DNA of 64,000 nucleotides from Lachnotalea glycerini (GTDB taxonomy: Bacteria; Bacillota; Clostridia; Lachnospirales; Lachnospiraceae), in NCBI RefSeq assembly GCF_003201285.1, contig NZ_QICS01000013.1:1-64000 (forward strand). The letters are read 5' to 3'. Below the pieces are notes generated by a model. It made no database searches and was not told the origin of the DNA. It saw only the letters and a program-made list of their open reading frames with translations. The translations under genes were made by a program, and so were the position numbers. Numbering within the stretch: position 1 is the stretch's first letter; each line of letters begins with the position of its first letter. This document shows positions 1-64,000 of this stretch, piece after piece.

Positions 1-3000
1 ATAATTCGCTCGGCTTCACCAAACGCAGTTACAAACAACCCTCCTGCATACGCATAACTGTCAGTTTTTGTGGTTACTTCTCCATAACGGTTTTCCAGGC
101 TTTGTGTAACCGGATCCACATATACCTCACTCTCTACCTGAACTTCTCCCGGAAAATGTAGGTAATCTGAGATTCCTGCCGTTGTTTTGACTGTTTTTGT
201 GGGTTCACTTTTGATGTGAATCTCTCCCGGCATTGATACAATATCCCCGATTCCCGCTGTTGCTTTTATCGTGTTTGGTGACAAATCACTACTGCTAGAT
301 GAATTAGATCCATAGCTTGCGTATTCATGATAACTGTGTCCACTCGGGTCAACGTAATTAACCGGATTATTACCCGTATACGCATACAGATTCTGTGTCA
401 GCGGATCTTCCAAGCTTCCTGTATCGGTGTCCTGTGTCAGAAATCCTCCGATACTGCTATTATAATACCTTGCTCGTAGATATTGCAATCCGGTATTGGT
501 ATCCACTGCTTCCGCATTGTACCCATAAGGGCTGTCGGTTTCTCCACTTACCTGTGCCACTCCGTAGGCATCGTACTGATAGGTCACCGTTGGCGTTGCG
601 TGTACACTTGTTAAGGCAGATACGCTTCCTTGTCCGTCATACAGATAATACTGCGTCTGGCTGGCACCGTCACGCAGGTTCGTATAACTGTTTCTCTGTG
701 CACCGTAATCATATACAGAGGCTGCCTTGTCATTGACATCATATTCCATCAGAACCTGCGTATATTCCTGATTCACATCATTGACATAGCTGGTCATTTG
801 ATAGTTTTCCCGCTCAATATCGTCTGTTCCGCTTGGAATCAGTACAGTTTCATACAATGCTTTTTCATAACCGCTTAATTCTTCTAATTCCTCCTTGGGA
901 ATGAGTGCGCTTCCCTCCTCGTACTGCTTTTCGCTTTTGATATGAGTCTTGGTATCGGTTTCTATCTCAGGATTACTTTGCCTCACATCAGTCTGCGTTG
1001 TTTCACTCCACTTTGGCTTTGCTTCCTCCCGCGTCAAAGATGTCTCATTCTCTTCAGACACTGATGCTGACGCTGTTGTCTGATACTCGGTTGTCTTGGT
1101 ATGCCTTACGATATAATACTGATTGTTGATATAATCCCATGCTTCACGAAACCAGTTGGATAAATACTGCGGTGCGCCGCTAAAGCTCTGGATTAAGGCT
1201 TGCCCAAATCCATACCAGAAGATATTGACACTAGGGTCTACGTAAAGTCTGGTTTCCTCTATTTCTGTGTTCGGGGCGTAGCTTGGATTGTCTGCTTTTT
1301 CTTTCGCCTTTTCCTCAACTGTTACTTCCTTGGTTTGGTCACCTGCTTGCTGATGATAACTCTTTCTTGTGGCCGTTGTCTGGGTATCACGGCGGATAAA
1401 GGTTTTCTTAATGCTCTCTGTCACCTTATCCCAAGTGAATACGCCACGGCAGGTATCATATTCGACCGGCTTTTGCATGCTTTGCTCACTTGAAACAAAG
1501 TCCTTGTGTTCTGCAATGGTTTCCTCATAGCTTTCGCTTGTTCTTTCTACGGTAAAAATCCGGTTTCCATCGCCGTCATACAGAGCCGCCATTAACAGGG
1601 TTCCCTGCTCTTTAACGGAATTCAGACGGTTTTCCACATCATAATAATAGCTTACTTCCTCTTCACCGGGTGCCAGTTCCTTTACCATATTTCCGTTCTG
1701 ATCGTACTCATAGATGGTTGTCCCATTCTTACTGTCCTTTGAGCTAATCAGGCGGTTGGCTTCGTTATAGGTATTCTCAGTCCACTGTTTACTGATGGTA
1801 TCTTCCGACTTTTCAATGCAGATACGGTTGCCTGCCTGATCGTAGGTGTAACGGATATCGGTTTCTTTTTTATCCTGTCGCTTCACAACTTTGGTAAGCT
1901 GACCTCGAAGGTCATAGGTGAAGCTGCTCTTAATGTTGATTTTGTCCTTATCTTGGTACTGTGTCTCTTCCTCTTCAGTGATAAAGCCACTGTTGTCATA
2001 GCAGTAGGTATAGGAAGAAAGGACTTTTCCCTTTGCGTTTTGGTTCTCTACTAAGGTTACCTGATTTAATACATCGTAGGTAAGCTTTGTTACGGTTTGG
2101 TTTGGCCGCTTAATCTGAATTAGATTTCCTGCTTCATCATAGGTGTAATGGGTTTCCTTTTTATTACGGTCAGTCAGCACCGTCAGTCTGTCCAGTGCAT
2201 CATAGGTGTAGGTGACGGTTTTACCATCCGGATAGATTAGCTTTGAGAGGTTTGCGTAGGAATCATACTCATAGTGTATTTCTTTTTGGTCACTGGTTCT
2301 TACAAGAGCAATTCTTCCTGCTTCATCGTATTCATAGGAGGTGGTTCCTGTTACATCCTCCATGGAGATTTTTCGTCCCTCACTGTCGTAGGCGTAGAGT
2401 ACGTTTTCTTTTTCGTGCTCTTTTCCATAATCTATCGCTACAAGCTGGTCAAGCTGGTTGTAATCATATTGTATGGTGGTGCCATCTTGCTGCTTTTCTT
2501 CCTTTAATCTTCCCTCGATGTCATAGGTAAATTCCAAAATCTCGGAAAGCGGATTCGTAGTGGATGTCATTCTTCCAAGTAAATCGTAGGTGTAGCTTGT
2601 CGTATTTTGGTTTGCATCGGTCACACTTTCGAGATTGCCGACACTGTCATAGGTATAAGTGGTTTCAATTCCATCACCGTCTGTTACTTTCGTAATCCGG
2701 TCTGCCAAATCATACGCGTAGGCAATGCTTCTGCCCTCTTCATCCATAATCGAGGTAAGGTTTTGGTTTCCATCGTAGGTCAGCTTTAAACTGTTTCCTT
2801 TTGCATTGGTGATTGCTGTCTTTTGACCTATTTTGTCATACTCGTAGGAAGTTTTTTGTCCAGCAGCGTCTATGACACCTGTTACTTGATTCTTATTATC
2901 ATATTCATAGCTTGTGGTCTGTAACAAAGCATTGGTCACAGACGTCTGGTTTCCCACTGGGTCGTAACCGTATTGTGTGCTTCGGCCTCCATTTTCGGTC

Positions 3001-6000
3001 AACTTGGTTAAATTGCCAACAATATCGTAGGTTAGTTCTGTCACCTTTCCTACCGGGTCGGTCTGTGTCGTGATACGGTCAAGCACATCATAAGTGTAGG
3101 TGGTCTTACTTCCCAATGGTGATACGACACTTGAAAGATTCCCCGCATCATCATAGGTATAAGAGGTAGTTGCATTTTCTTCATTCGTGGTCGTAAGCAG
3201 CCGATGCTGCTTATCATAGGTATAGGAAACCACTCTTCCTGCCTGATCGCTTTCTTGTATCAAATCTCCGACACTGTCGTAGGCATATTGTCGGGTTTGA
3301 TTTTCTGGTGCTTCCAGTTTCGTCAATCGACCAAGCTGATCGTAGGCATAGGAATATTGTGCTCCGTTTGGAAGGCTTCGTTTGACTGCCTGATTGTTTT
3401 GGTCATATTCTAACTGGGTAACACCGCCGAGTGGGTCAGTAACGGTGGTGGTGTTTCCATGTCCGTCATACGTATAGGCATAGCTTCCGCCATTTGGAGT
3501 GGTAAGCTGTGTGAGCTGGCTGACTGAATCGTAGGTATAATTGGTTACATTACCTGCTGCATCCTGATATTTGATTAAATTACCAAGGGCATCATATAAA
3601 TATTCCTGCTTTGATTTGTCTGCCTCCTCTACTGCAATGACCTGTCCAAGGGCATCATAGGTAAAGCTTGTTTTATTTCCATTTTGATCTTTCTGTGAAA
3701 GAAGATTGCCTGTGCTGTCGTATTCAAAGCTCTTGGCAGCTCCTGCTGCATCCTGTACCTGTGTCAGGTTGCCAAGTAGATCGTATTGATAACTGTTTTT
3801 CTCGCCAAGTGGATTGGTATCACTGGTTAAATTGCCAAGCTGATCATAGGTATATTGATAAGTGCGAAGCAGCTCATCCTCCTTTGAAATAAGACGGTTG
3901 TTCTTATCATACTCATAGGTGGCCGCTTTCCCTTCTGAATCTGTTATTTTTATCACATTTCCCATTTTGTCATATTCATATTGGGTAGTATTTCCATCCA
4001 GTGCTGTAACCGAGGTTAAATTTTTGCTGACATCGTAGGTATACGTTGTTTTCTGTCCCAGACTGTTTGTGAGGGAGGTGATATTTCCAAATGCATCATA
4101 GGTATATTCCTTGCATTCTCCTGCACTGTTTTCTTCCTTTAACAACTGTCCCTTTTTGTCATACTGATAGCTTGTTTTTAGTCCTTCACTGTCTGAGGAT
4201 TCGATTAAATGATTTCGACTGTCATAAGTATAGGAAAGGAAAGACTGGTTGGGTGCCACGATTTTTGTATTGTTTCCTGCACTGTCGTATTCTAAATCAT
4301 AGCGGTTCCCATTTGCATCAATGACCTTTACTACCAGCCCTCTTTTATTAAACTCATAGGCTGTTGTGCCGTTTAAGGCATTGGTTATGGCGGTGGTGTT
4401 TCCTGCCTCATCATAGCTTATTTTTGTTACAAAGTTTCTCTGGTCAACTGTCTGAGTAAGCTGATTCACCAAATCGTAACAATTCTTTGTTGTATTTCCG
4501 AGTGAATCCGTTGTCTGTATCAGGTTGCTGTTGTTATCGTAGGCAAAGGTAGTCAGATGACCCAGCGCATCGGTTACTGCTGTCAGATTGCCGATTTTGT
4601 CATATTTGTATGCTGTTTCGTTTCCAAGTGCATCGGTCTGCTTGATTAAATTGCCTGCTGCATCATACGCATATAATATGGTGCCTGTATTTGGTAGTGT
4701 CTGTGCAATCATTTGATTTAGGGCATCATAAACAAAGAAGTACTTCTTTCCATCACTGCTTATCATTTGTGTCAGGTTGTCATTTGAATCATATCCTAAA
4801 TTGGTTACAAGACCGCCCTCTTGTTCATATTTTGTCATACGGTTTGCCGCATCATATTCAAAAGTAACCTGTTCTCCATTCTCATCGGTCTGCTTGATTG
4901 GAAGTCCGTTAACCGAATAGGCAGTGGCAATCTGTGCTCCCAACGGATCGGTTTTTAAGGATACTTGATTGCAGCGGTAATCGTATTCATAAGAAGTGGC
5001 ATTCCCATTTGCATCGATTTCTTTTACTTTATTTCCTGCCACATCATATTCGTATTGAATCGTTTGTCCTTCTGCATTGGCAGCAGAGATTTGATGACCC
5101 ATACTGTCATAGGCATAGGTTATGGCTTCCCCCTTTGGGTTGATTTCTTTGGTCTTATTTCCATTGGCATCATATTCATAATGATACACTCTGCCCATGG
5201 GGTCTGTTAAGGTAACAATGTTTCCGTTTTTGTCATGGGTAAAGCTTGTTTGTCCACCATTGTAATCAACGATTGCAGTAATATTTCCTGCATTGTCATA
5301 GGTGTAATCCGTACTTTTGCCTGCCGGATTGATTTCCTTTACTTTACGCCCTGCGCTGTCATACTGATAGGTGGTTGTATTTCCTGCCTTATCTGTAAAA
5401 GAGATTATATCTCCCTTGCCGTCGTAGGAAAAGGTCTGGGTTTGCCCCATTGCATCAATGATGCTGTGCACCCAAGGTCCTTGATAGGTAAACGTCGTCT
5501 GTAAGCCTTTTGCATCTTTCATTTCTGTTACATGATTGTTTGTATCATAAGTGTAGTAAATACTGCGATTATCTGGCTTGGTTATCTTAATGAGGTTTGA
5601 ATTACCATCATATTCATAGGCGGTAAGGTTTCCTGCATAGTCAGTCTCACTTAACAGCAGATTCTGGCTGTTGTAGGAATAAGACTTACTAGCCCCGTCA
5701 AACCTTGTCTCTTTTGTCATGTTTCCACTGGCATCGTATTCATAGACGGTTTGATGTCCCAGTACGTCGGTTTCTGCTGTCAGTTGATTGCCACTGTAGG
5801 ATTTGGACACGCTCGAGCCATTTGGGTAGGTAATCTTGGTTGTCCTATGCTGGTCATCATAGCTATAAATGGTTTGTGCTCCTGTTCCATCTGTCGTAAT
5901 TGTTTTTCCATCCTGATAGGTAAGAAAGCACTCGTTGTTGTTTGCATCGACCTGTCTTGTTACTCTATCCTCACTGTCATAGGTGTTGCTTACGACTCTG

Positions 6001-9000
6001 TCACCGCTTCCATCGTACCATTCTGTCATGCGGTGTGCGTCGTCGTAACAGTAGTGAAGAGTGATTCCAAGCTCATTGGTAAAGGAGGTCAAATTCTCTG
6101 AATCATCATAACCATAGGTTAGTGTATTACCGTCAGGAAGCTGTATGGCTGTTATGTTGCCATTCTCATTGCAGTTGATATGGTAGGTAAAGCCTGTACT
6201 GGAGCTGATTGCTTGCAGAAAATAATTGGCATCATAGGTTAGGGTGATGGTATTGCCCTTTGCATCTATAATCTGTGTCAAATAGCCATATTCATTAAAG
6301 ATACGCTTCGTGTTAGAATGATCGGTAATCGTATATTCGTATACACTGTAGGCTTTGTCTTTTTTTCCCATATTGACCGTTCTTGTTCCAACAACTCGTT
6401 CTTCTAACGAATCGTCATAGCCTTCCGGCGGTGTGTAGGTATTGCCGTTCTTTTGAAAGGTCAGTGAGCTTCCATCACCTCTGCTGTAGATGATGTTCTC
6501 ATTTTCATCTTTTGAAAGCTGTTCCTCGTAATTAAACTGCCAGCCTCGTCCAAAAGAGCTGTTTCTTGTGGAGCCCTTTGCGTTGTAGCTTCTGGTAATG
6601 GCAAACTGTTTTGTTTCATCAGTAATGCTTGCATCGGTCTGCTCCATATAGAAGTTACCCGTATTTAGATTAATCGGCTCAAAGCCAAACTTACAATGTA
6701 AGCCTCGTCCCATTAGAAGGGAATCTATCTGTGCTTTGGAATCATCGGTTAATTTGGGTGGATTATATGGTTTGTTTGCATTCTTTTTTGGATTTCTTAT
6801 AAATAATGTATTGTTTTTAACAACTAAGGTATCGGCTGCCTTGTTATCATAGAGCATTTGACTGAGTGGAACTCCATAGTATTTTGCAATCTTTGGCAAG
6901 GTATCAAACTGTGTGACCTTATAGATTAGAAACGTCTCACTTTCGGCCTTTTTACCTGTTACATTGTCCTTGGCAGCAGTCGCATTGATCTGATATAACA
7001 CATTAAAGTCAAAATTGACAAATGGAAGCATCGTCTGCCAATTAGAGAGCTTGTCCTTATATTTTGTTGTTCCGGATGGAAATAAACTATTGGTTGCACT
7101 ACTGTTTGGAAATACCTTATAGTAGCCTGCCAATACCGAGGAGTTGAAGTTCTTGGCAGCATCATTTAACTCGTAAGTGACGGTTGCGCCCGGTTTGGCT
7201 TCGCCATCTGCATATACACCATGAAATAAATGCTTGCCGCTTAAATTTGATTCAATCAAAGTTCTAAGATTTACGGTAGTGGCATCTAGGGAATAGTTGT
7301 TTTCGTCCAGCTCACCTTCATATTTCCAGTCAATCACAATCTTTGGCTTTTTACTCTTTTTGATTCCTGCTGATTCATTTGTATAAAACTCAGCATTTGT
7401 CTTTGCTTCCTTATCTGCAATGAGTACCAAACCATGAACAGGTGCAATTCCTTGTATCCATCTGCTTACGGTGTCTTTGATATCAATTTCATGCTTTCCT
7501 ATTTTGGATTTAAAATTACTGTTCTCACCTGCAACCTCTCGGTTGATGTTTACCGAACTTTCCCATGTCATACCATCTATTCCGGCTTTATGATTCAAGG
7601 CTTTTTCCAATCGGTAACAGGTGATATTTCCTTTTTCATTTCCTGCATATTGGTAAATTTGTAGCTTTGCATCTGTGACCACCGCATCTTCCGGAATTAT
7701 ATCGTTAAACCAATAGCCTACAATAATATAGCTTCTGCTTTTTCCATAATCAGATGAGGAGCCTACATATCCAACCGTACTAGACAAGAAATTGGACTCT
7801 GAGCAGATGGAGTATATGACAATTTGCTTATCAATTGTATTAATGGACGGATCGATATGAATCGGATAAAGACGCTCTTGGCTGTCTAACCACTCCTGAT
7901 TTGCTGTCATTGTAACAATGTAGTCTTCTTCTTTTTCCGCAAGATTCAGCGTAATATCGGTACTCTCTGCTCCTAGCTCGTCTGTCATAACTGGAGCTTC
8001 TAGCGTCATGGACGGTATGTTGTCTTCCCCCTTGAATATGTACACGACATTGTCAATCAGCTTCGCATAAAGCCCTTCCTTTGAGAAGCGGTAGGAGTAT
8101 TCATTTCGCTTTGTTCTCTCGTTTAAAATAATATCTTCTTTTATACCAAACGTTTCAACTGTATATTGAATATGAATATTGTCAAATACCTGATTGTATA
8201 AGATGGCATTTTCTTTGACCGCCGCCTTGCTGTAATCACCTTCCATAGGATAAAGGGTGAGTGAAAAATCATTTTTACTCAGTGTAATACCATTGGTATC
8301 GCTTCCATTTGCAGGTAAGGTTACTACCATGTCATTGCTTACATTGGTATATGCTGTAATCACCTCCTCTGTCTGAGGCTCTGTATTCTTTTCCTTATCT
8401 TGTATTGTATTTTCTTTGGTTTCTTGTTCCTTCGAAGCATCCGTTACTTGTTCTTCTATTACCAATTCTTCTGTATCTGATTTGTCTGTATCTGTCTTGT
8501 CTGTATCTGTCTTGTCTGTATCTGTTATTTCTGTATCTGTTATTTCTGTATCTGTTTTGTCTGTATCTGTCTTGTCTGTATCTGTTATTTCTGTATCTGT
8601 TCTGCCTGTATCTGTTTTGTCTGCATCTGCATTATCCGTTGCATTTTCGTCTTCCACTGCTTCGTTCGTAACCTCTGCTGCTTTTTCTGCCTCGTCTTTT
8701 ATTACTGTTGCTTCCCCTGCTTCATTGGTTTGCACTTGAGGTGTTGCTTGCTTCGTGTTTGAAAATACTGACAACTTCGTTGCAAATTCGCTTTTTTGTT
8801 CTGTTGCTTCTTTCTTATCATCAATTGTCTTTTCTTCTGTTTCCGGCTCTTTCTTATCATCAATTGTCTTTTCTTCTGTTTCCGGCTCTTTCTTATCATC
8901 AATTGTCTTTTCTTCTGTTTCTGGCTCTTTCTTATCATCAATTATCTTTTCTTCCGTTACCGGCTCTAGTGTATTATCAATTTCTTTTTCTTGCCCTTCG

Positions 9001-9629
9001 CTGTCAACATAGGTATTTGGAATATCACTGTATACCGTTTTATACGTTCCCTCCGGTGTTTTGTAAACTTTTGTATACTGTGTGACCTGTATTGGTTCTC
9101 CATATAAAACATCAAGCTCATCTTCTTCATCCTCAATCGAAGGCAATTCAAGCTTCTGTTGTTTTGATTGTTCTTTTTCCTCGTTGTTAAAAATCGCTTC
9201 TGTTTGTTTGTCTTTCTCCTCTTTAGGAGGATTTTCCTGAGCAGCATCCTCTTGCGGTTGACTTTCTTGAATCACACCTTCTTGCTCCTTGGAAGCATCT
9301 GTAGTTGGTTCCTGTGGTATTTTTTCTGTCTGCTCTGTGTTTTCTTCTTCGGGCTGTTCCTGTGGTGTTTCCAGTAAGTCAGAATTTTCTTCTACTGAAT
9401 CGGCCGTATCCTCCTGTGTCTTTTCTTGCTCCTCGTCAATTTGTATTTGTTGTTCGTCTTCTTTTATTTCTGAATAAACATTTGCCTTTGGATAGTCAAA
9501 TACTTCCCTTTCCTTCTCTATCGTCTGTTCCTGCTTTGTCTCAATCACTTCGGCAAATGCCTGTAAATCATTCGTAACAAATAAACATAGCGCTAATACA
9601 ACTGCTATGACTCTTTTATCAATTTTCAT
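1..9629 (-). CDS. WapA-like giant Rhs/YD-repeat secreted polymorphic toxin (C-terminus outside window)
   Basis: The minus-strand frame stays open from the ATG at 9629 to the left edge, giving at least 3,209 residues. Layout: signal peptide (about 1-28, ending QAFA); an acidic Glu/Thr/Pro-rich stretch to about residue 410 with tandem repeats; a DNRLRE-type domain as in WapA proteins (about 600-770); a LysM-like module (about 900-940, starting IYKVTQFDTLPKIAKYYG); a DUF6531-type Rhs opening (about 980-1040, with GNFYMEQTDASI and RGWQFNYEE); then nearly 2,000 residues of YD repeats. The Rhs core ends in the hallmark YLRARYYN, GGFLTQD and NNPVNYVDPSG motifs at 336-490. Only about 112 residues of the variable tip are visible, so the toxin type and immunity partner cannot be named. 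Family knowledge: Rhs/WapA proteins are surface-attached contact-dependent toxins. A GAGGG-like ribosome site precedes the start. It probably lies in an operon with the MORN and membrane proteins upstream. Confidence 0.93.
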   Translation of the reverse strand, partial: MKIDKRVIAVVLALCLFVTNDLQAFAEVIETKQEQTIEKEREVFDYPKANVYSEIKEDEQQIQIDEEQEKTQEDTADSVEENSDLLETPQEQPEEENTEQTEKIPQEPTTDASKEQEGVIQESQPQEDAAQENPPKEEKDKQTEAIFNNEEKEQSKQQKLELPSIEDEEDELDVLYGEPIQVTQYTKVYKTPEGTYKTVYSDIPNTYVDSEGQEKEIDNTLEPVTEEKIIDDKKEPETEEKTIDDKKEPETEEKTIDDKKEPETEEKTIDDKKEATEQKSEFATKLSVFSNTKQATPQVQTNEAGEATVIKDEAEKAAEVTNEAVEDENATDNADADKTDTGRTDTEITDTDKTDTDKTDTEITDTEITDTDKTDTDKTDTDKSDTEELVIEEQVTDASKEQETKENTIQDKEKNTEPQTEEVITAYTNVSNDMVVTLPANGSDTNGITLSKNDFSLTLYPMEGDYSKAAVKENAILYNQVFDNIHIQYTVETFGIKEDIILNERTKRNEYSYRFSKEGLYAKLIDNVVYIFKGEDNIPSMTLEAPVMTDELGAESTDITLNLAEKEEDYIVTMTANQEWLDSQERLYPIHIDPSINTIDKQIVIYSICSESNFLSSTVGYVGSSSDYGKSRSYIIVGYWFNDIIPEDAVVTDAKLQIYQYAGNEKGNITCYRLEKALNHKAGIDGMTWESSVNINREVAGENSNFKSKIGKHEIDIKDTVSRWIQGIAPVHGLVLIADKEAKTNAEFYTNESAGIKKSKKPKIVIDWKYEGELDENNYSLDATTVNLRTLIESNLSGKHLFHGVYADGEAKPGATVTYELNDAAKNFNSSVLAGYYKVFPNSSATNSLFPSGTTKYKDKLSNWQTMLPFVNFDFNVLYQINATAAKDNVTGKKAESETFLIYKVTQFDTLPKIAKYYGVPLSQMLYDNKAADTLVVKNNTLFIRNPKKNANKPYNPPKLTDDSKAQIDSLLMGRGLHCKFGFEPINLNTGNFYMEQTDASITDETKQFAITRSYNAKGSTRNSSFGRGWQFNYEEQLSKDENENIIYSRGDGSSLTFQKNGNTYTPPEGYDDSLEERVVGTRTVNMGKKDKAYSVYEYTITDHSNTKRIFNEYGYLTQIIDAKGNTITLTYDANYFLQAISSSTGFTYHINCNENGNITAIQLPDGNTLTYGYDDSENLTSFTNELGITLHYCYDDAHRMTEWYDGSGDRVVSNTYDSEDRVTRQVDANNNECFLTYQDGKTITTDGTGAQTIYSYDDQHRTTKITYPNGSSVSKSYSGNQLTAETDVLGHQTVYEYDASGNMTKETRFDGASKSYSYNSQNLLLSETDYAGNLTAYEYDGNSNLIKITKPDNRSIYYTYDTNNHVTEMKDAKGLQTTFTYQGPWVHSIIDAMGQTQTFSYDGKGDIISFTDKAGNTTTYQYDSAGRKVKEINPAGKSTDYTYDNAGNITAIVDYNGGQTSFTHDKNGNIVTLTDPMGRVYHYEYDANGNKTKEINPKGEAITYAYDSMGHQISAANAEGQTIQYEYDVAGNKVKEIDANGNATSYEYDYRCNQVSLKTDPLGAQIATAYSVNGLPIKQTDENGEQVTFEYDAANRMTKYEQEGGLVTNLGYDSNDNLTQMISSDGKKYFFVYDALNQMIAQTLPNTGTILYAYDAAGNLIKQTDALGNETAYKYDKIGNLTAVTDALGHLTTFAYDNNSNLIQTTDSLGNTTKNCYDLVNQLTQTVDQRNFVTKISYDEAGNTTAITNALNGTTAYEFNKRGLVVKVIDANGNRYDLEYDSAGNNTKIVAPNQSFLSYTYDSRNHLIESSDSEGLKTSYQYDKKGQLLKEENSAGECKEYTYDAFGNITSLTNSLGQKTTYTYDVSKNLTSVTALDGNTTQYEYDKMGNVIKITDSEGKAATYEYDKNNRLISKEDELLRTYQYTYDQLGNLTSDTNPLGEKNSYQYDLLGNLTQVQDAAGAAKSFEYDSTGNLLSQKDQNGNKTSFTYDALGQVIAVEEADKSKQEYLYDALGNLIKYQDAAGNVTNYTYDSVSQLTQLTTPNGGSYAYTYDGHGNTTTVTDPLGGVTQLEYDQNNQAVKRSLPNGAQYSYAYDQLGRLTKLEAPENQTRQYAYDSVGDLIQESDQAGRVVSYTYDKQHRLLTTTNEENATTSYTYDDAGNLSSVVSPLGSKTTYTYDVLDRITTQTDPVGKVTELTYDIVGNLTKLTENGGRSTQYGYDPVGNQTSVTNALLQTTSYEYDNKNQVTGVIDAAGQKTSYEYDKIGQKTAITNAKGNSLKLTYDGNQNLTSIMDEEGRSIAYAYDLADRITKVTDGDGIETTYTYDSVGNLESVTDANQNTTSYTYDLLGRMTSTTNPLSEILEFTYDIEGRLKEEKQQDGTTIQYDYNQLDQLVAIDYGKEHEKENVLYAYDSEGRKISMEDVTGTTSYEYDEAGRIALVRTSDQKEIHYEYDSYANLSKLIYPDGKTVTYTYDALDRLTVLTDRNKKETHYTYDEAGNLIQIKRPNQTVTKLTYDVLNQVTLVENQNAKGKVLSSYTYCYDNSGFITEEEETQYQDKDKINIKSSFTYDLRGQLTKVVKRQDKKETDIRYTYDQAGNRICIEKSEDTISKQWTENTYNEANRLISSKDSKNGTTIYEYDQNGNMVKELAPGEEEVSYYYDVENRLNSVKEQGTLLMAALYDGDGNRIFTVERTSESYEETIAEHKDFVSSEQSMQKPVEYDTCRGVFTWDKVTESIKKTFIRRDTQTTATRKSYHQQAGDQTKEVTVEEKAKEKADNPSYAPNTEIEETRLYVDPSVNIFWYGFGQALIQSFSGAPQYLSNWFREAWDYINNQYYIVRHTKTTEYQTTASASVSEENETSLTREEAKPKWSETTQTDVRQSNPEIETDTKTHIKSEKQYEEGSALIPKEELEELSGYEKALYETVLIPSGTDDIERENYQMTSYVNDVNQEYTQVLMEYDVNDKAASVYDYGAQRNSYTNLRDGASQTQYYLYDGQGSVSALTSVHATPTVTYQYDAYGVAQVSGETDSPYGYNAEAVDTNTGLQYLRARYYNSSIGGFLTQDTDTGSLEDPLTQNLYAYTGNNPVNYVDPSGHSYHEYASYGSNSSSSSDLSPNTIKATAGIGDIVSMPGEIHIKSEPTKTVKTTAGISDYLHFPGEVQVESEVYVDPVTQSLENRYGEVTTKTDSYAYAGGLFVTAFGEAERI
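8468..8640 (-). repeat. 15-bp tandem repeats within the Rhs gene (TDT[DE][KI] pentapeptides)
   Basis: About ten consecutive 15-bp units encode a Thr/Asp-rich pentapeptide array (TDTDK / TDTEI) in the N-terminal acidic linker of the Rhs protein. The reading frame is preserved, so copy-number change would alter linker length without disrupting the gene. It is coding repeat DNA, not a CRISPR array: the units are contiguous with no unique spacers. Confidence 0.85.
8811..8965 (-). repeat. 39-bp tandem repeats within the Rhs gene (13-residue acidic/basic unit)
   Basis: Three near-identical 39-bp units plus a diverged fourth encode KKEPETEEKTIDD-type 13-mers. The units start at about 8811, 8850, 8889 and 8928. 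The unit is in frame, so the repeat behaves as an extendable charged spacer between the signal peptide and the structured part of the Rhs protein. Confidence 0.85.
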
Positions 9630-9739
9630 AAACTCTTATCCCTCTCTTAACTCTTTAACACTCATCCTCTTGCTTCTCTTTTTCCCACTTTTACAAAGTA
9701 TAACATCCTAAACAGAATGCTTTTTCTATCATAGAAAAC

Positions 9740-10405
9740 TCAGAGGAATTTTTTATGACTGAAAAACAGCACGCTCACCATTAGTAAGGTACTCAAACAT
9801 GCTGTCAGAATTGCCTGAATTGCCAGTGCGAAAGCACTGCTTCCGATGCGCTGTATCAGAAGTGTTCCTATGACAACGCCATAAAATAAAACCGTAGTTA
9901 CCGCAATATGATTCCCTATGCTTTTCCACGGCAAATCATAAAGTAATTTTATGAAAAGAAGCAGTACAAAAGCTTTTAGCGGAGCCACAGCAACCACTGC
10001 AATTCGTTCTATAATGATTGCAGTCTGCAAGATATCGCTTTGAAGATATGCCAGATAAACCGCTGACATGCCAATCACAACGGCGATTGCCAAGCTAACA
10101 CCTGCAAATATCAGAATAATTTTCATTAATATTTTTAATCTTACTTTCATACTCTTTTTCTCACCAAACGTAAACAGGGAATGTATCATAAGGAATATTC
10201 CAAAGATTTTAAGACTTAAGCCAGATAAATACCAAGGAGTAAAATAATAATTTTGCTGTACTGCATCTGTGACTGCAAATGGAATAAAGTAATACGCTGC
10301 CAAGTTGATAGCTAAAATCCCGCATAATAACATCATAATACTTTTGTTTTTTACTTTCCAAAACATGACTATTTTTTGCTTATTGTTCTCCCACAAACTC
10401 ATCAT
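9740..10405 (-). CDS. Multi-pass membrane protein of the Rhs/MORN operon
   Basis: This 221-residue protein has about six hydrophobic segments (for example LCGILAINLAAYYFIPFAV near the start and ILTACLSTLLMVSVLFF near the end) and a basic N-terminus. I do not recognise the family. Its start (ATG at 10405 or 10402) overlaps the last 23-26 bases of the upstream MORN gene, which implies translational coupling. The Rhs gene begins 110 bases downstream. From context it may help anchor or export the MORN or Rhs product, or protect the producer, but no residue motif supports a specific role. Confidence 0.8.
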   Translation of the reverse strand: MMSLWENNKQKIVMFWKVKNKSIMMLLCGILAINLAAYYFIPFAVTDAVQQNYYFTPWYLSGLSLKIFGIFLMIHSLFTFGEKKSMKVRLKILMKIILIFAGVSLAIAVVIGMSAVYLAYLQSDILQTAIIIERIAVVAVAPLKAFVLLLFIKLLYDLPWKSIGNHIAVTTVLFYGVVIGTLLIQRIGSSAFALAIQAILTACLSTLLMVSVLFFSHKKFL

Positions 10406-11402
10406 TTTTCCATGCTCCCCTCATTATTACACCATTTTCATAGGTCATCGTACCGATACCATTTCTTTGGTTACTCTGAAATTCACCTTCATAAATGCCG
10501 ATTTTTTGATTGTTCTCATCAAGATAAATCTCGGTTCCCACGCCTTCCTTTTGATTGTTCACCCAATCACCATCATAATAAGCCATGCTTTTATAGGTTA
10601 ATTTTCCTTTCCCATTTCGCTGCCCGTTTGCAAAGCTTCCCTCATAAGTCCACCCATCAATCGATGTATAGATTCCTGTTCCCTGTTCAATATCGTTTTC
10701 AAATTCACCCTGATAAACGTCACCATTTGAGAATGTATCAATTCCACTCCCCGCTTTCTTTCCGTTCAAAAATTCACCCTGATAGCAAAAGCCTTGACTA
10801 CTTGTATAAGTTCCATTGCCATTCCACATATCGTGGCTCCACTCACCATCATAAATGGAACCATCAGCAAAATAATAGATTCCCTTTCCTGACTTCTCAC
10901 CCTTTACAAAATGCCCGGTATAGCTGTCTTGATTGGGATAGCACATGGTTCCTGTCCCCGAAATAACATCATTTTCCCATTCTCCGCTGTATGACCAACC
11001 ATCCAAGCTTTCATAAGAGGCAAATCCATTATAAGCATTATCTTGTGTTTCCTCTTTAAAGAGTCTGTTTTGCTCATATACCTTCTGTGTATCTTGTTCG
11101 TCTGCTGTTATCGTATCTTCCTTTATAACTGTCTCTGTTGCTTCCTTTGCTTGAGAAAATTTTTCATTGTTATCGTCTTCCAACGCATTGGTTACTTTAC
11201 TGCTTTCTTTCTTTTCCTTTGAATCGCCGGCTTCAACTACAACATATTCTTTTTCCTCCTTGTAACCAAGTAATTTTTCTGCCTCATTATTTGGAGATTT
11301 TGATGTCACCTTTGATTGCGGCACACTGAACTTAAAAATCAGAACGACAAAAAAACATAGCACAAAAAAAATGGCTATGTTCTTTTTAAATTTTCCTTTC
11401 AT
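10380..11402 (-). CDS. Membrane-anchored MORN-repeat protein
   Basis: The 340-residue protein has a short cytoplasmic N-terminus, one transmembrane anchor (about 8-28, IAIFFVLCFFVVLIFKF), a charged Ser/Glu/Lys linker to about 125, and then eight or nine MORN repeats of about 23 residues to the C-terminus (for example YSGEWENDVISGTGT, YTGHFVKGEKSGKG, YDGEWSHDMWNGNG, YEGEFQSNQRNGIGT). MORN repeats form elongated beta-sheets that bind lipids or partner proteins. Orientation predicts the repeats lie outside the cell. It is the first gene after a consensus promoter (11459-11487) and overlaps the next gene, so it probably belongs to the Rhs export or surface assembly. A 57-bp copy of residues around 120-137 lies inverted at 12522. 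Confidence 0.9.
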   Translation of the reverse strand: MKGKFKKNIAIFFVLCFFVVLIFKFSVPQSKVTSKSPNNEAEKLLGYKEEKEYVVVEAGDSKEKKESSKVTNALEDDNNEKFSQAKEATETVIKEDTITADEQDTQKVYEQNRLFKEETQDNAYNGFASYESLDGWSYSGEWENDVISGTGTMCYPNQDSYTGHFVKGEKSGKGIYYFADGSIYDGEWSHDMWNGNGTYTSSQGFCYQGEFLNGKKAGSGIDTFSNGDVYQGEFENDIEQGTGIYTSIDGWTYEGSFANGQRNGKGKLTYKSMAYYDGDWVNNQKEGVGTEIYLDENNQKIGIYEGEFQSNQRNGIGTMTYENGVIMRGAWKNDEFVGEQ

Positions 11403-11458
11403 AACCCTCTTACTCCCTCTTTCGTATCAATTTTTGTAAAAACTTTATATAATAATTC

Positions 11459-11487
11459 ATTATATGGATTATTATGGTATTTGTCAA
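11459..11487 (-). promoter_or_regulatory. Consensus sigma-A promoter for the MORN-membrane-Rhs operon
   Basis: On the minus strand, TTGACA (11482-11487) is followed by exactly 17 bases and TATAAT (11459-11464), about 57 bases before the MORN start codon. A perfect match to both hexamers suggests strong basal transcription of the toxin operon. Confidence 0.75.
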
Positions 11488-11714
11488 TAACTCGATTATT
11501 TTTATCGTCAATATGAGTGTTTTATTATTGTATAAAGTTAAATTGGATATTCGCAATTTGCATTGCTACTAGCTCATTTTTACATACATCAGGTATTTTA
11601 TTTGAAAATAGAAAATTTTTCCTCCCTATCACAAACATCTTTATGGATTGTTCTGCAATTTTATTATAACATAATTAGATTGAAAAATTCAGCAATTTCA
11701 AGGGATTTTATTTT
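11488..11714. other. AT-rich intergenic stretch between the Rhs operon and small membrane gene
   Basis: Together with the promoter this makes a gap of about 310 bases without a gene. I see no ORF with a ribosome site and no clear hairpin, only homopolymeric A/T runs. It probably holds the 3' end of the 11715 transcript and the upstream control region of the Rhs operon. Confidence 0.5.
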
Positions 11715-11909
11715 CTAAAAAATATTAAAACATATTTTTATTAAAAATAGAAAAATCAATAGACCTATTATGTATGATATTAAAACTCTAAAATTTTCAT
11801 TATTACAAAAATTTTTTTTCCCTTTAAATATGTTTTGTAACAATAAATCTATTGAAATAACGCAAATAATACAGATTATAGCAACTAATATTGTTTTTAT
11901 AATAATCAT
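11715..11909 (-). CDS. Small two-helix membrane protein, unrecognised
   Basis: The 64-residue protein has two hydrophobic helices (about 3-25 and 43-63) separated by a short basic loop (KGKKNFCNNENFR). It is encoded 19 bases after the stop of the secreted protein at 11929-12441 and reads in the same direction, so the two are probably cotranscribed. The size and topology fit either an immunity-like membrane peptide or an accessory export peptide for its secreted neighbour. Neither can be shown from sequence. Confidence 0.6.
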   Translation of the reverse strand: MIIIKTILVAIICIICVISIDLLLQNIFKGKKNFCNNENFRVLISYIIGLLIFLFLIKICFNIF

Positions 11910-11928
11910 TTTTCACCTCAATTTAAAT

Positions 11929-12441
11929 TTATATAGGACAAACTAAACGAATAGCATTAGATATTATTTTTTTTGTAGAATTGCTAGCATCTGGAATAAC
12001 AAAATCCACAACTGCATAAATTGCAGAATCAATACTATCATCTACGCTGATAACACCATCAAGTAATTGATCTACTGCTGATGAAATACCTTTTCCTGTA
12101 GCCAATGTGACACCATATTTTTTGAGAATTTTTTCAATTTTTGTAGCATTCTTTTTTAAAAATTTTATTACAGTTTTAACTCCTGTTGAAATTGCTTTAC
12201 CTTTTGTGTTTGAATTAAAAGTTATTATTTCTTTACTTTCAATATTATTATATAGATAAAAAGTATCTATGGTTCCAAATTCAGTAATTAATTCGATAGC
12301 AATTTTTTTAGCTGTTTCATCTGATATTACATTTTTAGATGTAACAATAGTAGTAGAAGTTTCTGCAAAAGTAGGAATTGTGTTACAAATTATTATTGCA
12401 CAAATTAATATAAATGATGTAAAAGTTTTTAAAAATTTCAT
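11929..12441 (-). CDS. Small secreted protein, unrecognised, next to the Rhs locus
   Basis: The 170-residue protein has a clear Sec signal peptide (about 1-27, FILICAIIICNTIPTFAE) and a mature part of about 143 residues. The middle is Lys-rich and amphipathic (FLKKNATKIEKILKKYGV), followed by a Gly/Ser/Ala turn region and an acidic segment with VDDSIDSAIYAVVDF. Only one cysteine remains, near the C-terminus. A GGGGG-type ribosome site precedes the ATG. It is followed by a two-helix membrane protein. The lysine-rich helix could suggest a bacteriocin or membrane-active factor, but I recognise no family, so that is speculation. Confidence 0.65.
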   Translation of the reverse strand: MKFLKTFTSFILICAIIICNTIPTFAETSTTIVTSKNVISDETAKKIAIELITEFGTIDTFYLYNNIESKEIITFNSNTKGKAISTGVKTVIKFLKKNATKIEKILKKYGVTLATGKGISSAVDQLLDGVISVDDSIDSAIYAVVDFVIPDASNSTKKIISNAIRLVCPI

Positions 12442-12521
12442 ATTATACCCCCTTTTTTATCTAAATAAACAACTAGCTTTATAGACGATTATAAACAATA
12501 AAATTATATACGTCAATTATT

Positions 12522-12578
12522 AAACACAGGATAATGCTTACAATGGATTTGCTGCTTATGAAAGCTTGGATGGTTGGT
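12522..12578 (+). pseudogene. 57-bp inverted relic of the MORN-repeat gene
   Basis: On the plus strand this segment matches the complement of 10994-11050, inside the MORN gene, at 53 of 57 bases by eye. It still reads TQDNAYNGFAAYESLDGW in frame, bounded by a TAA immediately before and a TAA immediately after. It has no start codon or ribosome site, so it is a non-coding remnant of a duplicated or rearranged MORN gene in the opposite orientation. Confidence 0.8.
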
Positions 12579-12585
12579 AAGTGTA

Positions 12586-12652
12586 ACACACTATACTTAG
12601 CAAGCTAAGTTGTGTGGTCTTGCAGACAGCTTATCACTCATTGAATGATAAG
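12586..12652. repeat. Two adjacent hairpins next to the MORN relic
   Basis: The first inverted repeat (about 12586-12616) has CTTAGC-AA-GCTAAG at its tip and an ACAC/GTGT base. The second (about 12630-12652) pairs CTTATCA with TGATAAG. Neither has a T-run. They lie directly after the relic and may mark an old recombination or mobile-element junction. Confidence 0.5.
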
Positions 12653-12685
12653 TCTATAATTATATGAACTCTTACAAAAACAAAG

Positions 12686-12726
12686 AAGTCCATACCTTCC
12701 CTTTAAGTGGGGGTATAGACTTTTTT
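12686..12726. terminator. Bidirectional intrinsic terminator after the GH28 gene
   Basis: AAGTCCATACC pairs imperfectly with GGTATAGACTT, and the stem is extended by CCC/GGG. It is followed by TTTTTT on the plus strand and by CTTTGTTTTT on the minus strand. It lies just past the stop of the minus-strand GH28 gene and probably ends the glycan operon. Confidence 0.7.
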
Positions 12727-12738
12727 AATAAGGTTAAA

Positions 12739-14061
12739 TTAGAAGACGTTTACATTGGTTACTTCCAATAGCGTAACATCCTCCTTGTAATAGTCCATGA
12801 TACTTTCTTTTTTTTCAATTCTTAAGCCTTGAAAATCAACATCCTTGCAGTAGTTACAATAGATTCCTGATATCTTTCCTTTCATATTGCCAACGCCCTG
12901 ACATGGTCTGATATCATAGCCGTCGATCTCCCATTTTGAATTTTTCAAAAGGACTACCTTTACATTTTGAAACTGAATCTCTTCGATATAATTATCGCTG
13001 CTTCCTGACAAAAATATTCCATTTTCTCCCTTACAGCTAATGTTTTGGAACGTTATATTTTTAATCTTTCCGGCCTTTACTCCCGGTTTTCTGTCAATGG
13101 CAGTAAGACAAATTGGCTCCGCTCTTCCCCACCATTCGTGTGAAAATCTTCTTGTTTCTATTGTAATATTAGAAAATACTACATTTTCCACATTGCCGTT
13201 ATCTCTGATTTGGATGGAAATACCTCTGTTACTTTTGCTAATGGCACAATTGGAAACAAGGATATTTCGAAAGTCATCTTCTCCCTCTGTACCAAACTTA
13301 ATGGCAGCACTAGTCGAAATTAAGGTGCAGTTTGTAATTGTAATATTCTCGCAGGCACCGTATTTTCTGTAGTCTCCTGAGTTCTTCAATACGATGGCAT
13401 CATCTCCGCATTCAATATGACAATTGTTGATTCTTACATTTTTGCAATGGTCTGGGTCAATTCCATCTGAATTAGCCATTTGAAGATTATTCAGGATTCG
13501 AAGCCCCTCAATCAATACATCATTACAGCCTACCAGATGAACCGTCCAAAAGGCACAGTTAATCATCGTTACATCCTTAATGGTTACATGTAAAAAGTCT
13601 TCTAACAGCATCAGCGGAATACGGGGATAATAGGTTCCCTCAATGTGATAGCCTGAATTTGTGCCATAGAAAATCTTTTCATTGGCATCAATGGTTCCAA
13701 AGCCGGTAACCGACACATTTTTTTGATGAAATCCGGTGATAAAAGCATGAAAAGGTCTTCCTGCATATTCACTATTTAAAAAGGAAGGAAGTCCTGACTG
13801 ATGAGCGACTATCTTTCCTTCATTCGCCAAGGGATAATAATCAGCTAGATCATCACTTGCCTTTAAAACAGCACCTCTTTCCAAATGAAAATCCACCTCG
13901 GATTTTAGGAGTATCGAACCACTGTTAAAAATATGACCTCCCGGTAATAATACACGTCCTCCTCCATTTTTGCTGCATTGATCAATGGCTGTTTGAATTG
14001 CACTTGCATCATTGGTAATACCATCACCCTTTGCACCATAATCCATTACGTTATATATCAT
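12739..14061 (-). CDS. Glycoside hydrolase family 28 (polygalacturonase/pectinase type)
   Basis: The 440-residue protein opens with the beta-helix entry typical of the pectate-lyase/GH28 fold (DYGAKGDGITNDASAIQTAI) and carries the GH28 acid cluster: NSDGIDPD (about 197-204) and GDDAI (about 219-223). The usual G-[SH]-G histidine is not evident; the equivalent stretch reads SAAIKFGTE. This occurs in divergent GH28 subfamilies and leaves the exact substrate open. There is no signal peptide, so it probably acts on imported oligosaccharides. It is the last gene of the operon, 23 bases after the alpha-mannosidase. Confidence 0.88.
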   Translation of the reverse strand: MIYNVMDYGAKGDGITNDASAIQTAIDQCSKNGGGRVLLPGGHIFNSGSILLKSEVDFHLERGAVLKASDDLADYYPLANEGKIVAHQSGLPSFLNSEYAGRPFHAFITGFHQKNVSVTGFGTIDANEKIFYGTNSGYHIEGTYYPRIPLMLLEDFLHVTIKDVTMINCAFWTVHLVGCNDVLIEGLRILNNLQMANSDGIDPDHCKNVRINNCHIECGDDAIVLKNSGDYRKYGACENITITNCTLISTSAAIKFGTEGEDDFRNILVSNCAISKSNRGISIQIRDNGNVENVVFSNITIETRRFSHEWWGRAEPICLTAIDRKPGVKAGKIKNITFQNISCKGENGIFLSGSSDNYIEEIQFQNVKVVLLKNSKWEIDGYDIRPCQGVGNMKGKISGIYCNYCKDVDFQGLRIEKKESIMDYYKEDVTLLEVTNVNVF

Positions 14062-14084
14062 AGTTTATCTTGTCTCCTTAACCT

Positions 14085-17000
14085 TTATCTATTTTGCTTT
14101 ATACGCAGTGTTTTAATTTCATAAGGCTTCATTTCAAACTGTATTTCCCCATTTTTACCTGCTATTTCTGTCTCCGGCTGCTCCATGCAATCGCATTCCC
14201 AGATTGTACCTGTGGTAAAATAAGGGGATTCTGCCTTTATAACAGAGCGTTTTTTGTATGCCTCATACAGTCTGATAATAATATCCTGATTGTCCTCTGC
14301 TTGCTTGATAACATCAACAAACACATTTTCTGCATCCAATCTTAAAAGGGAATAGGAATTTGTCTTAATTCCTTTTACAATCTCACCACTTAATGGACAA
14401 TTTAAATCATATGCCTCCTGCGTCACCTTTCCTGCTCTAAAATCTCCTTCATGAGGAAAGAGTGAGTAAGTAAATCTGTGAATTTCTTTATCTGCATCCG
14501 GATTTGGAAAAATTCCTGATTTAATTAAGGTTAAACGCATCACTGACTCATGAATATCATAACCATATTTACAATCGTTTAATAAGGCAACACCATATCC
14601 ATATTCTGAAATATCCGCCCATTTATGGGCACACACCTCAAACTTTGCCGCATCCCAGCTCGTGTTTTCATGTGTCGGACGTTCTACATTTCCAAACTGA
14701 ACCTCGTAGGTTGCCTTGTTGCTGATTATATCAACTGGAAATTCTGCCTTAAGTAAAAGCTGCTGCTGCTTCCAGTCTATTGTTGTTTTAAAATCAATCC
14801 GCTTGGTGTACCCATAGAAATAAATGTATTGCTCTATGGTAGAAGATAAAAATTCCCGTTTTATATAAATGCAAGCCTGTATCGGTCCGTTTTCAACGAT
14901 TCTGCATTCCAAAAGCTCATCAATTGCCCAGCTTTTCTCCTTATAATATGGATCAATATTCCATGCATCGTATTCGTTTGGCCTGTCTTCAAATACCACC
15001 AGACGATTACCTGCTTTTGTAGCTTGCAAGACCTCTCTTCTTGCCGTCTTATCATAGATAGAAATGAATTCTCCAGCCTTATTAAGCTGAATCAAATAGA
15101 ATTTTGTTTCAATCGATAAACCGGCTTCCTTTTCGTTTACAGACTCTATTACCTGACCAAAAGGAGCTGATTCAGTAAGTACCCTTTCGTTTCTCGCAGC
15201 ATTCGACTCATCAAAAACTTCCATTCCTTTTGAAACTGCATTATGAATCAGATATAAGTACTCTCCATCCTTTGACTCCTGCATCAAAAGAGAAGTAATT
15301 GGCTCTTTATGCTTGTCCACTTTTACAATTGTGGTTCTTTCAAAGCTTAAGCAATTATAGACAACCAGCTTTTCTTCTTCGTCTGCTGCTGCCAGATTGG
15401 CTGTAATATTTCTTCTCGCCTCTTCTATTATCGTTTCATCCAGCTTTCTTACCAAGCCGTACTGTTGGTCACAATCCTCATAAACTTCCTTAATGGAGGA
15501 GCCGGGTAAGATATCATGAAACTGATTTAGTAAGACCAGACGCCATGCCTGCTCTAACTCTTTTTGAGGATATTCATAATTTTTACCAAGCATGAGTGCC
15601 AGCATACTAAAAAACTCTGCATCTACATTCAGGAACTCGCATTCACGGTTATTTTTTTTATTTCGCGCCATGGAAGTATACGTTCCCCGATGAAATTCCA
15701 GATACAATTCACCACTCCATTTTGGTACTGTTTTCCCTTTCAGATTTGCTTCTAATGTATGGAAAAAATCCTTTGCAAAGGTCTGTCTGGTTGCCGGTAC
15801 ACCACAAACTCCATATTCTAATCTTTTGCTTTCCTCAAGCATCTCGGCCGTTGGACCACCCCCGCCGTCACCATGTCCATAGCAGGTCAAAACTTCCTGA
15901 TTTAATTCTTTATTTTGATAACGCTGCCAGGTTCCTTTGATCTGACTCGCATTTTGTCTTCCATTATAGGTTGTATTAAAGGAAGGATTTCGTTTTAATT
16001 CCGGATAAACCTCATAATCCTTCGTAGTAATAAAGTAGGTTAAAATTTCACTGCCGTCTAACCCTTTCCAATAAAAAGTATCATTTGGAATCTGATTGTA
16101 TTCATTCCAACCAATTTTAGTTGTCATGAAATAACGAATCCCAGACTTTTTCATAATCTGAGGCAATGCAACACTATAACCAAATACGTCAGGAAGCCAC
16201 AATACCTCCTGTCTTTTTACTCCAAACTCTTCCTTAAAAAATCGCTTTCCATAGAGAAGCTGACGAATCAAAGATTCACCAGATGCCAGATTACAATCGG
16301 CTTCCAGCCACATTGCACCCTCGTTTTCCCATCGTCCTTCCAAAACTTTCTCCTTTATTCTCTCATAAAGCTGTGGTGCTTCCTCTTTCACAAATTGGTA
16401 AAGCTGTGGCTGACTTGACATGAATTTGTACTCCGGATATCGATCCATTAGATTTAGGACTGTCAAAAAGCTTCGTACTACCTTTTGTCTGGTCTGCTTT
16501 AGCTGCCATTTCCAAGCCACATCAATGTGTGTATGCCCGATGCTGTGAACAATCACCTCTGGTTTTTCCGACTTATTTAAATAAAAGTTGTCTTTCAGAA
16601 AAGAATCTGCTTCCTTTACTGAAGCAAAAAACTCCTGTTTATCTGTATCCCGAAGGTCTAACAGATTCACGCATTGACCTAGCTTTTCTAAGGTTTTAAT
16701 TGCCTCAATGTCATCCTCTCTTAATAAGCAGACCGCATCAAACAACACCTTCATATCATAATAAAGCTCCTCCACATCCGTATGGCAGGCAGCTATCTGT
16801 AAATCAAAAAAATTACTATTTTCGGCGCTGTTTGAATAAGCATAGAAAGCAAATTCTATCTCTTGATTTCTTGTCTCCTCCTCAGTCAAAATAATTTGAT
16901 TATGATTCATATCCATGGCGCAACGCATGTTACCATTACTATATACGATAATCTGTGGATTATCCGTATTCCAGATATCGGTTGCACCTGTATTTAACTG

Positions 17001-17252
17001 AATGATGATTGGATGGTTCTGATATTCCTTCGTAATTTTTAATACCGTATAAAACCAAAAATGCTTGTCCGTACCTCCCCAGGTTTCACCCCGAAGAAAT
17101 GGCTTATAGTCAACTAAATTGGCCTGATAGCTTTCTGCGAAAGAATAATCCCCTTCTTTTACATAAATGTTCTCTACCCATTTTACATTTGAATATCTTA
17201 GCTTATCCAAACTTTTCAAAATCGTCTGGATTCTGTTTTTGTACTGATTCAT
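14085..17252 (-). CDS. Glycoside hydrolase family 38 alpha-mannosidase
   Basis: About 1,055 residues, the usual length for bacterial GH38. The zinc-binding GHTHIDVAW motif is at about residues 239-247, the nucleophile region WLPDVFGYS at about 352-360, and a later QFHDILPGSS segment carries a further conserved histidine. The C-terminal half is the all-beta GH38 region. I chose the ATG at 17252 because GGAGG lies just upstream; the in-frame ATG at 17264 sits on the ribosome site itself. It lacks a signal peptide, so it should trim imported mannose-containing glycans in the cytosol. A 141-base gap with a long hairpin separates it from the permease gene upstream. Confidence 0.93.
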   Translation of the reverse strand: MNQYKNRIQTILKSLDKLRYSNVKWVENIYVKEGDYSFAESYQANLVDYKPFLRGETWGGTDKHFWFYTVLKITKEYQNHPIIIQLNTGATDIWNTDNPQIIVYSNGNMRCAMDMNHNQIILTEEETRNQEIEFAFYAYSNSAENSNFFDLQIAACHTDVEELYYDMKVLFDAVCLLREDDIEAIKTLEKLGQCVNLLDLRDTDKQEFFASVKEADSFLKDNFYLNKSEKPEVIVHSIGHTHIDVAWKWQLKQTRQKVVRSFLTVLNLMDRYPEYKFMSSQPQLYQFVKEEAPQLYERIKEKVLEGRWENEGAMWLEADCNLASGESLIRQLLYGKRFFKEEFGVKRQEVLWLPDVFGYSVALPQIMKKSGIRYFMTTKIGWNEYNQIPNDTFYWKGLDGSEILTYFITTKDYEVYPELKRNPSFNTTYNGRQNASQIKGTWQRYQNKELNQEVLTCYGHGDGGGGPTAEMLEESKRLEYGVCGVPATRQTFAKDFFHTLEANLKGKTVPKWSGELYLEFHRGTYTSMARNKKNNRECEFLNVDAEFFSMLALMLGKNYEYPQKELEQAWRLVLLNQFHDILPGSSIKEVYEDCDQQYGLVRKLDETIIEEARRNITANLAAADEEEKLVVYNCLSFERTTIVKVDKHKEPITSLLMQESKDGEYLYLIHNAVSKGMEVFDESNAARNERVLTESAPFGQVIESVNEKEAGLSIETKFYLIQLNKAGEFISIYDKTARREVLQATKAGNRLVVFEDRPNEYDAWNIDPYYKEKSWAIDELLECRIVENGPIQACIYIKREFLSSTIEQYIYFYGYTKRIDFKTTIDWKQQQLLLKAEFPVDIISNKATYEVQFGNVERPTHENTSWDAAKFEVCAHKWADISEYGYGVALLNDCKYGYDIHESVMRLTLIKSGIFPNPDADKEIHRFTYSLFPHEGDFRAGKVTQEAYDLNCPLSGEIVKGIKTNSYSLLRLDAENVFVDVIKQAEDNQDIIIRLYEAYKKRSVIKAESPYFTTGTIWECDCMEQPETEIAGKNGEIQFEMKPYEIKTLRIKQNR

Positions 17253-17304
17253 AATGTCCTCCATTCATGAGTTTTACACACTGAATTCCTTCCCGCGAGT
17301 TTTT

Positions 17305-17348
17305 TTGTAGTATCGAATCTTGCTGTGTAATATACGATACTACAAAAA
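17305..17348. repeat. Intercistronic 14-bp perfect inverted repeat (stem-loop)
   Basis: TTTTTGTAGTATCG is followed after about 19 bases by its exact complement CGATACTACAAAAA. It lies in the 141-base gap between the permease (ending 17394) and GH38 genes. The T-tract is in the 5' arm on both strands, so it does not look like a normal terminator. It could stabilise the 3' end of the transporter mRNA or bind a protein. Confidence 0.6.
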
Positions 17349-17393
17349 GAATGTGCTACAAAATTGTATTATAATCTTGTAACACATGTCATT

Positions 17394-18245
17394 CTAACCT
17401 TTAATACCGGTGGATGCAATACCTTCTACCAGATATTTTTGCATTGTTAAAAAGATGAAAAAGATTGGTAGTAAGGATAGCGTTGCCATAGCAAACATGG
17501 CTCCCCAGTCTGAACCTGCCGTAGGATCTGCAAACATCTTCAACGCATAGCTAACCGGATATTTAAGCGGATCACTTAAATAAAGCAAGGCTGCTAAGAA
17601 ATCATCCCATCTCCACATAAAAGAAAAGATTGCGCTTGTTACTAAAGCCGGTTTAATCAATGGTAAAATAATTTGAACAAATATTTTATAAATGCTGCAA
17701 CCATCCATATAGGCTGCTTCATCCAAGTCAATTGGTATTCCTTTAATAAACTGAATATTCAAAAAGATGAAAAAACCCTGACCAAAAAACTGCGGCACAA
17801 TAATAGGTAAATATGTACCAACCCACCCCATTTTATTAAATAAAATGTACTGTGGAATCATGATAACCTGAAATGGAAGCATCATAGCTACAAGCATACA
17901 TCCAAACCAGAGGCTTTTAAATTTAAAGTTGCATCTTGCAAATCCAAAGGCAACAATAGAAGATGAGATAACTGCGCCAATTGTTGAAAGACCTGCAATA
18001 ATAAGTGAATTCTTAAAAAATATCGCAAATGTATATCCTGCAAAGCCCTGCCAGCCTATCTTATAATTAGTAAAATCAAAACTGGAAGGCAGTAATTTCT
18101 GTGCTGATTTAAATATTTCGGTGGTATCCTTAAAGGAGCCCATTACCATCCATAACAAAGGATATATCATTATAAATGCAAATAGGAAGGTAAAAATATG
18201 ATAAATCACTTTTCCTGTAATTCTTTTAGTCTTGTAATTTTTCAT
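17394..18245 (-). CDS. ABC sugar transporter permease (MalG-like, CUT1 family)
   Basis: A 283-residue inner-membrane protein with six predicted helices and the EAA loop that docks the ATPase (DEAAYMDGCSIYKIF then ILPLIKPAL). It pairs with the MalF-like permease encoded just upstream. The stop codon of that gene and the ATG at 18245 are one base apart, with AAAGGAAG as ribosome site; an in-frame ATG at 18266 lies inside the upstream gene and is less likely. No ATPase gene is present here, so a shared MsmK-type ATPase elsewhere in the genome is inferred. Confidence 0.92.
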   Translation of the reverse strand: MKNYKTKRITGKVIYHIFTFLFAFIMIYPLLWMVMGSFKDTTEIFKSAQKLLPSSFDFTNYKIGWQGFAGYTFAIFFKNSLIIAGLSTIGAVISSSIVAFGFARCNFKFKSLWFGCMLVAMMLPFQVIMIPQYILFNKMGWVGTYLPIIVPQFFGQGFFIFLNIQFIKGIPIDLDEAAYMDGCSIYKIFVQIILPLIKPALVTSAIFSFMWRWDDFLAALLYLSDPLKYPVSYALKMFADPTAGSDWGAMFAMATLSLLPIFFIFLTMQKYLVEGIASTGIKG

Positions 18246-18246
18246 T

Positions 18247-19185
18247 TTACTTCCTTTCTGACTCATAATATACCCATTTATTCTGAGTCTTAAATAATAT
18301 TAATGTAATAAGTCCTACAAACAGTACCATAAACCATGCCATTGCACAGCCGTAACCTAACTTACTGTAAGTAAAGGAATTCTGATACATATAAACGGTA
18401 TAGAATAGTGTTGTATCTCTTGGTTTTCCCTGAGTAATAATATAACTTTGTGTAAAAGCCATAAACCCGCTTATAATTTGATTAATTAAGTTAAAGAAAA
18501 TAGTTGGTGTAAGCATTGGTAATGTAATTTTAAAGAAACGTTGAATTCCATTTGCTCCGTCCACAGTAGCCGATTCATACAAACTAACAGGGACTTGCTT
18601 TAAACCTGATAAAAAGATTAACATGGAAGATCCAAATTGCCATATTGCCAAAATAATGAGTGTCCATATCGCTGTGTCAGAATTTCCAAGCCAGGCAGTC
18701 GTGCTATTGATTCCGATTGAATGAAGCAAAGCATTAATGACACCATCGCTTGCGAAAAGTCTTTTCCACAAAATTGCCACTGCCACACTAGAGCCAATAA
18801 TAGATGGCAAATAATAAACAGCTCTGTAAAAGCCTGATAATTTTGTAGATTTTACGAGTAACATGGCAACAATCAAAGCCATAATCAAACGTAACGGTAC
18901 AGAAAAAAATACGTAATAAAGTGTTACGCCAAAGGTTTTCCAAAATTTGGGATCTGCCGTCAGCATTGTAATGTAGTTTTCAAGTCCAATAAATGTAGGT
19001 TTTTCAAGAATATTATATCTTGTGAATGAAAATCCGAAAGATAAAAGCATTGGTAAAATAATAAAGGCTAAGAAGCCGATTAGGAAGGGCAGGATAAACA
19101 CATATCCTGCGACTCCTTCACTATTCATTATTTGGCCTAAAGTCTTCTTTCTTTTCGGAATAGCACTGTTATTTTTCAATGTCAT
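18247..19185 (-). CDS. ABC sugar transporter permease (MalF-like, CUT1 family)
   Basis: A 312-residue membrane protein with the CUT1 EAA motif variant ESATVDGANGIQRFFKITLP and six predicted helices after a cytoplasmic basic N-terminus. It is encoded 21 bases after the solute-binding lipoprotein and immediately before its partner permease. Start choice is uncertain: the ATG at 19185 is only about two bases from GGAGG, while a TTG two codons downstream (19179) has 8-base spacing. Other genes in this window appear to use UUG with the same spacing. Confidence 0.92.
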   Translation of the reverse strand: MTLKNNSAIPKRKKTLGQIMNSEGVAGYVFILPFLIGFLAFIILPMLLSFGFSFTRYNILEKPTFIGLENYITMLTADPKFWKTFGVTLYYVFFSVPLRLIMALIVAMLLVKSTKLSGFYRAVYYLPSIIGSSVAVAILWKRLFASDGVINALLHSIGINSTTAWLGNSDTAIWTLIILAIWQFGSSMLIFLSGLKQVPVSLYESATVDGANGIQRFFKITLPMLTPTIFFNLINQIISGFMAFTQSYIITQGKPRDTTLFYTVYMYQNSFTYSKLGYGCAMAWFMVLFVGLITLILFKTQNKWVYYESERK

Positions 19186-19206
19186 TTCCTCCAGACTTCA
19201 TGGTAA

Positions 19207-20565
19207 TTATTTTGCAGCTTCTGTTAATATTTGTTGTGCTTGTGTTAAGAATTCCTCAGTAGCCTTCTCGCTGTCTAAGTCACCATAGCGAAGATTTTCA
19301 ACTACAGTTTTTAACATTGCATCTACTTCACCTGCTCCTGATGGGTTTGGTGGGTCAATTGGCTCGGCAATCTTTGTTACTTCTGAAATAAATCCGAACA
19401 CTTTGGCTGAAATAGAATCTACTTTTGCCATTAATTCATCTGCGATTGCGGTGTTAATCGGGATTCCTCTTTCTGCCATTAATACATTATTTGCTTCACT
19501 GCTGTTTGTAAACCAATCTAAGAATTTAGCTGCTTCATCTTTATTCTGAGAGGTTTCAGAAACAGAGAAGAACATACTTGGTTTTAAATATTCAGGCTGT
19601 GCAGATGCATCAGCAGTCGTTGGCCACATACAGATTCCATATTCTCTTTCTGCTGTGTTTGAAATACTGATATACTGATTTGAGAATGAAAAATCATTCC
19701 AAGTAGTCTGGTCAATAATAGGTTTTGTCTCCACTACATCTGGATTCTTTTCTGCTAATAAATCAGGTGAAATACTAAAGTCTGCTTCAGCAAATTTTTG
19801 AACATAGTCAAAATGTTTTTTGATTGCTTCTGTCTTGCCGGCTGTAATATCATCATAAATGTAAACACCCATTGATCTGGCTGTATTTTGTAAAGTTGTA
19901 GTACCACCATCATAAAGAGTTTTTACTCCCGTTTTTTCATAAATGGTTTTACCAAGATCATATAACTCTTCCACAGTTGGTTGAGAAGGAATTTCTACTC
20001 CTGCTTTCTCAACAATTTCTTTATCATAAACCATCATAGGTGCATTGCTTCCTAAACTGATTGCATAGCAGGTATCATCAATTTTACCACTGTCAATAAT
20101 GCTTGAAGGGATGTTTGATGTGTCAATCGTTCCATTATCAATATAAGTTGATAAATTTGCTAACTGATTACTTTTTTGGTATTGGCTTAAATAAGAATAA
20201 TCCATCTGGATAATATCCGGAAGATTTCCACCTGATGCCATTGCGGAAAGTTTATCCCAATATCCTGACCAATCTGTAAATTCTGTTTTGATTTCAACAT
20301 TAGGATTTAATGTCATGTATAAGTCTACTGCTTGCTGCGTTAAATCATTTCTTGTCTGATTCCCCCACCAGCAAAGGCTTAGTGTAACTTTATCTGAGCT
20401 GTCTGTTGTGGCAGCCGTATCTGTTGTGGTACTATCCGTAGTGGTAGTATCAGTTGTTGCTGATTCATCTTTTGTTGATTGTGTTGAGCTCTTACTTGAA
20501 CAACCAGCCATTAAACCTGTAGCCAAAGTAAGCGCAAGTAGCATAGAAACTAACTTTTTCTTCAT
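19207..20565 (-). CDS. Extracellular sugar-binding lipoprotein of ABC transporter
   Basis: About 452 residues with a lipoprotein signal (MKKKLVSMLLALTLATGLMA then the lipobox cysteine in GCSS), a Ser/Thr/Asp linker, and a family-1 extracellular solute-binding fold (KVTLSLCWWGNQTRNDLTQQ and the IIQMDYSYLSQY segment). GGGAGG lies just before the ATG at 20565, so the longer TTG-initiated frame is rejected. It is the first gene of a five-gene operon with two permeases and the GH38 and GH28 enzymes, and is preceded by a good promoter. The substrate is presumably an oligosaccharide containing mannose and/or uronic acid, by inference from the enzymes. Confidence 0.93.
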   Translation of the reverse strand: MKKKLVSMLLALTLATGLMAGCSSKSSTQSTKDESATTDTTTTDSTTTDTAATTDSSDKVTLSLCWWGNQTRNDLTQQAVDLYMTLNPNVEIKTEFTDWSGYWDKLSAMASGGNLPDIIQMDYSYLSQYQKSNQLANLSTYIDNGTIDTSNIPSSIIDSGKIDDTCYAISLGSNAPMMVYDKEIVEKAGVEIPSQPTVEELYDLGKTIYEKTGVKTLYDGGTTTLQNTARSMGVYIYDDITAGKTEAIKKHFDYVQKFAEADFSISPDLLAEKNPDVVETKPIIDQTTWNDFSFSNQYISISNTAEREYGICMWPTTADASAQPEYLKPSMFFSVSETSQNKDEAAKFLDWFTNSSEANNVLMAERGIPINTAIADELMAKVDSISAKVFGFISEVTKIAEPIDPPNPSGAGEVDAMLKTVVENLRYGDLDSEKATEEFLTQAQQILTEAAK

Positions 20566-20599
20566 TTTGATTCCTCCCAATCATTTAGTTTGTAGTCTT

Positions 20600-20628
20600 A
20601 TTATAGTTGCATTTTATACAACAGTAAA
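20600..20628 (-). promoter_or_regulatory. Promoter of the glycan-utilisation operon
   Basis: TTTACT (20623-20628), 17 bases, then TATAAT (20600-20605) on the minus strand, about 35 bases before the lipoprotein start. The weak -35 box beside the divergent YesM/YesN genes fits an activator-dependent promoter. Confidence 0.6.
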
Positions 20629-20739
20629 TTTAAAAAACGGTTATTTATGGTTAAAAAAAACGATATTTTAATTAATTCTTTAAAACGCCTTTACATTCTT
20701 TGTGAATTTTGTATAATTTACAACAAGGAGGTGTTTATT

Positions 20740-22524
20740 TTGCATAAAAATAATTACTATTTCACCGCTTTCCAAAATGTTGCACTCCGCAAAAAAATAA
20801 CTTTAATTGTTATTATATCCCTTTTATTAATTTGTATTTCATTTTTAATTAATTTACATTTTTTAACAAAGCAATATGATAATGATTTATATGATGCTAA
20901 CGCACAGCTTCTTAATAACGTGATAACCAATATTGAATCACAAATGTCAACCATAGCAGATATTTCCAGTTATGTAACTGCTGATACGTCCATTCAGGAG
21001 TCACTTACCTATCTTCTGGATAATCAAGAGAATACCAAAACTGCAATCAGCAGGCGTGATGCTTATGAAGCGCTATATCCTTACATGTTCTCAAATGAAT
21101 ATATCAAATCCATTACTTTAATTACAGATCATGATATTATAACCATGGGAGAAAATTTTCCATCTGCTTTAGTCGACTTGGATACTATGAACAATCAGGC
21201 CATTCAAAATGCAGGAAGGATTTCATGGGAGTCCGGCAAGACTGCAAATCAGTCAACCTATTGTGTTCGTGAAATCAGGGAATTGAAATATGTTAAGCTT
21301 CGAAAGCTTGCTATTTTGTATATCAGAATTGATATGGAGCAAATCATTTCTGACGCTCTTGAGGATGCCGGTTATGCTGCGGATGTCATTGATTTTATTA
21401 TTTTACAGAACAAGGAACAAATCTATCCGAATGAAACATCTATAGATATAAGCTCAATTACATCAGATTGGGATTACGATACCAAATCCTATCATATGGC
21501 TACAATAGACAGTCAGAAAAAATTTATTATTTCTGGCTCTATGCGTTATGTTGACTGGGATTATTATTATCTTCGAGACTATGACCGGATTTTTAACCAT
21601 ATTACAAGAGCCAAATATGCAACCATATTTTATACCATGCTGATATCGATGATTGCATTACTCCTTACTAATTTTAGTGTGCAAAGCATTTTAAAGCATC
21701 TAGATTATCTGGTTGTAAAAATCAGACAGTTTGGAGAAGGAATAACAAAGCCTCCAAAGAAGAACTATAACTACGAAAATCGAACGGATGAAATTGGAAC
21801 ACTGCACCGAAGCTTTGACCAAATGACACATAGTGTTAAAGTGCTGCGTGATGAAAATTATGATAAACAGATTCTCTTAAAGGATACAACGATTAAAATG
21901 CTTGAGCAGCAAATTAACCCACATTTTCTTTATAATACCTTGGACACGATTAATTGGATGGCTCAAATGTATGGTGCAGACGATATTTCTACTATGGCTC
22001 TTTCCCTTGGAAATCTGTTTCGTGTCTCCATCTCACAAAATAACGATCTGATTCATTTAGAAACAGAGCTTGATTTTTTAAATAATTATATTCAAATACA
22101 GAAAATTCGATTCAAAGAACGCTTGCAATTTGAAATATCAATTCCGAAACAATACTATCAAATATTTATACCTAAATTGTGCATTCAGCCTTTAGTTGAA
22201 AATGCATTAATCCATGCAATGGAGCATAGCGATGAGACTTGTAACATAGAGCTTTCTATCGAAGAAGAAGAAAACAAGTACTTATTAAAGGTTTCGAATA
22301 CAGGCTCTGCTTTCGAGGATGACCTGCTTGAAAAAATTGAGCAGCATACACTAAAACCCGAAGGCAGTGGAGTCGGTTTGACCAATATCAGTTCAAGAAT
22401 CAAGCTTATCTATGGAACAGAATACGGTCTATCCTTTTATAACAAAAATGGATATGCCATTGTTGTTTTGTCAATACCAAAAGAGTATTCAAAGGAACAT
22501 AACAACAGCTTTCAAACAACCTAA
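20740..22524 (+). CDS. YesM-type sensor histidine kinase
   Basis: About 594 residues from a TTG start at 20740, chosen because AAGGAGG ends 8 bases upstream; the ATG at 20647 has no ribosome site. Transmembrane helices at about 20-42 and 294-315 enclose an extracellular sensor region of about 250 residues, followed by HAMP and the His_kinase domain (QINPHFLYNTL with the phospho-histidine, about residue 395) and a HATPase (PLVENALIHA, GSGVGLTNI). Such kinases sense extracellular sugar, often through a binding protein, and phosphorylate an AraC-type regulator. It is divergent from the sugar ABC operon and cotranscribed with the response regulator 26 bases downstream. Confidence 0.93.
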   Translation: MHKNNYYFTAFQNVALRKKITLIVIISLLLICISFLINLHFLTKQYDNDLYDANAQLLNNVITNIESQMSTIADISSYVTADTSIQESLTYLLDNQENTKTAISRRDAYEALYPYMFSNEYIKSITLITDHDIITMGENFPSALVDLDTMNNQAIQNAGRISWESGKTANQSTYCVREIRELKYVKLRKLAILYIRIDMEQIISDALEDAGYAADVIDFIILQNKEQIYPNETSIDISSITSDWDYDTKSYHMATIDSQKKFIISGSMRYVDWDYYYLRDYDRIFNHITRAKYATIFYTMLISMIALLLTNFSVQSILKHLDYLVVKIRQFGEGITKPPKKNYNYENRTDEIGTLHRSFDQMTHSVKVLRDENYDKQILLKDTTIKMLEQQINPHFLYNTLDTINWMAQMYGADDISTMALSLGNLFRVSISQNNDLIHLETELDFLNNYIQIQKIRFKERLQFEISIPKQYYQIFIPKLCIQPLVENALIHAMEHSDETCNIELSIEEEENKYLLKVSNTGSAFEDDLLEKIEQHTLKPEGSGVGLTNISSRIKLIYGTEYGLSFYNKNGYAIVVLSIPKEYSKEHNNSFQTT

Positions 22525-22550
22525 AATTATTGTGAGGAGATATCATAAGC

Positions 22551-24086
22551 ATGCTAAGACTAATGATCGTTGATGATGAAGAAATAATTCGTACTGCTAT
22601 ATCTAAGATGATAGATTTTACATCCTTAGGCTATGAACTGATTGCAACTGCCAAAAACGGAATGGAGGCATTTGACATTATTTGTGACAGTTATCCAGAT
22701 GTAATCATTACGGATATAAAAATGCCCATTCTAAATGGGCTTGAGCTGATTGAAAGAGCATATAATTTAGATATCGGAATCAATTATATTATTTTATCAG
22801 GATATGGAGAATTTGAATATGCCAAACAGGCCATGAAATATGGTGTTCAGCATTTTCTCTTGAAGCCCACCAATAAGCAAGAACTGATTAATGCATTAAT
22901 TGAAATACATGACAGCCGCAATGAGGTACAGGAAAAACAGCGTCTTCAGCAGCAGCATATATTGCAAAAGGTACGTTTTCCGATGGAGCAATGCTTTTTA
23001 ATGGAGTCTTTGGAATGGCAGCAGGATTTTTCCCAATGCTTTCAAAAATATGACCAATTATTGTCGTTTCCAAGCCACTGCCTACATGCTTGTATCTGTA
23101 CCTTTATAGAAGATAACAATTTAAATGCCTTCTTAAAGGATATCAATAAAATGTTAGAAAAAAATCACATCACACAGTTTTTTCCGATTATCTCAGTAAA
23201 AAACACCGTAATCCTGATTATAAACGTGGAAACTTTAAACATTCAGACGAAGTTGCAGGAGTTTATTGAAAATCGAACTTATCCATCGCAGGCCGTATCG
23301 TTTCAGGCTGCCTTTATGCACTTTCATAACGTCTTTGAACTATATCAGTCAATCATAGAAAAGATTTCACGCTTTAGCCAGATTTTATTATTTGATTCTT
23401 CTCTTGTTGCATATGAAATCAGAAATAATTTGACTTCACCCTGGCGCTTAAAAGAACTGGAAAATATTATTAAAAGCTCTTCTAATGAAATGGAGTTCGA
23501 GGAAATTTTAAACACTACCTTTTCAACCTCCATTAACTTAGAAGCCGCCAAGAAAATATCCATCGAACTGTTTCTTATGCAAAATTCCTCTGTTACAGAA
23601 TACTCTCTTGATATGGCTTGTGATTTCTTTCGAAAAATATATTCCTGTACTTCCACACAGGCAATTTATGAGATGCTACGCGACGTTTTGTCCACCTCCC
23701 TGCAAGAACAGCTCTCGCTTGATAGTAAACAAAAATCTTATATCCCTCTTTTAAAGAATTACGTAAACAATCATTTAGACGCTGAATATTTATCCCTGAA
23801 ATGGCTTGCTGAAAATTATTTATATATCAGTGTCGGCTATTTAAGCAAGCAATTTGTCAAGGAAGAAGGTGAACGTTTTTCCGATTATCTGAATCGAATC
23901 CGTATGGAGGAGGCAAAAAAACTGCTGGCACTCTACAGCAACGACAATATCAAAAGCATCGCCAAGCAGGTAGGCTTTGGAAACAGTCCCCATTATTTCA
24001 GTCAGGTTTTTAAAAAATATGTTGGCTGTACTCCAAGTGAATTTTGGGAAACTTCGAAAACAGAGCATGTGCATAAATCACTTTGA
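22551..24086 (+). CDS. YesN-type response regulator (REC + AraC HTH)
   Basis: The 511-residue protein has a receiver domain (acidic pocket VDDEE, phospho-acceptor in DVIITDIKMP, LKP lysine) at about 1-125, a middle region of about 270 residues without a clear motif, and a C-terminal AraC/XylS pair of helix-turn-helices (about 405-505, including IAKQVGFGNSPHYFSQVFKK). It probably activates the divergent sugar-uptake operon when phosphorylated by the preceding kinase. Gene adjacency and family precedent support this; the binding site was not identified. Confidence 0.93.
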   Translation: MLRLMIVDDEEIIRTAISKMIDFTSLGYELIATAKNGMEAFDIICDSYPDVIITDIKMPILNGLELIERAYNLDIGINYIILSGYGEFEYAKQAMKYGVQHFLLKPTNKQELINALIEIHDSRNEVQEKQRLQQQHILQKVRFPMEQCFLMESLEWQQDFSQCFQKYDQLLSFPSHCLHACICTFIEDNNLNAFLKDINKMLEKNHITQFFPIISVKNTVILIINVETLNIQTKLQEFIENRTYPSQAVSFQAAFMHFHNVFELYQSIIEKISRFSQILLFDSSLVAYEIRNNLTSPWRLKELENIIKSSSNEMEFEEILNTTFSTSINLEAAKKISIELFLMQNSSVTEYSLDMACDFFRKIYSCTSTQAIYEMLRDVLSTSLQEQLSLDSKQKSYIPLLKNYVNNHLDAEYLSLKWLAENYLYISVGYLSKQFVKEEGERFSDYLNRIRMEEAKKLLALYSNDNIKSIAKQVGFGNSPHYFSQVFKKYVGCTPSEFWETSKTEHVHKSL

Positions 24087-24203
24087 AATAGTATTTGAAT
24101 CGATTTATTACAAAGATTTTACAAAGATTATATATAAATTTTATGTCATTCATCTATAATAAATCAATCGATAAAAATAGTTAAAAAAGGGGATTGCGTT
24201 ATT

Positions 24204-25829
24204 ATGAATAAAAAATTATTATCTTTCATTTTGACAGGAACCATACTGTTGGTACAATTAACAGGTTGTATGGGAAAAACTGTTGAAAGTAACTCAAATA
24301 CGACTGTCGAAACTTCGCAAAGTGTCAATGAAGGACAAAATACCGAAGCAGCAGACAAACTAAAGTATGTCTTTTTGTTAATAGGTGATGGCATGAGCAC
24401 ACCGCAAATTCAGCTCACCAATTATTATCTAAATGCAGTGTCAAATACTAACAATACTGCCACGGCCAATGGTACAGAAATTTTAACAAGTGAAAATCGT
24501 TTATCAATGTTAAACTTCCCTGTTGCAGGTTTTGCACAAACCTTTGACAGCACATCCTTTGCTCCTGATTCTGCTTCTACTGCCACTTCAATTGCAACAG
24601 GAAATAAAACCAGTAGCGGCAGTCTGAATGTAAATGAAGATTGTACTGTAGAATATAAAACAATCTGCGAACAGTTAAAGTCACAGAAAAATTATAAAGT
24701 CGGTATTGTAACATCGGTTAATATTAATCATGCCACTCCGGCTGCCTTTTATGCACATCAACCATCTCGAACGAATTATTATGAAATTGGATTAGAGCTA
24801 ATCAAAAGTAATTTTGATTATTTTGCTGGCGGTGCATTAAAACTTCCAACCGGCACTTATAATGATCAAGAAGAATTATATGAAATAGCGATGAAACAAG
24901 GGTTTCGAGTTATTCGAACACAAAAAGCTGCAAGCGCCTTAACTGCCAAAGATGGTAAAGCAATTGTCATTGCACAAAAATTAGCAGATTATAATACTTT
25001 ATCTTATGAAATAGATCGTGAGACTGATGAATGGTCACTTGCCGATTACGTGGAAAAAGGAATTGAAGTGTTAAATAACGATAACGGATTTTTTATGATG
25101 GTGGAAGGAGGGAAAATAGACTGGGCATGTCATGCAAATGATGCAGCCTCTGTCATTAATGAAACAATTGCTTTTGACCGTGCAGTCGAAAAAGCAATCG
25201 AGTTCTATAACAGCCACCCGGATGAAACATTAATAATTGTAACCGGAGATCATGAAACAGGTGGTTTAACTATTGGGTTTGCTGGTACCAACTATGATAC
25301 TTTCCTGGCAAATTTTGAAAATCAGAAAATTTCATATGCCAAATTTAATTCTGAGTATGTACCATCCTACAAAGAAAATAACATTAGTTTTGACGAGGTT
25401 ATGAAAGATATCAAAGCCCTATTTGGATTAGAAGCCCCAACAAATAGCAGTGAAATAAAAACAAATATAATAGATAGTGCTGATTCTCATCCTGAATCTG
25501 CGGAGGATGGATTATTAGTCTTGACGCAATATGAGTATAACAAATTAAAGGAAGCCTATGAAACAACAATGGAACGAACCGGTAATGAAACTGAATTTGA
25601 ACAAGAAGAGTATGAAAAATATGGCAGTTATGAACCTCTTACCGTTACTATTACACATATTTTAAACAATAAAAGTGGTGTTAACTTTGGTTCTTATTCT
25701 CATACTGGTCTCCCCGTAGCTGTCTTTGCAAAGGGAGTTGGAGCCGAACAATTTATTGGCTATTATGATAATACTGACATCTATCATAAGCTTGCAGCGC
25801 TAACAGGAATAAAGCAACAGGAACAATAA
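24204..25829 (+). CDS. Alkaline phosphatase (PhoA family) lipoprotein
   Basis: The 541-residue protein begins with a lipoprotein signal ending LTGC (about residue 22). The PhoA fold shows metal ligands in LLIGDGMSTPQIQ, the nucleophile serine in PDSASTATSIATG, VNINHATPAAFYAHQ, VEGGKIDWACHAND, TGDHETGG and a final SYSHTG histidine. It should hydrolyse phosphomonoesters at the outer membrane face. It lies about 117 bases after the YesN gene in the same direction and may release phosphate from substituted glycans, although this functional link to the sugar locus is inference. Confidence 0.93.
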   Translation: MNKKLLSFILTGTILLVQLTGCMGKTVESNSNTTVETSQSVNEGQNTEAADKLKYVFLLIGDGMSTPQIQLTNYYLNAVSNTNNTATANGTEILTSENRLSMLNFPVAGFAQTFDSTSFAPDSASTATSIATGNKTSSGSLNVNEDCTVEYKTICEQLKSQKNYKVGIVTSVNINHATPAAFYAHQPSRTNYYEIGLELIKSNFDYFAGGALKLPTGTYNDQEELYEIAMKQGFRVIRTQKAASALTAKDGKAIVIAQKLADYNTLSYEIDRETDEWSLADYVEKGIEVLNNDNGFFMMVEGGKIDWACHANDAASVINETIAFDRAVEKAIEFYNSHPDETLIIVTGDHETGGLTIGFAGTNYDTFLANFENQKISYAKFNSEYVPSYKENNISFDEVMKDIKALFGLEAPTNSSEIKTNIIDSADSHPESAEDGLLVLTQYEYNKLKEAYETTMERTGNETEFEQEEYEKYGSYEPLTVTITHILNNKSGVNFGSYSHTGLPVAVFAKGVGAEQFIGYYDNTDIYHKLAALTGIKQQEQ

Positions 25830-25931
25830 TGTTGGAACACTTTTGAATATACGCTTTTTATCTAATTAGTAAACCATATTTAGGACTGCCGTAATCATTT
25901 CACAGCAGCCCTCTTGTCTTTAGATATCTTT

Positions 25932-26621
25932 CTATGCCATACTCTTTTGGTCTGTCGCAAAGCTCTTAACATAGGTAATGGCATGTGCTACAGGCGGAAT
26001 TGCTATTATGATTAATGTAAGGATGCCCTCTGCTCCTATCGTAACGCCATTATAGACCAAGGAATATGCAAGCGGAGACATCGTTTCAGGCGCATACATC
26101 CCGAAGAAAATCACTCCGGACAATACAGAACAGAAATATCTTCCCAATACACCAAGTGTATAACCCTTTAATAATCCATGCTTTTTGTTTGAAAATAAGC
26201 CTGAAAGTCCCAATGCTCCAAAGGCAAATATGTAATCTAAAAGCATTTGCGGCAGACTAATAATATAGGGATCAATAATCAATTGCAAAAACGCATAGGC
26301 AACACTTGTCATAAGTCCTATCTTAATACCATACCAATAACCAATCAGGCAAATAAACAGCATGCTCATTAAAGTAACCGAACCGCCCATAGGCAGCTTA
26401 AAAATCTTGATGGTAGAAGTAACCATCGCCAATGCCATTGCTAAACCTGCGAACACAATGGACTTGGTATTCATGCGCTTTTTGTTCTCACTTTTACCAA
26501 TAAAGCCTGCTGCTATCACTAACGCAAGCATCGCGAGTACTAAAACTGTATAACCTGCTGTTGTAATGGAATACGTTGTGGTTCCCCACTGATCCACTAC
26601 CTTTGTTACAAAAAATGACAT
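25932..26621 (-). CDS. thiT: Thiamine ECF transporter substrate-binding subunit (ThiT-type)
   Basis: A 229-residue membrane protein with six predicted helices. The central KIFKLPMGGSVTLMSML segment resembles the thiamine-binding loop of ThiT. The first 45 residues form an extra N-terminal helix not usual in short ThiT proteins. A TPP riboswitch sits directly upstream, which strongly supports thiamine as substrate. The ECF ATPases and T subunit are not in the window, so it presumably shares a common energising module. Confidence 0.88.
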   Translation of the reverse strand: MSFFVTKVVDQWGTTTYSITTAGYTVLVLAMLALVIAAGFIGKSENKKRMNTKSIVFAGLAMALAMVTSTIKIFKLPMGGSVTLMSMLFICLIGYWYGIKIGLMTSVAYAFLQLIIDPYIISLPQMLLDYIFAFGALGLSGLFSNKKHGLLKGYTLGVLGRYFCSVLSGVIFFGMYAPETMSPLAYSLVYNGVTIGAEGILTLIIIAIPPVAHAITYVKSFATDQKSMA

Positions 26622-26651
26622 AAAAAAACCTCCTTAAGTAATAAAAACTTG

Positions 26652-26752
26652 AAGGGGGCTGCTTTGGTGTGCTTCCTTACGCCGGTATTACCCGGTTCAA
26701 GTCATGAGGGTCCGTACAAATTAGTACCGTCTCAGCCAAAGGCTCCCCTAGC
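26652..26752 (-). ncRNA. TPP (THI-box) riboswitch
   Basis: On the minus strand the leader has the conserved THI elements in order: GGGGAGCC, GCTGAGA, a variable stem (GGTACTAATTTGTACGG), ACCCT, then GAACCGGGTAATACCGGCG and a closing GCAGCCCC. It ends about 30 bases before the thiT start codon and should shut down expression when thiamine pyrophosphate is abundant. Confidence 0.95.
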
Positions 26753-26984
26753 ATAATGAATGCTATTAAATTGCTTTACGATTACTATACTGTTATTTTT
26801 ATAAAATGTCAATGTTCTAACTTCTATTTATAATAAATATTTTATTATGGTAAATAATATATGAAAAGTAAAGGCACTTCAAAATTCTTTAAGAATTTGC
26901 TGCTTTCATTATTCTAAAAAAACGTTTATAATACTTAGGAAGTAACGCATTACTAAAATGTTCCATTACAAGGAGGAAATAACT

Positions 26985-28001
26985 TTGAAGCTTTTATCTA
27001 TAGCAATTCCTTGCTATAATTCGGAAAACTACATGAAAAAATGCATTGACTCACTCCTCATCGGCGGTGAAGATGTCGAAATTGTCATTGTTGACGATGG
27101 ATCATCCGATCATACTGCACAAATTGCGGATGAATATGCTGCCGCCAATCCTACTATCATCAAAGTAATTCATCAGGAAAACGGTGGACATGGTGAAGCT
27201 GTAAACACTGGTATCAAAAACGCATCTGGACTCTATTTTAAGGTAGTAGACAGTGATGACTGGGTAAATGATGCAGCTTATTATAAAATACTTGAGACGC
27301 TTAGAAATGTCGTGGGAGGTAATCAGACTCTGGACATGCTGATCAGCAATTTTGTCTATGAAAAGCAAGGCGCTGCACATAAGAAGATCATGAGTTATAA
27401 AACTGCATTTCCACAGGATGTAATCTTTACATGGAACGACGTAAAACATTTCTATAAGGGGCAATATATTCTGATGCACTCTGTTATTTATCGTACACAA
27501 CTATTGCTCGACTGCGGCTTGGAGCTTCCTAAGCATACCTTTTATGTCGATAATTTATTCGTATATCAGCCATTACCCTATGTTAAAACAATGTATTATT
27601 TGAATGTCAATTTTTATAGATATTTTATCGGACGTGATGACCAATCCGTACACGAAAGCGTTATGATTAACCGAATTGATCAGCAAATTCGTGTAAACAA
27701 GCTTATGATAGACTCCTATGATGTATATAAGCTAAGCAACAAAAAGCTTCGCCATTACATGATAAGTTACATTGATATCATTACAACCGTTTCGTCTATT
27801 CTGTTGATTCGTTCCGGAACAGATGAAAATTTTGAAAAAAAGAAAGAACTTTGGAGATATCTCAAAAAGCAAAACAAACATCTTTACTATAAACTGCGCT
27901 TTGGATTACTTGGTCGTTATGTAAACCTACCCGGTAAAAGTGGACGCAAAGTATCAATTGCTGGCTATAAGCTGACGCAAAAATTCTTTGGCTTTAATTA
28001 A
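26985..28001 (+). CDS. Family 2 glycosyltransferase
   Basis: About 339 residues. The GT-A core shows LLSIAIPCYNSENYMKKCID, the nucleotide-binding VDDGSSD and ENGGHGEAVNTGI, and the DxD-type metal site VDSDDW, in the order of EpsJ-like enzymes. I favour a TTG start at 26985, 8 bases after AAGGAGG, over the ATG at 26958 that lacks a ribosome site. It has no transmembrane anchor. It is a monocistronic unit ending at a strong hairpin terminator. The acceptor (lipid-linked glycan or cell-wall polymer) cannot be told. Confidence 0.88.
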   Translation: MKLLSIAIPCYNSENYMKKCIDSLLIGGEDVEIVIVDDGSSDHTAQIADEYAAANPTIIKVIHQENGGHGEAVNTGIKNASGLYFKVVDSDDWVNDAAYYKILETLRNVVGGNQTLDMLISNFVYEKQGAAHKKIMSYKTAFPQDVIFTWNDVKHFYKGQYILMHSVIYRTQLLLDCGLELPKHTFYVDNLFVYQPLPYVKTMYYLNVNFYRYFIGRDDQSVHESVMINRIDQQIRVNKLMIDSYDVYKLSNKKLRHYMISYIDIITTVSSILLIRSGTDENFEKKKELWRYLKKQNKHLYYKLRFGLLGRYVNLPGKSGRKVSIAGYKLTQKFFGFN

Positions 28002-28030
28002 TAGTGTATTATAGCGTTCTATATCTATAA

Positions 28031-28075
28031 ATTCAAAAAGGTTCAGATTTTCATAATCTGAACCTTTTTGAATCA
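28031..28075. terminator. Bidirectional intrinsic terminator between convergent genes
   Basis: A near-perfect 19-bp stem (AAAAAGGTTCAGATT pairing with AATCTGAACCTTTTT, plus flanking ATTC/GAAT) with a 5-6 base loop. Oligo-A and oligo-T flanks make it active in both directions, between the converging glycosyltransferase and PAP2 genes. Confidence 0.9.
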
Positions 28076-28106
28076 ATCTACTTTTGTATCGGAAATAAGA
28101 ATAGCA

Positions 28107-28778
28107 TTAGAATACCGTTCCCTGATACTCTTCTTGCTCTTTCTCGTCTGAAAATACAAATCCATTTCTATAAACTAAGGAATAAAATCCTCCTGCCATG
28201 ATAAATGCTGTTATTACATCAAACATAGAATGTTGCTTCAAAAATACTGTTGACATAATAATGAACGACATTAGGATAAAGGATGCAGTATGAAGCCCTT
28301 TTTTATTTTTTAATCTCTCACTTTTAATAATCGCCAAGTGAGTTCCTATTGAATTATATACATGAATACTTGGAAAAAGGTTCGTTGGCGTATCTGTGCG
28401 ATATAAAGCCTGAACCATTTGTGTAAAAATATTATCCCTTGCAAACACCTCTGGTCTTAACTGATGTCCATTTGGATACACCGTCGATATGAGCAAAAAG
28501 ATAGTCATACCGATAAACATGAATACACACATCTTATAATAACTTTTTATATCACAAAAGAAAAAATATAAAAAGGTTACAGCTACATAGCCAAACCAGA
28601 GCATGTATGGAATGACAAATACTTCAATAAAAGGGATTTTATCATCAATGCTCATATGGATAACATGGTAGTTCTTTACTACGTGCTTCTCTAAATACAT
28701 GAACCACGGTAAATAAATAAAAGCATATAACCAAGTCACTGCATGCTTATACTTTTTTATAAAATCCATAAATTTCAT
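28107..28778 (-). CDS. PAP2-superfamily membrane phosphatase
   Basis: About 223 residues with five or six hydrophobic helices. The lipid-phosphatase signature appears as LFPSIHVYNS and, about 40 residues later, FLKQHSMFDVI, the histidine-containing motifs of inositol-phosphorylceramide synthase-like PAP2 proteins. It should hydrolyse or transfer phosphate on a lipid such as undecaprenyl or phosphatidyl phosphate. The ATG at 28778 follows GAAAGG at a good distance; an in-frame GTG at 28808 is less likely. It lies before a lipid kinase gene in the same direction, so both may act on membrane lipids. Confidence 0.85.
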   Translation of the reverse strand: MKFMDFIKKYKHAVTWLYAFIYLPWFMYLEKHVVKNYHVIHMSIDDKIPFIEVFVIPYMLWFGYVAVTFLYFFFCDIKSYYKMCVFMFIGMTIFLLISTVYPNGHQLRPEVFARDNIFTQMVQALYRTDTPTNLFPSIHVYNSIGTHLAIIKSERLKNKKGLHTASFILMSFIIMSTVFLKQHSMFDVITAFIMAGGFYSLVYRNGFVFSDEKEQEEYQGTVF

Positions 28779-28872
28779 AAATACCAACCTTTCAATGTTG
28801 AAACACACCTATCTTGGATTATAGCATACTGCTTTTTTATAAACAACCTATTCCAAACATCTTAATAAAGTC

Positions 28873-29796
28873 TTAAATATTTCCCGCTATAATAGTCAAT
28901 TTCTCTGGTATCGACTTTACTGTAACATAATTTTGCTTTCCCAATGATTCCCCATCAGCATGTACCGGCAGCATATTCGATGTTTTTATAGACAACTCCC
29001 TGCATCGAATAATATCTACCGCCTTATATCTTATATGCTTGCCTGTAAAAGCGGTAGGAAGTAAAAACAAGAATTTAATTTTACTTAGTTTATTCACAAC
29101 ACAGATATCTAGCATCCCATCCTGGTAATCAGCCTGTGGGCACAGCTTGAGTCCACCCCCCTCATACTTATGTATATGTGAGGAGATGAAATAAATTTCT
29201 TTATAATTTCTACTTAATTTGCCATCCATGATTATAGTTGCACCTTCTGTTTTAAACTTAGCAAGCTGCTTAAGCGCAATTCCCACATACGTTAATTTCC
29301 CTAATTTTATTTTATTTAACACCGCTTTTAACTTGGAATCTAAAGCTTCATGACAAATGGACGCATCAAAGCCAATACCCGTACTAACTACAAACCGTCT
29401 TGTATTACTACTTGCTGTTACCTCACCTAAATCCAGCTTTTGAAAATATTTCGGCTTCAATATGTTAAGAATAGCCTCTCTGGGTTTTGATGGTAATTTA
29501 AGACTTCTCGCCAAATCATTGCTAGAGCCTGTCGGAATATAGCCTATTATCACATTGTCCAGATGTGTAATTCCATTCACCACCTCATTCATGGTTCCAT
29601 CACCGCCTAAAACTACCAGCCTCAACTTTTCATTTCCTTCGGTTATCCTTTTCACAAGTTTAGTGGCATGACCTTTATATTCTGTAAAATAAACTTCATA
29701 TTTGACATTTTGATTTTGCAGCAGGCCCTTTACCTGCTTCCATATTACTCTGGCATAGCCCGACTTCGAATGTAAATTTACTATGAAATACAACAC
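28873..29796 (-). CDS. YegS/DagK-type lipid (diacylglycerol) kinase
   Basis: A 307-residue soluble protein. The nucleotide-binding motif is VVLGGDGTMNEVVNG (about 61-75), followed by GYIPTGSSNDLARSL and the acceptor-side STGIGFDASI. Length and motif spacing match the DAGK catalytic family. It probably phosphorylates diacylglycerol or a related lipid at the membrane face. It is upstream of the PAP2 gene in the same direction with a gap of about 95 bases. Confidence 0.9.
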   Translation of the reverse strand: MLYFIVNLHSKSGYARVIWKQVKGLLQNQNVKYEVYFTEYKGHATKLVKRITEGNEKLRLVVLGGDGTMNEVVNGITHLDNVIIGYIPTGSSNDLARSLKLPSKPREAILNILKPKYFQKLDLGEVTASSNTRRFVVSTGIGFDASICHEALDSKLKAVLNKIKLGKLTYVGIALKQLAKFKTEGATIIMDGKLSRNYKEIYFISSHIHKYEGGGLKLCPQADYQDGMLDICVVNKLSKIKFLFLLPTAFTGKHIRYKAVDIIRCRELSIKTSNMLPVHADGESLGKQNYVTVKSIPEKLTIIAGNI

Positions 29797-29970
29797 AATA
29801 GAAAAACTCCTTCCTTGGTACCTATCTTTATATTATCAGTTTATGTTATGATGGTCAACCTATGAAAGCTTGGAAGTTTGCTTGTAAAATCTAGCAAGAT
29901 AGGGTATATTATTTAAGAAAGTATTCATACTAGTAACGAAACAAAAGAAAATATAAATGAGGACATATTT

Positions 29971-31191
29971 ATGAAAAAAAATCTTATCGTTGGCCAATCT
30001 GGCGGACCTACAGCCGTAATCAATTCCAGTTTATACGGTGTAATCAGCGAGGCGTTTCAATCAAGTGATACCATTGATAACATTTATGGAATGGAAAATG
30101 GTATTGAAGGCTTTTTAAAAGGCAGCATAATTGATATTACCCACAAAATCTCAAACGAGGAGCTAGAAGCAATCAAAACTACTCCCGGCGCATATCTTGG
30201 CTCTTGCCGTTATAAGCTTCCGGAGGATTTAGAAGATGAAGTATATTCCAAATTATTTACCGCATTTGAGAAGCTGAATATTGGCTATTTCCTTTATATT
30301 GGGGGAAATGATTCTATGGATACCGTAAGTAAGCTTGCACGATATGCAGACTCCATTAACAGTACCATAAGAATCATTGGAATACCTAAAACAATCGACA
30401 ATGACTTAGTTCATACCGATCATACGCCGGGTTATGGAAGTGCCGCCAAATTTGTGGCTTACAGTGTTAGGGAAATCGCATTGGACGCTTCTATCTATGA
30501 TACCAAATCTGTCACTATAGTTGAAATAATGGGACGAAATGCAGGCTGGCTTACCGCTGCCAGTGTACTTGCAAGAAAACATGAGAATGATAACCCTGTA
30601 CTTATCTATCTTCCTGAAACTGATTTTAATAAAGAAGCTTTTATTTCACAGCTTAATCAGCATTTGGAAGTAACAAATAATCTTGTCGTATGTGTATCCG
30701 AGGGCTTACACGATGCTTCTGGAAATTTTGTATGTGAAAACGAGACATGTACCGAGGTTGATAATTTCGGTCATAAAATGCTGAATGGATGCGGTAAGTA
30801 TCTGGAAAATCTGGTAAAGAATCATTTGAACGTAAAGGTACGCTCAATTGAGTTAAATGTTACACAGCGTTGCAGCTCAGCCCTGTTATCTCTTACTGAT
30901 TTATCCGAGGCAGCAATTGCAGGTAAAACCGGTGTAAAAGCTGCACTAAATGGTGCAACCGGTCAGATGGTTGCCTTTAAGCGCATATCGGATACCCCTT
31001 ACCAGTTAACTTATGAGCTGGTGGACGTGAATGAAATATGTAATCAGGAAAAAAGGATCCCACTTGAATGGATTACCAAGCAAGGAACTGATGTAAGCAA
31101 CGATTTTATATCCTATGTACAACCATTAATCCAGGGAAACATAAGTGTTTCGCTTGAGGATGGTCTGCCTGTTTTTGCATACCGCAAATAG
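29971..31191 (+). CDS. pfp: Pyrophosphate-dependent 6-phosphofructokinase
   Basis: The 406-residue protein has the PFK fold (VGQSGGPTAVINSSLYG at the N-terminus). Two residues point to PPi rather than ATP: GGNDS carries Asp where ATP enzymes have GGDGS, and PKTIDND has Lys where ATP enzymes have PGTIDND. GYGSAAKFVAYS and EIMGRNAGWLTA complete the active site. Fructose-6-phosphate is phosphorylated with pyrophosphate, reversibly, in glycolysis. It is a single-gene unit with its own terminator. Confidence 0.92.
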   Translation: MKKNLIVGQSGGPTAVINSSLYGVISEAFQSSDTIDNIYGMENGIEGFLKGSIIDITHKISNEELEAIKTTPGAYLGSCRYKLPEDLEDEVYSKLFTAFEKLNIGYFLYIGGNDSMDTVSKLARYADSINSTIRIIGIPKTIDNDLVHTDHTPGYGSAAKFVAYSVREIALDASIYDTKSVTIVEIMGRNAGWLTAASVLARKHENDNPVLIYLPETDFNKEAFISQLNQHLEVTNNLVVCVSEGLHDASGNFVCENETCTEVDNFGHKMLNGCGKYLENLVKNHLNVKVRSIELNVTQRCSSALLSLTDLSEAAIAGKTGVKAALNGATGQMVAFKRISDTPYQLTYELVDVNEICNQEKRIPLEWITKQGTDVSNDFISYVQPLIQGNISVSLEDGLPVFAYRK

Positions 31192-31212
31192 CAAAACGAT
31201 AAGACCCAATAT

Positions 31213-31262
31213 AAAATGCTGATTTTAAGAGCAAAATCCTTGCTCAAAAATCAGCATTTTAA
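31213..31262. terminator. Intrinsic terminator after PPi-PFK
   Basis: AAATGCTGATTTT and AAAAATCAGCATTT form a long stem with an inner GAGCAAAATCCTTGCTC hairpin, flanked by A and T runs. It separates the PFK gene from the converging repeat-protein gene and may serve both. Confidence 0.85.
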
Positions 31263-31322
31263 AATATGTAATCTGTAATACTATTCTTATTCATTTTTCA
31301 ATGATACGTTTTATTAAGTAAA

Positions 31323-32189
31323 TCATACTTTATCTGAATTTTTGACTTTTATACTTTTGAAGTCTGAGGCTTTTGTATGCATACCTTTTGCCTCTATGGC
31401 TTCACTAGTCGTTTCTTTTGTATTTATACCTTCTGGCTCTGTTTCTTCACTAGCCGTTTCTTTTGTATTTTTACCTTCCGGCTCTATTTCTTCACTAGCC
31501 GTTTCTTTTGTATTTTTACCTTCCGGCTCTGTTTCTTCACTGGTCGCTTCTTTTGTATTTTTACCTTCCGGCTCTATTTCTTCACTGGTCGCTTCTTTTG
31601 TATTTTTACCTTCCGGCTCTATGGCTTCACTGCCTATACTTTCCTCTTGTTCTTCAGTATTTTTCAGCATATCTTCCATTTCCTGACTTAATTTCTCGGA
31701 ACCATATTTAGTAAGTGCTGCCTGAATTGCATCAGTATAAAGACCCGCTCCCATTGCGCTTCCATCTTCACTTTGACTGCTTTTATCCATGGCTGCCAAA
31801 ACACAAGCTTGCGTACAGGCTTCTGCCACAGCCGCAGCCTTTGCTGTTTCGGATTTAGCTGTTTTTAACGCCTCTTCCAGATTTTCTCGTAAACGGTTGG
31901 CTCTCATAGCCTTACGATACAAATCAGGATAGTTTTCTCTCAGATATTTTTTCTCCTCACTGGAAACCTGCTTACCCTGTGCAATCTTTCTGGCAATCAC
32001 CTGAGGATGCATTTTTTTATTCCGTTGATTATCCGTTTTGGATGTTGCCAAAGTACCTGTAGTGCTGTTACTGTTTGTTTTATTCTTATTTGTCAGACTA
32101 CTTCCTGTTGAAATCGTGCCCTGAATACTGACATCATTTCCGTACAGACTTTTTCTGATTAAACTATTTGCATTCAAACTGACACTCAT
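31323..32189 (-). CDS. Cytosolic protein with acidic 15-residue tandem-repeat tail, unrecognised
   Basis: The 288-residue protein has no signal peptide. Residues 1-60 are Ser/Thr/Asn-rich. Residues 60-185 look helical and basic-to-neutral (QVIARKIAQGKQVSSEEKK and an Ala/Cys-rich AKAAAVAEACTQACVLAAM stretch). Residues 190-285 are about six tandem units of EEIEPEGKNTKEATS. No family is recognised. A ribosome site precedes the ATG. The repeat tail is highly acidic and should be disordered. It may be a scaffold or structural protein, but no role can be assigned. Confidence 0.75.
   Translation of the reverse strand: MSVSLNANSLIRKSLYGNDVSIQGTISTGSSLTNKNKTNSNSTTGTLATSKTDNQRNKKMHPQVIARKIAQGKQVSSEEKKYLRENYPDLYRKAMRANRLRENLEEALKTAKSETAKAAAVAEACTQACVLAAMDKSSQSEDGSAMGAGLYTDAIQAALTKYGSEKLSQEMEDMLKNTEEQEESIGSEAIEPEGKNTKEATSEEIEPEGKNTKEATSEETEPEGKNTKETASEEIEPEGKNTKETASEETEPEGINTKETTSEAIEAKGMHTKASDFKSIKVKNSDKV
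31390..31640 (-). repeat. 45-bp tandem repeats encoding the acidic tail
   Basis: About five to six units of 45 bp, near identical (core TTTGTATTTTTACCTTCCGG on the plus strand), each in frame for the 15-residue acidic repeat. High DNA identity between units implies recent expansion or contraction by slippage or recombination. Confidence 0.85.
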
Positions 32190-32282
32190 AACTCATCCCT
32201 TACCTTTCTGCTTACTCAATAAACTCTGTAAGGTATATCGTCATAAATAATCTATTTTTTACCAAATTAATAAAAACGTAAG

Positions 32283-33200
32283 CTATTTTAAAAAGCCATT
32301 GATAATTTGTGCTTCTGCTTCACTCTCCGTCAGACCAAGTGTCATTAGCTTAATTAACTGTTCACCTGCAATTTTTCCGATTGCTGCTTCATGAATCAGA
32401 CTTGCTTCTATATCATTTGCCGTAATTTCAGGAATCGCACTGACTGATGCATGATCCATGATAATTGCATCGCATTCGGTATGTCCCATACATTTTGCAT
32501 TCCCATTAATCTTGGATAAAAATGTCTGCTTAGAATTTTCCTTTGCTACTGAACGTGAAATAACATTGGTACTGGAATTTTCACCATTTAGATTAACCTC
32601 AAAATCAGTTTTAGCATACTGATTTCCATGTGTCAAAATCTTTTCCTTAATCACTAAGGTGGAATCCTTGCCAAGAGTCGCTTTAGTGGTGCGCACTGTA
32701 GAATCCACACCCTTGATTTGTACCGAATCCATTTCCATATATCCGCCTTCTTCAATTTGGATAATAGTAACCGGATTTAGAACTCTTTCTCCTTTGCCAT
32801 CTCCTTCTCCGTAGTGCTTTTCCACATATTTTATCTTTGCATTTTTGCCAATATAAAAGGTATGGACACCATCATGCTGTGATTTTGCATCTCCTGCATT
32901 ATGAATCCCACAGCCTGCTATAATGGTTACGTCAGCATTTTCACCAATAAAGAAATCATTATAAACCACTTCCTCTAAGCCAGTCTGGCTTAATACAACC
33001 GGTATATGAACACTTTCATTTTTTGTATTTGGCTTTATGATAATATCAATGCCTGACTTGTCTTCCTTTGTCACAATATCAATATTTTCAGTTGTATTTC
33101 TGGCACTGCTTTTTCCATTTGTTCTGATGTTATAAGCACCGACAGGAATCTCATGAAGATTGGCAATCTCCTTTAACAAATTCTTTTGTATTTCATCCAT
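32283..33200 (-). CDS. SufB/SufD-family Fe-S assembly scaffold (short form)
   Basis: At 305 residues this is shorter than classical SufB or SufD but carries the C-terminal SufBD core: HTECDAIIMD, IPEITANDIEASLIHEAA and IGKIAGEQLIKLMTLGLTE. It keeps a cysteine and acidic residues in the core where SufB builds the cluster, while the long N-terminal domain is missing. It is encoded one base after sufC and no other suf gene is nearby. This two-gene arrangement matches the minimal SufBC-like systems of many anaerobes, in which one protein replaces both SufB and SufD. Confidence 0.88.
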   Translation of the reverse strand: MDEIQKNLLKEIANLHEIPVGAYNIRTNGKSSARNTTENIDIVTKEDKSGIDIIIKPNTKNESVHIPVVLSQTGLEEVVYNDFFIGENADVTIIAGCGIHNAGDAKSQHDGVHTFYIGKNAKIKYVEKHYGEGDGKGERVLNPVTIIQIEEGGYMEMDSVQIKGVDSTVRTTKATLGKDSTLVIKEKILTHGNQYAKTDFEVNLNGENSSTNVISRSVAKENSKQTFLSKINGNAKCMGHTECDAIIMDHASVSAIPEITANDIEASLIHEAAIGKIAGEQLIKLMTLGLTESEAEAQIINGFLK

Positions 33201-33201
33201 A

Positions 33202-33927
33202 TTAATTATCTCCTTTATAGAATTTGCAGCTTCCTGCTGTATTTAATAATTCCGGTAAAATTTCACTCTTTGTTCCTACATTTGTAATCTCACCGCCGGA
33301 TAACACAACAATTTCATCGGCAATGTTAAGTATTCTTTCCTGATGCGAAATAATTACAATAGATCCCTTTATTTCTTTATGAAGCTTCTCAAATACCCTG
33401 ATTAAATTGTTAAAACTCCATAAATCAATACCAGCCTCCGGTTCATCAAAGACTGACAGCTTGGTTCCTCTGGCTATCACCATTGCAATCTCGATTCGCT
33501 TTAATTCGCCGCCTGAAAGACTTGCATTCACTTCCCTGTTAATATAGTCTCTTGCACAAAGCCCTACCTCTGATAAATAATCACAAGCACTTGAAGTACT
33601 TAATTTCTTGCCTGCCGCAAGCCGTATCAAATCCTTAACGGTTACGCCCTTAAATCTAACCGGTTGTTGAAATGCAAAGCTGATTCCTGCATTTGCTCTG
33701 TCTGTAATGCTCATATTTGTGATGTCTTGTCCATCTAACAATATTTGTCCGCTTGTCGGTTTTATAATACCGGCTATTATTTTAGCAAGTGTAGATTTAC
33801 CACCGCCATTTGGTCCTGTAATAGCAATAAGTCTTGCGTCATCTATCGTTAAATCGATATTTTTTAATATCCCTATTGAAGCATTTTCACCGATTACTTC
33901 AAAGGATACATTTTTTAGTTCTAACAT
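33202..33927 (-). CDS. sufC: SufC Fe-S assembly ATPase
   Basis: A 241-residue ABC ATPase with Walker A GPNGGGKSTLAK (about 39-50), Q-loop, signature LSGGELKRIEIAM, Walker B LSVFDEPEAGIDLWSF and the H-loop ISHQE. The SufC-type GGELKR and DEPEAGIDL sequences separate it from transporter ATPases, and it has no permease neighbour. It powers the adjacent SufB-like scaffold during cluster assembly in the cytosol. Confidence 0.92.
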   Translation of the reverse strand: MLELKNVSFEVIGENASIGILKNIDLTIDDARLIAITGPNGGGKSTLAKIIAGIIKPTSGQILLDGQDITNMSITDRANAGISFAFQQPVRFKGVTVKDLIRLAAGKKLSTSSACDYLSEVGLCARDYINREVNASLSGGELKRIEIAMVIARGTKLSVFDEPEAGIDLWSFNNLIRVFEKLHKEIKGSIVIISHQERILNIADEIVVLSGGEITNVGTKSEILPELLNTAGSCKFYKGDN

Positions 33928-34131
33928 ATCTTACCTCCATGTCATTTGTATCTATTATAAATTCACTTTCATTATGTAATGCCACTTTAAAAAGTATAAC
34001 AACACTAGTATTTATATGTCAACGATTCTATCTTATTTCGCAGACAAAATATCTAAAAAGTTCTCATAGGACAAAGCTTATTATTCTATGGACTCACTTA
34101 GATTTCACTCTACCTTAGATGTCTTACCTAT

Positions 34132-34189
34132 AGAATTATAACAAAGTAGTAAAACCAATAATTTGATTTTACTACTTTGTTATAATTCT
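34132..34189. repeat. Perfect 23-bp inverted repeat with 12-base loop
   Basis: The left arm (34132-34154) starts AGAATTATAACAAAGTAG and the right arm (34167-34189) is its exact complement. It lies between the 3' end of the SASP gene and the start region of sufC, both minus strand. There is no T-run after either arm, so it may be a factor-independent stem, an mRNA 3' end stabiliser or a small mobile-element remnant. Confidence 0.8.
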
Positions 34190-34204
34190 TACAAGATATC
34201 TAAT

Positions 34205-34393
34205 TCATTTTTTATTATGCCTTCGTTTATTAATGATGCCTCCAATACGTCCTGTCTCCTTGGCAGAAAGACTTTTCCAGCCATCAGAGAGAACTCTGTC
34301 TAACAACCCTAATTCCTCTGCTATTTCATACTTCATTTTATCTTCAGGAGTTATATTGTTGATATCGATTTTATTTTCTTTTTTCTTACTCAT
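34205..34393 (-). CDS. Small acid-soluble spore protein, alpha/beta-type-like
   Basis: The 62-residue, Lys-rich protein contains the SASP-like pair KYEIAEELGLLDRV (matching the GPR protease region) and GWKSLSAKETGRIGG (the second conserved DNA-binding helix with the GRxGG turn), ending in a basic tail. These proteins coat spore DNA. AAAGGAG precedes the ATG and a sigma-G-like promoter lies upstream, which supports forespore expression. Confidence 0.78.
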   Translation of the reverse strand: MSKKKENKIDINNITPEDKMKYEIAEELGLLDRVLSDGWKSLSAKETGRIGGIINKRRHNKK

Positions 34394-34423
34394 AAAAATA
34401 CTCCTTTCGCTTCTGCTACTAGG

Positions 34424-34452
34424 AGTATCGCCTTATTTGAACAAATTATTCA
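34424..34452 (-). promoter_or_regulatory. Putative sigma-G (forespore) promoter of the SASP gene
   Basis: On the minus strand TGAATA (-35, 34447-34452) is followed by 17 bases and GATACT (-10, 34424-34429). Known sigma-G sites in Bacillus read close to TGAATA then CATACTA. It lies immediately after the stop of the ArsR gene, so the SASP gene is transcribed separately. Confidence 0.65.
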
Positions 34453-34459
34453 ATGTTAA

Positions 34460-35380
34460 TTAATATTCAAGCTTTAGTACAATATTTTGTGGATAATCTC
34501 CGAAGCAGTCTCCAAATATATTAACTCCTCCTATATTCTGTGCATCTTCCTTAATCCCAATACGAATTGAAATATAAGGATAATCCGCCAAACTATAATC
34601 TTTCATCACATTTTCATTGACCTTTTCTTTACCAATAAAGGTACCTTTATCTGTTAGCCTCCAGGTTTTCAGCATGCCATATTGTGTATTCTTATCCGGC
34701 CACCAATCTGGATTAAGCTTCCCTCTTCTTCCTCCAAAGTCACTTGGAGAACACCAGGTTCCAGCATCTATTCCATTAATCCAGACTGTAATATCTGACT
34801 TACAGTTTAAATCGTAATCTGGTGCTTCAGAGCATAGCTCCATCGAAAGCTCTGCACTCTTTACTCTTCGCTTTTGGATTACAGCGTTAGGAAAACGATA
34901 TTCCACATACCCTGCTCCAAACCATAGAAGCTTAGCTGTTATTCTGGCTGGATTATAAAAGCACCTTGGCTCATCCTCATCATCAATATGGCTCTTTTCA
35001 TTTACAATTCCACAGGTTGGAGTGACCTTATAATCTACATAATTACCAATCGGCATACTAATTACTTCTATACCGTTCTTACTTCTATTTTCATCATGAT
35101 TCAGAGTGATATTTAATTCCTCTGTTTGCTTATAGCATACTTTCATCGATCCTCTGATTCCCGGCTGCAAATCACATCGAATCAACCCTGCTTCCTCTAA
35201 TACCTTTACGTTTAAAGCTGCCGTAGAAGCAGGAATGTCTAGTCTCTCTGCAATTTCATTCACCTTAAGGCTTTCCTTACAAAGCAATTTCAGTATATCA
35301 ATTCTAACCTCTGACGCTAACGCTCTTGCTGTTAAAACTAAATCAGAATGATCCAAATCCAGATTTCTCTTCTCCATCAA
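34460..35380 (-). CDS. ArsR-family transcriptional regulator with large C-terminal domain
   Basis: The 306-residue protein has an N-terminal winged helix-turn-helix (about 12-80: ALASEVRIDILKLLC, EIAERLDIPASTAALNVKVLEE). It is fused to about 220 residues of mixed beta structure containing FGAGYVEYRFPNAV and VWINGIDAGTWCSPSDFGGR. Such fusions occur near sugar genes in Lachnospiraceae, and the beta domain may sense a carbohydrate. No metal-binding cysteine set typical of metal-sensing ArsR is seen. Its target is unknown; no sugar operon adjoins it. Confidence 0.82.
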   Translation of the reverse strand: MMEKRNLDLDHSDLVLTARALASEVRIDILKLLCKESLKVNEIAERLDIPASTAALNVKVLEEAGLIRCDLQPGIRGSMKVCYKQTEELNITLNHDENRSKNGIEVISMPIGNYVDYKVTPTCGIVNEKSHIDDEDEPRCFYNPARITAKLLWFGAGYVEYRFPNAVIQKRRVKSAELSMELCSEAPDYDLNCKSDITVWINGIDAGTWCSPSDFGGRRGKLNPDWWPDKNTQYGMLKTWRLTDKGTFIGKEKVNENVMKDYSLADYPYISIRIGIKEDAQNIGGVNIFGDCFGDYPQNIVLKLEY

Positions 35381-35517
35381 ATTCTCCTACTATATGATTG
35401 TCTTAATTATAATAAATATAAATTATGTTTTATTCCATATCTTTATTTTATCATATAATCTTAAATGGTCAACTGCCAGTTATCTGAAAATAAAATAGTA
35501 ATTTATCCTAATGTTTG

Positions 35518-36363
35518 TTATTCTATATTCTTATCCGTTTGATTTCGAAACCGTTCAATCATTTCACTTGTCAAACTTATTTGGGACGGACTTTTGGGTA
35601 TCTTCTCTCTTTCAAACCATGTGGCTTCGGAAAGCTCGCTTTCTTGAAGTGTTACAGTTTCATCTCCATCTACCTCCGCAAAATATCCAACCAGCAAAGC
35701 ACCTGAAAATGGCCAAGGCTGAGTCTTATAATAAGTAATGTTTTTTACATTGAGTCCGACTTCTTCCATTACTTCACGACGAACGGTTTGCTCTAGGTCT
35801 TCTCCTATTTCAGCATATCCTGCCACCAAAGCATAGTTTTTATATATTCCATATGCATATTTTGTCATTAAAAGCTTGTTTCCATTCGTAATGGCAACAA
35901 TAACGGAAGGTGCCAATGTCGGATAAATGATATCCGAACAATTTGGACAAAACAAAGCCCTCTCTGTACTATGTAATACTAACTTTTGGGCACATCTTCC
36001 ACAATATTTATGACTGTCATACCACAAAGACAACTGCCCTCCCACGGCCGCGGCAAATGCCATCCACATGGGCTTTTCCGTCCTTAGCTTATGAAGATTT
36101 TCATATTTAAATTCGTTATCTTCTTCAATTAACCTGTCATTTACTAAAAAAAAGTTAATTTCATCTATGGAAAATAGATAGATTGCACTCTTATCTATAT
36201 TAAAATACTTAGATACAAAATCCTTAAATGTAGGCAATTTAATTTCCTCTTGCCGTCTTACTAATATGGTTCCCTCTTTTATAGAGATAATAAAATCGTC
36301 TTTTGCCGGTTTTTTATCCATATATTGGTTGTTAAAAATGTGAGGTGCTATATCTTGAAGCAT
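35518..36363 (-). CDS. nudC: NADH/NAD+ diphosphatase (NudC-type Nudix hydrolase)
   Basis: The 281-residue protein has a zinc ribbon (YCGRC and FCPNC, about 120-140), then a Nudix box (GYAEIGEDLEQ and REVMEEVGL, about 186-208), then TQPWPFSGAL, the SQPWPFPxS-like signature of NudC. NudC cleaves NAD(H) to NMN(H) and AMP and can decap NAD-capped RNA. The N-terminal domain is degenerate. It is a single-gene unit. Confidence 0.9.
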   Translation of the reverse strand: MLQDIAPHIFNNQYMDKKPAKDDFIISIKEGTILVRRQEEIKLPTFKDFVSKYFNIDKSAIYLFSIDEINFFLVNDRLIEEDNEFKYENLHKLRTEKPMWMAFAAAVGGQLSLWYDSHKYCGRCAQKLVLHSTERALFCPNCSDIIYPTLAPSVIVAITNGNKLLMTKYAYGIYKNYALVAGYAEIGEDLEQTVRREVMEEVGLNVKNITYYKTQPWPFSGALLVGYFAEVDGDETVTLQESELSEATWFEREKIPKSPSQISLTSEMIERFRNQTDKNIE

Positions 36364-36477
36364 TGTTTCTTCCTCCTGTTTGCTTACGTATACTTTTTAC
36401 TTATTATAGCACAAATGTTTTACATTCTCTAAAAGAATGTTATACTAGATACTATAAAATTATTATGAGGTGATAAA

Positions 36478-37404
36478 ATGACAGAAGAAACTAATGTTAC
36501 AGAAAATATGCCATCTATGGCAGATTTTGAATCTGAGCTTGAGAACTCTTTTAAAAAATTAAAAGAAAAAGATATGATAACCGGCACTGTGATCGGTGTT
36601 TCTGAAACAGAGGTAACGGTAGATCTTGGAAGCTACAGTGAAGGAATTATTAAGCTGGAGGAACTAAGCAATGACCCTCACTTTTCCATAAAATCTATTC
36701 AAGTTGGAGATCAAGTATCTGCTGAGGTTCTATACGAGGACGTGGAAGGACGAATCTTTCTCTCCAGAAAAAACGCTTATGATGTCCTTTCCTGGGATGC
36801 ATTAAGGGAAATGCTTGCAAATAAAACAGTATGTAATGTAAAAATTGAAGAAGCAGTAAATAGCGGAGTAATTACCTACTTAAATGGAATACGTGCATTT
36901 ATTCCAGCTTCCCAATTATCCTTACAATACATCGAGGATTTAAACAGTTTTGTAGGCACTAAGCTGGATGTACAGGTAATTGAAGTAAATCAAGAGGATA
37001 ATAGGCTGATTCTATCTGCCAAGATGCTGTTAAAAGAAAAGGCTCTCGCTGATAAGAACAGTCGGATTTCCAAATTACAACCCGGACTGATTCTAACGGG
37101 AAAGGTCGAAACAATTGTGCCTTATGGCGCATTTGTCAATATCGGTGAAGATTTAACCGGCCTGGTTCATATCTCTCAAATATGTGGCCGCCGCATCAAG
37201 TCTCCAAAAGAGATAATCAAAGAAGGCGAGAGCGTTACCGTTAAAATTCTGGATATCAAAGACGGTAAAATCAGTCTAAGTATGAAAGCAGTTCAAGAGA
37301 ATGCTGAGATTTTAGATGATGCTGCGGATGCTGCCTATGAATATAGTTCAGGTGAGGAGGCTTCAACAAGCTTAGCCTCTCTTCTTGGCAAATTTAAACT
37401 GTAG
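36478..37404 (+). CDS. S1-domain RNA-binding protein (ribosomal protein S1-like)
   Basis: The 308-residue acidic protein has three S1 OB-folds at about 32-100, 113-182 and 200-272. The third is closest to consensus (LILTGKVETIVPYGAFVNIG, GLVHISQICGRRIKSP). Clostridial S1-like proteins are often this short form rather than the six-domain type. It probably binds mRNA and assists translation. It is monocistronic, with GAGGTG before the ATG and a strong terminator after. Confidence 0.9.
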   Translation: MTEETNVTENMPSMADFESELENSFKKLKEKDMITGTVIGVSETEVTVDLGSYSEGIIKLEELSNDPHFSIKSIQVGDQVSAEVLYEDVEGRIFLSRKNAYDVLSWDALREMLANKTVCNVKIEEAVNSGVITYLNGIRAFIPASQLSLQYIEDLNSFVGTKLDVQVIEVNQEDNRLILSAKMLLKEKALADKNSRISKLQPGLILTGKVETIVPYGAFVNIGEDLTGLVHISQICGRRIKSPKEIIKEGESVTVKILDIKDGKISLSMKAVQENAEILDDAADAAYEYSSGEEASTSLASLLGKFKL

Positions 37405-37411
37405 TATTTTT

Positions 37412-37466
37412 AAAGATAGGAAACACCTTGTTATCCCAGTTTTATAACAGGGCGTTTCCTATCTTT
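37412..37466. terminator. Intrinsic terminator after the S1-domain gene
   Basis: AAAGATAGGAAAC pairs with GTTTCCTATCTTT, and an inner TGTTAT/ATAACA helix extends the stem. A-rich and T-rich flanks suit both directions between converging genes. Confidence 0.85.
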
Positions 37467-37524
37467 AAGTAAAAAAGAGCGCATAATGCAGTTACTTTAT
37501 GACATATTTTAAATACTTTCTCCA

Positions 37525-38436
37525 TTAGAAAGTTACATTACTACAGTCTTTTACTTCATCAGCCTTTTCCTTATCCAATCTTATATTACTTCCTATAATA
37601 CCAGCTAATATCAGTATTACTCCAACCCATTGAAGCCAATTCACTTGCTCTTTCAAGACAACCAAAGACATAATAATAGCCACGGGAAGCTCAGAAGCAG
37701 GCAATATTGTACCAAGTCCTGGTCCAACATGAGGCATTCCAATTAAAAAGAGAAGTGGTGGAAGAACCACTCCAAATATACCAAGTATCAATCCGTATGG
37801 AGCCATACCCATTAAGACTGAAAAGTTAAATAAGAATGTGGGTCGCAGCAATACAATAATAACGATAAAAGCGCCTGTAGAAAAAAGAGCACTTTTAAGT
37901 AACGGAGTCGTATTTTTTCCCACTATACTACTTAGAAAAAGAGACAAGGTATAAGTCAGAGAAGAAAGCAATCCCCAAATGACTCCTTGCCATGAAAGAG
38001 CAACCCCTTGCTGAGTAGTAATATTTGCAGCCAAAAAAGAGCCAATTAGCAAAATAACAATGGAAAGAAGCTTTCCTTTTGTCGGTTTTTTCTTGTAGAA
38101 GATCCAATCAAATAAAGTGCCAATCCAGACAAATTGAAATAAAAAAACAATTGCCATAGATGCATTAAGAGTTTTTAATGATTGATAATAAAATAAACCG
38201 GTTAAAGCAAACGGAATTCCACATAATAACAATATGAATGCTTCCTTTAAAGATATTTTATTATTTTTTGTAAATAAAACAGCTCCCCAAATAATCACTG
38301 TGCCAAAAAAATACTGTCCTCCTGATACCTCAGTCAGTGAAAAACCTGCGGCGTAAGCTAGTTTTACAAAGGTTGATAAGATTCCATATGAACAGCCTCC
38401 TAAAAATACGGCCAATGCATAATATCCTTTTTTCAA
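37525..38436 (-). CDS. EamA/DMT-family transporter
   Basis: A 303-residue protein with ten predicted helices in two EamA halves (first half ending ANITTQQG; second half ending IGSNIRLDKEK). GLGTILPASELPVAIIMSLV is the typical helix-9 region. Members export or import amino acids, nucleotide sugars or drugs; the substrate is unknown. AAAGGAG precedes the start. Its leader carries a consensus promoter, an attenuator-like terminator and a block shared with the glnA leader, suggesting regulated expression. Confidence 0.88.
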   Translation of the reverse strand: MKKGYYALAVFLGGCSYGILSTFVKLAYAAGFSLTEVSGGQYFFGTVIIWGAVLFTKNNKISLKEAFILLLCGIPFALTGLFYYQSLKTLNASMAIVFLFQFVWIGTLFDWIFYKKKPTKGKLLSIVILLIGSFLAANITTQQGVALSWQGVIWGLLSSLTYTLSLFLSSIVGKNTTPLLKSALFSTGAFIVIIVLLRPTFLFNFSVLMGMAPYGLILGIFGVVLPPLLFLIGMPHVGPGLGTILPASELPVAIIMSLVVLKEQVNWLQWVGVILILAGIIGSNIRLDKEKADEVKDCSNVTF

Positions 38437-38531
38437 AATTTTCTCCTTTCTGTTAATTAGAACGAGCTATGTAATTCTCACACTGTAGTGGATTGCAAAA
38501 CGACTACTTCCTTACCCGTGTCTTAGCGATC

Positions 38532-38576
38532 TTTTATACGTTACCACAACAAGGTCTTTCTTATGAAACAAAAAAA
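38532..38576 (-). promoter_or_regulatory. 45-nt leader block shared with glnA (copy 1)
   Basis: This block matches 44018-44062 at 39 of 45 positions by eye. On the minus strand it begins with the U-run of the upstream terminator and contains the invariant GAAAGACCTTGTT, TGGTA and CGTATAAAA segments. It lies between a promoter-proximal terminator and the EamA start codon, as in the glnA leader. Function unknown; a common regulatory RNA or protein site is inferred. Confidence 0.6.
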
Positions 38577-38607
38577 CCACACAATCATCATATTGACAAC
38601 TGTGTGG
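38570..38607 (-). terminator. Promoter-proximal terminator in the EamA leader
   Basis: On the minus strand CCACACAGTTG and ATGATTGTGTGG form a stem followed by seven T residues. It lies about 55 bases downstream of the predicted start of transcription and about 135 bases before the coding region, so it can act as an attenuator. An upstream CGTGG could compete for the CCAC arm. Confidence 0.65.
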
Positions 38608-38668
38608 CGAAAATAGAATTTCTCTAGAAAAGTCCACGTAAAAATTTTTATTATTTAATTTCTATTAA

Positions 38669-38697
38669 AGTATAAAATTAATTTTTTGAATTGTCAA
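38669..38697 (-). promoter_or_regulatory. Consensus promoter for the EamA transporter
   Basis: TTGACA (38692-38697), 17 bases, TATACT (38669-38674) on the minus strand. The -35 box overlaps one of two direct repeats (38692-38724 and 38745-38776), which could be an operator. Confidence 0.7.
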
Positions 38698-38776
38698 GAA
38701 AAAGCTTGAACTAACTATATTGTCTTTTGATTGATTTTTGATAATGTCAGAAAAAGCTTGAACTAACTAATATGTC
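38692..38776. repeat. Pair of about 32-bp direct repeats upstream of the EamA promoter
   Basis: Two copies (38692-38724 and 38745-38776), each TGTCA(A)GAAAAAGC then TTGAACTAACTA then TATNGTC, are spaced about 53 bp apart, or five helical turns. One copy overlaps the -35 box. This is a plausible regulator binding pair. Confidence 0.6.
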
Positions 38777-38795
38777 ATATAGAACTGTTCAGCTG

Positions 38796-39152
38796 CTAAT
38801 TTTTCATTTTAGGATTAAACATAAGCGAAGCAAGATAGCCAAGGATTAAGGCACCGGAAATCCCGACAGCACTTGCTGTAAAGCCTCCCATAAATATGCC
38901 AATAAAGCCATCCTGATCGATTGCCTCCTTCACACCTTTCCACAAAACATTTCCAAAGCCAAGTAAGGGGACACTGGCTCCTGCTCCTGCAAATTTTAAA
39001 AAAGGTTCATAAATACCAAGTGCTCCTAAAACTGCTCCCGAACATACCAGTAATACCATAATTCTACCCGGCATCAGCTTCGTTCGATCCATCAATATCT
39101 GAACAATTGCACAAATTAATCCACCAATCCAAAACGCATTTATATAATCCAT
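38796..39152 (-). CDS. spoVAE: Stage V sporulation protein AE (SpoVAE)
   Basis: The 118-residue protein has three or four helices. The sequence (FWIGGLICAIVQILMDRTKL, GALGIYEPFLKFAGAGASVP, GFTASAVGISGALILGY) is characteristic of SpoVAE, part of the channel moving Ca-dipicolinate into and out of spores. The start at 39152 follows AAGGAG; the longer frame to 39215 lacks support. spoVAC and spoVAD, its usual neighbours, are not adjacent. Confidence 0.88.
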   Translation of the reverse strand: MDYINAFWIGGLICAIVQILMDRTKLMPGRIMVLLVCSGAVLGALGIYEPFLKFAGAGASVPLLGFGNVLWKGVKEAIDQDGFIGIFMGGFTASAVGISGALILGYLASLMFNPKMKN

Positions 39153-39181
39153 TTTTTTGACTCCTTTTTTCCTTTCATTAC

Positions 39182-39211
39182 TACTATATTTCCCCAAAAA
39201 TTGTAATATAT
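39182..39211 (-). promoter_or_regulatory. Possible sigma-G promoter of spoVAE
   Basis: GTATA (39207-39211), 18 bases, TATAGTA (39182-39188) on the minus strand, 30 bases before the ATG. It is similar to sigma-G boxes but matches the -10 at only about five of seven positions. Confidence 0.4.
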
Positions 39212-39581
39212 ACATTTTTATTTCATGTACTGTTTTTGTAACATTGCCAGTCTTTAGCGTTGTATCGGTGCGTAATCTATGCTATATTAATATTATTAAT
39301 TATAATTGTAAAAGTAGATATTCGTTATCCGCTTTATTACGTGCTCATCATAACCCTATTATCCATTCGTGATATTTTCGAAAGAGCTTATACTTCTATT
39401 AAAAAGGATGTTCATACCATGAATCGAAGACTTCCTTGATATCCTTGATAAGATTAAACTATGAAATTTTATGCTTTTTACCATAATCTACATATTCAAA
39501 TAGATAAATGTATACACTTTTTAGAATGATTATTTATTTGAATTCAAACAGCTAAAATAAATATGAAATGAGGTATCTATC
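39212..39581. other. Intergenic region between divergent spoVAE and carbamate kinase
   Basis: About 370 AT-rich bases with no convincing ORF. GAGG lies 8-10 bases before the carbamate-kinase ATG. No strong hairpin or recognised riboswitch was seen. Confidence 0.4.
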
Positions 39582-40517
39582 ATGACAAAAAAGAGACTTG
39601 TAGTTGCGCTTGGCCGTGAAGCTTTCGGTGCAATTATTCCTGAACAGAAAAAAGCAGTAAAACGGGCCGCCAAAGCAATTGCTGATTTAGTAGAGGCTAA
39701 ATATCAAATTATTATAACTCATAGCAATGGTCCACAAGTAGGCATGCTTCATACCGCTATGACTGAATTCAGCCGGCTTGACAATGCCTATACGGTAGCT
39801 CCTATGTCCGTATGCGGGGCACTCAGTCAGGGTTATATTGGATATGACTTGCAAAATGCAATCCGCAGTGAATTACTGGAACGTGGTATTTATAAGCCTG
39901 TTTCTACCATTATTACACAGGTTCGCGTTGATCCATTTGATGAAGCTTTCCATCACCCTACTAAGGTAATCGGCCGCTACATGACCAAAGACGAGGCTGC
40001 TATAGAAGAGGAAAAAGGAAATTATGTGATGAAAGAAGAGAAGGGGTTTCGAAGAGTCGTTGCTACTCCAAAGCCAATCGATATTTATGAAATTGATGCA
40101 ATCAAAGCATTAAGCGATGCAAATCAGCTTGTCATTGCCTGCGGAGGCGGTGGTATTCCTGTATTAGAGCAGGGAACTCATCTAAGAGGGGCAAGTGCAG
40201 TAATTGAAAAAGATACTGCCTCTGCTAAACTTGCTGATATGCTTGATGCAGATGAAATTTTGTTTTTGACCGGTGTGGAGAAAGTTTGTTTAAACTATCA
40301 TACACCAGAAGAAACTACACTGAATACCATAACAGTAGAGGAAGCGAAAAACTATGTTAGGGAAGGACATTTTCCAGAAACCTCCATGTTACCCAAAATA
40401 GAAGCATCTATTGAATTTGTTTCTAAGAAACCAGGCAGAAAAGCTGTCATTACTCATCTAGACAAAGCAAAGGATGCCATGTTAGAAAAAACAGGAACTA
40501 TAATTGTAAACTCTTAA
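39582..40517 (+). CDS. arcC: Carbamate kinase
   Basis: The 311-residue protein belongs to the amino-acid-kinase fold: THSNGPQVGMLHTAM (substrate loop), APMSVCGALSQGYIGYDLQN, VIACGGGGIPV (nucleotide loop), VIEKDTASAKLA and LTGVEKVCLNY. It makes ATP from carbamoyl phosphate. The N-terminal glycine loop reads VVALGREAFG instead of the usual ALGGNAL. The rest of the signature is intact, so it is probably a subfamily variant. No arginine deiminase or transcarbamylase gene adjoins it. Confidence 0.88.
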   Translation: MTKKRLVVALGREAFGAIIPEQKKAVKRAAKAIADLVEAKYQIIITHSNGPQVGMLHTAMTEFSRLDNAYTVAPMSVCGALSQGYIGYDLQNAIRSELLERGIYKPVSTIITQVRVDPFDEAFHHPTKVIGRYMTKDEAAIEEEKGNYVMKEEKGFRRVVATPKPIDIYEIDAIKALSDANQLVIACGGGGIPVLEQGTHLRGASAVIEKDTASAKLADMLDADEILFLTGVEKVCLNYHTPEETTLNTITVEEAKNYVREGHFPETSMLPKIEASIEFVSKKPGRKAVITHLDKAKDAMLEKTGTIIVNS

Positions 40518-40526
40518 ATGATGGCT

Positions 40527-40550
40527 GTCGCACTAAAACTATTAGTGCGC
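40527..40550 (+). terminator. Short hairpin after carbamate kinase
   Basis: GCACTAA and TTAGTGC form a stem 10 bases after the stop, followed by a weak T-rich stretch (CCATTTTATT). A likely terminator. Confidence 0.55.
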
Positions 40551-40671
40551 AGCTCCATTTTATTATGCGAAAATCTTGATAGATAACTCTGTGTTTGCTT
40601 TTCAGATCATCTATTCTCATCGATCATGCTTATCCCTCTCTAAAAATATTTGTAAAATATATAATCAATTA

Positions 40672-41015
40672 TTTACATTAACAAATTGTACTGTTCCTAA
40701 AATTTTGTAAATTGCATTGACGGAATTCATTGAAAATGGCCATTTTGAAAAATATCAAAACATATTAAAAACATATTACAAAAAAAATATGAACTATTAT
40801 GTCATTCTATAAGAAATATTTTTAAAAATGATGCTACAATACATGGTAGTAGTGTCGGTTTACACATATTACTAAGCATAAACTGTTCCTATAATCAGAC
40901 AGAATTAATTGAAAGGGCTTCTAATAATGGAGTAACAATTTATCCTGTTGATCATTACTGGATAAACAAAAAAAGTTGTCCTCAAAATCAAATTATGCTA
41001 AGGAAGACAGATTAA
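40672..41015 (+). pseudogene. Decayed C-terminus of a MocR-type (GntR/aminotransferase) regulator
   Basis: The plus strand reads TVPKIL-stop-IALTEFIENGHFEKY in one frame (about 40685-40800) and then, after a frameshift near 40800, ATIHGSSVGLHILL, NQTELIERASNNGVTIYPVD and QNQIMLRKTD to a TAA at 41013. The order FI-x-GHFE, GLH, RA-x-x-GV-x-(IV)YP is that of the aminotransferase domain of MocR/PdxR regulators. No start, HTH or PLP lysine region remains. Its end overlaps the 3' end of dapF on the other strand. Confidence 0.75.
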
Positions 41016-41838
41016 TTTCTCCATCAAATACAACTTCTGCCGGCCCTGTCATAAACACTTTGTTTTTCTCTTGATCCCATTTGATAATCAAATCGCCGCC
41101 TAATAAATGAATTGTAACCTCATTCTCTGTATAACCATTCAGAATAGAGGCAACGGTAGTTGCACATGCACCTGTTCCACAAGCCAGTGTTTCTCCTGCT
41201 CCTCTTTCCCAGACACGCATTTCAATTGTTTTTTTATCAATGATTCTGGCAAATTCAGTATTTGTTCTGTTGGGAAATCTACTATGCTTTTCAAATTTAG
41301 GTCCTAGCTTTTCAATTTCAAGTCCCTTAACATCCTCCATATAAATAACGGCATGTGGATTGCCCATTGAAACACATGTCATCTGATAAATTGTCCCATC
41401 TACATCGATTGGCTGGCTTACGACCTGATCTCCTTCTGCCACAACCGGGATCTTTGCTGGAAGCAATTCAGGGTTTCCCATATCTACCTTTATGAGTACT
41501 GCCTTATCATCCTTTGTAGTCAGCTCTAAGAATTTAATCCCGGCAAGTGTTTCGATTGTAATATTTGTATCTCTGGTCAAGCCGTAGTCATATACATATT
41601 TTCCAACACATCTGATTCCATTTCCACACATTTCACTTTGTGTGCCATCAGAATTATACATTTCCATTTTAAAATCGGCCACATCAGAAGGCTTAATTAA
41701 AATTAATCCATCTGAACCAATACCAAAATGACGGTCACTTACCATCTTTGCAGTCTCACTTGGATAATCTATTTTTTCCCGAAAGCAGTTTACATATACA
41801 TAATCATTACCGATTCCTTGCATTTTAGTAAATTTCAT
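40993..41838 (-). CDS. dapF: Diaminopimelate epimerase
   Basis: The 281-residue protein has both catalytic cysteines, SEMCGNGIRC (about 70-79) and GETLACGTGACATT (about 215-228), and the N-terminal MQGIGNDYVYV. It interconverts LL- and meso-diaminopimelate for lysine and peptidoglycan synthesis. It follows the ANTAR gene after a hairpin terminator, so it probably has its own promoter. Confidence 0.95.
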   Translation of the reverse strand: MKFTKMQGIGNDYVYVNCFREKIDYPSETAKMVSDRHFGIGSDGLILIKPSDVADFKMEMYNSDGTQSEMCGNGIRCVGKYVYDYGLTRDTNITIETLAGIKFLELTTKDDKAVLIKVDMGNPELLPAKIPVVAEGDQVVSQPIDVDGTIYQMTCVSMGNPHAVIYMEDVKGLEIEKLGPKFEKHSRFPNRTNTEFARIIDKKTIEMRVWERGAGETLACGTGACATTVASILNGYTENEVTIHLLGGDLIIKWDQEKNKVFMTGPAEVVFDGEINLSSLA

Positions 41839-41899
41839 ACGAATCTTTCCCTCTTTTCCTCTTTTATATGATTAACAATTATAACCCCTGCACTAACTA

Positions 41900-41947
41900 A
41901 AAACAGAGTATTTTTTGCTTCATAGGTTGCAAATAATGCTCTGTTTT
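41900..41947 (-). terminator. Intrinsic terminator after the ANTAR gene
   Basis: AAAACAGAG and CTCTGTTTT arms with about 29 bases between, extended by ATT/AAT. The minus-strand 3' arm ends in TTTTT. It closes the glnA-ANTAR unit. Confidence 0.65.
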
Positions 41948-41967
41948 AGCTTTGGAGTCCAATATTA

Positions 41968-42516
41968 CTATTCTCTCATCAAGGTGAGTATCATCTGGGC
42001 TGTTTCTACCAGATTGGTACCACTATCCATACTGCACCTTTGAATGTATCGATGTGCTTCTTCCTCCGACATATTATTGCGATCCATCAGCAAAAGCTTA
42101 GCCTGCTGTATCAATTCCTTTTCATGCTCATTTCGCTCTCGCGGCTTAGACTTTAGCTTTTTAATCCTTCGATCCATCGTCAACACCATCATATCGACTG
42201 TGTTGACCAAATCATATGCCTTAATTGGCATTGAAAGACATATAATATCAGTATTCTTGCCTATACTTAAAATATGCGGAGAGGCAACCAAAAGCATTTC
42301 AAAGTTGGAAGATAAGCATTCATGCAAATCAGAATACATCATATCTGCAAATTTATATCCACAAACTATGATTCCATAATTTAGACTGTCTGCATAATTT
42401 AAGGCCTGTGCACCCGATGTACAGGTTGCGGCTACTGAATATCCATTTCTAACTAACAGATTTCTTATGTTTTTTGCATCCACCATATTGGGAAAAACGA
42501 CGATTAGATTTACCAC
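41968..42516 (-). CDS. ANTAR-domain RNA-binding antiterminator with pseudo-receiver
   Basis: The 182-residue protein has an N-terminal receiver-like fold (about 1-115) and a C-terminal three-helix ANTAR domain (about 120-180: QQAKLLLMDRNNMSEEEAHRY, TNLVETAQMIL). The receiver appears non-phosphorylatable: the beta-3 site reads IIVCGYKF with no aspartate, and the N-terminal acidic pocket is missing. ANTAR proteins bind paired hairpins in leader RNAs to prevent termination, often in nitrogen metabolism. The gene lies 41 bases after glnA in the same direction. The glnA leader has an early terminator that could be its target. Confidence 0.88.
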   Translation of the reverse strand: MVNLIVVFPNMVDAKNIRNLLVRNGYSVAATCTSGAQALNYADSLNYGIIVCGYKFADMMYSDLHECLSSNFEMLLVASPHILSIGKNTDIICLSMPIKAYDLVNTVDMMVLTMDRRIKKLKSKPRERNEHEKELIQQAKLLLMDRNNMSEEEAHRYIQRCSMDSGTNLVETAQMILTLMRE

Positions 42517-42557
42517 AATTACACCTCCTTAAATTATTCCTTTGCGGTATAATTGTA

Positions 42558-43889
42558 TTAAATCTTATATAAGTATTCTTCAATCTCCCATTCTGTCACC
42601 TGTGCACGGTATGCTTCCCATTCGAGCTTTTTAGCACTAATATAGCACTCACTGATATGCTCTCCGATTACCTGTGAAATAAACGAATCCGCTTCCATTT
42701 CTTCGATCGCCTCCATTAAAGTACTTGGTAACGAATCTATTTGCTCTGCTATTCTCTCTTCTTTCGTCATTGCAAATATATTTTTATCCACGCTTGCTGG
42801 CGGCATAATTTGATTCTTAATACCATCCAAACCGGCGGCAAGACAAACAGCAAGTGTCAAATATGGATTGGTAGAAGGATCAGGACAGCGAAGCTCTATT
42901 CTTGTTCCTTCTCCTCTGGATGCCGGAATACGAATCAATGGACTTCGGTTCTTTGCTGACCATGCAATATAAACCGGAGCCTCAAACCCCGGAACTAACC
43001 TTTTATAGGAATTAACTAATGGATTGGTAATAGCAGTCATCCCTTTGATGTGTTTCATTAATCCACCCATAAAGTAATATGCTTCCTTACTTAAACCTAA
43101 TTGATCGGTAGGATCATCGAATACATTTCTACCATCCTTTGACAAGGACATATTAGTATGCATTCCTGATCCGCTGATACCGTATTTCGGCTTTGGCATA
43201 AAGGTTGCGTGAAGACCATGGCGCTTAGCTATGGTTTTCACTGCAAGCTTAAAAGTCATAATGTTGTCCGCTGTTGATAAGGCTTCATCATATTTAAAAT
43301 CAATTTCATGCTGAGCCGGTGCAACCTCATGATGCGATGCTTCAATTTCAAAACCAATTTCTTCTAATGTCATCACAATATCTCGTCTTGCATTTTCACC
43401 TAAATCAACCGGTCCTAAATCAAAATAGCCTGCTTTTTCATGAGAGATTGTAGTAGGAAGTCCGTTATCATCCGTGTGATATAAGAAAAATTCACACTCA
43501 GGTCCAACATTAAAGGTGTATCCCATATCACTAGCTTCTTTGATTGCTCTTTTTAAAACATAACGAGGGTCGCCCTCAAATGGCTTACCATCGGGAGTAT
43601 AAACATCACAGATTAAACGGGCAACCTTGCCTTGCTGCGGTCTCCACGGAAATATTTCAAAGGTATCCTTATCCGGATACAAATACATATCCGATTCCTC
43701 TATTCTCGCAAAACCTTCAATCGAAGATCCGTCAAACATACACTTATTATCTAACACTTTCTCTAATTGGCTGGCTGTAATTGCAACGTTTTTAAGCATA
43801 CCGAAAATATCTGTAAATTGTAATCTGACAAATTCAATATCTTCCTCTTCTACTATTCGGATGATATCACTTTTTGTATATTTACCCAT
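42558..43889 (-). CDS. glnA: Glutamine synthetase type I
   Basis: 443 residues, the GSI-alpha length. It shows [18 protein letters not shown], the ATP/metal regions GPECEFFLY and [32 protein letters not shown] and [21 protein letters not shown]. The Glu-flap and glutamate-binding residues are in place. It makes glutamine from glutamate and ammonia. The adenylylation loop tyrosine region is not typical, as expected for GSI-alpha. It is transcribed from a consensus promoter through a promoter-proximal terminator, with an ANTAR gene downstream. Confidence 0.96.
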
Positions 43890-43941
43890 ACCTATCTCTC
43901 CTATCTTATTTGATCCGCAAAAGCGGGGTTAATGTAATGCC

Positions 43942-43991
43942 GCGCTGAATGCAGTCACGAAATGACATTTTCCACTTGCATTCGTTCGCAT
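43942..43991. repeat. Nested-hairpin repeat element, copy A (glnA leader)
   Basis: An outer GCG/CGC stem, a middle GAATGCA/TGCATTC stem and an inner GTCA/TGAC hairpin. Copy B at 44789-44835 keeps the same architecture with GAATACA/TGTATTC, a compensated base pair, and GTCAC/GTGAC. It lies about 50 bases before the glnA start codon in its 5' leader. Confidence 0.6.
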
Positions 43992-44017
43992 TGTGTTTTT
44001 ATTTCATAGGAATTAAA

Positions 44018-44062
44018 TTTTATACGCTACCAAAACAAGGTCTTTCCAATGATATAAAAAAA
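44018..44062 (-). promoter_or_regulatory. 45-nt leader block shared with the EamA transporter (copy 2)
   Basis: 39 of 45 bases match 38532-38576 by eye. It includes the U-run of the glnA leader terminator, GAAAGACCTTGTT, TGGTA and CGTATAAAA on the minus strand. CCTTGTT here can also pair with AACAAGG at the very 5' end of the glnA transcript. Confidence 0.6.
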
Positions 44063-44087
44063 GGACAATTTTCTTTCGAAAACGCCC
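44056..44087 (-). terminator. Very early terminator in the glnA leader
   Basis: On the minus strand GGGCGTTTTC pairs with GAAAATTGTCC across a GAAA loop, followed by seven T residues. It begins about eight bases after the predicted transcription start, so unregulated transcripts would stop at about 40 nt. This makes it a candidate attenuator controlled by nitrogen status. Confidence 0.65.
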
Positions 44088-44101
44088 TTGTTCTAAATAA
44101 A

Positions 44102-44130
44102 ATAATAACAGTGGCCTTTCATTTTGTCAA
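44102..44130 (-). promoter_or_regulatory. Consensus promoter of glnA
   Basis: TTGACA (44125-44130), 17 bases, TATTAT (44102-44107) on the minus strand. It gives a leader of about 205 nt before the glnA start codon. Confidence 0.75.
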
Positions 44131-44211
44131 TATAAATTAAGCTTCTTTATTTATATTTTCCTATTTTATTTATTTTATCACATGAATGTTGTACATGTGC
44201 TTTCCACTATT

Positions 44212-44376
44212 TTATTCATCCTCTTTTAGATTTAATACAGTATTTTCACACATTTCTCCGGTTTGAAAACTCATGTGCTCATATTCAATCGTAGGTTCCT
44301 TGACAAAGGACACCCAGTAATCCGGTACCTGATGTGCAAAATTGCACACAGGACATTTGTATAGATACACTTCCAT
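44212..44376 (-). CDS. 54-residue zinc-ribbon-like small protein
   Basis: The ATG at 44376 follows AAAGGAGAAG and the frame runs to TAA at 44212. The product starts MEVYLYKCPVCNFAHQVPDY and continues with WVSFVKEPTIEYEHMSFQTG. It has one CPVC knuckle near the N-terminus and a single later cysteine (EMCEN), so the zinc site is half or degenerate unless it dimerises. The acidic C-terminus ends LKEDE. I do not know a function. It lies upstream of glnA in the same direction, but the glnA promoter separates them. Confidence 0.65.
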   Translation of the reverse strand: MEVYLYKCPVCNFAHQVPDYWVSFVKEPTIEYEHMSFQTGEMCENTVLNLKEDE

Positions 44377-44547
44377 AATCTTCTCCTTTCAAAGTACAAT
44401 TTATTTTTACTCGTTTGCGAAACGCCATAACACGCATAAATGCCATGTTTTTTCATTTATAAAATAAAAATCTCTTCAATGGTTTATGTTAAAATAGAGT
44501 TGTTCAGAAACCATTTTAGCAATCCACCAAAAAGGAGATGCATACTT

Positions 44548-44721
44548 ATGATACCATATAAACAACTCTCTTTGGCAGAAATTTTTGAAGATTGCCAAAA
44601 TAAATTTGATAATGATAAATACTCGTTTCTTTCTCTTCTTAATGAAACCATTAATCTTGATGAAATTGTTCCTGTTTCTTTAGTTACTCACTTTCATTGT
44701 CACTATATTGAATGTAGATAA
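44548..44721 (+). pseudogene. Truncated IS1182-like DDE transposase (N-terminal fragment)
   Basis: AAAGGAG precedes an ATG at 44548. The 57-residue product (MIPYKQLSLAEIFEDCQNKF, then FLSLLNETINLDEIVPVSLV) matches the N-terminus of IS1182-type transposases. It stops after HFHCHYIECR, where family members continue for about 400 residues. The remainder of the element is absent, so it is a dead remnant that still has its translation signals. Confidence 0.75.
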
Positions 44722-44935
44722 TAAGAAAGCCGACAAGTCCGCATCAGCTCCCTGAGCCCTCACTCATGAGGGACTTGACCGCTTTCCAGCGCCGAATACA
44801 GTCACCCAGTGACATTTACTTGTATTCGTGCGCATCCTGCGGAGCATTTTTATGTAATAGTACGCAATATCTTATTACATAAAAAATTTTAATTATATAT
44901 ATTATTGCTCTCACAATATGTTAATTTAGATCAAA
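44722..44935. other. Region after the transposase fragment with structured repeat copy B
   Basis: No ORF was found. It contains CCCTCA-CTCA-TGAGGG (about 44756-44772) and the nested hairpin at 44789-44835 (GCGC/GCGC, GAATACA/TGTATTC, GTCAC/GTGAC). Its base composition is more GC-rich than its surroundings, consistent with an inserted element end. Confidence 0.5.
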
Positions 44936-44964
44936 TTGACAGTTATAATAAATTCGCATATAAT
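44936..44964 (+). promoter_or_regulatory. Perfect consensus promoter upstream of the first YcxB-like gene
   Basis: TTGACA (44936-44941), 17 bases, TATAAT (44959-44964). It lies about 190 bases before the coding region, with a second weaker promoter in between that is shared with the paralogue. Confidence 0.7.
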
Positions 44965-45157
44965 ATAATTAAGTTTTAGCAAAAGAAAAGTACTGAATTT
45001 GTATTTAATCAAAAACATATTCCAGAGAATACTGGTTGTTTGCATATGAAAATATCTGTTGTAATATAATAAGTGTAATTTTACTTATAAAATTTGTTAA
45101 ATTTATAATAAAAGTTTTCATACTGTTTATTTATGAATAGAAAGATTGGAGAAGAAA

Positions 45158-45694
45158 ATGGAATTCGAAATAATAGTTGATCAAACAGAGAAAAGATTTA
45201 AAAAAACCTATAAATCAGGAATTAAATACTGGATTAAACATGATAGGATGATAGGTAAAACTCTTTTAAATATTGTAAATATAGCGTCTGCATTATTGGT
45301 TCTTATTTCCATAATACTTTTTATTTTAGATCCTCATAATTACATTGTACCATTAAAGTTTTTAGTATGTGCAGTATTGTATTTTTTTATAACCCCTGTT
45401 CTTTTTAAATACTTAATTTATGCGATACACAAAAAAGAATTGAAATGTAATTTAAAAATGAGTTTCTCACAACATGAATATATAATCTACCACCTAACAC
45501 ATAAAGTTAAAATACCATATAATGAAATTAAAAAATTAGTAGAAACAGAACAGTTTCTTTTATTATATCCAATATTATCTTCTGATAGAAAGAAACGGGG
45601 AAAACAAGCTGCTCTTTTCCTCTCTACATATATTTTTAGCAATCAGCAACTTGAATTATTAAAAGAATGGATAAATCAAGATATTGCTGTATAA
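45158..45694 (+). CDS. YcxB-like membrane protein, paralogue 1
   Basis: A 178-residue protein from the ATG at 45158 (GGAGAAG just upstream; the TTG at 45146 sits on the ribosome site). It has a cytoplasmic N-terminus, two adjacent helices (about 40-80), and a C-terminal PH-like YcxB region (KIPYNEIKKLVETEQFLLLY then ILSSDRKKRGKQ). The same architecture and the identical LLLYPILSSDRKKR motif occur in the next gene, so the two arose by tandem duplication. No biochemical role is known for the family. Confidence 0.8.
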   Translation: MEFEIIVDQTEKRFKKTYKSGIKYWIKHDRMIGKTLLNIVNIASALLVLISIILFILDPHNYIVPLKFLVCAVLYFFITPVLFKYLIYAIHKKELKCNLKMSFSQHEYIIYHLTHKVKIPYNEIKKLVETEQFLLLYPILSSDRKKRGKQAALFLSTYIFSNQQLELLKEWINQDIAV

Positions 45695-45831
45695 CACACA
45701 TATTTATACTGAATAAACACCCGTATTCCACGGTACTAGCATTGATTCGTCTAACAACATATTTTCAATATAGCACTCAGACTTAATTCAGTAAGTTCTT
45801 TATTATAGATTGGGATAAAAACACTGTTTGT

Positions 45832-45860
45832 TTGCATATAAAAATCTGTTGTTATATAAT
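45832..45860 (+). promoter_or_regulatory. Duplicated promoter of YcxB-like paralogue 2
   Basis: TTGCAT (45832-45837), 17 bases, TATAAT (45855-45860). The equivalent promoter before paralogue 1 carries two extra bases, giving a 19-base spacer. The whole upstream block of about 90 bp is conserved between the two genes. Confidence 0.55.
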
Positions 45861-45936
45861 AAGTGTACTTTTACTTATAAAATTTGTTAAATTTATATAA
45901 AAGTTTTCGTACTGTTTATTAATATTGGAGGATAAA

Positions 45937-46470
45937 ATGGAATTTGAAATATTAGTTGATCAAAACGACAAAAGGTATAAAAAAAATTATAAATTAAGCA
46001 TTGACTATCGGATAAAAGCTCATAAAGTGATAGGAAAAATATTCATTAGGTTATTAAACATACAATGTGTTCTACTCGCGCTTTTAAGCCTTTTACTTTT
46101 AATATTAAGACCACAAGATTATATTCATCCATTATTATATTTGATGTGGGCTTTTTTCTGGTCTCTTACCCCTAAGGTTTTAAGGTCTATAACTTATGTG
46201 AAGAATAAAAAAAAATTAACGTGTATTATTAAAATGAAATTCTTACAACATGAATTAATATCTTTATTTCCAAACGGTGAAATGAAAATTATATATAATC
46301 GAATTAAAAAGTTAGTAGTTACGGATAAATTTCTTTTATTATATCCAATATTATCTTCTGATAGAAAGAAACGGAGAAAACAATTTGAATTCTATATTCC
46401 CACATATGTTTTTAATAACCAGCAACTTGAATTATTAAAAGAATGGATAAATAATGATATAGCTAAATAA
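45937..46470 (+). CDS. YcxB-like membrane protein, paralogue 2
   Basis: A 177-residue protein from the ATG at 45937 (GGAGG at 6-7 bases). It has the same layout as paralogue 1: two hydrophobic helices at about 40-80 and a C-terminal YcxB domain ending in NNQQLELLKEWIN. Roughly half the residues agree by eye, and the strongest identity is in the C-terminal LLLYPILSSDRKKR segment. Each copy has its own promoter region, so they can be regulated separately. Confidence 0.8.
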   Translation: MEFEILVDQNDKRYKKNYKLSIDYRIKAHKVIGKIFIRLLNIQCVLLALLSLLLLILRPQDYIHPLLYLMWAFFWSLTPKVLRSITYVKNKKKLTCIIKMKFLQHELISLFPNGEMKIIYNRIKKLVVTDKFLLLYPILSSDRKKRRKQFEFYIPTYVFNNQQLELLKEWINNDIAK

Positions 46471-46606
46471 CAAAGCTTTTTATTTTATCTCGGACATCTA
46501 TCTAAAATAACGATTTATGAGTGTAAAATGTTAGATGCTTAATTACATAACAATTTATACAATCGAAATTTTATAGAAATCCTACTAAATAAAAATATTT
46601 TTACAT

Positions 46607-46649
46607 CAAGACCCTAAATACTTCATAAATGAAAGTATTTAGGGTCTTG
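46607..46649. terminator. Perfect 17-bp-stem terminator
   Basis: CAAGACCCTAAATACTT and AAGTATTTAGGGTCTTG are exact complements with a 9-base loop. On the minus strand it is followed by a TAAAAATATTTTTATTT tract. It can serve both the YcxB-like genes and the converging DUF1906 gene. Confidence 0.85.
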
Positions 46650-46699
46650 AATTAACAATATTTCTACTCTACTTGAATATAGCATATTTTAGCAGAGTA

Positions 46700-48925
46700 T
46701 TAAGTTACAGAATTATTATTAGTTTCAGAATCATCACTATTATCATCTTTAATTTCAGTTAATCCCAAAAATCCCAAAACAGCGATAAATGCTGTTGTTG
46801 CTTGTCCTGTTGCTGTTCCTCCCGTTTGGTAAATAACATACGCGCATGCAGCAAGTGCTGCTACTGCAACTACTCCGACTACTAACCCTTTTGCTAAACT
46901 CTCTAATTTGTCTAGGAATTGCTCGGAAGCATTAGAAACTAATGCCTCTTGATACGCAATATTATCAAATGAGCTTTTCTTTATAGAAATTGTATATAGA
47001 AAACTAACATTTTGCTTATAATATGTACCCACCTCAACTTTGGTTGAAATAATATAACTTGTGTTTATCCAAGTTCCATCTGTTGTAACCACTACTTTTC
47101 CTTTACCTGTACCAACCATTGTAGAAAGGGAAATAATTGGTGTAATACTTGCGTTACTGGTGTCTAGGCCTAAATTCATCGTTACATTATCGATTAGACT
47201 TACAGAATCAACATAACTGGTTCCATTTGTAATCGTAAATGTCATATTACTACTTTCACTATCATATAATGTGGTGTCTTGTCTAATACTATATGACAAT
47301 TTTACATCCTCCGTGATAGGAATTTCATAGGTTACATTAGATCTTAAAACCAAAGGAATTTGAGGAGCCGGAGCATCAAGTGCATTTAAAAAATCTGATA
47401 GTTTTGATACTACTGCTTCTTCAATCTCGTCATCGGTTGGTAAATTTATATAATTAACCCCCGTATTTCTTCCAGAATTAGAATCTTTATCTATTTCAAT
47501 TAGTCCATTACCACTACCTACAGAGGTTGTATAAAACTGGTCAAATGCCCAATTATCTGGCATTTGATAGCCAAGATTGCCACTGTACCCGGATGACATA
47601 TCACCTACAAAACTACTAATTGCGTAACCTGCATCGTAAATGCGTGTACAAATATTACGGGAACCATAAATACCAATACGATAAGATGTGGTAGCATAAT
47701 TACTAAAATAAGAACTAATTGATTGAAAATATGGAAGTACATTGCTGTTGATCTGTCCATCTAAAGCATCATAATCAACTGCAAAATAGATTATTGTATC
47801 GCTAGGTATTCCAAGATTTTCAGCTGCTTTTACTGCTGCTTCTGCATCTTTTGTCCCTTGAGTGGATGTAAAATAAGCATTACTTGCACCGCCCGCTTGA
47901 TAAATCGGGAAAAATTTCAAACCAGCATTAAATATGATCTGAATTTCTGAAACTGTCAAAGCTTTACTAATCCCATTTGCGGTACCCGTCAAATATCTTC
48001 CTACGATGGAATAACCATTGTTCTTTAATGTAACTGCTTTTTCTGTTGTCAAAATTGTCGCGCAATCACATGCAGAAGCTGTACGGGAAGTATCTCCGCA
48101 GCTAGTCATAAGTGCTCCCCATGTATTTTTTCCAACAATTCCATCTGCTGAAAGGCAGAAAAATGTTTGAAAGTTTACCACTGCTGAATATGTTCCTGCT
48201 CCAAATGTTCCTGTAAAGCCTCCCGGATAATATCCATTCACACACAATGCCCATTGTAAAATTCTTTTGGTATTTGGATAACCACTTTTATTTTTTGATA
48301 AGGTAGGGCAAGCACTTAGTGTACCGCTGCCAAATGCTCCATCCGCTGTTACACTACATTCTTTCTGCAAAGCTTTAATCAGGTTTTTGTGAGAATTCCT
48401 TTCCCATATACCATTGGAAGGTGAAAGACCAAAAGAAGCACCGTACATACTGTTCAATCCTTTTTGAACTGCTCGAATATTTAAATCACCATCCGAATCC
48501 AGAGCATACCCATCCGTATTCATAATTGCCTTTAAAATATATGGCTTAATGATTCCATCTTGCGTTATACCCGCATCTTCTTCAAACTTTTCTACTGCAT
48601 TTGTTGTAGCTGGCCCAAAAACTCCATCAAATCCTCCCGGATTATATCCTTTGCACCAAAAGGAGCCCTGAATAATATAATGTAGATTGCTGGGAGCTGC
48701 TGAACTCGAGTCTGCAACTTCACTGATTTGTGCAGGGCAAGCACTTAATGTACCCTCTCCAAATACTCCGTCCGCTGATATGCCAAGCTCTATTTGAAGT
48801 GCTTCAATTAGAGCTTTAAACGTTGCTCTTCCCGTTATACCATCTTCAGTAACTGGGGAATAACCTGAAATGCCTGTATAGGTTTTATTAACCCATTTTT
48901 GTGCTTGCAAAACTTGTTCATCCAT
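46700..48925 (-). CDS. Peptidoglycan-binding DUF1906 (GH25-like TIM barrel) protein of a holin cassette
   Basis: The 741-residue protein has no signal peptide. Four peptidoglycan-binding-like modules fill about 1-275 (GVFGEGTLSACP, GVFGPATTNAVEKF, GAFGSGTLSACP, GTFGAGTYSAVVNF). A DUF1906/Rv2525c-like glycosidase barrel follows at about 285-495 (NNGYSIVGRYLTG, IIYFAVDYDALDG, YRIGIYGSRNICTRI, WAFDQFYT), then a beta-rich region at about 500-660, and a C-terminal hydrophobic hairpin (LVVGVVAVAALAACAYVIY, TAFIAVLGFLGLTEI). With a holin and TcdR-like sigma gene just upstream and a matching promoter, it is probably the released or wall-acting product. Enzyme activity is untested, and the modular ends are unusual for a phage lysin. 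Confidence 0.88.
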   Translation of the reverse strand: MDEQVLQAQKWVNKTYTGISGYSPVTEDGITGRATFKALIEALQIELGISADGVFGEGTLSACPAQISEVADSSSAAPSNLHYIIQGSFWCKGYNPGGFDGVFGPATTNAVEKFEEDAGITQDGIIKPYILKAIMNTDGYALDSDGDLNIRAVQKGLNSMYGASFGLSPSNGIWERNSHKNLIKALQKECSVTADGAFGSGTLSACPTLSKNKSGYPNTKRILQWALCVNGYYPGGFTGTFGAGTYSAVVNFQTFFCLSADGIVGKNTWGALMTSCGDTSRTASACDCATILTTEKAVTLKNNGYSIVGRYLTGTANGISKALTVSEIQIIFNAGLKFFPIYQAGGASNAYFTSTQGTKDAEAAVKAAENLGIPSDTIIYFAVDYDALDGQINSNVLPYFQSISSYFSNYATTSYRIGIYGSRNICTRIYDAGYAISSFVGDMSSGYSGNLGYQMPDNWAFDQFYTTSVGSGNGLIEIDKDSNSGRNTGVNYINLPTDDEIEEAVVSKLSDFLNALDAPAPQIPLVLRSNVTYEIPITEDVKLSYSIRQDTTLYDSESSNMTFTITNGTSYVDSVSLIDNVTMNLGLDTSNASITPIISLSTMVGTGKGKVVVTTDGTWINTSYIISTKVEVGTYYKQNVSFLYTISIKKSSFDNIAYQEALVSNASEQFLDKLESLAKGLVVGVVAVAALAACAYVIYQTGGTATGQATTAFIAVLGFLGLTEIKDDNSDDSETNNNSVT

Positions 48926-48970
48926 AAAATTTACCTCTTTTCTGTTTATTGAATCGGCCGTTCAATTAAT

Positions 48971-48998
48971 AAAGATAATTTTTATTTGTTTTTGTAAA
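48971..48998 (-). promoter_or_regulatory. TcdR-class-like promoter of the DUF1906 gene
   Basis: TTTACA (48993-48998), exactly 16 bases, ATCTTT (48971-48976), then ATTAATTG on the minus strand. It shares spacing and boxes with the promoter at 50121-50148 of the sigma gene. It lies about 46 bases before the start codon. Confidence 0.65.
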
Positions 48999-49147
48999 CA
49001 GTTTTCAATTATCAAATCTAATTTTTCACTCACCCGTAGGATAGATTATATAGTGTTTTTCCACAAATAAAAAAGGAAACTACGCACTGTTAATTTAAGC
49101 GATCCGTTCCCTAATAAAATAATCTCTTTATTTATGGTATCCTATTA

Positions 49148-49546
49148 TTATGTGTCACTGCTGAGCTTTTGTATGGCGTCTTTTAATTTTTGAGGAATTG
49201 CCAGACCTAATATCCCCGCATTTTCTAGAATACTGATACCTTCGTTTGCTAAATAAAACATAATAATCAAAGTTCTAAGTGTGCTCCCAGTATTTAAAAT
49301 ATAATTATCCATAATATTTCCCATAGATACAATAATTAATATTAGTATCTTTTTTATAATCCCCTTATATCCCACTTCACTCGAGAGTGTTTTATTTTTA
49401 ATAGCGAGCATTATACCCGTTATATAATCTATTATTATAAAAACAATAAGAGCATAAATCAAAGCATCCAAGCCTCCCAAAACCCAACCTAAGATTCTTC
49501 CTAGAAATGCTACGATTAATTTACCATAATCAATTAAATAATTCAT
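49148..49546 (-). CDS. Phage-type holin (Holin_4/TcdE-like)
   Basis: The 132-residue protein has three or four hydrophobic helices and the family pattern: DALIYALIVFIIIDYITGIM, LSSEVGYKGIIKKILILIIV, then LRTLIIMFYLANEGISILEN and GLAIPQKLKDAI. TcdE of toxigenic clostridia and many phage holins belong to this family and form membrane pores. GGAGG overlaps the end of the sigma gene, so the two are translationally coupled. It probably opens the membrane for the DUF1906 protein, which lacks a secretion signal. Confidence 0.9.
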   Translation of the reverse strand: MNYLIDYGKLIVAFLGRILGWVLGGLDALIYALIVFIIIDYITGIMLAIKNKTLSSEVGYKGIIKKILILIIVSMGNIMDNYILNTGSTLRTLIIMFYLANEGISILENAGILGLAIPQKLKDAIQKLSSDT

Positions 49547-49559
49547 TTCACACTACCTC

Positions 49560-50096
49560 CTAAGCCATATAATCCTTTTTTAATTTTCTCAAAGCTCGAT
49601 TTTTCATTTGATTTACTGCTTGTCTTGATATGCCATAAAAGTTAGCAATATCATTTACTGAAAACCCATAATAATATACCAATTCAATTATAGAAATCTC
49701 TGGAGCTGTAAGAAAATCTTGAAGTGATTCCATATATAACTTAAAATGCGAATCATTTGTAGCCGACAAAGATTCAATATAATATTGTTCACTTTCACTT
49801 AAATTAGAATAAATAAATAAATTTTGTAACCTTATTATCTCATTTAGCCTTTTCACATAACTACTATGAATTGATGTACATATGTAAGACACTATACTTC
49901 TTTCTGCTTTGCTTTTAATGTTTTCTACATGAAAATTGTGAATACACTCAATAAAATTTAAAATCAGGTCATTATAAGCATCTTCATAGTTCAATTTAAA
50001 TGCATACTTCTTTAGCAAGGGTGTAAATTTATTAATAAGTTTCAATGTTGAATCTCTATCCCCTTTTTGAGATTTTACAATATCATTTATCGTCAA
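49560..50096 (-). CDS. TcdR/UviA/BotR-like alternative sigma factor (group 5)
   Basis: About 178 residues, the size of TcdR, BotR and UviA. It has an N-terminal region-2-like helical part (TPLLKKYAFKLNYEDAYNDL, FIECIHNF), and a C-terminal region-4 HTH (LVYYYGFSVNDIANFYG then SRQAVNQMKNRALRKLKK). I prefer a TTG start at 50096, 7 bases after AAAGGTGG; the GTG at 50108 lies on the ribosome site. The gene is followed at 13 bases by the holin gene. Its own promoter resembles the target class of these sigma factors, implying autoactivation. Confidence 0.83.
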   Translation of the reverse strand: MTINDIVKSQKGDRDSTLKLINKFTPLLKKYAFKLNYEDAYNDLILNFIECIHNFHVENIKSKAERSIVSYICTSIHSSYVKRLNEIIRLQNLFIYSNLSESEQYYIESLSATNDSHFKLYMESLQDFLTAPEISIIELVYYYGFSVNDIANFYGISRQAVNQMKNRALRKLKKDYMA

Positions 50097-50120
50097 TTTG
50101 TATCCCACCTTTCATTAAAT

Positions 50121-50148
50121 AAAGAGATGGAATACAAAAAATTGTAAA
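50121..50148 (-). promoter_or_regulatory. TcdR-class-like promoter of the sigma-holin unit
   Basis: TTTACA (50143-50148), exactly 16 bases, CTCTTT (50121-50126) on the minus strand. As I recall, published TcdR-dependent promoters have a TTTACA -35 and a CTCTTT -10. It starts about 25 bases before the start codon. Confidence 0.65.
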
Positions 50149-50481
50149 CGTCTGATAAATTTTAAATAAATGCAAAACAAATTACTAATTATAGCAATAT
50201 AACTGCTATTTTTTAAAAATTGTGTAATTTTGCTTAATTATTTCATATTTATGTTACAAAAATACTATATGTAATTACAATTCAAATAATATTTAATATT
50301 TTTTGGTTGGTTTACTACAGCATAGAAAAATTCTCTACATTTACCTATCCTTATTTTGATATCTATCGTTTATAACCTACGCACTAGGTAATAATCTTTT
50401 TTCCTTTTTTTACGGTTATCGAAACTTTTGTACCCTTATCCCTTTTTATACTCTCGTCATTAGTCAGCCATATTTGCACAT
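50149..50481. other. AT-rich control region upstream of the sigma gene
   Basis: About 330 bases with very high A+T. No ORF with a ribosome site and no clear hairpin. It may hold regulator sites for the sigma gene. Confidence 0.4.
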
Positions 50482-50598
50482 ATGAGATTAACAGAAGAAA
50501 AAGCATCTGCACTTTTTGATAAAGATATTTTTAAAGCTAAGATTGAAGATACGATTAGAACATTTAATGTAAAGATAGCAGACCACGTGCAAATATAG
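50482..50598 (+). pseudogene. 38-codon ORF remnant bounded by 9-bp inverted repeats
   Basis: The frame reads MRLTEEKASALFDKDIF then KAKIEDTIRTFNVKIADHVQ and stops at TAG 50596. No ribosome site precedes the ATG. TATTTGCAC (about 50471) and GTGCAAATA (about 50587) flank it as inverted copies. It ends just before a strong terminator, so it may be the tail of a decayed gene. The family is not recognised. Confidence 0.4.
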
Positions 50599-50601
50599 TA
50601 C

Positions 50602-50643
50602 GAAAGCTCGGAAATTCATGTTTTACTGAATTTCCGAGCTTTC
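50602..50643 (+). terminator. Strong intrinsic terminator after the ORF remnant
   Basis: GAAAGCTCGGAAATTCA and TGAATTTCCGAGCTTTC are exact complements around a short loop, followed by TTATAT. The stem is far better preserved than the coding sequence ahead of it. Confidence 0.8.
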
Positions 50644-50938
50644 TTATATCATATCACTCTGCTCTTATTAATTTTCCATTTTTCTATATTTTTAAATAGT
50701 GAAATATCAAACTGTCACATCTGGTAAATCACTAAGAATTTGCAGTAATTTGGTTTTACTCTGTTTACTAATAGCTGCACTGTGTTGCTAGTCTCCAATT
50801 CTTGAAATTTGGCAAACAAAACTTCTATTCTGTTGCAACTAAGTTTACGAACTAGTTTCGCAATTACCTACAAATCTATGAATATTTTTTATCACTATTT
50901 AATACATTATATAAAGCAAAAATATAGGAGGGCTTTCC

Positions 50939-51382
50939 ATGAGTTCCAAAACAAAAATCGTAGTAATTCAGTTGAAAGAATTGATTTATACATTTCTCTT
51001 TGTATTACTTGGAATTCTTCTGGTATTACTATTGATTTTTATGTTTCTGCCAAAAGGTTCAAAAGATAATCAAGCAGCTCCTACAATGAATTATGTTGCC
51101 GGTGTATATTCATCTTCACTGGTAATAAACGACAACACAATCGATGTTGAAGTCGTTGTTGATGAGGACCATATTAATTCCATCTGTTTAATTAATCTTA
51201 GTGAAGCAGTCACTACAATGTACCCATTAATGCAGCCTGCACTTGATGATTTAACAAAGCAAATCTATGCTAACCAGTCACTTGAAGGTGTTACATATTC
51301 TGAGGATAATAAATATACCTCAATGGTACTTCTTGATGCTATTGCAGAGGCCTTGGATAAGGCCGCTTTGTCTATCGAGTAA
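50939..51382 (+). CDS. Membrane-anchored FMN-binding-like protein
   Basis: The 147-residue protein has one N-terminal helix (about 15-36, FLFVLLGILLVLLLIFMFL) and an extracytoplasmic domain. MNYVAGVYSSSLVINDNTIDVEVVVDE and the closing YTSMVLLDAIAEALDKA resemble the FMN_bind fold, in which a Thr/Ser near the end takes the flavin. The expected SGAT-type flavinylation motif is replaced by NKYTSMV, so flavin attachment is uncertain. GGAGGG precedes the ATG. It is monocistronic, and the next gene converges. Confidence 0.65.
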   Translation: MSSKTKIVVIQLKELIYTFLFVLLGILLVLLLIFMFLPKGSKDNQAAPTMNYVAGVYSSSLVINDNTIDVEVVVDEDHINSICLINLSEAVTTMYPLMQPALDDLTKQIYANQSLEGVTYSEDNKYTSMVLLDAIAEALDKAALSIE

Positions 51383-51424
51383 TATCTTTAAATCCACTGT
51401 AGGAAGACCTTACATAAGGTCTTT

Positions 51425-53335
51425 CTATAGATGATCCAAATCTTCAAGCCACAACCTGACACATGCATCACTAGGCATTCTTAAATCACCTCTTGGTGAA
51501 ACCGCTATCGATCCTACCTTTGGTCCATCTGGCAGACAAGACCTTTTAAACTGCTGGCTAAAGAATCTTCGATAGAAAATTTTAAGCCATTTTAGTATCG
51601 TCTCATCTTCATAAATACCCTGAAATGCTATTTTTGCTATTCGATAAATTTTAGACGGCCGATAACCAAATCTTAATAAATAATATAAATAAAAATCATG
51701 AAGCTCATAGGGTCCGACAATGTCCTCTGTTTTTTGGGAAATCATTCCGTTTTCAGGTGGAAGCAGCTCTGGGCTTACCGGTGTATCCAATATATCCTTT
51801 AAAACCTCTGACAACTTACCATCCTGACAGGTATCCGCAAAATAGCTCACCAAATGTCTTACCAAGGTCTTTGGTACAGAAGAGTTGACTCCATACATGG
51901 ACATGTGGTCCCCATTATAAGTGGCCCAGCCAAGAGCAAGCTCTGACATGTCTCCCGTTCCGACTACCATTCCATTGATTTGATTTGCCACATCCATTAA
52001 TATCTGCGTACGCTCTCTTGCCTGTCCGTTCTCATAGGTGATATCATGAATGCTTCTATCATGTCCAATATCTTCAAAATGCAGATTAACAGACTCTTTG
52101 ATATTAACCTCCATGAATGTTGCATTCAGCATCTCAATCAGGTCTACCGCATTGTGATAGGTTCTATCTGTTGTCCCAAAGCAGGGCATGGTGATGGCTC
52201 GTATATTCTCTCTTTTTATATTCAGGCTGTCAAACGCTCTTACTGCGATCAAAAGCGCCAGCGTGGAATCCAAACCTCCCGATATTCCAACTACTACATG
52301 TTTGCAGCCTGTATGCTTTAATCGCTTTTTGAGTCCCAGACTTTGCATGGACAATATCTCCTCACATCTTCTGTCTCTGTCAAGCTTACTCTTTGGTACA
52401 AAAGGTGAATTGTCAAAGCTTCTCTTAAGCTTCGTCTCTTCTGTTTCGACAGAAAATTTAACCGTAACATAGTCACTGGCATCTATGCTTTCAAAAGTAG
52501 TCATCCTCCTGCGCTCGCTTCTGAGGCGGTCAATATCTATATCTGCGTAAACTGTTTCATTTTGAAAACGCACCGATTCAGCCAATGCAATCCCATTTTC
52601 AGATATGATATTATGACCTCCGAATATAAGATCAGTAGTCGACTCACCTTCTCCGGCATTGGCGTAAATGTATGCACATAATAAACGTGCCGACTGACCA
52701 TTAATTAAATTTCTTCGGTAAATATCCTTACCTGTAGTCTCATCACTGGCCGAAGAGTTGATAATGACGGTGGCTCCTGCCATCGCATGACGGATGCTTG
52801 GCGGGTTAGGAACCCAAACATCCTCACAAATCTCTCCTGCAATAACAAAACCATCCATATTTATACATTCAAATAAAAGATTCGTTCCAAACAAAACCTC
52901 TTTCTCATTGATCATGACTGTAACAGGCTTTTCATTGCCCTTTGTGAAATGTCTTAACTCATAAAATTCAGAATAGGTCGGAATATGACTTTTCGGAATA
53001 AATCCTAATATTTCACCATTTAAAATAGCTGCTGTAACATTATAAAGCTTTGCTTTCCTTTCATACGGTAACCCGACGAAAATAAGAATATCCTTTCCCT
53101 TTGAATACTTCGCTAACTCAATAAGTTGTTTTTTCGCTTCTATTAACAATTGTTCCTGCAAAAATAAATCACTACATGTATATCCGGTTAATACAAGCTC
53201 CGGAAACACAATCAGCTTTGCTTTCTGGCTAAGTGCCTTATCAATTTCCGCTTCAATTGCAATACGGTTATATTCACAGTCTGCTACCCTGATTTCAGGT
53301 GTTGCGGCGGCAACCTTTACAAATCCTTGTTTCAT
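51425..53335 (-). CDS. nadE: Glutamine-dependent NAD+ synthetase
   Basis: The 636-residue protein has an N-terminal nitrilase-type amidase (about 1-285) with the Glu (VFPELVLTGYT), Lys (PKSHIPTYSEFYE) and Cys (GEICEDVWVP) residues. It is fused to an ammonia-dependent synthetase (about 310-636) with the PP-loop GISGGLDSTLALL and GTGDMSELALGWATY. It makes NAD+ from deamido-NAD+. It lies 28 bases after hslO in the same direction. Confidence 0.95.
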   Translation of the reverse strand: MKQGFVKVAAATPEIRVADCEYNRIAIEAEIDKALSQKAKLIVFPELVLTGYTCSDLFLQEQLLIEAKKQLIELAKYSKGKDILIFVGLPYERKAKLYNVTAAILNGEILGFIPKSHIPTYSEFYELRHFTKGNEKPVTVMINEKEVLFGTNLLFECINMDGFVIAGEICEDVWVPNPPSIRHAMAGATVIINSSASDETTGKDIYRRNLINGQSARLLCAYIYANAGEGESTTDLIFGGHNIISENGIALAESVRFQNETVYADIDIDRLRSERRRMTTFESIDASDYVTVKFSVETEETKLKRSFDNSPFVPKSKLDRDRRCEEILSMQSLGLKKRLKHTGCKHVVVGISGGLDSTLALLIAVRAFDSLNIKRENIRAITMPCFGTTDRTYHNAVDLIEMLNATFMEVNIKESVNLHFEDIGHDRSIHDITYENGQARERTQILMDVANQINGMVVGTGDMSELALGWATYNGDHMSMYGVNSSVPKTLVRHLVSYFADTCQDGKLSEVLKDILDTPVSPELLPPENGMISQKTEDIVGPYELHDFYLYYLLRFGYRPSKIYRIAKIAFQGIYEDETILKWLKIFYRRFFSQQFKRSCLPDGPKVGSIAVSPRGDLRMPSDACVRLWLEDLDHL

Positions 53336-53363
53336 CGCTTCCTCCTATCGTGCTGAAAAGTCT

Positions 53364-54245
53364 TTATTTACTTTTCTTCAAAATTTGTTTTAATTCATTC
53401 ACGCTAAATTTATATTTTGTATTGCAAAAATGGCAGTTCACTTCTATTTCCTCTCCATCCTCTATCATTTCTTTAATATCTTTCTTCCCGATGCTTATAA
53501 TTGCTTTCTCAATCCGCTCCTTGGAACAGTTACAATAAAACTGCGTGGATACCGTATCCAATATCTCAAGGTCATTAAAGTCACCCAGAATTTTTTCCAA
53601 AAGCATTTCAGGTGTATATCCCTCATCAAGCAGACTGGTTACCGAGGTAACCTCCTTTAACTTTGTTTCTAGCTTATCTATGACTTCATCCTCAGCAAAC
53701 GGCATAAGCTGTATGATAAATCCACCTGCCTGCTTCACCGTATTGTCATGCTCCATTAAAACGCCAAGGCCAACTGAAGAGGGAACCTGTTCGGAGGTAG
53801 CAAAATAATATGTCAAATCCTCTGCTATCTCACTGGTTTGTAAAACAGTCTGTCCAACATAAGGCTCTTTCATTCCCATGTCCTTAATTACGTTCATAAA
53901 TCCTACACCTACCGCACCAGCCACATCAAGCTTTCCCTTTGAATTGGCCGGAATGATAACATCAGGATTTTTTACATAGCCTTTCACATTTCCCTTTGAA
54001 TCTGCAGTCACTGTAATTCCTCCAATGGGTCCTCCTGCCTTGACCTGCAAGGTCAAAATGTCCTTATCGCCTTTCATCATAATACCCATCATGCTTCCGG
54101 CTGTTAAAAGACGACCCAGTGCTGCTGTTGCTACCGGACTTGTATTATGTGCTTGCCTTGCCTTTTCTACAATATCTCTGCTCGTAATGGCAAATGCCCG
54201 TATCTGGCTGTTTGCTGCTATTGCTCTTACAATATAATCTCTCAT
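53364..54245 (-). CDS. hslO: Redox-regulated chaperone Hsp33
   Basis: The 293-residue protein has the N-terminal Hsp33 core (AFAITSRDIVEKARQAHNTS, GPIGGITVTADSKG) and the C-terminal zinc centre CNCSKE and CHFCNTKY (about 238-275). Oxidation of these four cysteines activates the holdase. It sits in an operon with a methyltransferase gene upstream (3-base gap) and nadE downstream. Confidence 0.95.
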   Translation of the reverse strand: MRDYIVRAIAANSQIRAFAITSRDIVEKARQAHNTSPVATAALGRLLTAGSMMGIMMKGDKDILTLQVKAGGPIGGITVTADSKGNVKGYVKNPDVIIPANSKGKLDVAGAVGVGFMNVIKDMGMKEPYVGQTVLQTSEIAEDLTYYFATSEQVPSSVGLGVLMEHDNTVKQAGGFIIQLMPFAEDEVIDKLETKLKEVTSVTSLLDEGYTPEMLLEKILGDFNDLEILDTVSTQFYCNCSKERIEKAIISIGKKDIKEMIEDGEEIEVNCHFCNTKYKFSVNELKQILKKSK

Positions 54246-54248
54246 GTA

Positions 54249-55001
54249 TTATTTTCCTTTCTCTCTTGCTATCACATAAATTCTTTCGCTGTCATTTTTA
54301 GGTGGCTCTTTGGTAAACGCATCATAAACTGCAAGCAATTCCATGCCTGCTTTTTCAAGCAGCTTTTTAACCGCATCAGGCTCATACACCTTTTGGTAAT
54401 GATTTTCCTGAAATCTACGATACAGATTGCCTTCCTCTTTGATAAATAAGGTTAAATCGTATTCATTGACCTCTTCGTCCCCATAATAGTAATTTTCCCA
54501 TATAAAGCTGCAATCTTCTCTGTTTTCCGCAATAACTCTTTCACCAAGTATCTGTTCATATTTATATTTAGTGTTTAGATCAAAGATAAAAATTCCCTTA
54601 GGATCCAGATAATTATTCACAAGCATAAAAACCTTAAGTAAGTCTTCTTCATCCATAATGTAATTCATGGAATCACATATGCTAATGACGGCCCGTACCG
54701 TTCCATACAATTCAATTTCTCTCATATCCTGCAACAGATATAAGATATCAAGACCAGACTCTAGTTTCTTTTCCATCGCTATTTCAAGCATTTCTTCTGA
54801 ATTATCAATGCCAATCATATCAAATCCATGTCTTGCCATAAGCTTTGTAAGACTTCCTGTTCCACAGCCAAGGTCTAGTAAAATCCCATTTTCTATCTGA
54901 TAATCCTTTAAAAGTCCAATAATATAACCAGACCATTCTTCATACGGTATATTGTCCATAAACGTATCATATACCCTTGCAAAACTTGTATATGCTTCCA
55001 T
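54249..55001 (-). CDS. Class I SAM-dependent methyltransferase
   Basis: The 250-residue protein has motif I LLDLGCGTGSLTKLM (about 42-56), IGIDNSEEML (motif II), and DSMNYIMDEEDL (post-motif region). The substrate cannot be told; relatives are often annotated as UbiE-like or small-molecule methylases. It is the first gene of the unit with hslO and nadE. Confidence 0.9.
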   Translation of the reverse strand: MEAYTSFARVYDTFMDNIPYEEWSGYIIGLLKDYQIENGILLDLGCGTGSLTKLMARHGFDMIGIDNSEEMLEIAMEKKLESGLDILYLLQDMREIELYGTVRAVISICDSMNYIMDEEDLLKVFMLVNNYLDPKGIFIFDLNTKYKYEQILGERVIAENREDCSFIWENYYYGDEEVNEYDLTLFIKEEGNLYRRFQENHYQKVYEPDAVKKLLEKAGMELLAVYDAFTKEPPKNDSERIYVIAREKGK

Positions 55002-55130
55002 TTTATCCTCTTTCTTATTACTATATTTCTATTTCATTTTCTTTAAATATTTTCATTAGTATTATAATCGTTTGTTTGCGTTAAGTCAAAAAATCTTGTA
55101 TACTTAGCATATTGAAAGGAACTTTATAAT

Positions 55131-56138
55131 ATGAAAAAACGAACACTTATTAACTCAATCAGACTGCTGTATTTTACCAAATTAGTACCTGCTGTCATAT
55201 TTCTTATTTTTACCGGCTACCTGATTTATCATTACCCCTTTAAAGAAATTATAATACCTAAGCAGTTAAGCAGTATAAATAGTATATTTGATGAATATCA
55301 AAACGGTCAAGAATTTCTTGAAGTAACAATTCCGCTCTTATATTATACAGGTTATGATTACACAATAAATTCAATCAGAAAAGGCTCCTACTATTATAGC
55401 TTTATTGGCGATAAATGTGTATTTTTTCTGATACATAATCAGGCTGATGCGACAGCTTTGACTGCACTTGAGAATAAAACTATGAAAGCAAAATTAATTT
55501 ATGATACTGATCAGATGGATTACCTAATCTCACATTTTGCTTCCGATTTAGCCTGGACGGATACACAACTGTCCAAAATATCCGCTGACTTTATTGTAAG
55601 TGAGCCAGATTATTTCGTTCCTAAAACCTATATCTTAATGCTTTTAATTGGAGTTATTGATTTGTATACTGTTATCTCTGTATTCTGCTATTTGATTTTT
55701 ATCATGGCTCCCCAAAATTCTTTGGTATGCAGGCAGCTTGGTAGAGGAAGAGATGCAAAGCTTGGTTTAAAAACGGCTGATTTGGAATTAAAGAATAACA
55801 GAGAATATACGATTGCTGATATTTCTATGACTTCCAATTATATGATTACAAAAACAAAAAACCAGATAGCTATTATCCCGCTGACCGATATTATATGGGG
55901 CTATAAGCATAGTAAGTTAAGCAGGATTTCAGGAATCTCATATCATATTGTAATTCATACAACACATGGAATTATTAGATTTAAGCATAAACAAAAATTT
56001 GAAGCTGATTCTATTCTCGATTATTTAGGGACTCATTATCCGAATATTTTGCTAGGCTATACAAAGAAAAACGCTGCTCTTGCCAGACGGCTTAAAAATA
56101 AAAGCAACGCAATGCCTATCCTTGAGAGTGGGAAATAG
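55131..56138 (+). CDS. Two-helix membrane protein with C-terminal PH-like region, unrecognised
   Basis: The 335-residue protein has transmembrane helices at about 18-32 (AVIFLIFTGYLIYHY) and 170-193 (ILMLLIGVIDLYTVISVFC) enclosing an extracytoplasmic domain of about 135 residues. The cytoplasmic C-terminal part has alternating hydrophobic strands (YMITKTKNQIAIIPLTDIIW) and a basic tail, as in bacterial PH-like or YcxB-type folds. GAAAGGAAC precedes the ATG. No named family is claimed. Confidence 0.7.
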   Translation: MKKRTLINSIRLLYFTKLVPAVIFLIFTGYLIYHYPFKEIIIPKQLSSINSIFDEYQNGQEFLEVTIPLLYYTGYDYTINSIRKGSYYYSFIGDKCVFFLIHNQADATALTALENKTMKAKLIYDTDQMDYLISHFASDLAWTDTQLSKISADFIVSEPDYFVPKTYILMLLIGVIDLYTVISVFCYLIFIMAPQNSLVCRQLGRGRDAKLGLKTADLELKNNREYTIADISMTSNYMITKTKNQIAIIPLTDIIWGYKHSKLSRISGISYHIVIHTTHGIIRFKHKQKFEADSILDYLGTHYPNILLGYTKKNAALARRLKNKSNAMPILESGK

Positions 56139-56188
56139 CAGAATCGATCACTTCCTATTTTATAGGAAATTGCTGATATTTATATTAG

Positions 56189-56278
56189 AAAAAGCTCATG
56201 GATGAAGTCTTTTCCTTACATAACCGCTTGATTGCCAAGTAGTGACATAAGGGGAGTGAGCGTATCCCTGAGCTTTTT
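56189..56278. terminator. Possible long-range terminator stem between converging genes
   Basis: AAAAAGCTCA (56189) can pair with TGAGCTTTTT (56269) across about 70 bases. The interior is only weakly structured, so the call is tentative. Confidence 0.35.
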
Positions 56279-56286
56279 ATTTATTT

Positions 56287-57177
56287 TTATGCTTCTTTTT
56301 TCCCTAAGTAATAGGTCATTACTCCACCTATAATACAAAGAATTAAACCTAGAAATAATTTTATTATAGAAACTTCATTCAAATGCTTATATAAGCCCGT
56401 ATTATAAAAAATAGCAATAGGTGACCCCAATACCAAACCAAATATTGCGCTATAGGTCATTACACTATGTTTGTTAAATAAATACTCAATTATCTTAGCT
56501 ATTCCAGCTATTCCAATTAATACACCAATTCCAAAAGGCACCAGTACCAAAAAACCATTTAATAATGCATCTAAATCCATTACTTTCAATGCCTCTAAAA
56601 AATTCTTTATTGTATTAATAATACCATAATAATAGCCTAGAATCATAAGTACCAAGGAACCACTGACACCTGGGATAACCATAGTAGCTGCTGCAATGAC
56701 ACCAACAAAGAATAAAATTAACATATTAACAGGAGTTCCCGCTAAAACACTTGAGGTTTCAGATCCAACACCGAGCATAGGCAGACCCACAACAACAGCA
56801 AATAATCCTACAAATGCAATTACATTTCCCACACCTATTTTTGATTTTGTTTCTGTCATTTTAGCTCTCATATCAGTATAAAGCATGGGAAGCCCACCAA
56901 ATATTAATCCAACAAAAGTCATACAAGTTACAAAGGTATGCTGGCTTAATAGATATTCTATCGCATAGGTGAAGCCTATAATCCCAATTCCAATTCCTAT
57001 TACAATTGGTAACAAAATCTTGCAGCTTTTTCTCCAATTCTTAAAAAATCCGGTTATGGAAGAAATAAATTTATCATAAATTCCTAACGATACTGCCATC
57101 GTTCCACCGCTGACTCCAGGAATAACATTTGCTATTCCCATAAATATACCTTTTATTACATCAAGTAAAAACGCCAT
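56287..57177 (-). CDS. popT: DUF368 membrane protein (PopT-type undecaprenyl-phosphate translocase)
   Basis: A 296-residue protein with eight or more helices. The family hallmark GIANVIPGVSGGTMAVSLGIY is at about 14-34, and an inverted second copy of the motif (AATMVIPGVSGSLVLMILGYY) occurs at about 160-180. DUF368 proteins have recently been shown to recycle undecaprenyl phosphate across the membrane for envelope polymer synthesis. It is encoded 19 bases after hisC, which is probably only operon sharing. Confidence 0.9.
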   Translation of the reverse strand: MAFLLDVIKGIFMGIANVIPGVSGGTMAVSLGIYDKFISSITGFFKNWRKSCKILLPIVIGIGIGIIGFTYAIEYLLSQHTFVTCMTFVGLIFGGLPMLYTDMRAKMTETKSKIGVGNVIAFVGLFAVVVGLPMLGVGSETSSVLAGTPVNMLILFFVGVIAAATMVIPGVSGSLVLMILGYYYGIINTIKNFLEALKVMDLDALLNGFLVLVPFGIGVLIGIAGIAKIIEYLFNKHSVMTYSAIFGLVLGSPIAIFYNTGLYKHLNEVSIIKLFLGLILCIIGGVMTYYLGKKEA

Positions 57178-57196
57178 TTTCTAAACCCTTTCTTTA

Positions 57197-58252
57197 TTAC
57201 ATATTAAGATATTGTTTTAAAGCCTTAATGAACAAATCCATTTCCTGATCTGTTCCAATTGAAATTCTTAAATAATTGTCAATTCTCTTTGAATCAAAAT
57301 ACCGAACATAGATTTCTTCTTTTCTTAGTGCTTCAAATATGTCTTTGGCCAAAACTTTTCTATGGCTTGCGAAAATAAAATTGGCCTGAGAATCGGTAAA
57401 GGTAAAACCTAATTGAGACAATTCCTTTTTGATACGTTCTCTTGTATGAATTACTTTGTCAATCATAAATTCAAAGTATTCCTTATCTTGTAATGAGGCA
57501 ACTCCTGCAGTAATTGCCGTGCGGTTCATAGTATAAGAATTATAGGAGTTCTTTACTGCATTTAAGTAATGGATAAGCTGCTTGTTACCCATTGCATATC
57601 CAATACGGATTCCTGCCATAGAACGTGATTTTGAATACGTCTGTACCACAAGCAGATTATCATATTTTGATATTAACTCACCAGACGACTTACCCGCAAA
57701 GTCAATGTATGCTTCATCAATAATTACCACAACATCCCTGTTATGAGAAATAATATCCTCTATCACCGATAAATTCTCATACACCGCCGTAGGTGCATTT
57801 GGATTTGGTATAATAATACCGCCGTTTTCTTTGTAGTAATCTTCCTTTACAAGTTTAAAATTATCATCAAGCGGCGGTCTTTCATAAGGGATTTGATACA
57901 AATCTGCCCATACACTATAGAAAGAATAAGTAATATCAGGAAATAAAATCGGTTTATTAGAATTAAAAAAGGTTAAAAAAGCCATTCCTATCACATCATC
58001 TGAACCAACTCCTACAAATACCTCTTCCTCCTCTACCTGGTAATAATCTGCCAACGCCCTTACAAGATCTGCTGCCTTAGGATTTGGATACAATCGCAAG
58101 GTATCTGTATCAAAATTTTTAATAGCATTTTTGACCTTATCGGTGGGGGGATAGGGATTCTCATTTGTATTCAGTTTAATGATGTTTTTACATTCAGGCT
58201 GTTCACCCGGTTCATATGGTACTACGTTTCTAACATTATCCTGCCAAGCCAT
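57197..58252 (-). CDS. hisC: Histidinol-phosphate aminotransferase
   Basis: The 351-residue fold-type I PLP enzyme shows KLNTNENPYPPTDKV at the N-terminus, VGVGSDDVI, the PNPNAPTAVYENL motif, VIIDEAYIDFAG and the PLP lysine region YSKSRSMAGIRIGYA. It makes histidinol phosphate in histidine synthesis. I chose the ATG at 58252 because GAGGAG lies 6-7 bases upstream, over 58279. No other his genes are adjacent. It could also act as a general aromatic aminotransferase. Confidence 0.9.
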   Translation of the reverse strand: MAWQDNVRNVVPYEPGEQPECKNIIKLNTNENPYPPTDKVKNAIKNFDTDTLRLYPNPKAADLVRALADYYQVEEEEVFVGVGSDDVIGMAFLTFFNSNKPILFPDITYSFYSVWADLYQIPYERPPLDDNFKLVKEDYYKENGGIIIPNPNAPTAVYENLSVIEDIISHNRDVVVIIDEAYIDFAGKSSGELISKYDNLLVVQTYSKSRSMAGIRIGYAMGNKQLIHYLNAVKNSYNSYTMNRTAITAGVASLQDKEYFEFMIDKVIHTRERIKKELSQLGFTFTDSQANFIFASHRKVLAKDIFEALRKEEIYVRYFDSKRIDNYLRISIGTDQEMDLFIKALKQYLNM

Positions 58253-58391
58253 AATATTCTCCTCTATAGTCCGAAGCATACTTTTAGCTAAAACCGCTAT
58301 TGCATGCTAAGCTTCTTATCTTAAAAGAATGTTGTTTTTAGATATGAAACAATTAGTATATTACCAAATAAACAAAAGAAAAGCAATATCT

Positions 58392-59288
58392 TTATGCTTG
58401 AATTCTTGTAACATTTCCGGCTTCTACCATAAAAATTGGTTTATAGGATAACTTTGCTTTACGAAGTCCCTCTGCTCCTGTATCCTCTTCACGGTTTACA
58501 TAGGTATATTCAGATGCATGATGTGCTAAAAACTCCCGATTTATCATTGGATAAGCTCCGTCCACATCCGCATAGGCTTTTTCAATATGAATTACAAAGG
58601 TATCTTTCGTAAGCGGCTCTCCAATGGTAAAGGCAACTACTTTTTTTTCTGCACGTATAAGTCCTCCGATTAAATCAAGTTGCTTTCGCTTCTTAAGAGC
58701 ATTCAACGCAACACAAAATTCGATTGATTTAAGCTCATTGGTATCACAATCGTTTTCTTTTCTCCAATCAAGTGCCATTTGTATACACTCATCCAGATTT
58801 TCCTCGGTAATATCTTCATAATTCCAATCTTCATGCAACTTCATGAATTTATTAATATGATTTTTCTTTCCATGATATTTTTTACCGGAAAGGTTAATCA
58901 GTTTCTGGGTTTCATAAACGTAATTGGCATCATCTCTGTTGTATTCTATCTGAAATTCATTTGGGTATAATTGGTTTATGACTTCAAATTGCTCCTCGGT
59001 CACACCATACATTTTAAATGCAAGACTCTTTTCCTCGCAATATTTTATTATGGTATCTATCGCTTTTTTTACATCACTTCCCCCAATTGGATACGAAAAG
59101 CTTGGCTTGTCCTCACTCGATTTAAATACCAGCATATTCTCTACAATGGAGTAGGTTACTTTATAGTGCGGTTCCCATAAATAAATATTTGCAAAACATA
59201 GGGAACAACTTCTTGAACTTTGCTTCTTAATAAAGGAATTAATTAGCTCCTTATCTTCTAATTCTACTCGTTTAAATTCTATATCCAT
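58392..59288 (-). CDS. DUF2156 GNAT-like protein
   Basis: The 298-residue protein shows two tandem acetyltransferase-like halves, as in the DUF2156/phosphatidylglycerol-lysyltransferase C-terminal fold: KYHGKKNHINKFMKLHEDW, the later VVAFTIGEPLTKDTFVIHIE, and the terminal NREEDTGAEGLRKAKLSYKP. It lacks the membrane domain of MprF, so aminoacyl transfer to lipids is not established. It lies 37 bases after the ABC exporter in the same direction. Confidence 0.85.
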   Translation of the reverse strand: MDIEFKRVELEDKELINSFIKKQSSRSCSLCFANIYLWEPHYKVTYSIVENMLVFKSSEDKPSFSYPIGGSDVKKAIDTIIKYCEEKSLAFKMYGVTEEQFEVINQLYPNEFQIEYNRDDANYVYETQKLINLSGKKYHGKKNHINKFMKLHEDWNYEDITEENLDECIQMALDWRKENDCDTNELKSIEFCVALNALKKRKQLDLIGGLIRAEKKVVAFTIGEPLTKDTFVIHIEKAYADVDGAYPMINREFLAHHASEYTYVNREEDTGAEGLRKAKLSYKPIFMVEAGNVTRIQA

Positions 59289-59325
59289 AACTAACCTCTA
59301 TACTTTCATTTCTGTCTTTCGTTAT

Positions 59326-61071
59326 TTATTGTATTCTACTCTTAAACTGCATGTTATAAAGTCCCTCGTAAATCCCTCTCTTTGCAAGCAGTTCCTCGTG
59401 TGTTCCTTTCTCCTCAATTCCATTTTCTGTCAGCACAATTATTTTCTGCGCATTTCGTATTGTAGAAAGACGATGTGCTATCACAAAGGTTGTTCTGTTT
59501 TTCGCCAGCTTTTCCAAGGATTCCTGAACTACTCTTTCACTTTCGTTGTCTAGCGCAGAGGTAGCTTCATCAAAAATCAAGATCGGAGGATTTTTCAAAA
59601 ACACACGAGCAATGGATAAACGTTGCTTTTGTCCTCCTGACAGTTTGATGCCTCTTTGTCCAATATCAGTGTCATAACCATTTGGAAATGACATAATAAA
59701 ATCATGTGCATTGGCATTTTTAGCTGCCATGACAATCTCTTTGTCTGTTGCAGAGGGTTTTCCATAGCGGATATTATCCATAATGGTTCCTGCAAACAGG
59801 TAGACATCCTGCTGTACGATACCTATATTATCTCTAAGATTTTTCAATTTAATTCTTCTGATATCGGTTCCGTCGATTTGTATCTTCCCACCTGTTACAT
59901 CATAGAATCTAGGAATCAAGCTGCACAAAGTTGTCTTTCCTGCTCCCGACGAGCCTACTAATGCGATGTATTCGCCTTCTTTCACTTTCAGATTAATTTG
60001 ATTTAATACCTCTTCATTGCTTTCCTCATAACGGAAAGTTACGTTTTCAAATTCTATATTTCCTTTTACATCTTTCATATTTATGGCATCTTTTGCGTCC
60101 TTAATGTCTGGCTGGATATCCATAATTTCAAGAAATCTTTCATAACCGCTCCAGCCATTTTGAAATTGTTCGGTAAAGTTTATCAGCTTTTTCACCGGTT
60201 CGGTAAAGTTATTAATATATAAAAGGAAAGTAATCAAATCAGTTACTTCGATTGTCTTTTTTGATATAAGCAGAGCGCCAATTGATATCACACCGATTGT
60301 AATCATAGTGGTTAACGCTCCAAGTCCTGAATGATATCCTCCCATATAGAAATAGCTTCTTTTCTTAGAGCTTACAAATCTATTATTTCCCTCATGGAAT
60401 TTTTCCAGCTCGATATCTTCATTTGCAAAAGATTTCACCACTCGAATGCCTGACAGATTATCCTCTATCTGACTGTTGATATCAGCTATTTTAGCCCTGT
60501 TTTCTTTAAAAGCGTTTTTCATTTTTCGGTTAAAATAAAACGCATAAATAATCATTAACGGTAGGAATGCAAATGCAACTAAGGTCAATTCTTCATTAAT
60601 ACTGATTAATATGATAAAGGAACCTACAAATTTAATAATGGATATAATCACATCTTCTGGGCCGTGATGCAATAACTCAGAAATTTCAAATAAATCATTG
60701 GTGACTCTGGACATTAGTTGTCCTACTTTTTGATTATCATAGAAAGTAAAAGACAATTTCTGATAATGAGAAAAAATCTCATTTCTCATATTGAATTCAA
60801 TTTTCGCCCCCATTATATGACCATAATAAGCAATAAAAAAATTACAAAAGGCTTCTACCAGTACCAATCCAAACATTGCAATACTGAGCTTAATAATGAT
60901 TTGAATCGATTCTTTTGACTGCATGTAAACAACACTGGTTGTTATGTATCGTACTATTAACGGAAGTACCAGAGTGATTGCCGCTCCCAAAATAGCAAAA
61001 AATAAATCTGCAAAAAGCCATTTTTTAAAAGGTTTATAGTAACTAAGCAGTTTCTTCCATCTATGTTCCAT
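59326..61071 (-). CDS. ABC exporter with fused permease and ATPase
   Basis: A 581-residue half-transporter: a six-helix transmembrane domain (about 1-310) and an ATPase with Walker A GSSGAGKTTLCS (about 375-386), signature LSGGQKQRLSIAR, Walker B ILIFDEATSALD and H-loop AHRLST. It should act as a homodimer, because no partner gene is next to it. The substrate (drug, lipid or peptide) is unknown. Confidence 0.92.
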   Translation of the reverse strand: MEHRWKKLLSYYKPFKKWLFADLFFAILGAAITLVLPLIVRYITTSVVYMQSKESIQIIIKLSIAMFGLVLVEAFCNFFIAYYGHIMGAKIEFNMRNEIFSHYQKLSFTFYDNQKVGQLMSRVTNDLFEISELLHHGPEDVIISIIKFVGSFIILISINEELTLVAFAFLPLMIIYAFYFNRKMKNAFKENRAKIADINSQIEDNLSGIRVVKSFANEDIELEKFHEGNNRFVSSKKRSYFYMGGYHSGLGALTTMITIGVISIGALLISKKTIEVTDLITFLLYINNFTEPVKKLINFTEQFQNGWSGYERFLEIMDIQPDIKDAKDAINMKDVKGNIEFENVTFRYEESNEEVLNQINLKVKEGEYIALVGSSGAGKTTLCSLIPRFYDVTGGKIQIDGTDIRRIKLKNLRDNIGIVQQDVYLFAGTIMDNIRYGKPSATDKEIVMAAKNANAHDFIMSFPNGYDTDIGQRGIKLSGGQKQRLSIARVFLKNPPILIFDEATSALDNESERVVQESLEKLAKNRTTFVIAHRLSTIRNAQKIIVLTENGIEEKGTHEELLAKRGIYEGLYNMQFKSRIQ

Positions 61072-61442
61072 ATTTGTCTCCTCTCAAGTCAATTTCGCTT
61101 TGAACCTGTTTTTCTCTTGTATTTATATTTTCATTAATATTTTGAACTTTGTCATTGTTTTATTACATTGTTTCAAATTAAATTATACGCTTTCTTTTGC
61201 ATTTCTATCCATCATAACACATTTATCTGAATGATTAAAGTGATTCACTCACTTTTGTATGAAAAGACCAATAATTTGCCAGCATTGCCTTAGCTTTTAT
61301 AAAAATATACCATATTTATAGATAAATACTATATAATGCACATTTATTTACTTAATCAATATTACTCCTAAATAACAAAACACAGTCCAATAGGTATAAA
61401 TAACCTACTCGACTGTGAATATGCTTTTAAATGATATTTTAA
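61072..61442. other. Intergenic gap with terminator of the downstream sugar cluster
   Basis: About 370 AT-rich bases. The right part (61381-61417) holds a stem (CACAGTC, TAGGT / ACCTA, GACTGTG), followed on the minus strand by TTTTGTTATTT. The rest shows no ORF and presumably contains the ABC exporter promoter. Confidence 0.5.
61381..61417 (-). terminator. Intrinsic terminator after the TIM-barrel epimerase gene
   Basis: Interrupted stem CACAGTC/GACTGTG with inner TAGGT/ACCTA, and a T-rich tail on the minus strand, 26 bases past the stop of the 61443 gene. Confidence 0.7.
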
Positions 61443-62285
61443 TTACTTGATTAACTTCATTAACGCCTGATAAGCTATGGTATACGCTGCTTCACCGTCA
61501 GTTAGTTGCCTCTTTTCTGGATTTTTTTCAAGATTCTTAAGTCCCTCAAATTCTGTCAGATGAGGTTCCAGACTTAAAAAGCCGCAATACCCCTCCTGAT
61601 CAAGCTTTTGTAATATCTCTTTCACATTTCCATCCCCTTGTGCCGCCGGCACTACCTTTCCATTATCCCAAAGAGCATCCTTGATGTGAATGTATTCAAT
61701 GTAAGGCTTTAACATTTCATAGGCCTCTACCGTTTCCTGTTTGCACTGAACAAAATTTGCGAAGTCAAAAGTCGCTTTGAAATTATCTCCGTAAAAGCTT
61801 TCAAATAGCTTCTGACATTGTAATGCCATTGCCCCATAAATACCCTTTTCATTTTCATGCAGTAACACTACCTTTTGTTCCTTTGCATAATCTACCATTC
61901 GTTTCATTCTGGCAAATACCTCTTTACTGTAGTTTTCGGGATTTTCCACCTCTGGTATGAAGAAGCTAAACATACGAATATAAGGTGTTTCCATAATCTT
62001 TGCAATTTCAACTACATTTTTAAATACGTTAAAATGAGACTCAAACTCATCCGTTATTTGTATTTTCCCAATGGGTGAGCCTATTGCAGAAACATTGATT
62101 TGATTTTCTTTCAGATATTTCTTAAGCGCCTTGGCTTCCTCCAAAGTATAATCAGCAATACTTTTTCCATTTGCACTTCGAAGCTCCAGATAGGATATTC
62201 CAAGCTCCTTCATAAGCTTTACTTGAACTTCTACATCTCTATGGATTTCATCGGCAAAGCCTGTAATGATAGCATTTTTTAACAT
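61443..62285 (-). CDS. Sugar phosphate isomerase/epimerase (xylose-isomerase-like TIM barrel)
   Basis: The 280-residue protein has the AP_endonuc_2/IolE-like barrel: ISYLELRSANGKSIADYTLE, VVLLHENEKGIYG, ATFDFANFVQCKQETVEAY, YIHIKDALWDNGKVVPAAQG and GFLSLEPHLTEF. These supply the Glu, Asp and His metal ligands. It probably interconverts keto sugars or inosose derivatives. It is the last gene of a unit with two Gfo/Idh/MocA dehydrogenases, 11 bases after the second. Confidence 0.88.
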   Translation of the reverse strand: MLKNAIITGFADEIHRDVEVQVKLMKELGISYLELRSANGKSIADYTLEEAKALKKYLKENQINVSAIGSPIGKIQITDEFESHFNVFKNVVEIAKIMETPYIRMFSFFIPEVENPENYSKEVFARMKRMVDYAKEQKVVLLHENEKGIYGAMALQCQKLFESFYGDNFKATFDFANFVQCKQETVEAYEMLKPYIEYIHIKDALWDNGKVVPAAQGDGNVKEILQKLDQEGYCGFLSLEPHLTEFEGLKNLEKNPEKRQLTDGEAAYTIAYQALMKLIK

Positions 62286-62296
62286 TTTAAATCCTC

Positions 62297-63298
62297 CTAT
62301 GATTTTATTGTAATTTCTTTTCGGGTTTTAGCAGATTCGTACATGCCAAGCATCAGTAAAATAGTCTCTTTCATATGGGATAAGTCTAAGGAAAAAGGAG
62401 TTTTTGTTTCAATGCTTTTGTAAAAATCCATAATGCAATCACCGTGTCCAGAGCCCCAATAGCTTTTTCCCTCTTTTTCCTTTCCATTAAACGAAAATCT
62501 TTCCACTTTAGAATCTTTATAATAATAAGTAACCTCTAAATCTTCGATCCGAATGGTTCTGTCTTCACATGCTATTTCAATTATTGGTGATACATCATCT
62601 ACATACCCGGTTGTTGCATAGAAGCATGCTCTTTTCCCTTTTTCAAAAAGAATCAAGGCCTCCATCATATCTTCTACCTCAACGATACCTTTTAAATGAT
62701 GGTTCGCCATAGAGGCATCTACGCTAATTGGCGTACCAAGTAAATAAGCGAGTAAATCCATTGTATGAACCGACTGATTGATTAAGGCTCCTCCGCCTTC
62801 CATCAATCGCCTGCCCCGCCAATCACTTTGTGTATAATAGGATGCAGGCCGATTCCATGTGACAATACCTCTAGCTCCGTAGATTTGCCCTGCCTCTCCT
62901 GATTCCAACAGCCTTTTTACATGTAAAATACTTGGATTATAACGGTTTTGAAAGCAAAAACCAAGATACTGATTTGTTTTCACTGCTTCTAATTGCTCAA
63001 GCTGTTGGATGGATATCACCGGAGGCTTTTCCATGAAAACATGTACGCCATGCTCTAACGCATAAATAGCAATTGGAACATGAAGAGAATGAGGTGTACA
63101 AATATGAAGAACATCTATATCTTCCTTTTGAAGCATTTCTTCATAGGCTTCATAGAAGTGACCTTGATATTTCTTTGCAAACTCCTTTGCACGTTCGATT
63201 TTAATGTCTGCAAAAGCAGCCAGCCTATTATTAGACCTTTCAATGCATTTTGCGTGAACTGTGGCAATGGAACCACACCCAACAATCGCTATATTCAT
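62297..63298 (-). CDS. Gfo/Idh/MocA-family oxidoreductase
   Basis: The 333-residue protein has a Rossmann NAD(P) motif MNIAIVGCGSIATVHAKC at the N-terminus and the family EKP motif in HVFMEKPPVIS, then GGGALINQSVHTMDLLAYL at the substrate site. GGAG precedes the ATG at 63298; the TTG at 63310 lies on it. Together with its neighbours it suggests oxidation of a sugar or inositol-type substrate. Confidence 0.92.
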   Translation of the reverse strand: MNIAIVGCGSIATVHAKCIERSNNRLAAFADIKIERAKEFAKKYQGHFYEAYEEMLQKEDIDVLHICTPHSLHVPIAIYALEHGVHVFMEKPPVISIQQLEQLEAVKTNQYLGFCFQNRYNPSILHVKRLLESGEAGQIYGARGIVTWNRPASYYTQSDWRGRRLMEGGGALINQSVHTMDLLAYLLGTPISVDASMANHHLKGIVEVEDMMEALILFEKGKRACFYATTGYVDDVSPIIEIACEDRTIRIEDLEVTYYYKDSKVERFSFNGKEKEGKSYWGSGHGDCIMDFYKSIETKTPFSLDLSHMKETILLMLGMYESAKTRKEITIKS

Positions 63299-63370
63299 TC
63301 TTAACTCCAATCTGATGTAACTATTTCATTTACTATAATTTGAGAGATTTTCATACTTATTTTAGATCTC

Positions 63371-64000
63371 CTAATAGGTTCCTTCTGTATTAAAGGTAGT
63401 CTCCTTTACCGTTTTCTTGAATTTAGAATTAACGCGCAGCTTATTAAGCTCCACAAGAAACACCTCTTCGTCAAATGGTATCTCCACAGTTTTCTTAAGC
63501 CAGCTTGAAAGATGCATCGCATTGGAGAGCATCAGACCGTTGATTCCCTCACTTCCGTCCGCAACCAATGGTGTTCCATGCAAAATTTTGCCTGCAAACG
63601 CTTTCATGACTCCGATATGTTGTGGATTCAACCCATCCGTTTCTAATTCCACAAAATGTCCCTCCGGCTTTTTAAAACCTTCCATTTCACGAAAGCAATG
63701 CTCTCTTTCACTGACGTTTAGCTCAAACAATGTCAGCTTATCCTCTTCACACACAAGCTTACCCTTTTCTAAAGTAATCTCAAAACGATTGGTTCCCGGT
63801 GCATCTGCTGTAGTGGTAATAAAAACTCCAGTTGCACCGTTCGGATATTCCAGATACGCCGTTACATCATCCTCAACTTCAATGTTATGCCATTTTCCAT
63901 TATGGCAAAAAGCTCTAACGCTAGAGGGCATATCGCATATCCATTGCAATAAATCCAGATTATGAGGGCATTGATTTAACAAAACTCCGCCGCCTTCTCC
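63371..64000 (-). CDS. Gfo/Idh/MocA-family oxidoreductase (5' end outside window)
   Basis: Only the last 209 residues are inside. The frame enters at the right edge with GEGGGVLLNQCPHNLDLLQW, the conserved substrate-site GGG-(VL)LNQxPHxLD motif of the C-terminal domain, and ends at 63371. The N-terminal Rossmann half lies beyond 64000. It appears to be a second dehydrogenase of the sugar cluster and is separated by 72 bases from the next gene. Confidence 0.88.
   Translation of the reverse strand, partial: GEGGGVLLNQCPHNLDLLQWICDMPSSVRAFCHNGKWHNIEVEDDVTAYLEYPNGATGVFITTTADAPGTNRFEITLEKGKLVCEEDKLTLFELNVSEREHCFREMEGFKKPEGHFVELETDGLNPQHIGVMKAFAGKILHGTPLVADGSEGINGLMLSNAMHLSSWLKKTVEIPFDEEVFLVELNKLRVNSKFKKTVKETTFNTEGTY

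Follow-up and report, generated by a model that had tools for sequence, protein, structure and literature searches.

Related systems

In the Bac41 operon of Enterococcus faecalis, a regulator gene, a holin gene, an effector gene and a membrane gene follow one another, together with a YcxB gene; the effector is a DUF1906 protein with a hydrophobic C-terminus, whose gene we take to be bacA. Pore-forming colicin operons combine a convergent membrane immunity gene, a release protein and a hydrophobic C-terminal hairpin. In Clostridium perfringens, the Bcn5/UviA/UviB system comprises a group-5 sigma factor, a holin and a signal-less wall-active bacteriocin with a hydrophobic, variable C-terminus, according to its published description (PMC9527704, section 6).

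The window analysed here, a stretch of 64,000 nucleotides from the gut bacterium Lachnotalea glycerini, contains a cassette that resembles each of these in part. Its features are as follows.

44136..50895 (edges approximate): acquired insert, bordered by glnA and a 147-aa gene, from flank alignment with two same-genus genomes
45146..45694, plus strand: YcxB-like membrane protein 1, candidate immunity, with a homologue at the same place in L005
45925..46470, plus strand: YcxB-like membrane protein 2, also a candidate for immunity, with 55% identity to protein 1 (sequence)
46590..46666: inverted repeat with 34-nt arms between convergent genes (sequence)
46700..48925, minus strand: BacA-like effector of 741 aa with peptidoglycan-binding repeats, DUF1906 barrel and variable hydrophobic-ended C-terminus (ORF, profiles)
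46700..47467, minus strand: C-terminal region of the effector, starting near residue 487, which varies and is presumed to be the killing domain (homologue comparison)
48971..48998, minus strand: promoter of the group-5 sigma type, TTTACA-N16-ATCTTT, lying 73 bp ahead of the effector (motif scan)
49148..49546, minus strand: holin, PF05105 / TIGR01593 (TcdE type) (ORF, profile matches)
49560..50096, minus strand: group-5 (TcdR/UviA-type) sigma factor, TTG start preferred (ORF, profile matches, SRQ motif)
50121..50148, minus strand: promoter of the group-5 sigma type, TTTACA-N16-CTCTTT, lying 52 bp ahead of sigma (motif scan)

With Bac41 the cassette shares a DUF1906 effector, homologous at 40% over residues 1-554 by tblastn and at 37% over 770 columns by blastp and ending in a hydrophobic C-terminus, the TcdE-type holin family and the gene order including YcxB, while effector homology and gene order are also common to related plasmid loci. 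However, no homologue of BacL1 was found in the L. glycerini genome, in a search run without a positive-control genome, the window regulator aligned with BacL2 only at a blastp E of 5.6, and the BacL2 profile NF041508 was not among the best 25 of its 44 NCBIfam matches. Furthermore, the E. faecalis operon lacks the group-5 promoter motif, whereas the window cassette is a chromosomal insert, has no 175-aa gene and carries its YcxB genes convergent and duplicated.

The group-5 sigma factor, the holin and the signal-less wall-active protein with a hydrophobic, variable C-terminus are in turn shared with Bcn5. The holin is, however, of the TcdE type (PF05105) rather than BhlA, the effector has DUF1906 and peptidoglycan-binding repeats where Bcn5 has SH3b and M14 peptidase domains, and the insert holds no separate endolysin gene. 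TcdR/TcdE toxin loci are alike in sigma group, holin type and TTTACA promoters, and their sigma gene likewise precedes a cargo gene of equal orientation, but the cargo in the window is unrelated and wall-directed. Colicin operons are alike in the plan given above and differ in envelope and control. The first-pass annotation had regarded the cargo as one without a described precedent, a view that is not supported, as bac41 also places a homologous DUF1906 protein behind a regulator and a holin, and Bcn5/UviA/UviB is built on the same plan. The cassette seems to mix Bac41 and Bcn5/TcdR logic, a known plan with a new combination of parts.

The insert and its genes

Flank alignment revealed that the insert of about 6.8 kb is absent from the corresponding site in two same-genus genomes, and that the flanking genes keep their order in relatives; judged from these alignments, the locus is a compact acquired insert. 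Reading of the ORFs, with neighbours named by eye, detected no recognisable phage gene within the insert, in agreement with the earlier statement that phage structural genes are lacking. A scan for near relatives yielded one locus in genome contigs and no match in viral contigs. The three adjacent minus-strand ORFs for sigma factor, holin and 741-aa protein lie where the first-pass annotation had placed them, and the outer coordinate it gave, 50148, is the edge of a TTTACA promoter element. It had missed the hydrophobic C-terminus, the two YcxB-like genes, the second promoter copy and the bac41 homology. The inverted repeat is possibly a two-way terminator.

The sigma ORF is listed as 49560-50108, but a TTG at 50096, 7 bases after AGGTGGG, is the preferred start. 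It matches PF04545 at 5e-10 and TIGR02937 with 45.4 bits (cut-off 42.9). An SRQ motif, which has been named as a marker of TcdR-related group 5 sigma factors (PMC4031146), is found in region 4.2 of the window protein and of five of the seven aligned relatives, with TRQ in L005 and L087; the sigma matches L107 and L115 were left out of further examination. Together with the TTTACA promoters, this motif supports at sequence level the TcdR/UviA type proposed earlier. The holin gene begins 13 bases after the sigma gene, and its product matches PF05105 at 1e-39 and TIGR01593, ‘toxin secretion/phage lysis holin’, with 97.5 bits (cut-off 40.2), which bears out the proposal of a TcdE-type holin coupled to the sigma factor. 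A holin is included in 16 of 24 sigma loci, while eight hold neither kind; in the relatives L005, L021, L087 and L040 it is BhlA, whereas the window has PF05105. Sigma factor, holin and wall-active cargo recur in other genomes, a check that the first-pass annotation had itself proposed.

In the effector, Pfam finds PF01471, PF08924 (DUF1906; residues 299-481, 1e-50) and an overlapping PF09374 only. Three PF01471 stretches pass singly in Pfam and NF052336 gives four, which agrees with the four peptidoglycan-binding modules described before; the absence of a signal peptide is likewise borne out, as no N-terminal hydrophobic segment was detected. A hydrophobic segment does occur near the C-terminus (residues 680-698). 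Comparison of 22 signal-less homologues shows a conserved wall-binding/DUF1906 half and a variable C-terminus, which ends in hydrophobic segments in 15; homologues with signal-like starts (L023-L026, L028, L082) had been dropped beforehand, as had incomplete or degenerate sequences (L032-L034, L084, L085, L089). Pfam analysis of ten homologue C-termini, seven of them non-hydrophobic and three hydrophobic, returned one family above cut-off, PF21015 (E. faecalis), and the AF2 model of the effector C-terminus (pLDDT 41.9) was too poor for use. By eye only, L027 looks lysozyme-like. Only 9 of the 22 effector genes have a sigma gene in the same stretch. L022 and L079 adjoin phage-like genes, as judged by eye, and the homologue family therefore extends beyond non-phage sites.

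The two YcxB-like genes (45146-46470) stand in tandem, convergent with the effector gene. Their YcxB assignment is weak at sequence level: protein 1 matches PF14317 below cut-off (E 0.077), and protein 2 has no Pfam match, nor a plasmid match. The YcxB-like model (pLDDT 77.8) gave a PH/FERM-type best hit at 4e-3 and none at E<=0.001 in fold searches. In 19 of 21 readable homologue loci the gene after the effector encodes a membrane segment, in 11 of the 21 convergently; L081 has a set of six paralogues that are candidates for immunity, with 46-87% identity to the first, and in L021 an orphan C-terminal fragment is accompanied by a second gene of the immunity-like kind. From this arrangement, the two YcxB-like genes are candidate immunity genes.

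Promoter signature

Within the window, TTTACA-N16-(C/A)TCTTT is found only before the sigma gene and before the 741-aa gene, two copies compared with 0.16 expected and with two of 100 shuffles reaching two; with one mismatch allowed the count remains two, below the 3.9 expected by chance. The longer pattern has four sites in the whole genome (two at the locus) against none for the reversed control, and the two outside the locus coincide with other genes or with their ends. As the short motif has 11 genomic matches against seven for its reverse, no further sigma target in the genome is claimed.

In 24 loci with this sigma, 25 of the 36 motif matches directly precede an ORF (1.9 expected), compared with none of six in 22 loci without it; L124, a copy of L123, was dropped from this comparison. 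Since the spacer range of 14-17 was fixed after L027 had been seen, the motif was retested on the 19 sigma loci that had not shaped it, where 19 of 26 matches are upstream of ORFs (1.4 expected). L029 has the motif but belongs to neither set; next to its own weak sigma-like ORF (8e-7) there is a sigma-holin pair elsewhere in the same genome (L120), so that control in trans is only possible. Ordinary sigma-70 sites across the insert number 46, near the 44.2 in shuffles, so constant expression of immunity is not claimed.

Interpretation

Gene content, homology, promoter pattern, recurrence and acquisition as a compact insert can be read directly from the DNA, and we infer killing, immunity, holin release and any hydrolase activity. 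The cassette is probably a self-regulated, holin-linked bacteriocin with immunity genes. The group-5 sigma factor would transcribe its own sigma-holin operon and, from the other such promoter, the BacA-like effector gene. The TcdE-type holin may then let out the effector, which has no Sec signal, with or without lysis. Outside, the peptidoglycan-binding repeats and the DUF1906 barrel would fasten it to a related cell's wall, or open that wall, and the hydrophobic C-terminus would act on the membrane, while one or both convergent YcxB-like membrane proteins would protect the producer. The self-regulation put forward in the first-pass annotation is in line with the identical promoter type before sigma and cargo, and its holin coupling also stands at sequence level; a bacteriocin with immunity genes fits better than its general release system.

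A holin next to a wall-active protein is also the classical lysis pair, and other loci of the same sigma hold plain amidases, a glucosaminidase or CHAP proteins. The cassette might be a domesticated lysis cassette, its holin and wall enzyme switched on by the sigma factor so that some cells lyse, releasing other material or dying altruistically, with the YcxB genes as passengers. We consider this unlikely, given that the effector has a homologue encoded in a bacteriocin operon, that C-termini vary and membrane genes come next, and that arrays of immunity-like genes exist. A wall-remodelling enzyme whose secretion depends on the holin and serves the cell itself, with no killing, would suit the peptidoglycan-binding repeats and the DUF1906 barrel with the acids D287, D384 and D386, invariant in 12 of 12 aligned homologues; this reading is improbable in view of the variable C-terminus, the sporadic distribution (17 of 397 family genomes) and the absence from the two same-genus genomes.

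That the cassette is a remnant or live prophage lysis module is very improbable, despite PHROG matches to endolysins and holins and the two homologues beside phage-like genes. The insert lacks recognisable phage genes between flanks of conserved order, and only 7 of 50,697 phage records match, the best being an unannotated contig whose effector is identical to a chromosomal locus. The prophage module was rejected on the empty sites in relatives and the flanking genes. Hardly any credence is due to a toxin against animal cells, as found under TcdR-type factors: the types of regulator and holin are common to such loci, but Pfam gives only wall-binding repeats and DUF1906, and the homologue is part of a bacteriocin operon.

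Returning to the bacteriocin reading, the cassette links systems that have been studied separately, namely Bac41 (DUF1906 effector), Bcn5 (UviA/UviB) and TcdR/TcdE, and suggests that in Bac41 the BacA-type protein itself may carry the killing domain. We tentatively speculate, at somewhat less than even confidence, that BacA-type proteins are polymorphic bacteriocins with interchangeable C-terminal killing domains on a wall-binding/DUF1906 half, that YcxB-like proteins form a membrane immunity class for the hydrophobic type, and that in gut Clostridia both these and further wall-active killers belong to regulons set by TcdR-type sigma factors, TTTACA-N14-17-NTCTTT promoters and a paired holin. 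The promoter signature finds members, and YcxB-like proteins are a candidate immunity family. With this locus, holin-dependent release of a folded protein could also be studied in a commensal, without a human toxin. If the proposal is true, the regulators of the large clostridial toxins would be one branch of a wider family of bacteriocin control.

The cassette and its insertion site

ORF and domain searches of the window, part of a 4.86-Mb draft genome, recovered the sigma factor, holin and effector genes as the first-pass annotation had described them, with 13 bases between the sigma and holin genes and 222 bases from the end of the holin gene to the start of the effector gene. Beyond the effector gene lie two tandem genes for YcxB-like membrane proteins:

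49560-50096, minus strand, sigma factor
49148-49546, minus strand, holin
46700-48925, minus strand, 741-aa effector
45925-46470, convergent to the effector gene, YcxB-like membrane protein 2, 55% identical to copy 1
45146-45694, convergent to the effector gene, YcxB-like membrane protein 1, in tandem with copy 2

The YcxB duplication includes upstream DNA, with blocks 77-90% identical, and an inverted repeat with 34-nt arms separates the second copy from the effector gene end. All three genus genomes searched, the window's own included, carry the neighbouring NAD synthetase gene; the two relatives are missing the cassette and keep the order of glnA, the 147-aa gene and NAD synthetase. The gap between glnA and the 147-aa gene measures 162 bp in one relative and contains an IS30-like transposase gene in the other (named by eye, like the other genes flanking loci). 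Flank alignment with the same-genus genomes sets the insert edges at about 44136 and 50895, and the cassette is acquired. No phage gene was recognised between these edges, in agreement with the earlier remark that phage structural genes are absent.

The sigma factor, its promoter motif and associated cargo

The sigma factor carries an SRQ motif, which PMC4031146 proposes as marking group 5 factors related to TcdR; these are described there as reading a TTTACA -35 element. According to PMC4885068, group 5 sigma genes stand mostly just upstream of their cargo, and the member UviA controls a bacteriocin. In the window, TTTACA-N16-HTCTTT occurs twice, 52 bp before the sigma gene and 73 bp before the effector gene, compared with 0.16 copies expected; two copies were reached in 2 of 100 shuffles.

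Of 397 sampled family genomes, 20 had a match to a sigma-factor profile. The motif was then surveyed with spacers of 14-17, a match counting as upstream when an ORF of 100 aa or more began 20-130 bp after it, a length limit that excludes small holins. The 24 sigma loci, which share ancestry and whose matches are not fully independent, gave 36 matches, 25 upstream of an ORF, in 13 loci, with 1.9 expected if uniform, whereas the 22 loci without sigma (absence confirmed by profile) gave six, none upstream. The reversed motif yielded four matches (one upstream) in sigma loci versus nine (none) elsewhere, and the scrambled motif three (none) versus 11 (none). Restricting the count to the 19 sigma loci that played no part in defining the motif left 26 matches, 19 upstream, with 1.4 expected. 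At L005, L021 and L087 the motif also stands just before the BhlA gene.

Two small local models, which would miss other holin families, detected a holin in 16/24 sigma loci, eight TcdE-type and eight BhlA-type. The scanned cargo included six proteins with peptidoglycan-binding, CHAP, amidase or glucosaminidase domains. At L119:2060-10951, close to the sigma gene, two 226-aa proteins (47% identical) and a 369-aa protein are each encoded behind a promoter motif; the one 226-aa protein scanned matched no Pfam family. Related proteins of about 175-182 aa follow the same motif at L005:6160-6693, L027:6232-6759 and L087:13264-13812, with no Pfam match above the cut-off. At L031:2579-3181 the sigma and effector genes are separated by an AgrB-like gene (PF04647, 8e-20), a hint that a peptide signal could be the trigger at that locus.

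The effector and its relatives

At E<=1e-40, the front-half profile matched 17/397 family, 9/391 class and 3/398 phylum genomes, each sample being a subset and each count including the window's own genome. In that genome, contig C3 also carries what is left of a second, degenerate BacA-like gene (L034:9030-9592). The closest named relative of the 741-aa protein found, at 80% identity, belongs to an uncultured Lachnospiraceae genome. By tblastn, the 741-aa protein matched 7 of 50,697 phage records, the best being an unannotated contig; its effector has an identical counterpart in the G102 chromosome. MT836466.1 (L020), filed as phage, shares its effector and next gene with chromosomal locus L030, whose neighbours look conjugative by eye; the record is probably not a phage. 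Among plasmids, 544 of 72,556 records matched, 384 of them Enterococcus. A Terrisporobacter plasmid combines a BhlA holin, sigma factor, DUF1906 protein and convergent YcxB gene, and a Terribacillus plasmid a DUF1906 protein, YcxB, holin and regulator.

Twenty-two complete homologues that lack a signal-like start were compared: 15 end in hydrophobic segments and seven have other C-termini. Three acidic residues of the DUF1906 barrel, D287, D384 and D386, are conserved in all of the aligned homologues (12/12), so enzyme activity is possible on sequence grounds. Long forms with a signal-like start (L023:1-3623, L024:9945-16409, L025:44-7075) join the same front half to large C-terminal regions, RHS-like by eye in L023, and are possibly a Sec-exported branch.

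An E. faecalis plasmid record shows, in order, genes for a 595-aa peptidoglycan amidohydrolase, bacL2 (its product passes NF041508), a phage holin, a 175-aa product, a 726-aa DUF1906 protein, a 180-aa membrane protein and YcxB, a group taken as the bac41 operon. On this reading bacA is the DUF1906 gene and bacI the one that follows; the window effector is of the BacA kind. Bac41 has two secreted parts, the endopeptidase BacL1 and BacA (PMC9951850). Bac41 types vary in what lies downstream of the bac gene and have specific factors for immunity (PMC8532689). PMC9527704 gives Bcn5, with UviA and UviB, the same plan as the window cassette. BacL1 and BacL2 of Bac41, and SH3b and M14 of Bcn5, were sought in the window system (BacL1 in its whole genome) and not found, and it was therefore filed as neither. 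Among the literature matches listed, which covered few subscription papers, none described this sigma/holin/effector combination, the promoter across commensal loci or YcxB as immunity.

Candidate immunity genes and a working model

The next gene, hand-picked from ORF lists, was readable for 21 of the 22 homologues. At least one membrane segment, called by hydropathy window, occurs in 19/21, and 11/21 are convergent to the effector gene; the two without a segment are at L005 (cut by a contig end) and in Terrisporobacter. Three locus pairs have similar next genes, and C-termini are similar in all three; shared front halves may be the common cause. PF14317 (YcxB) gave E values of 0.0013 (L081), 0.016 and 0.12 (L078) and 0.077 (window copy 1), and no match in its search of window copy 2; the assignment by sequence is weak. 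An AF2 model of copy 2 (pLDDT 77.8) places a small beta domain after a membrane hairpin. A perfect TTGACA-17-TATAAT lies at 44936-44964, 182 bp upstream of YcxB copy 1, in a scan overall no better than shuffles.

At L081:11130-16469, a BacA-like gene is faced by a convergent tandem array of six paralogues, candidate immunity genes that may form an immunity collection against rival types; the other five show 46-87% identity with the first. An orphan effector C-terminus fragment lies between two paralogous immunity-like genes at L021:11962-12297. Arrays of this sort mark polymorphic toxin-immunity loci.

The window cassette probably works like Bac41 and Bcn5. Most likely, the sigma factor raises its own level and that of the holin and turns on the bacteriocin gene. 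Beyond transcription, we infer that the holin would open an exit route, the bacteriocin would bind the wall of a neighbouring cell, its hydrophobic C-terminus would act on the membrane, and the YcxB-like proteins would protect the producer.
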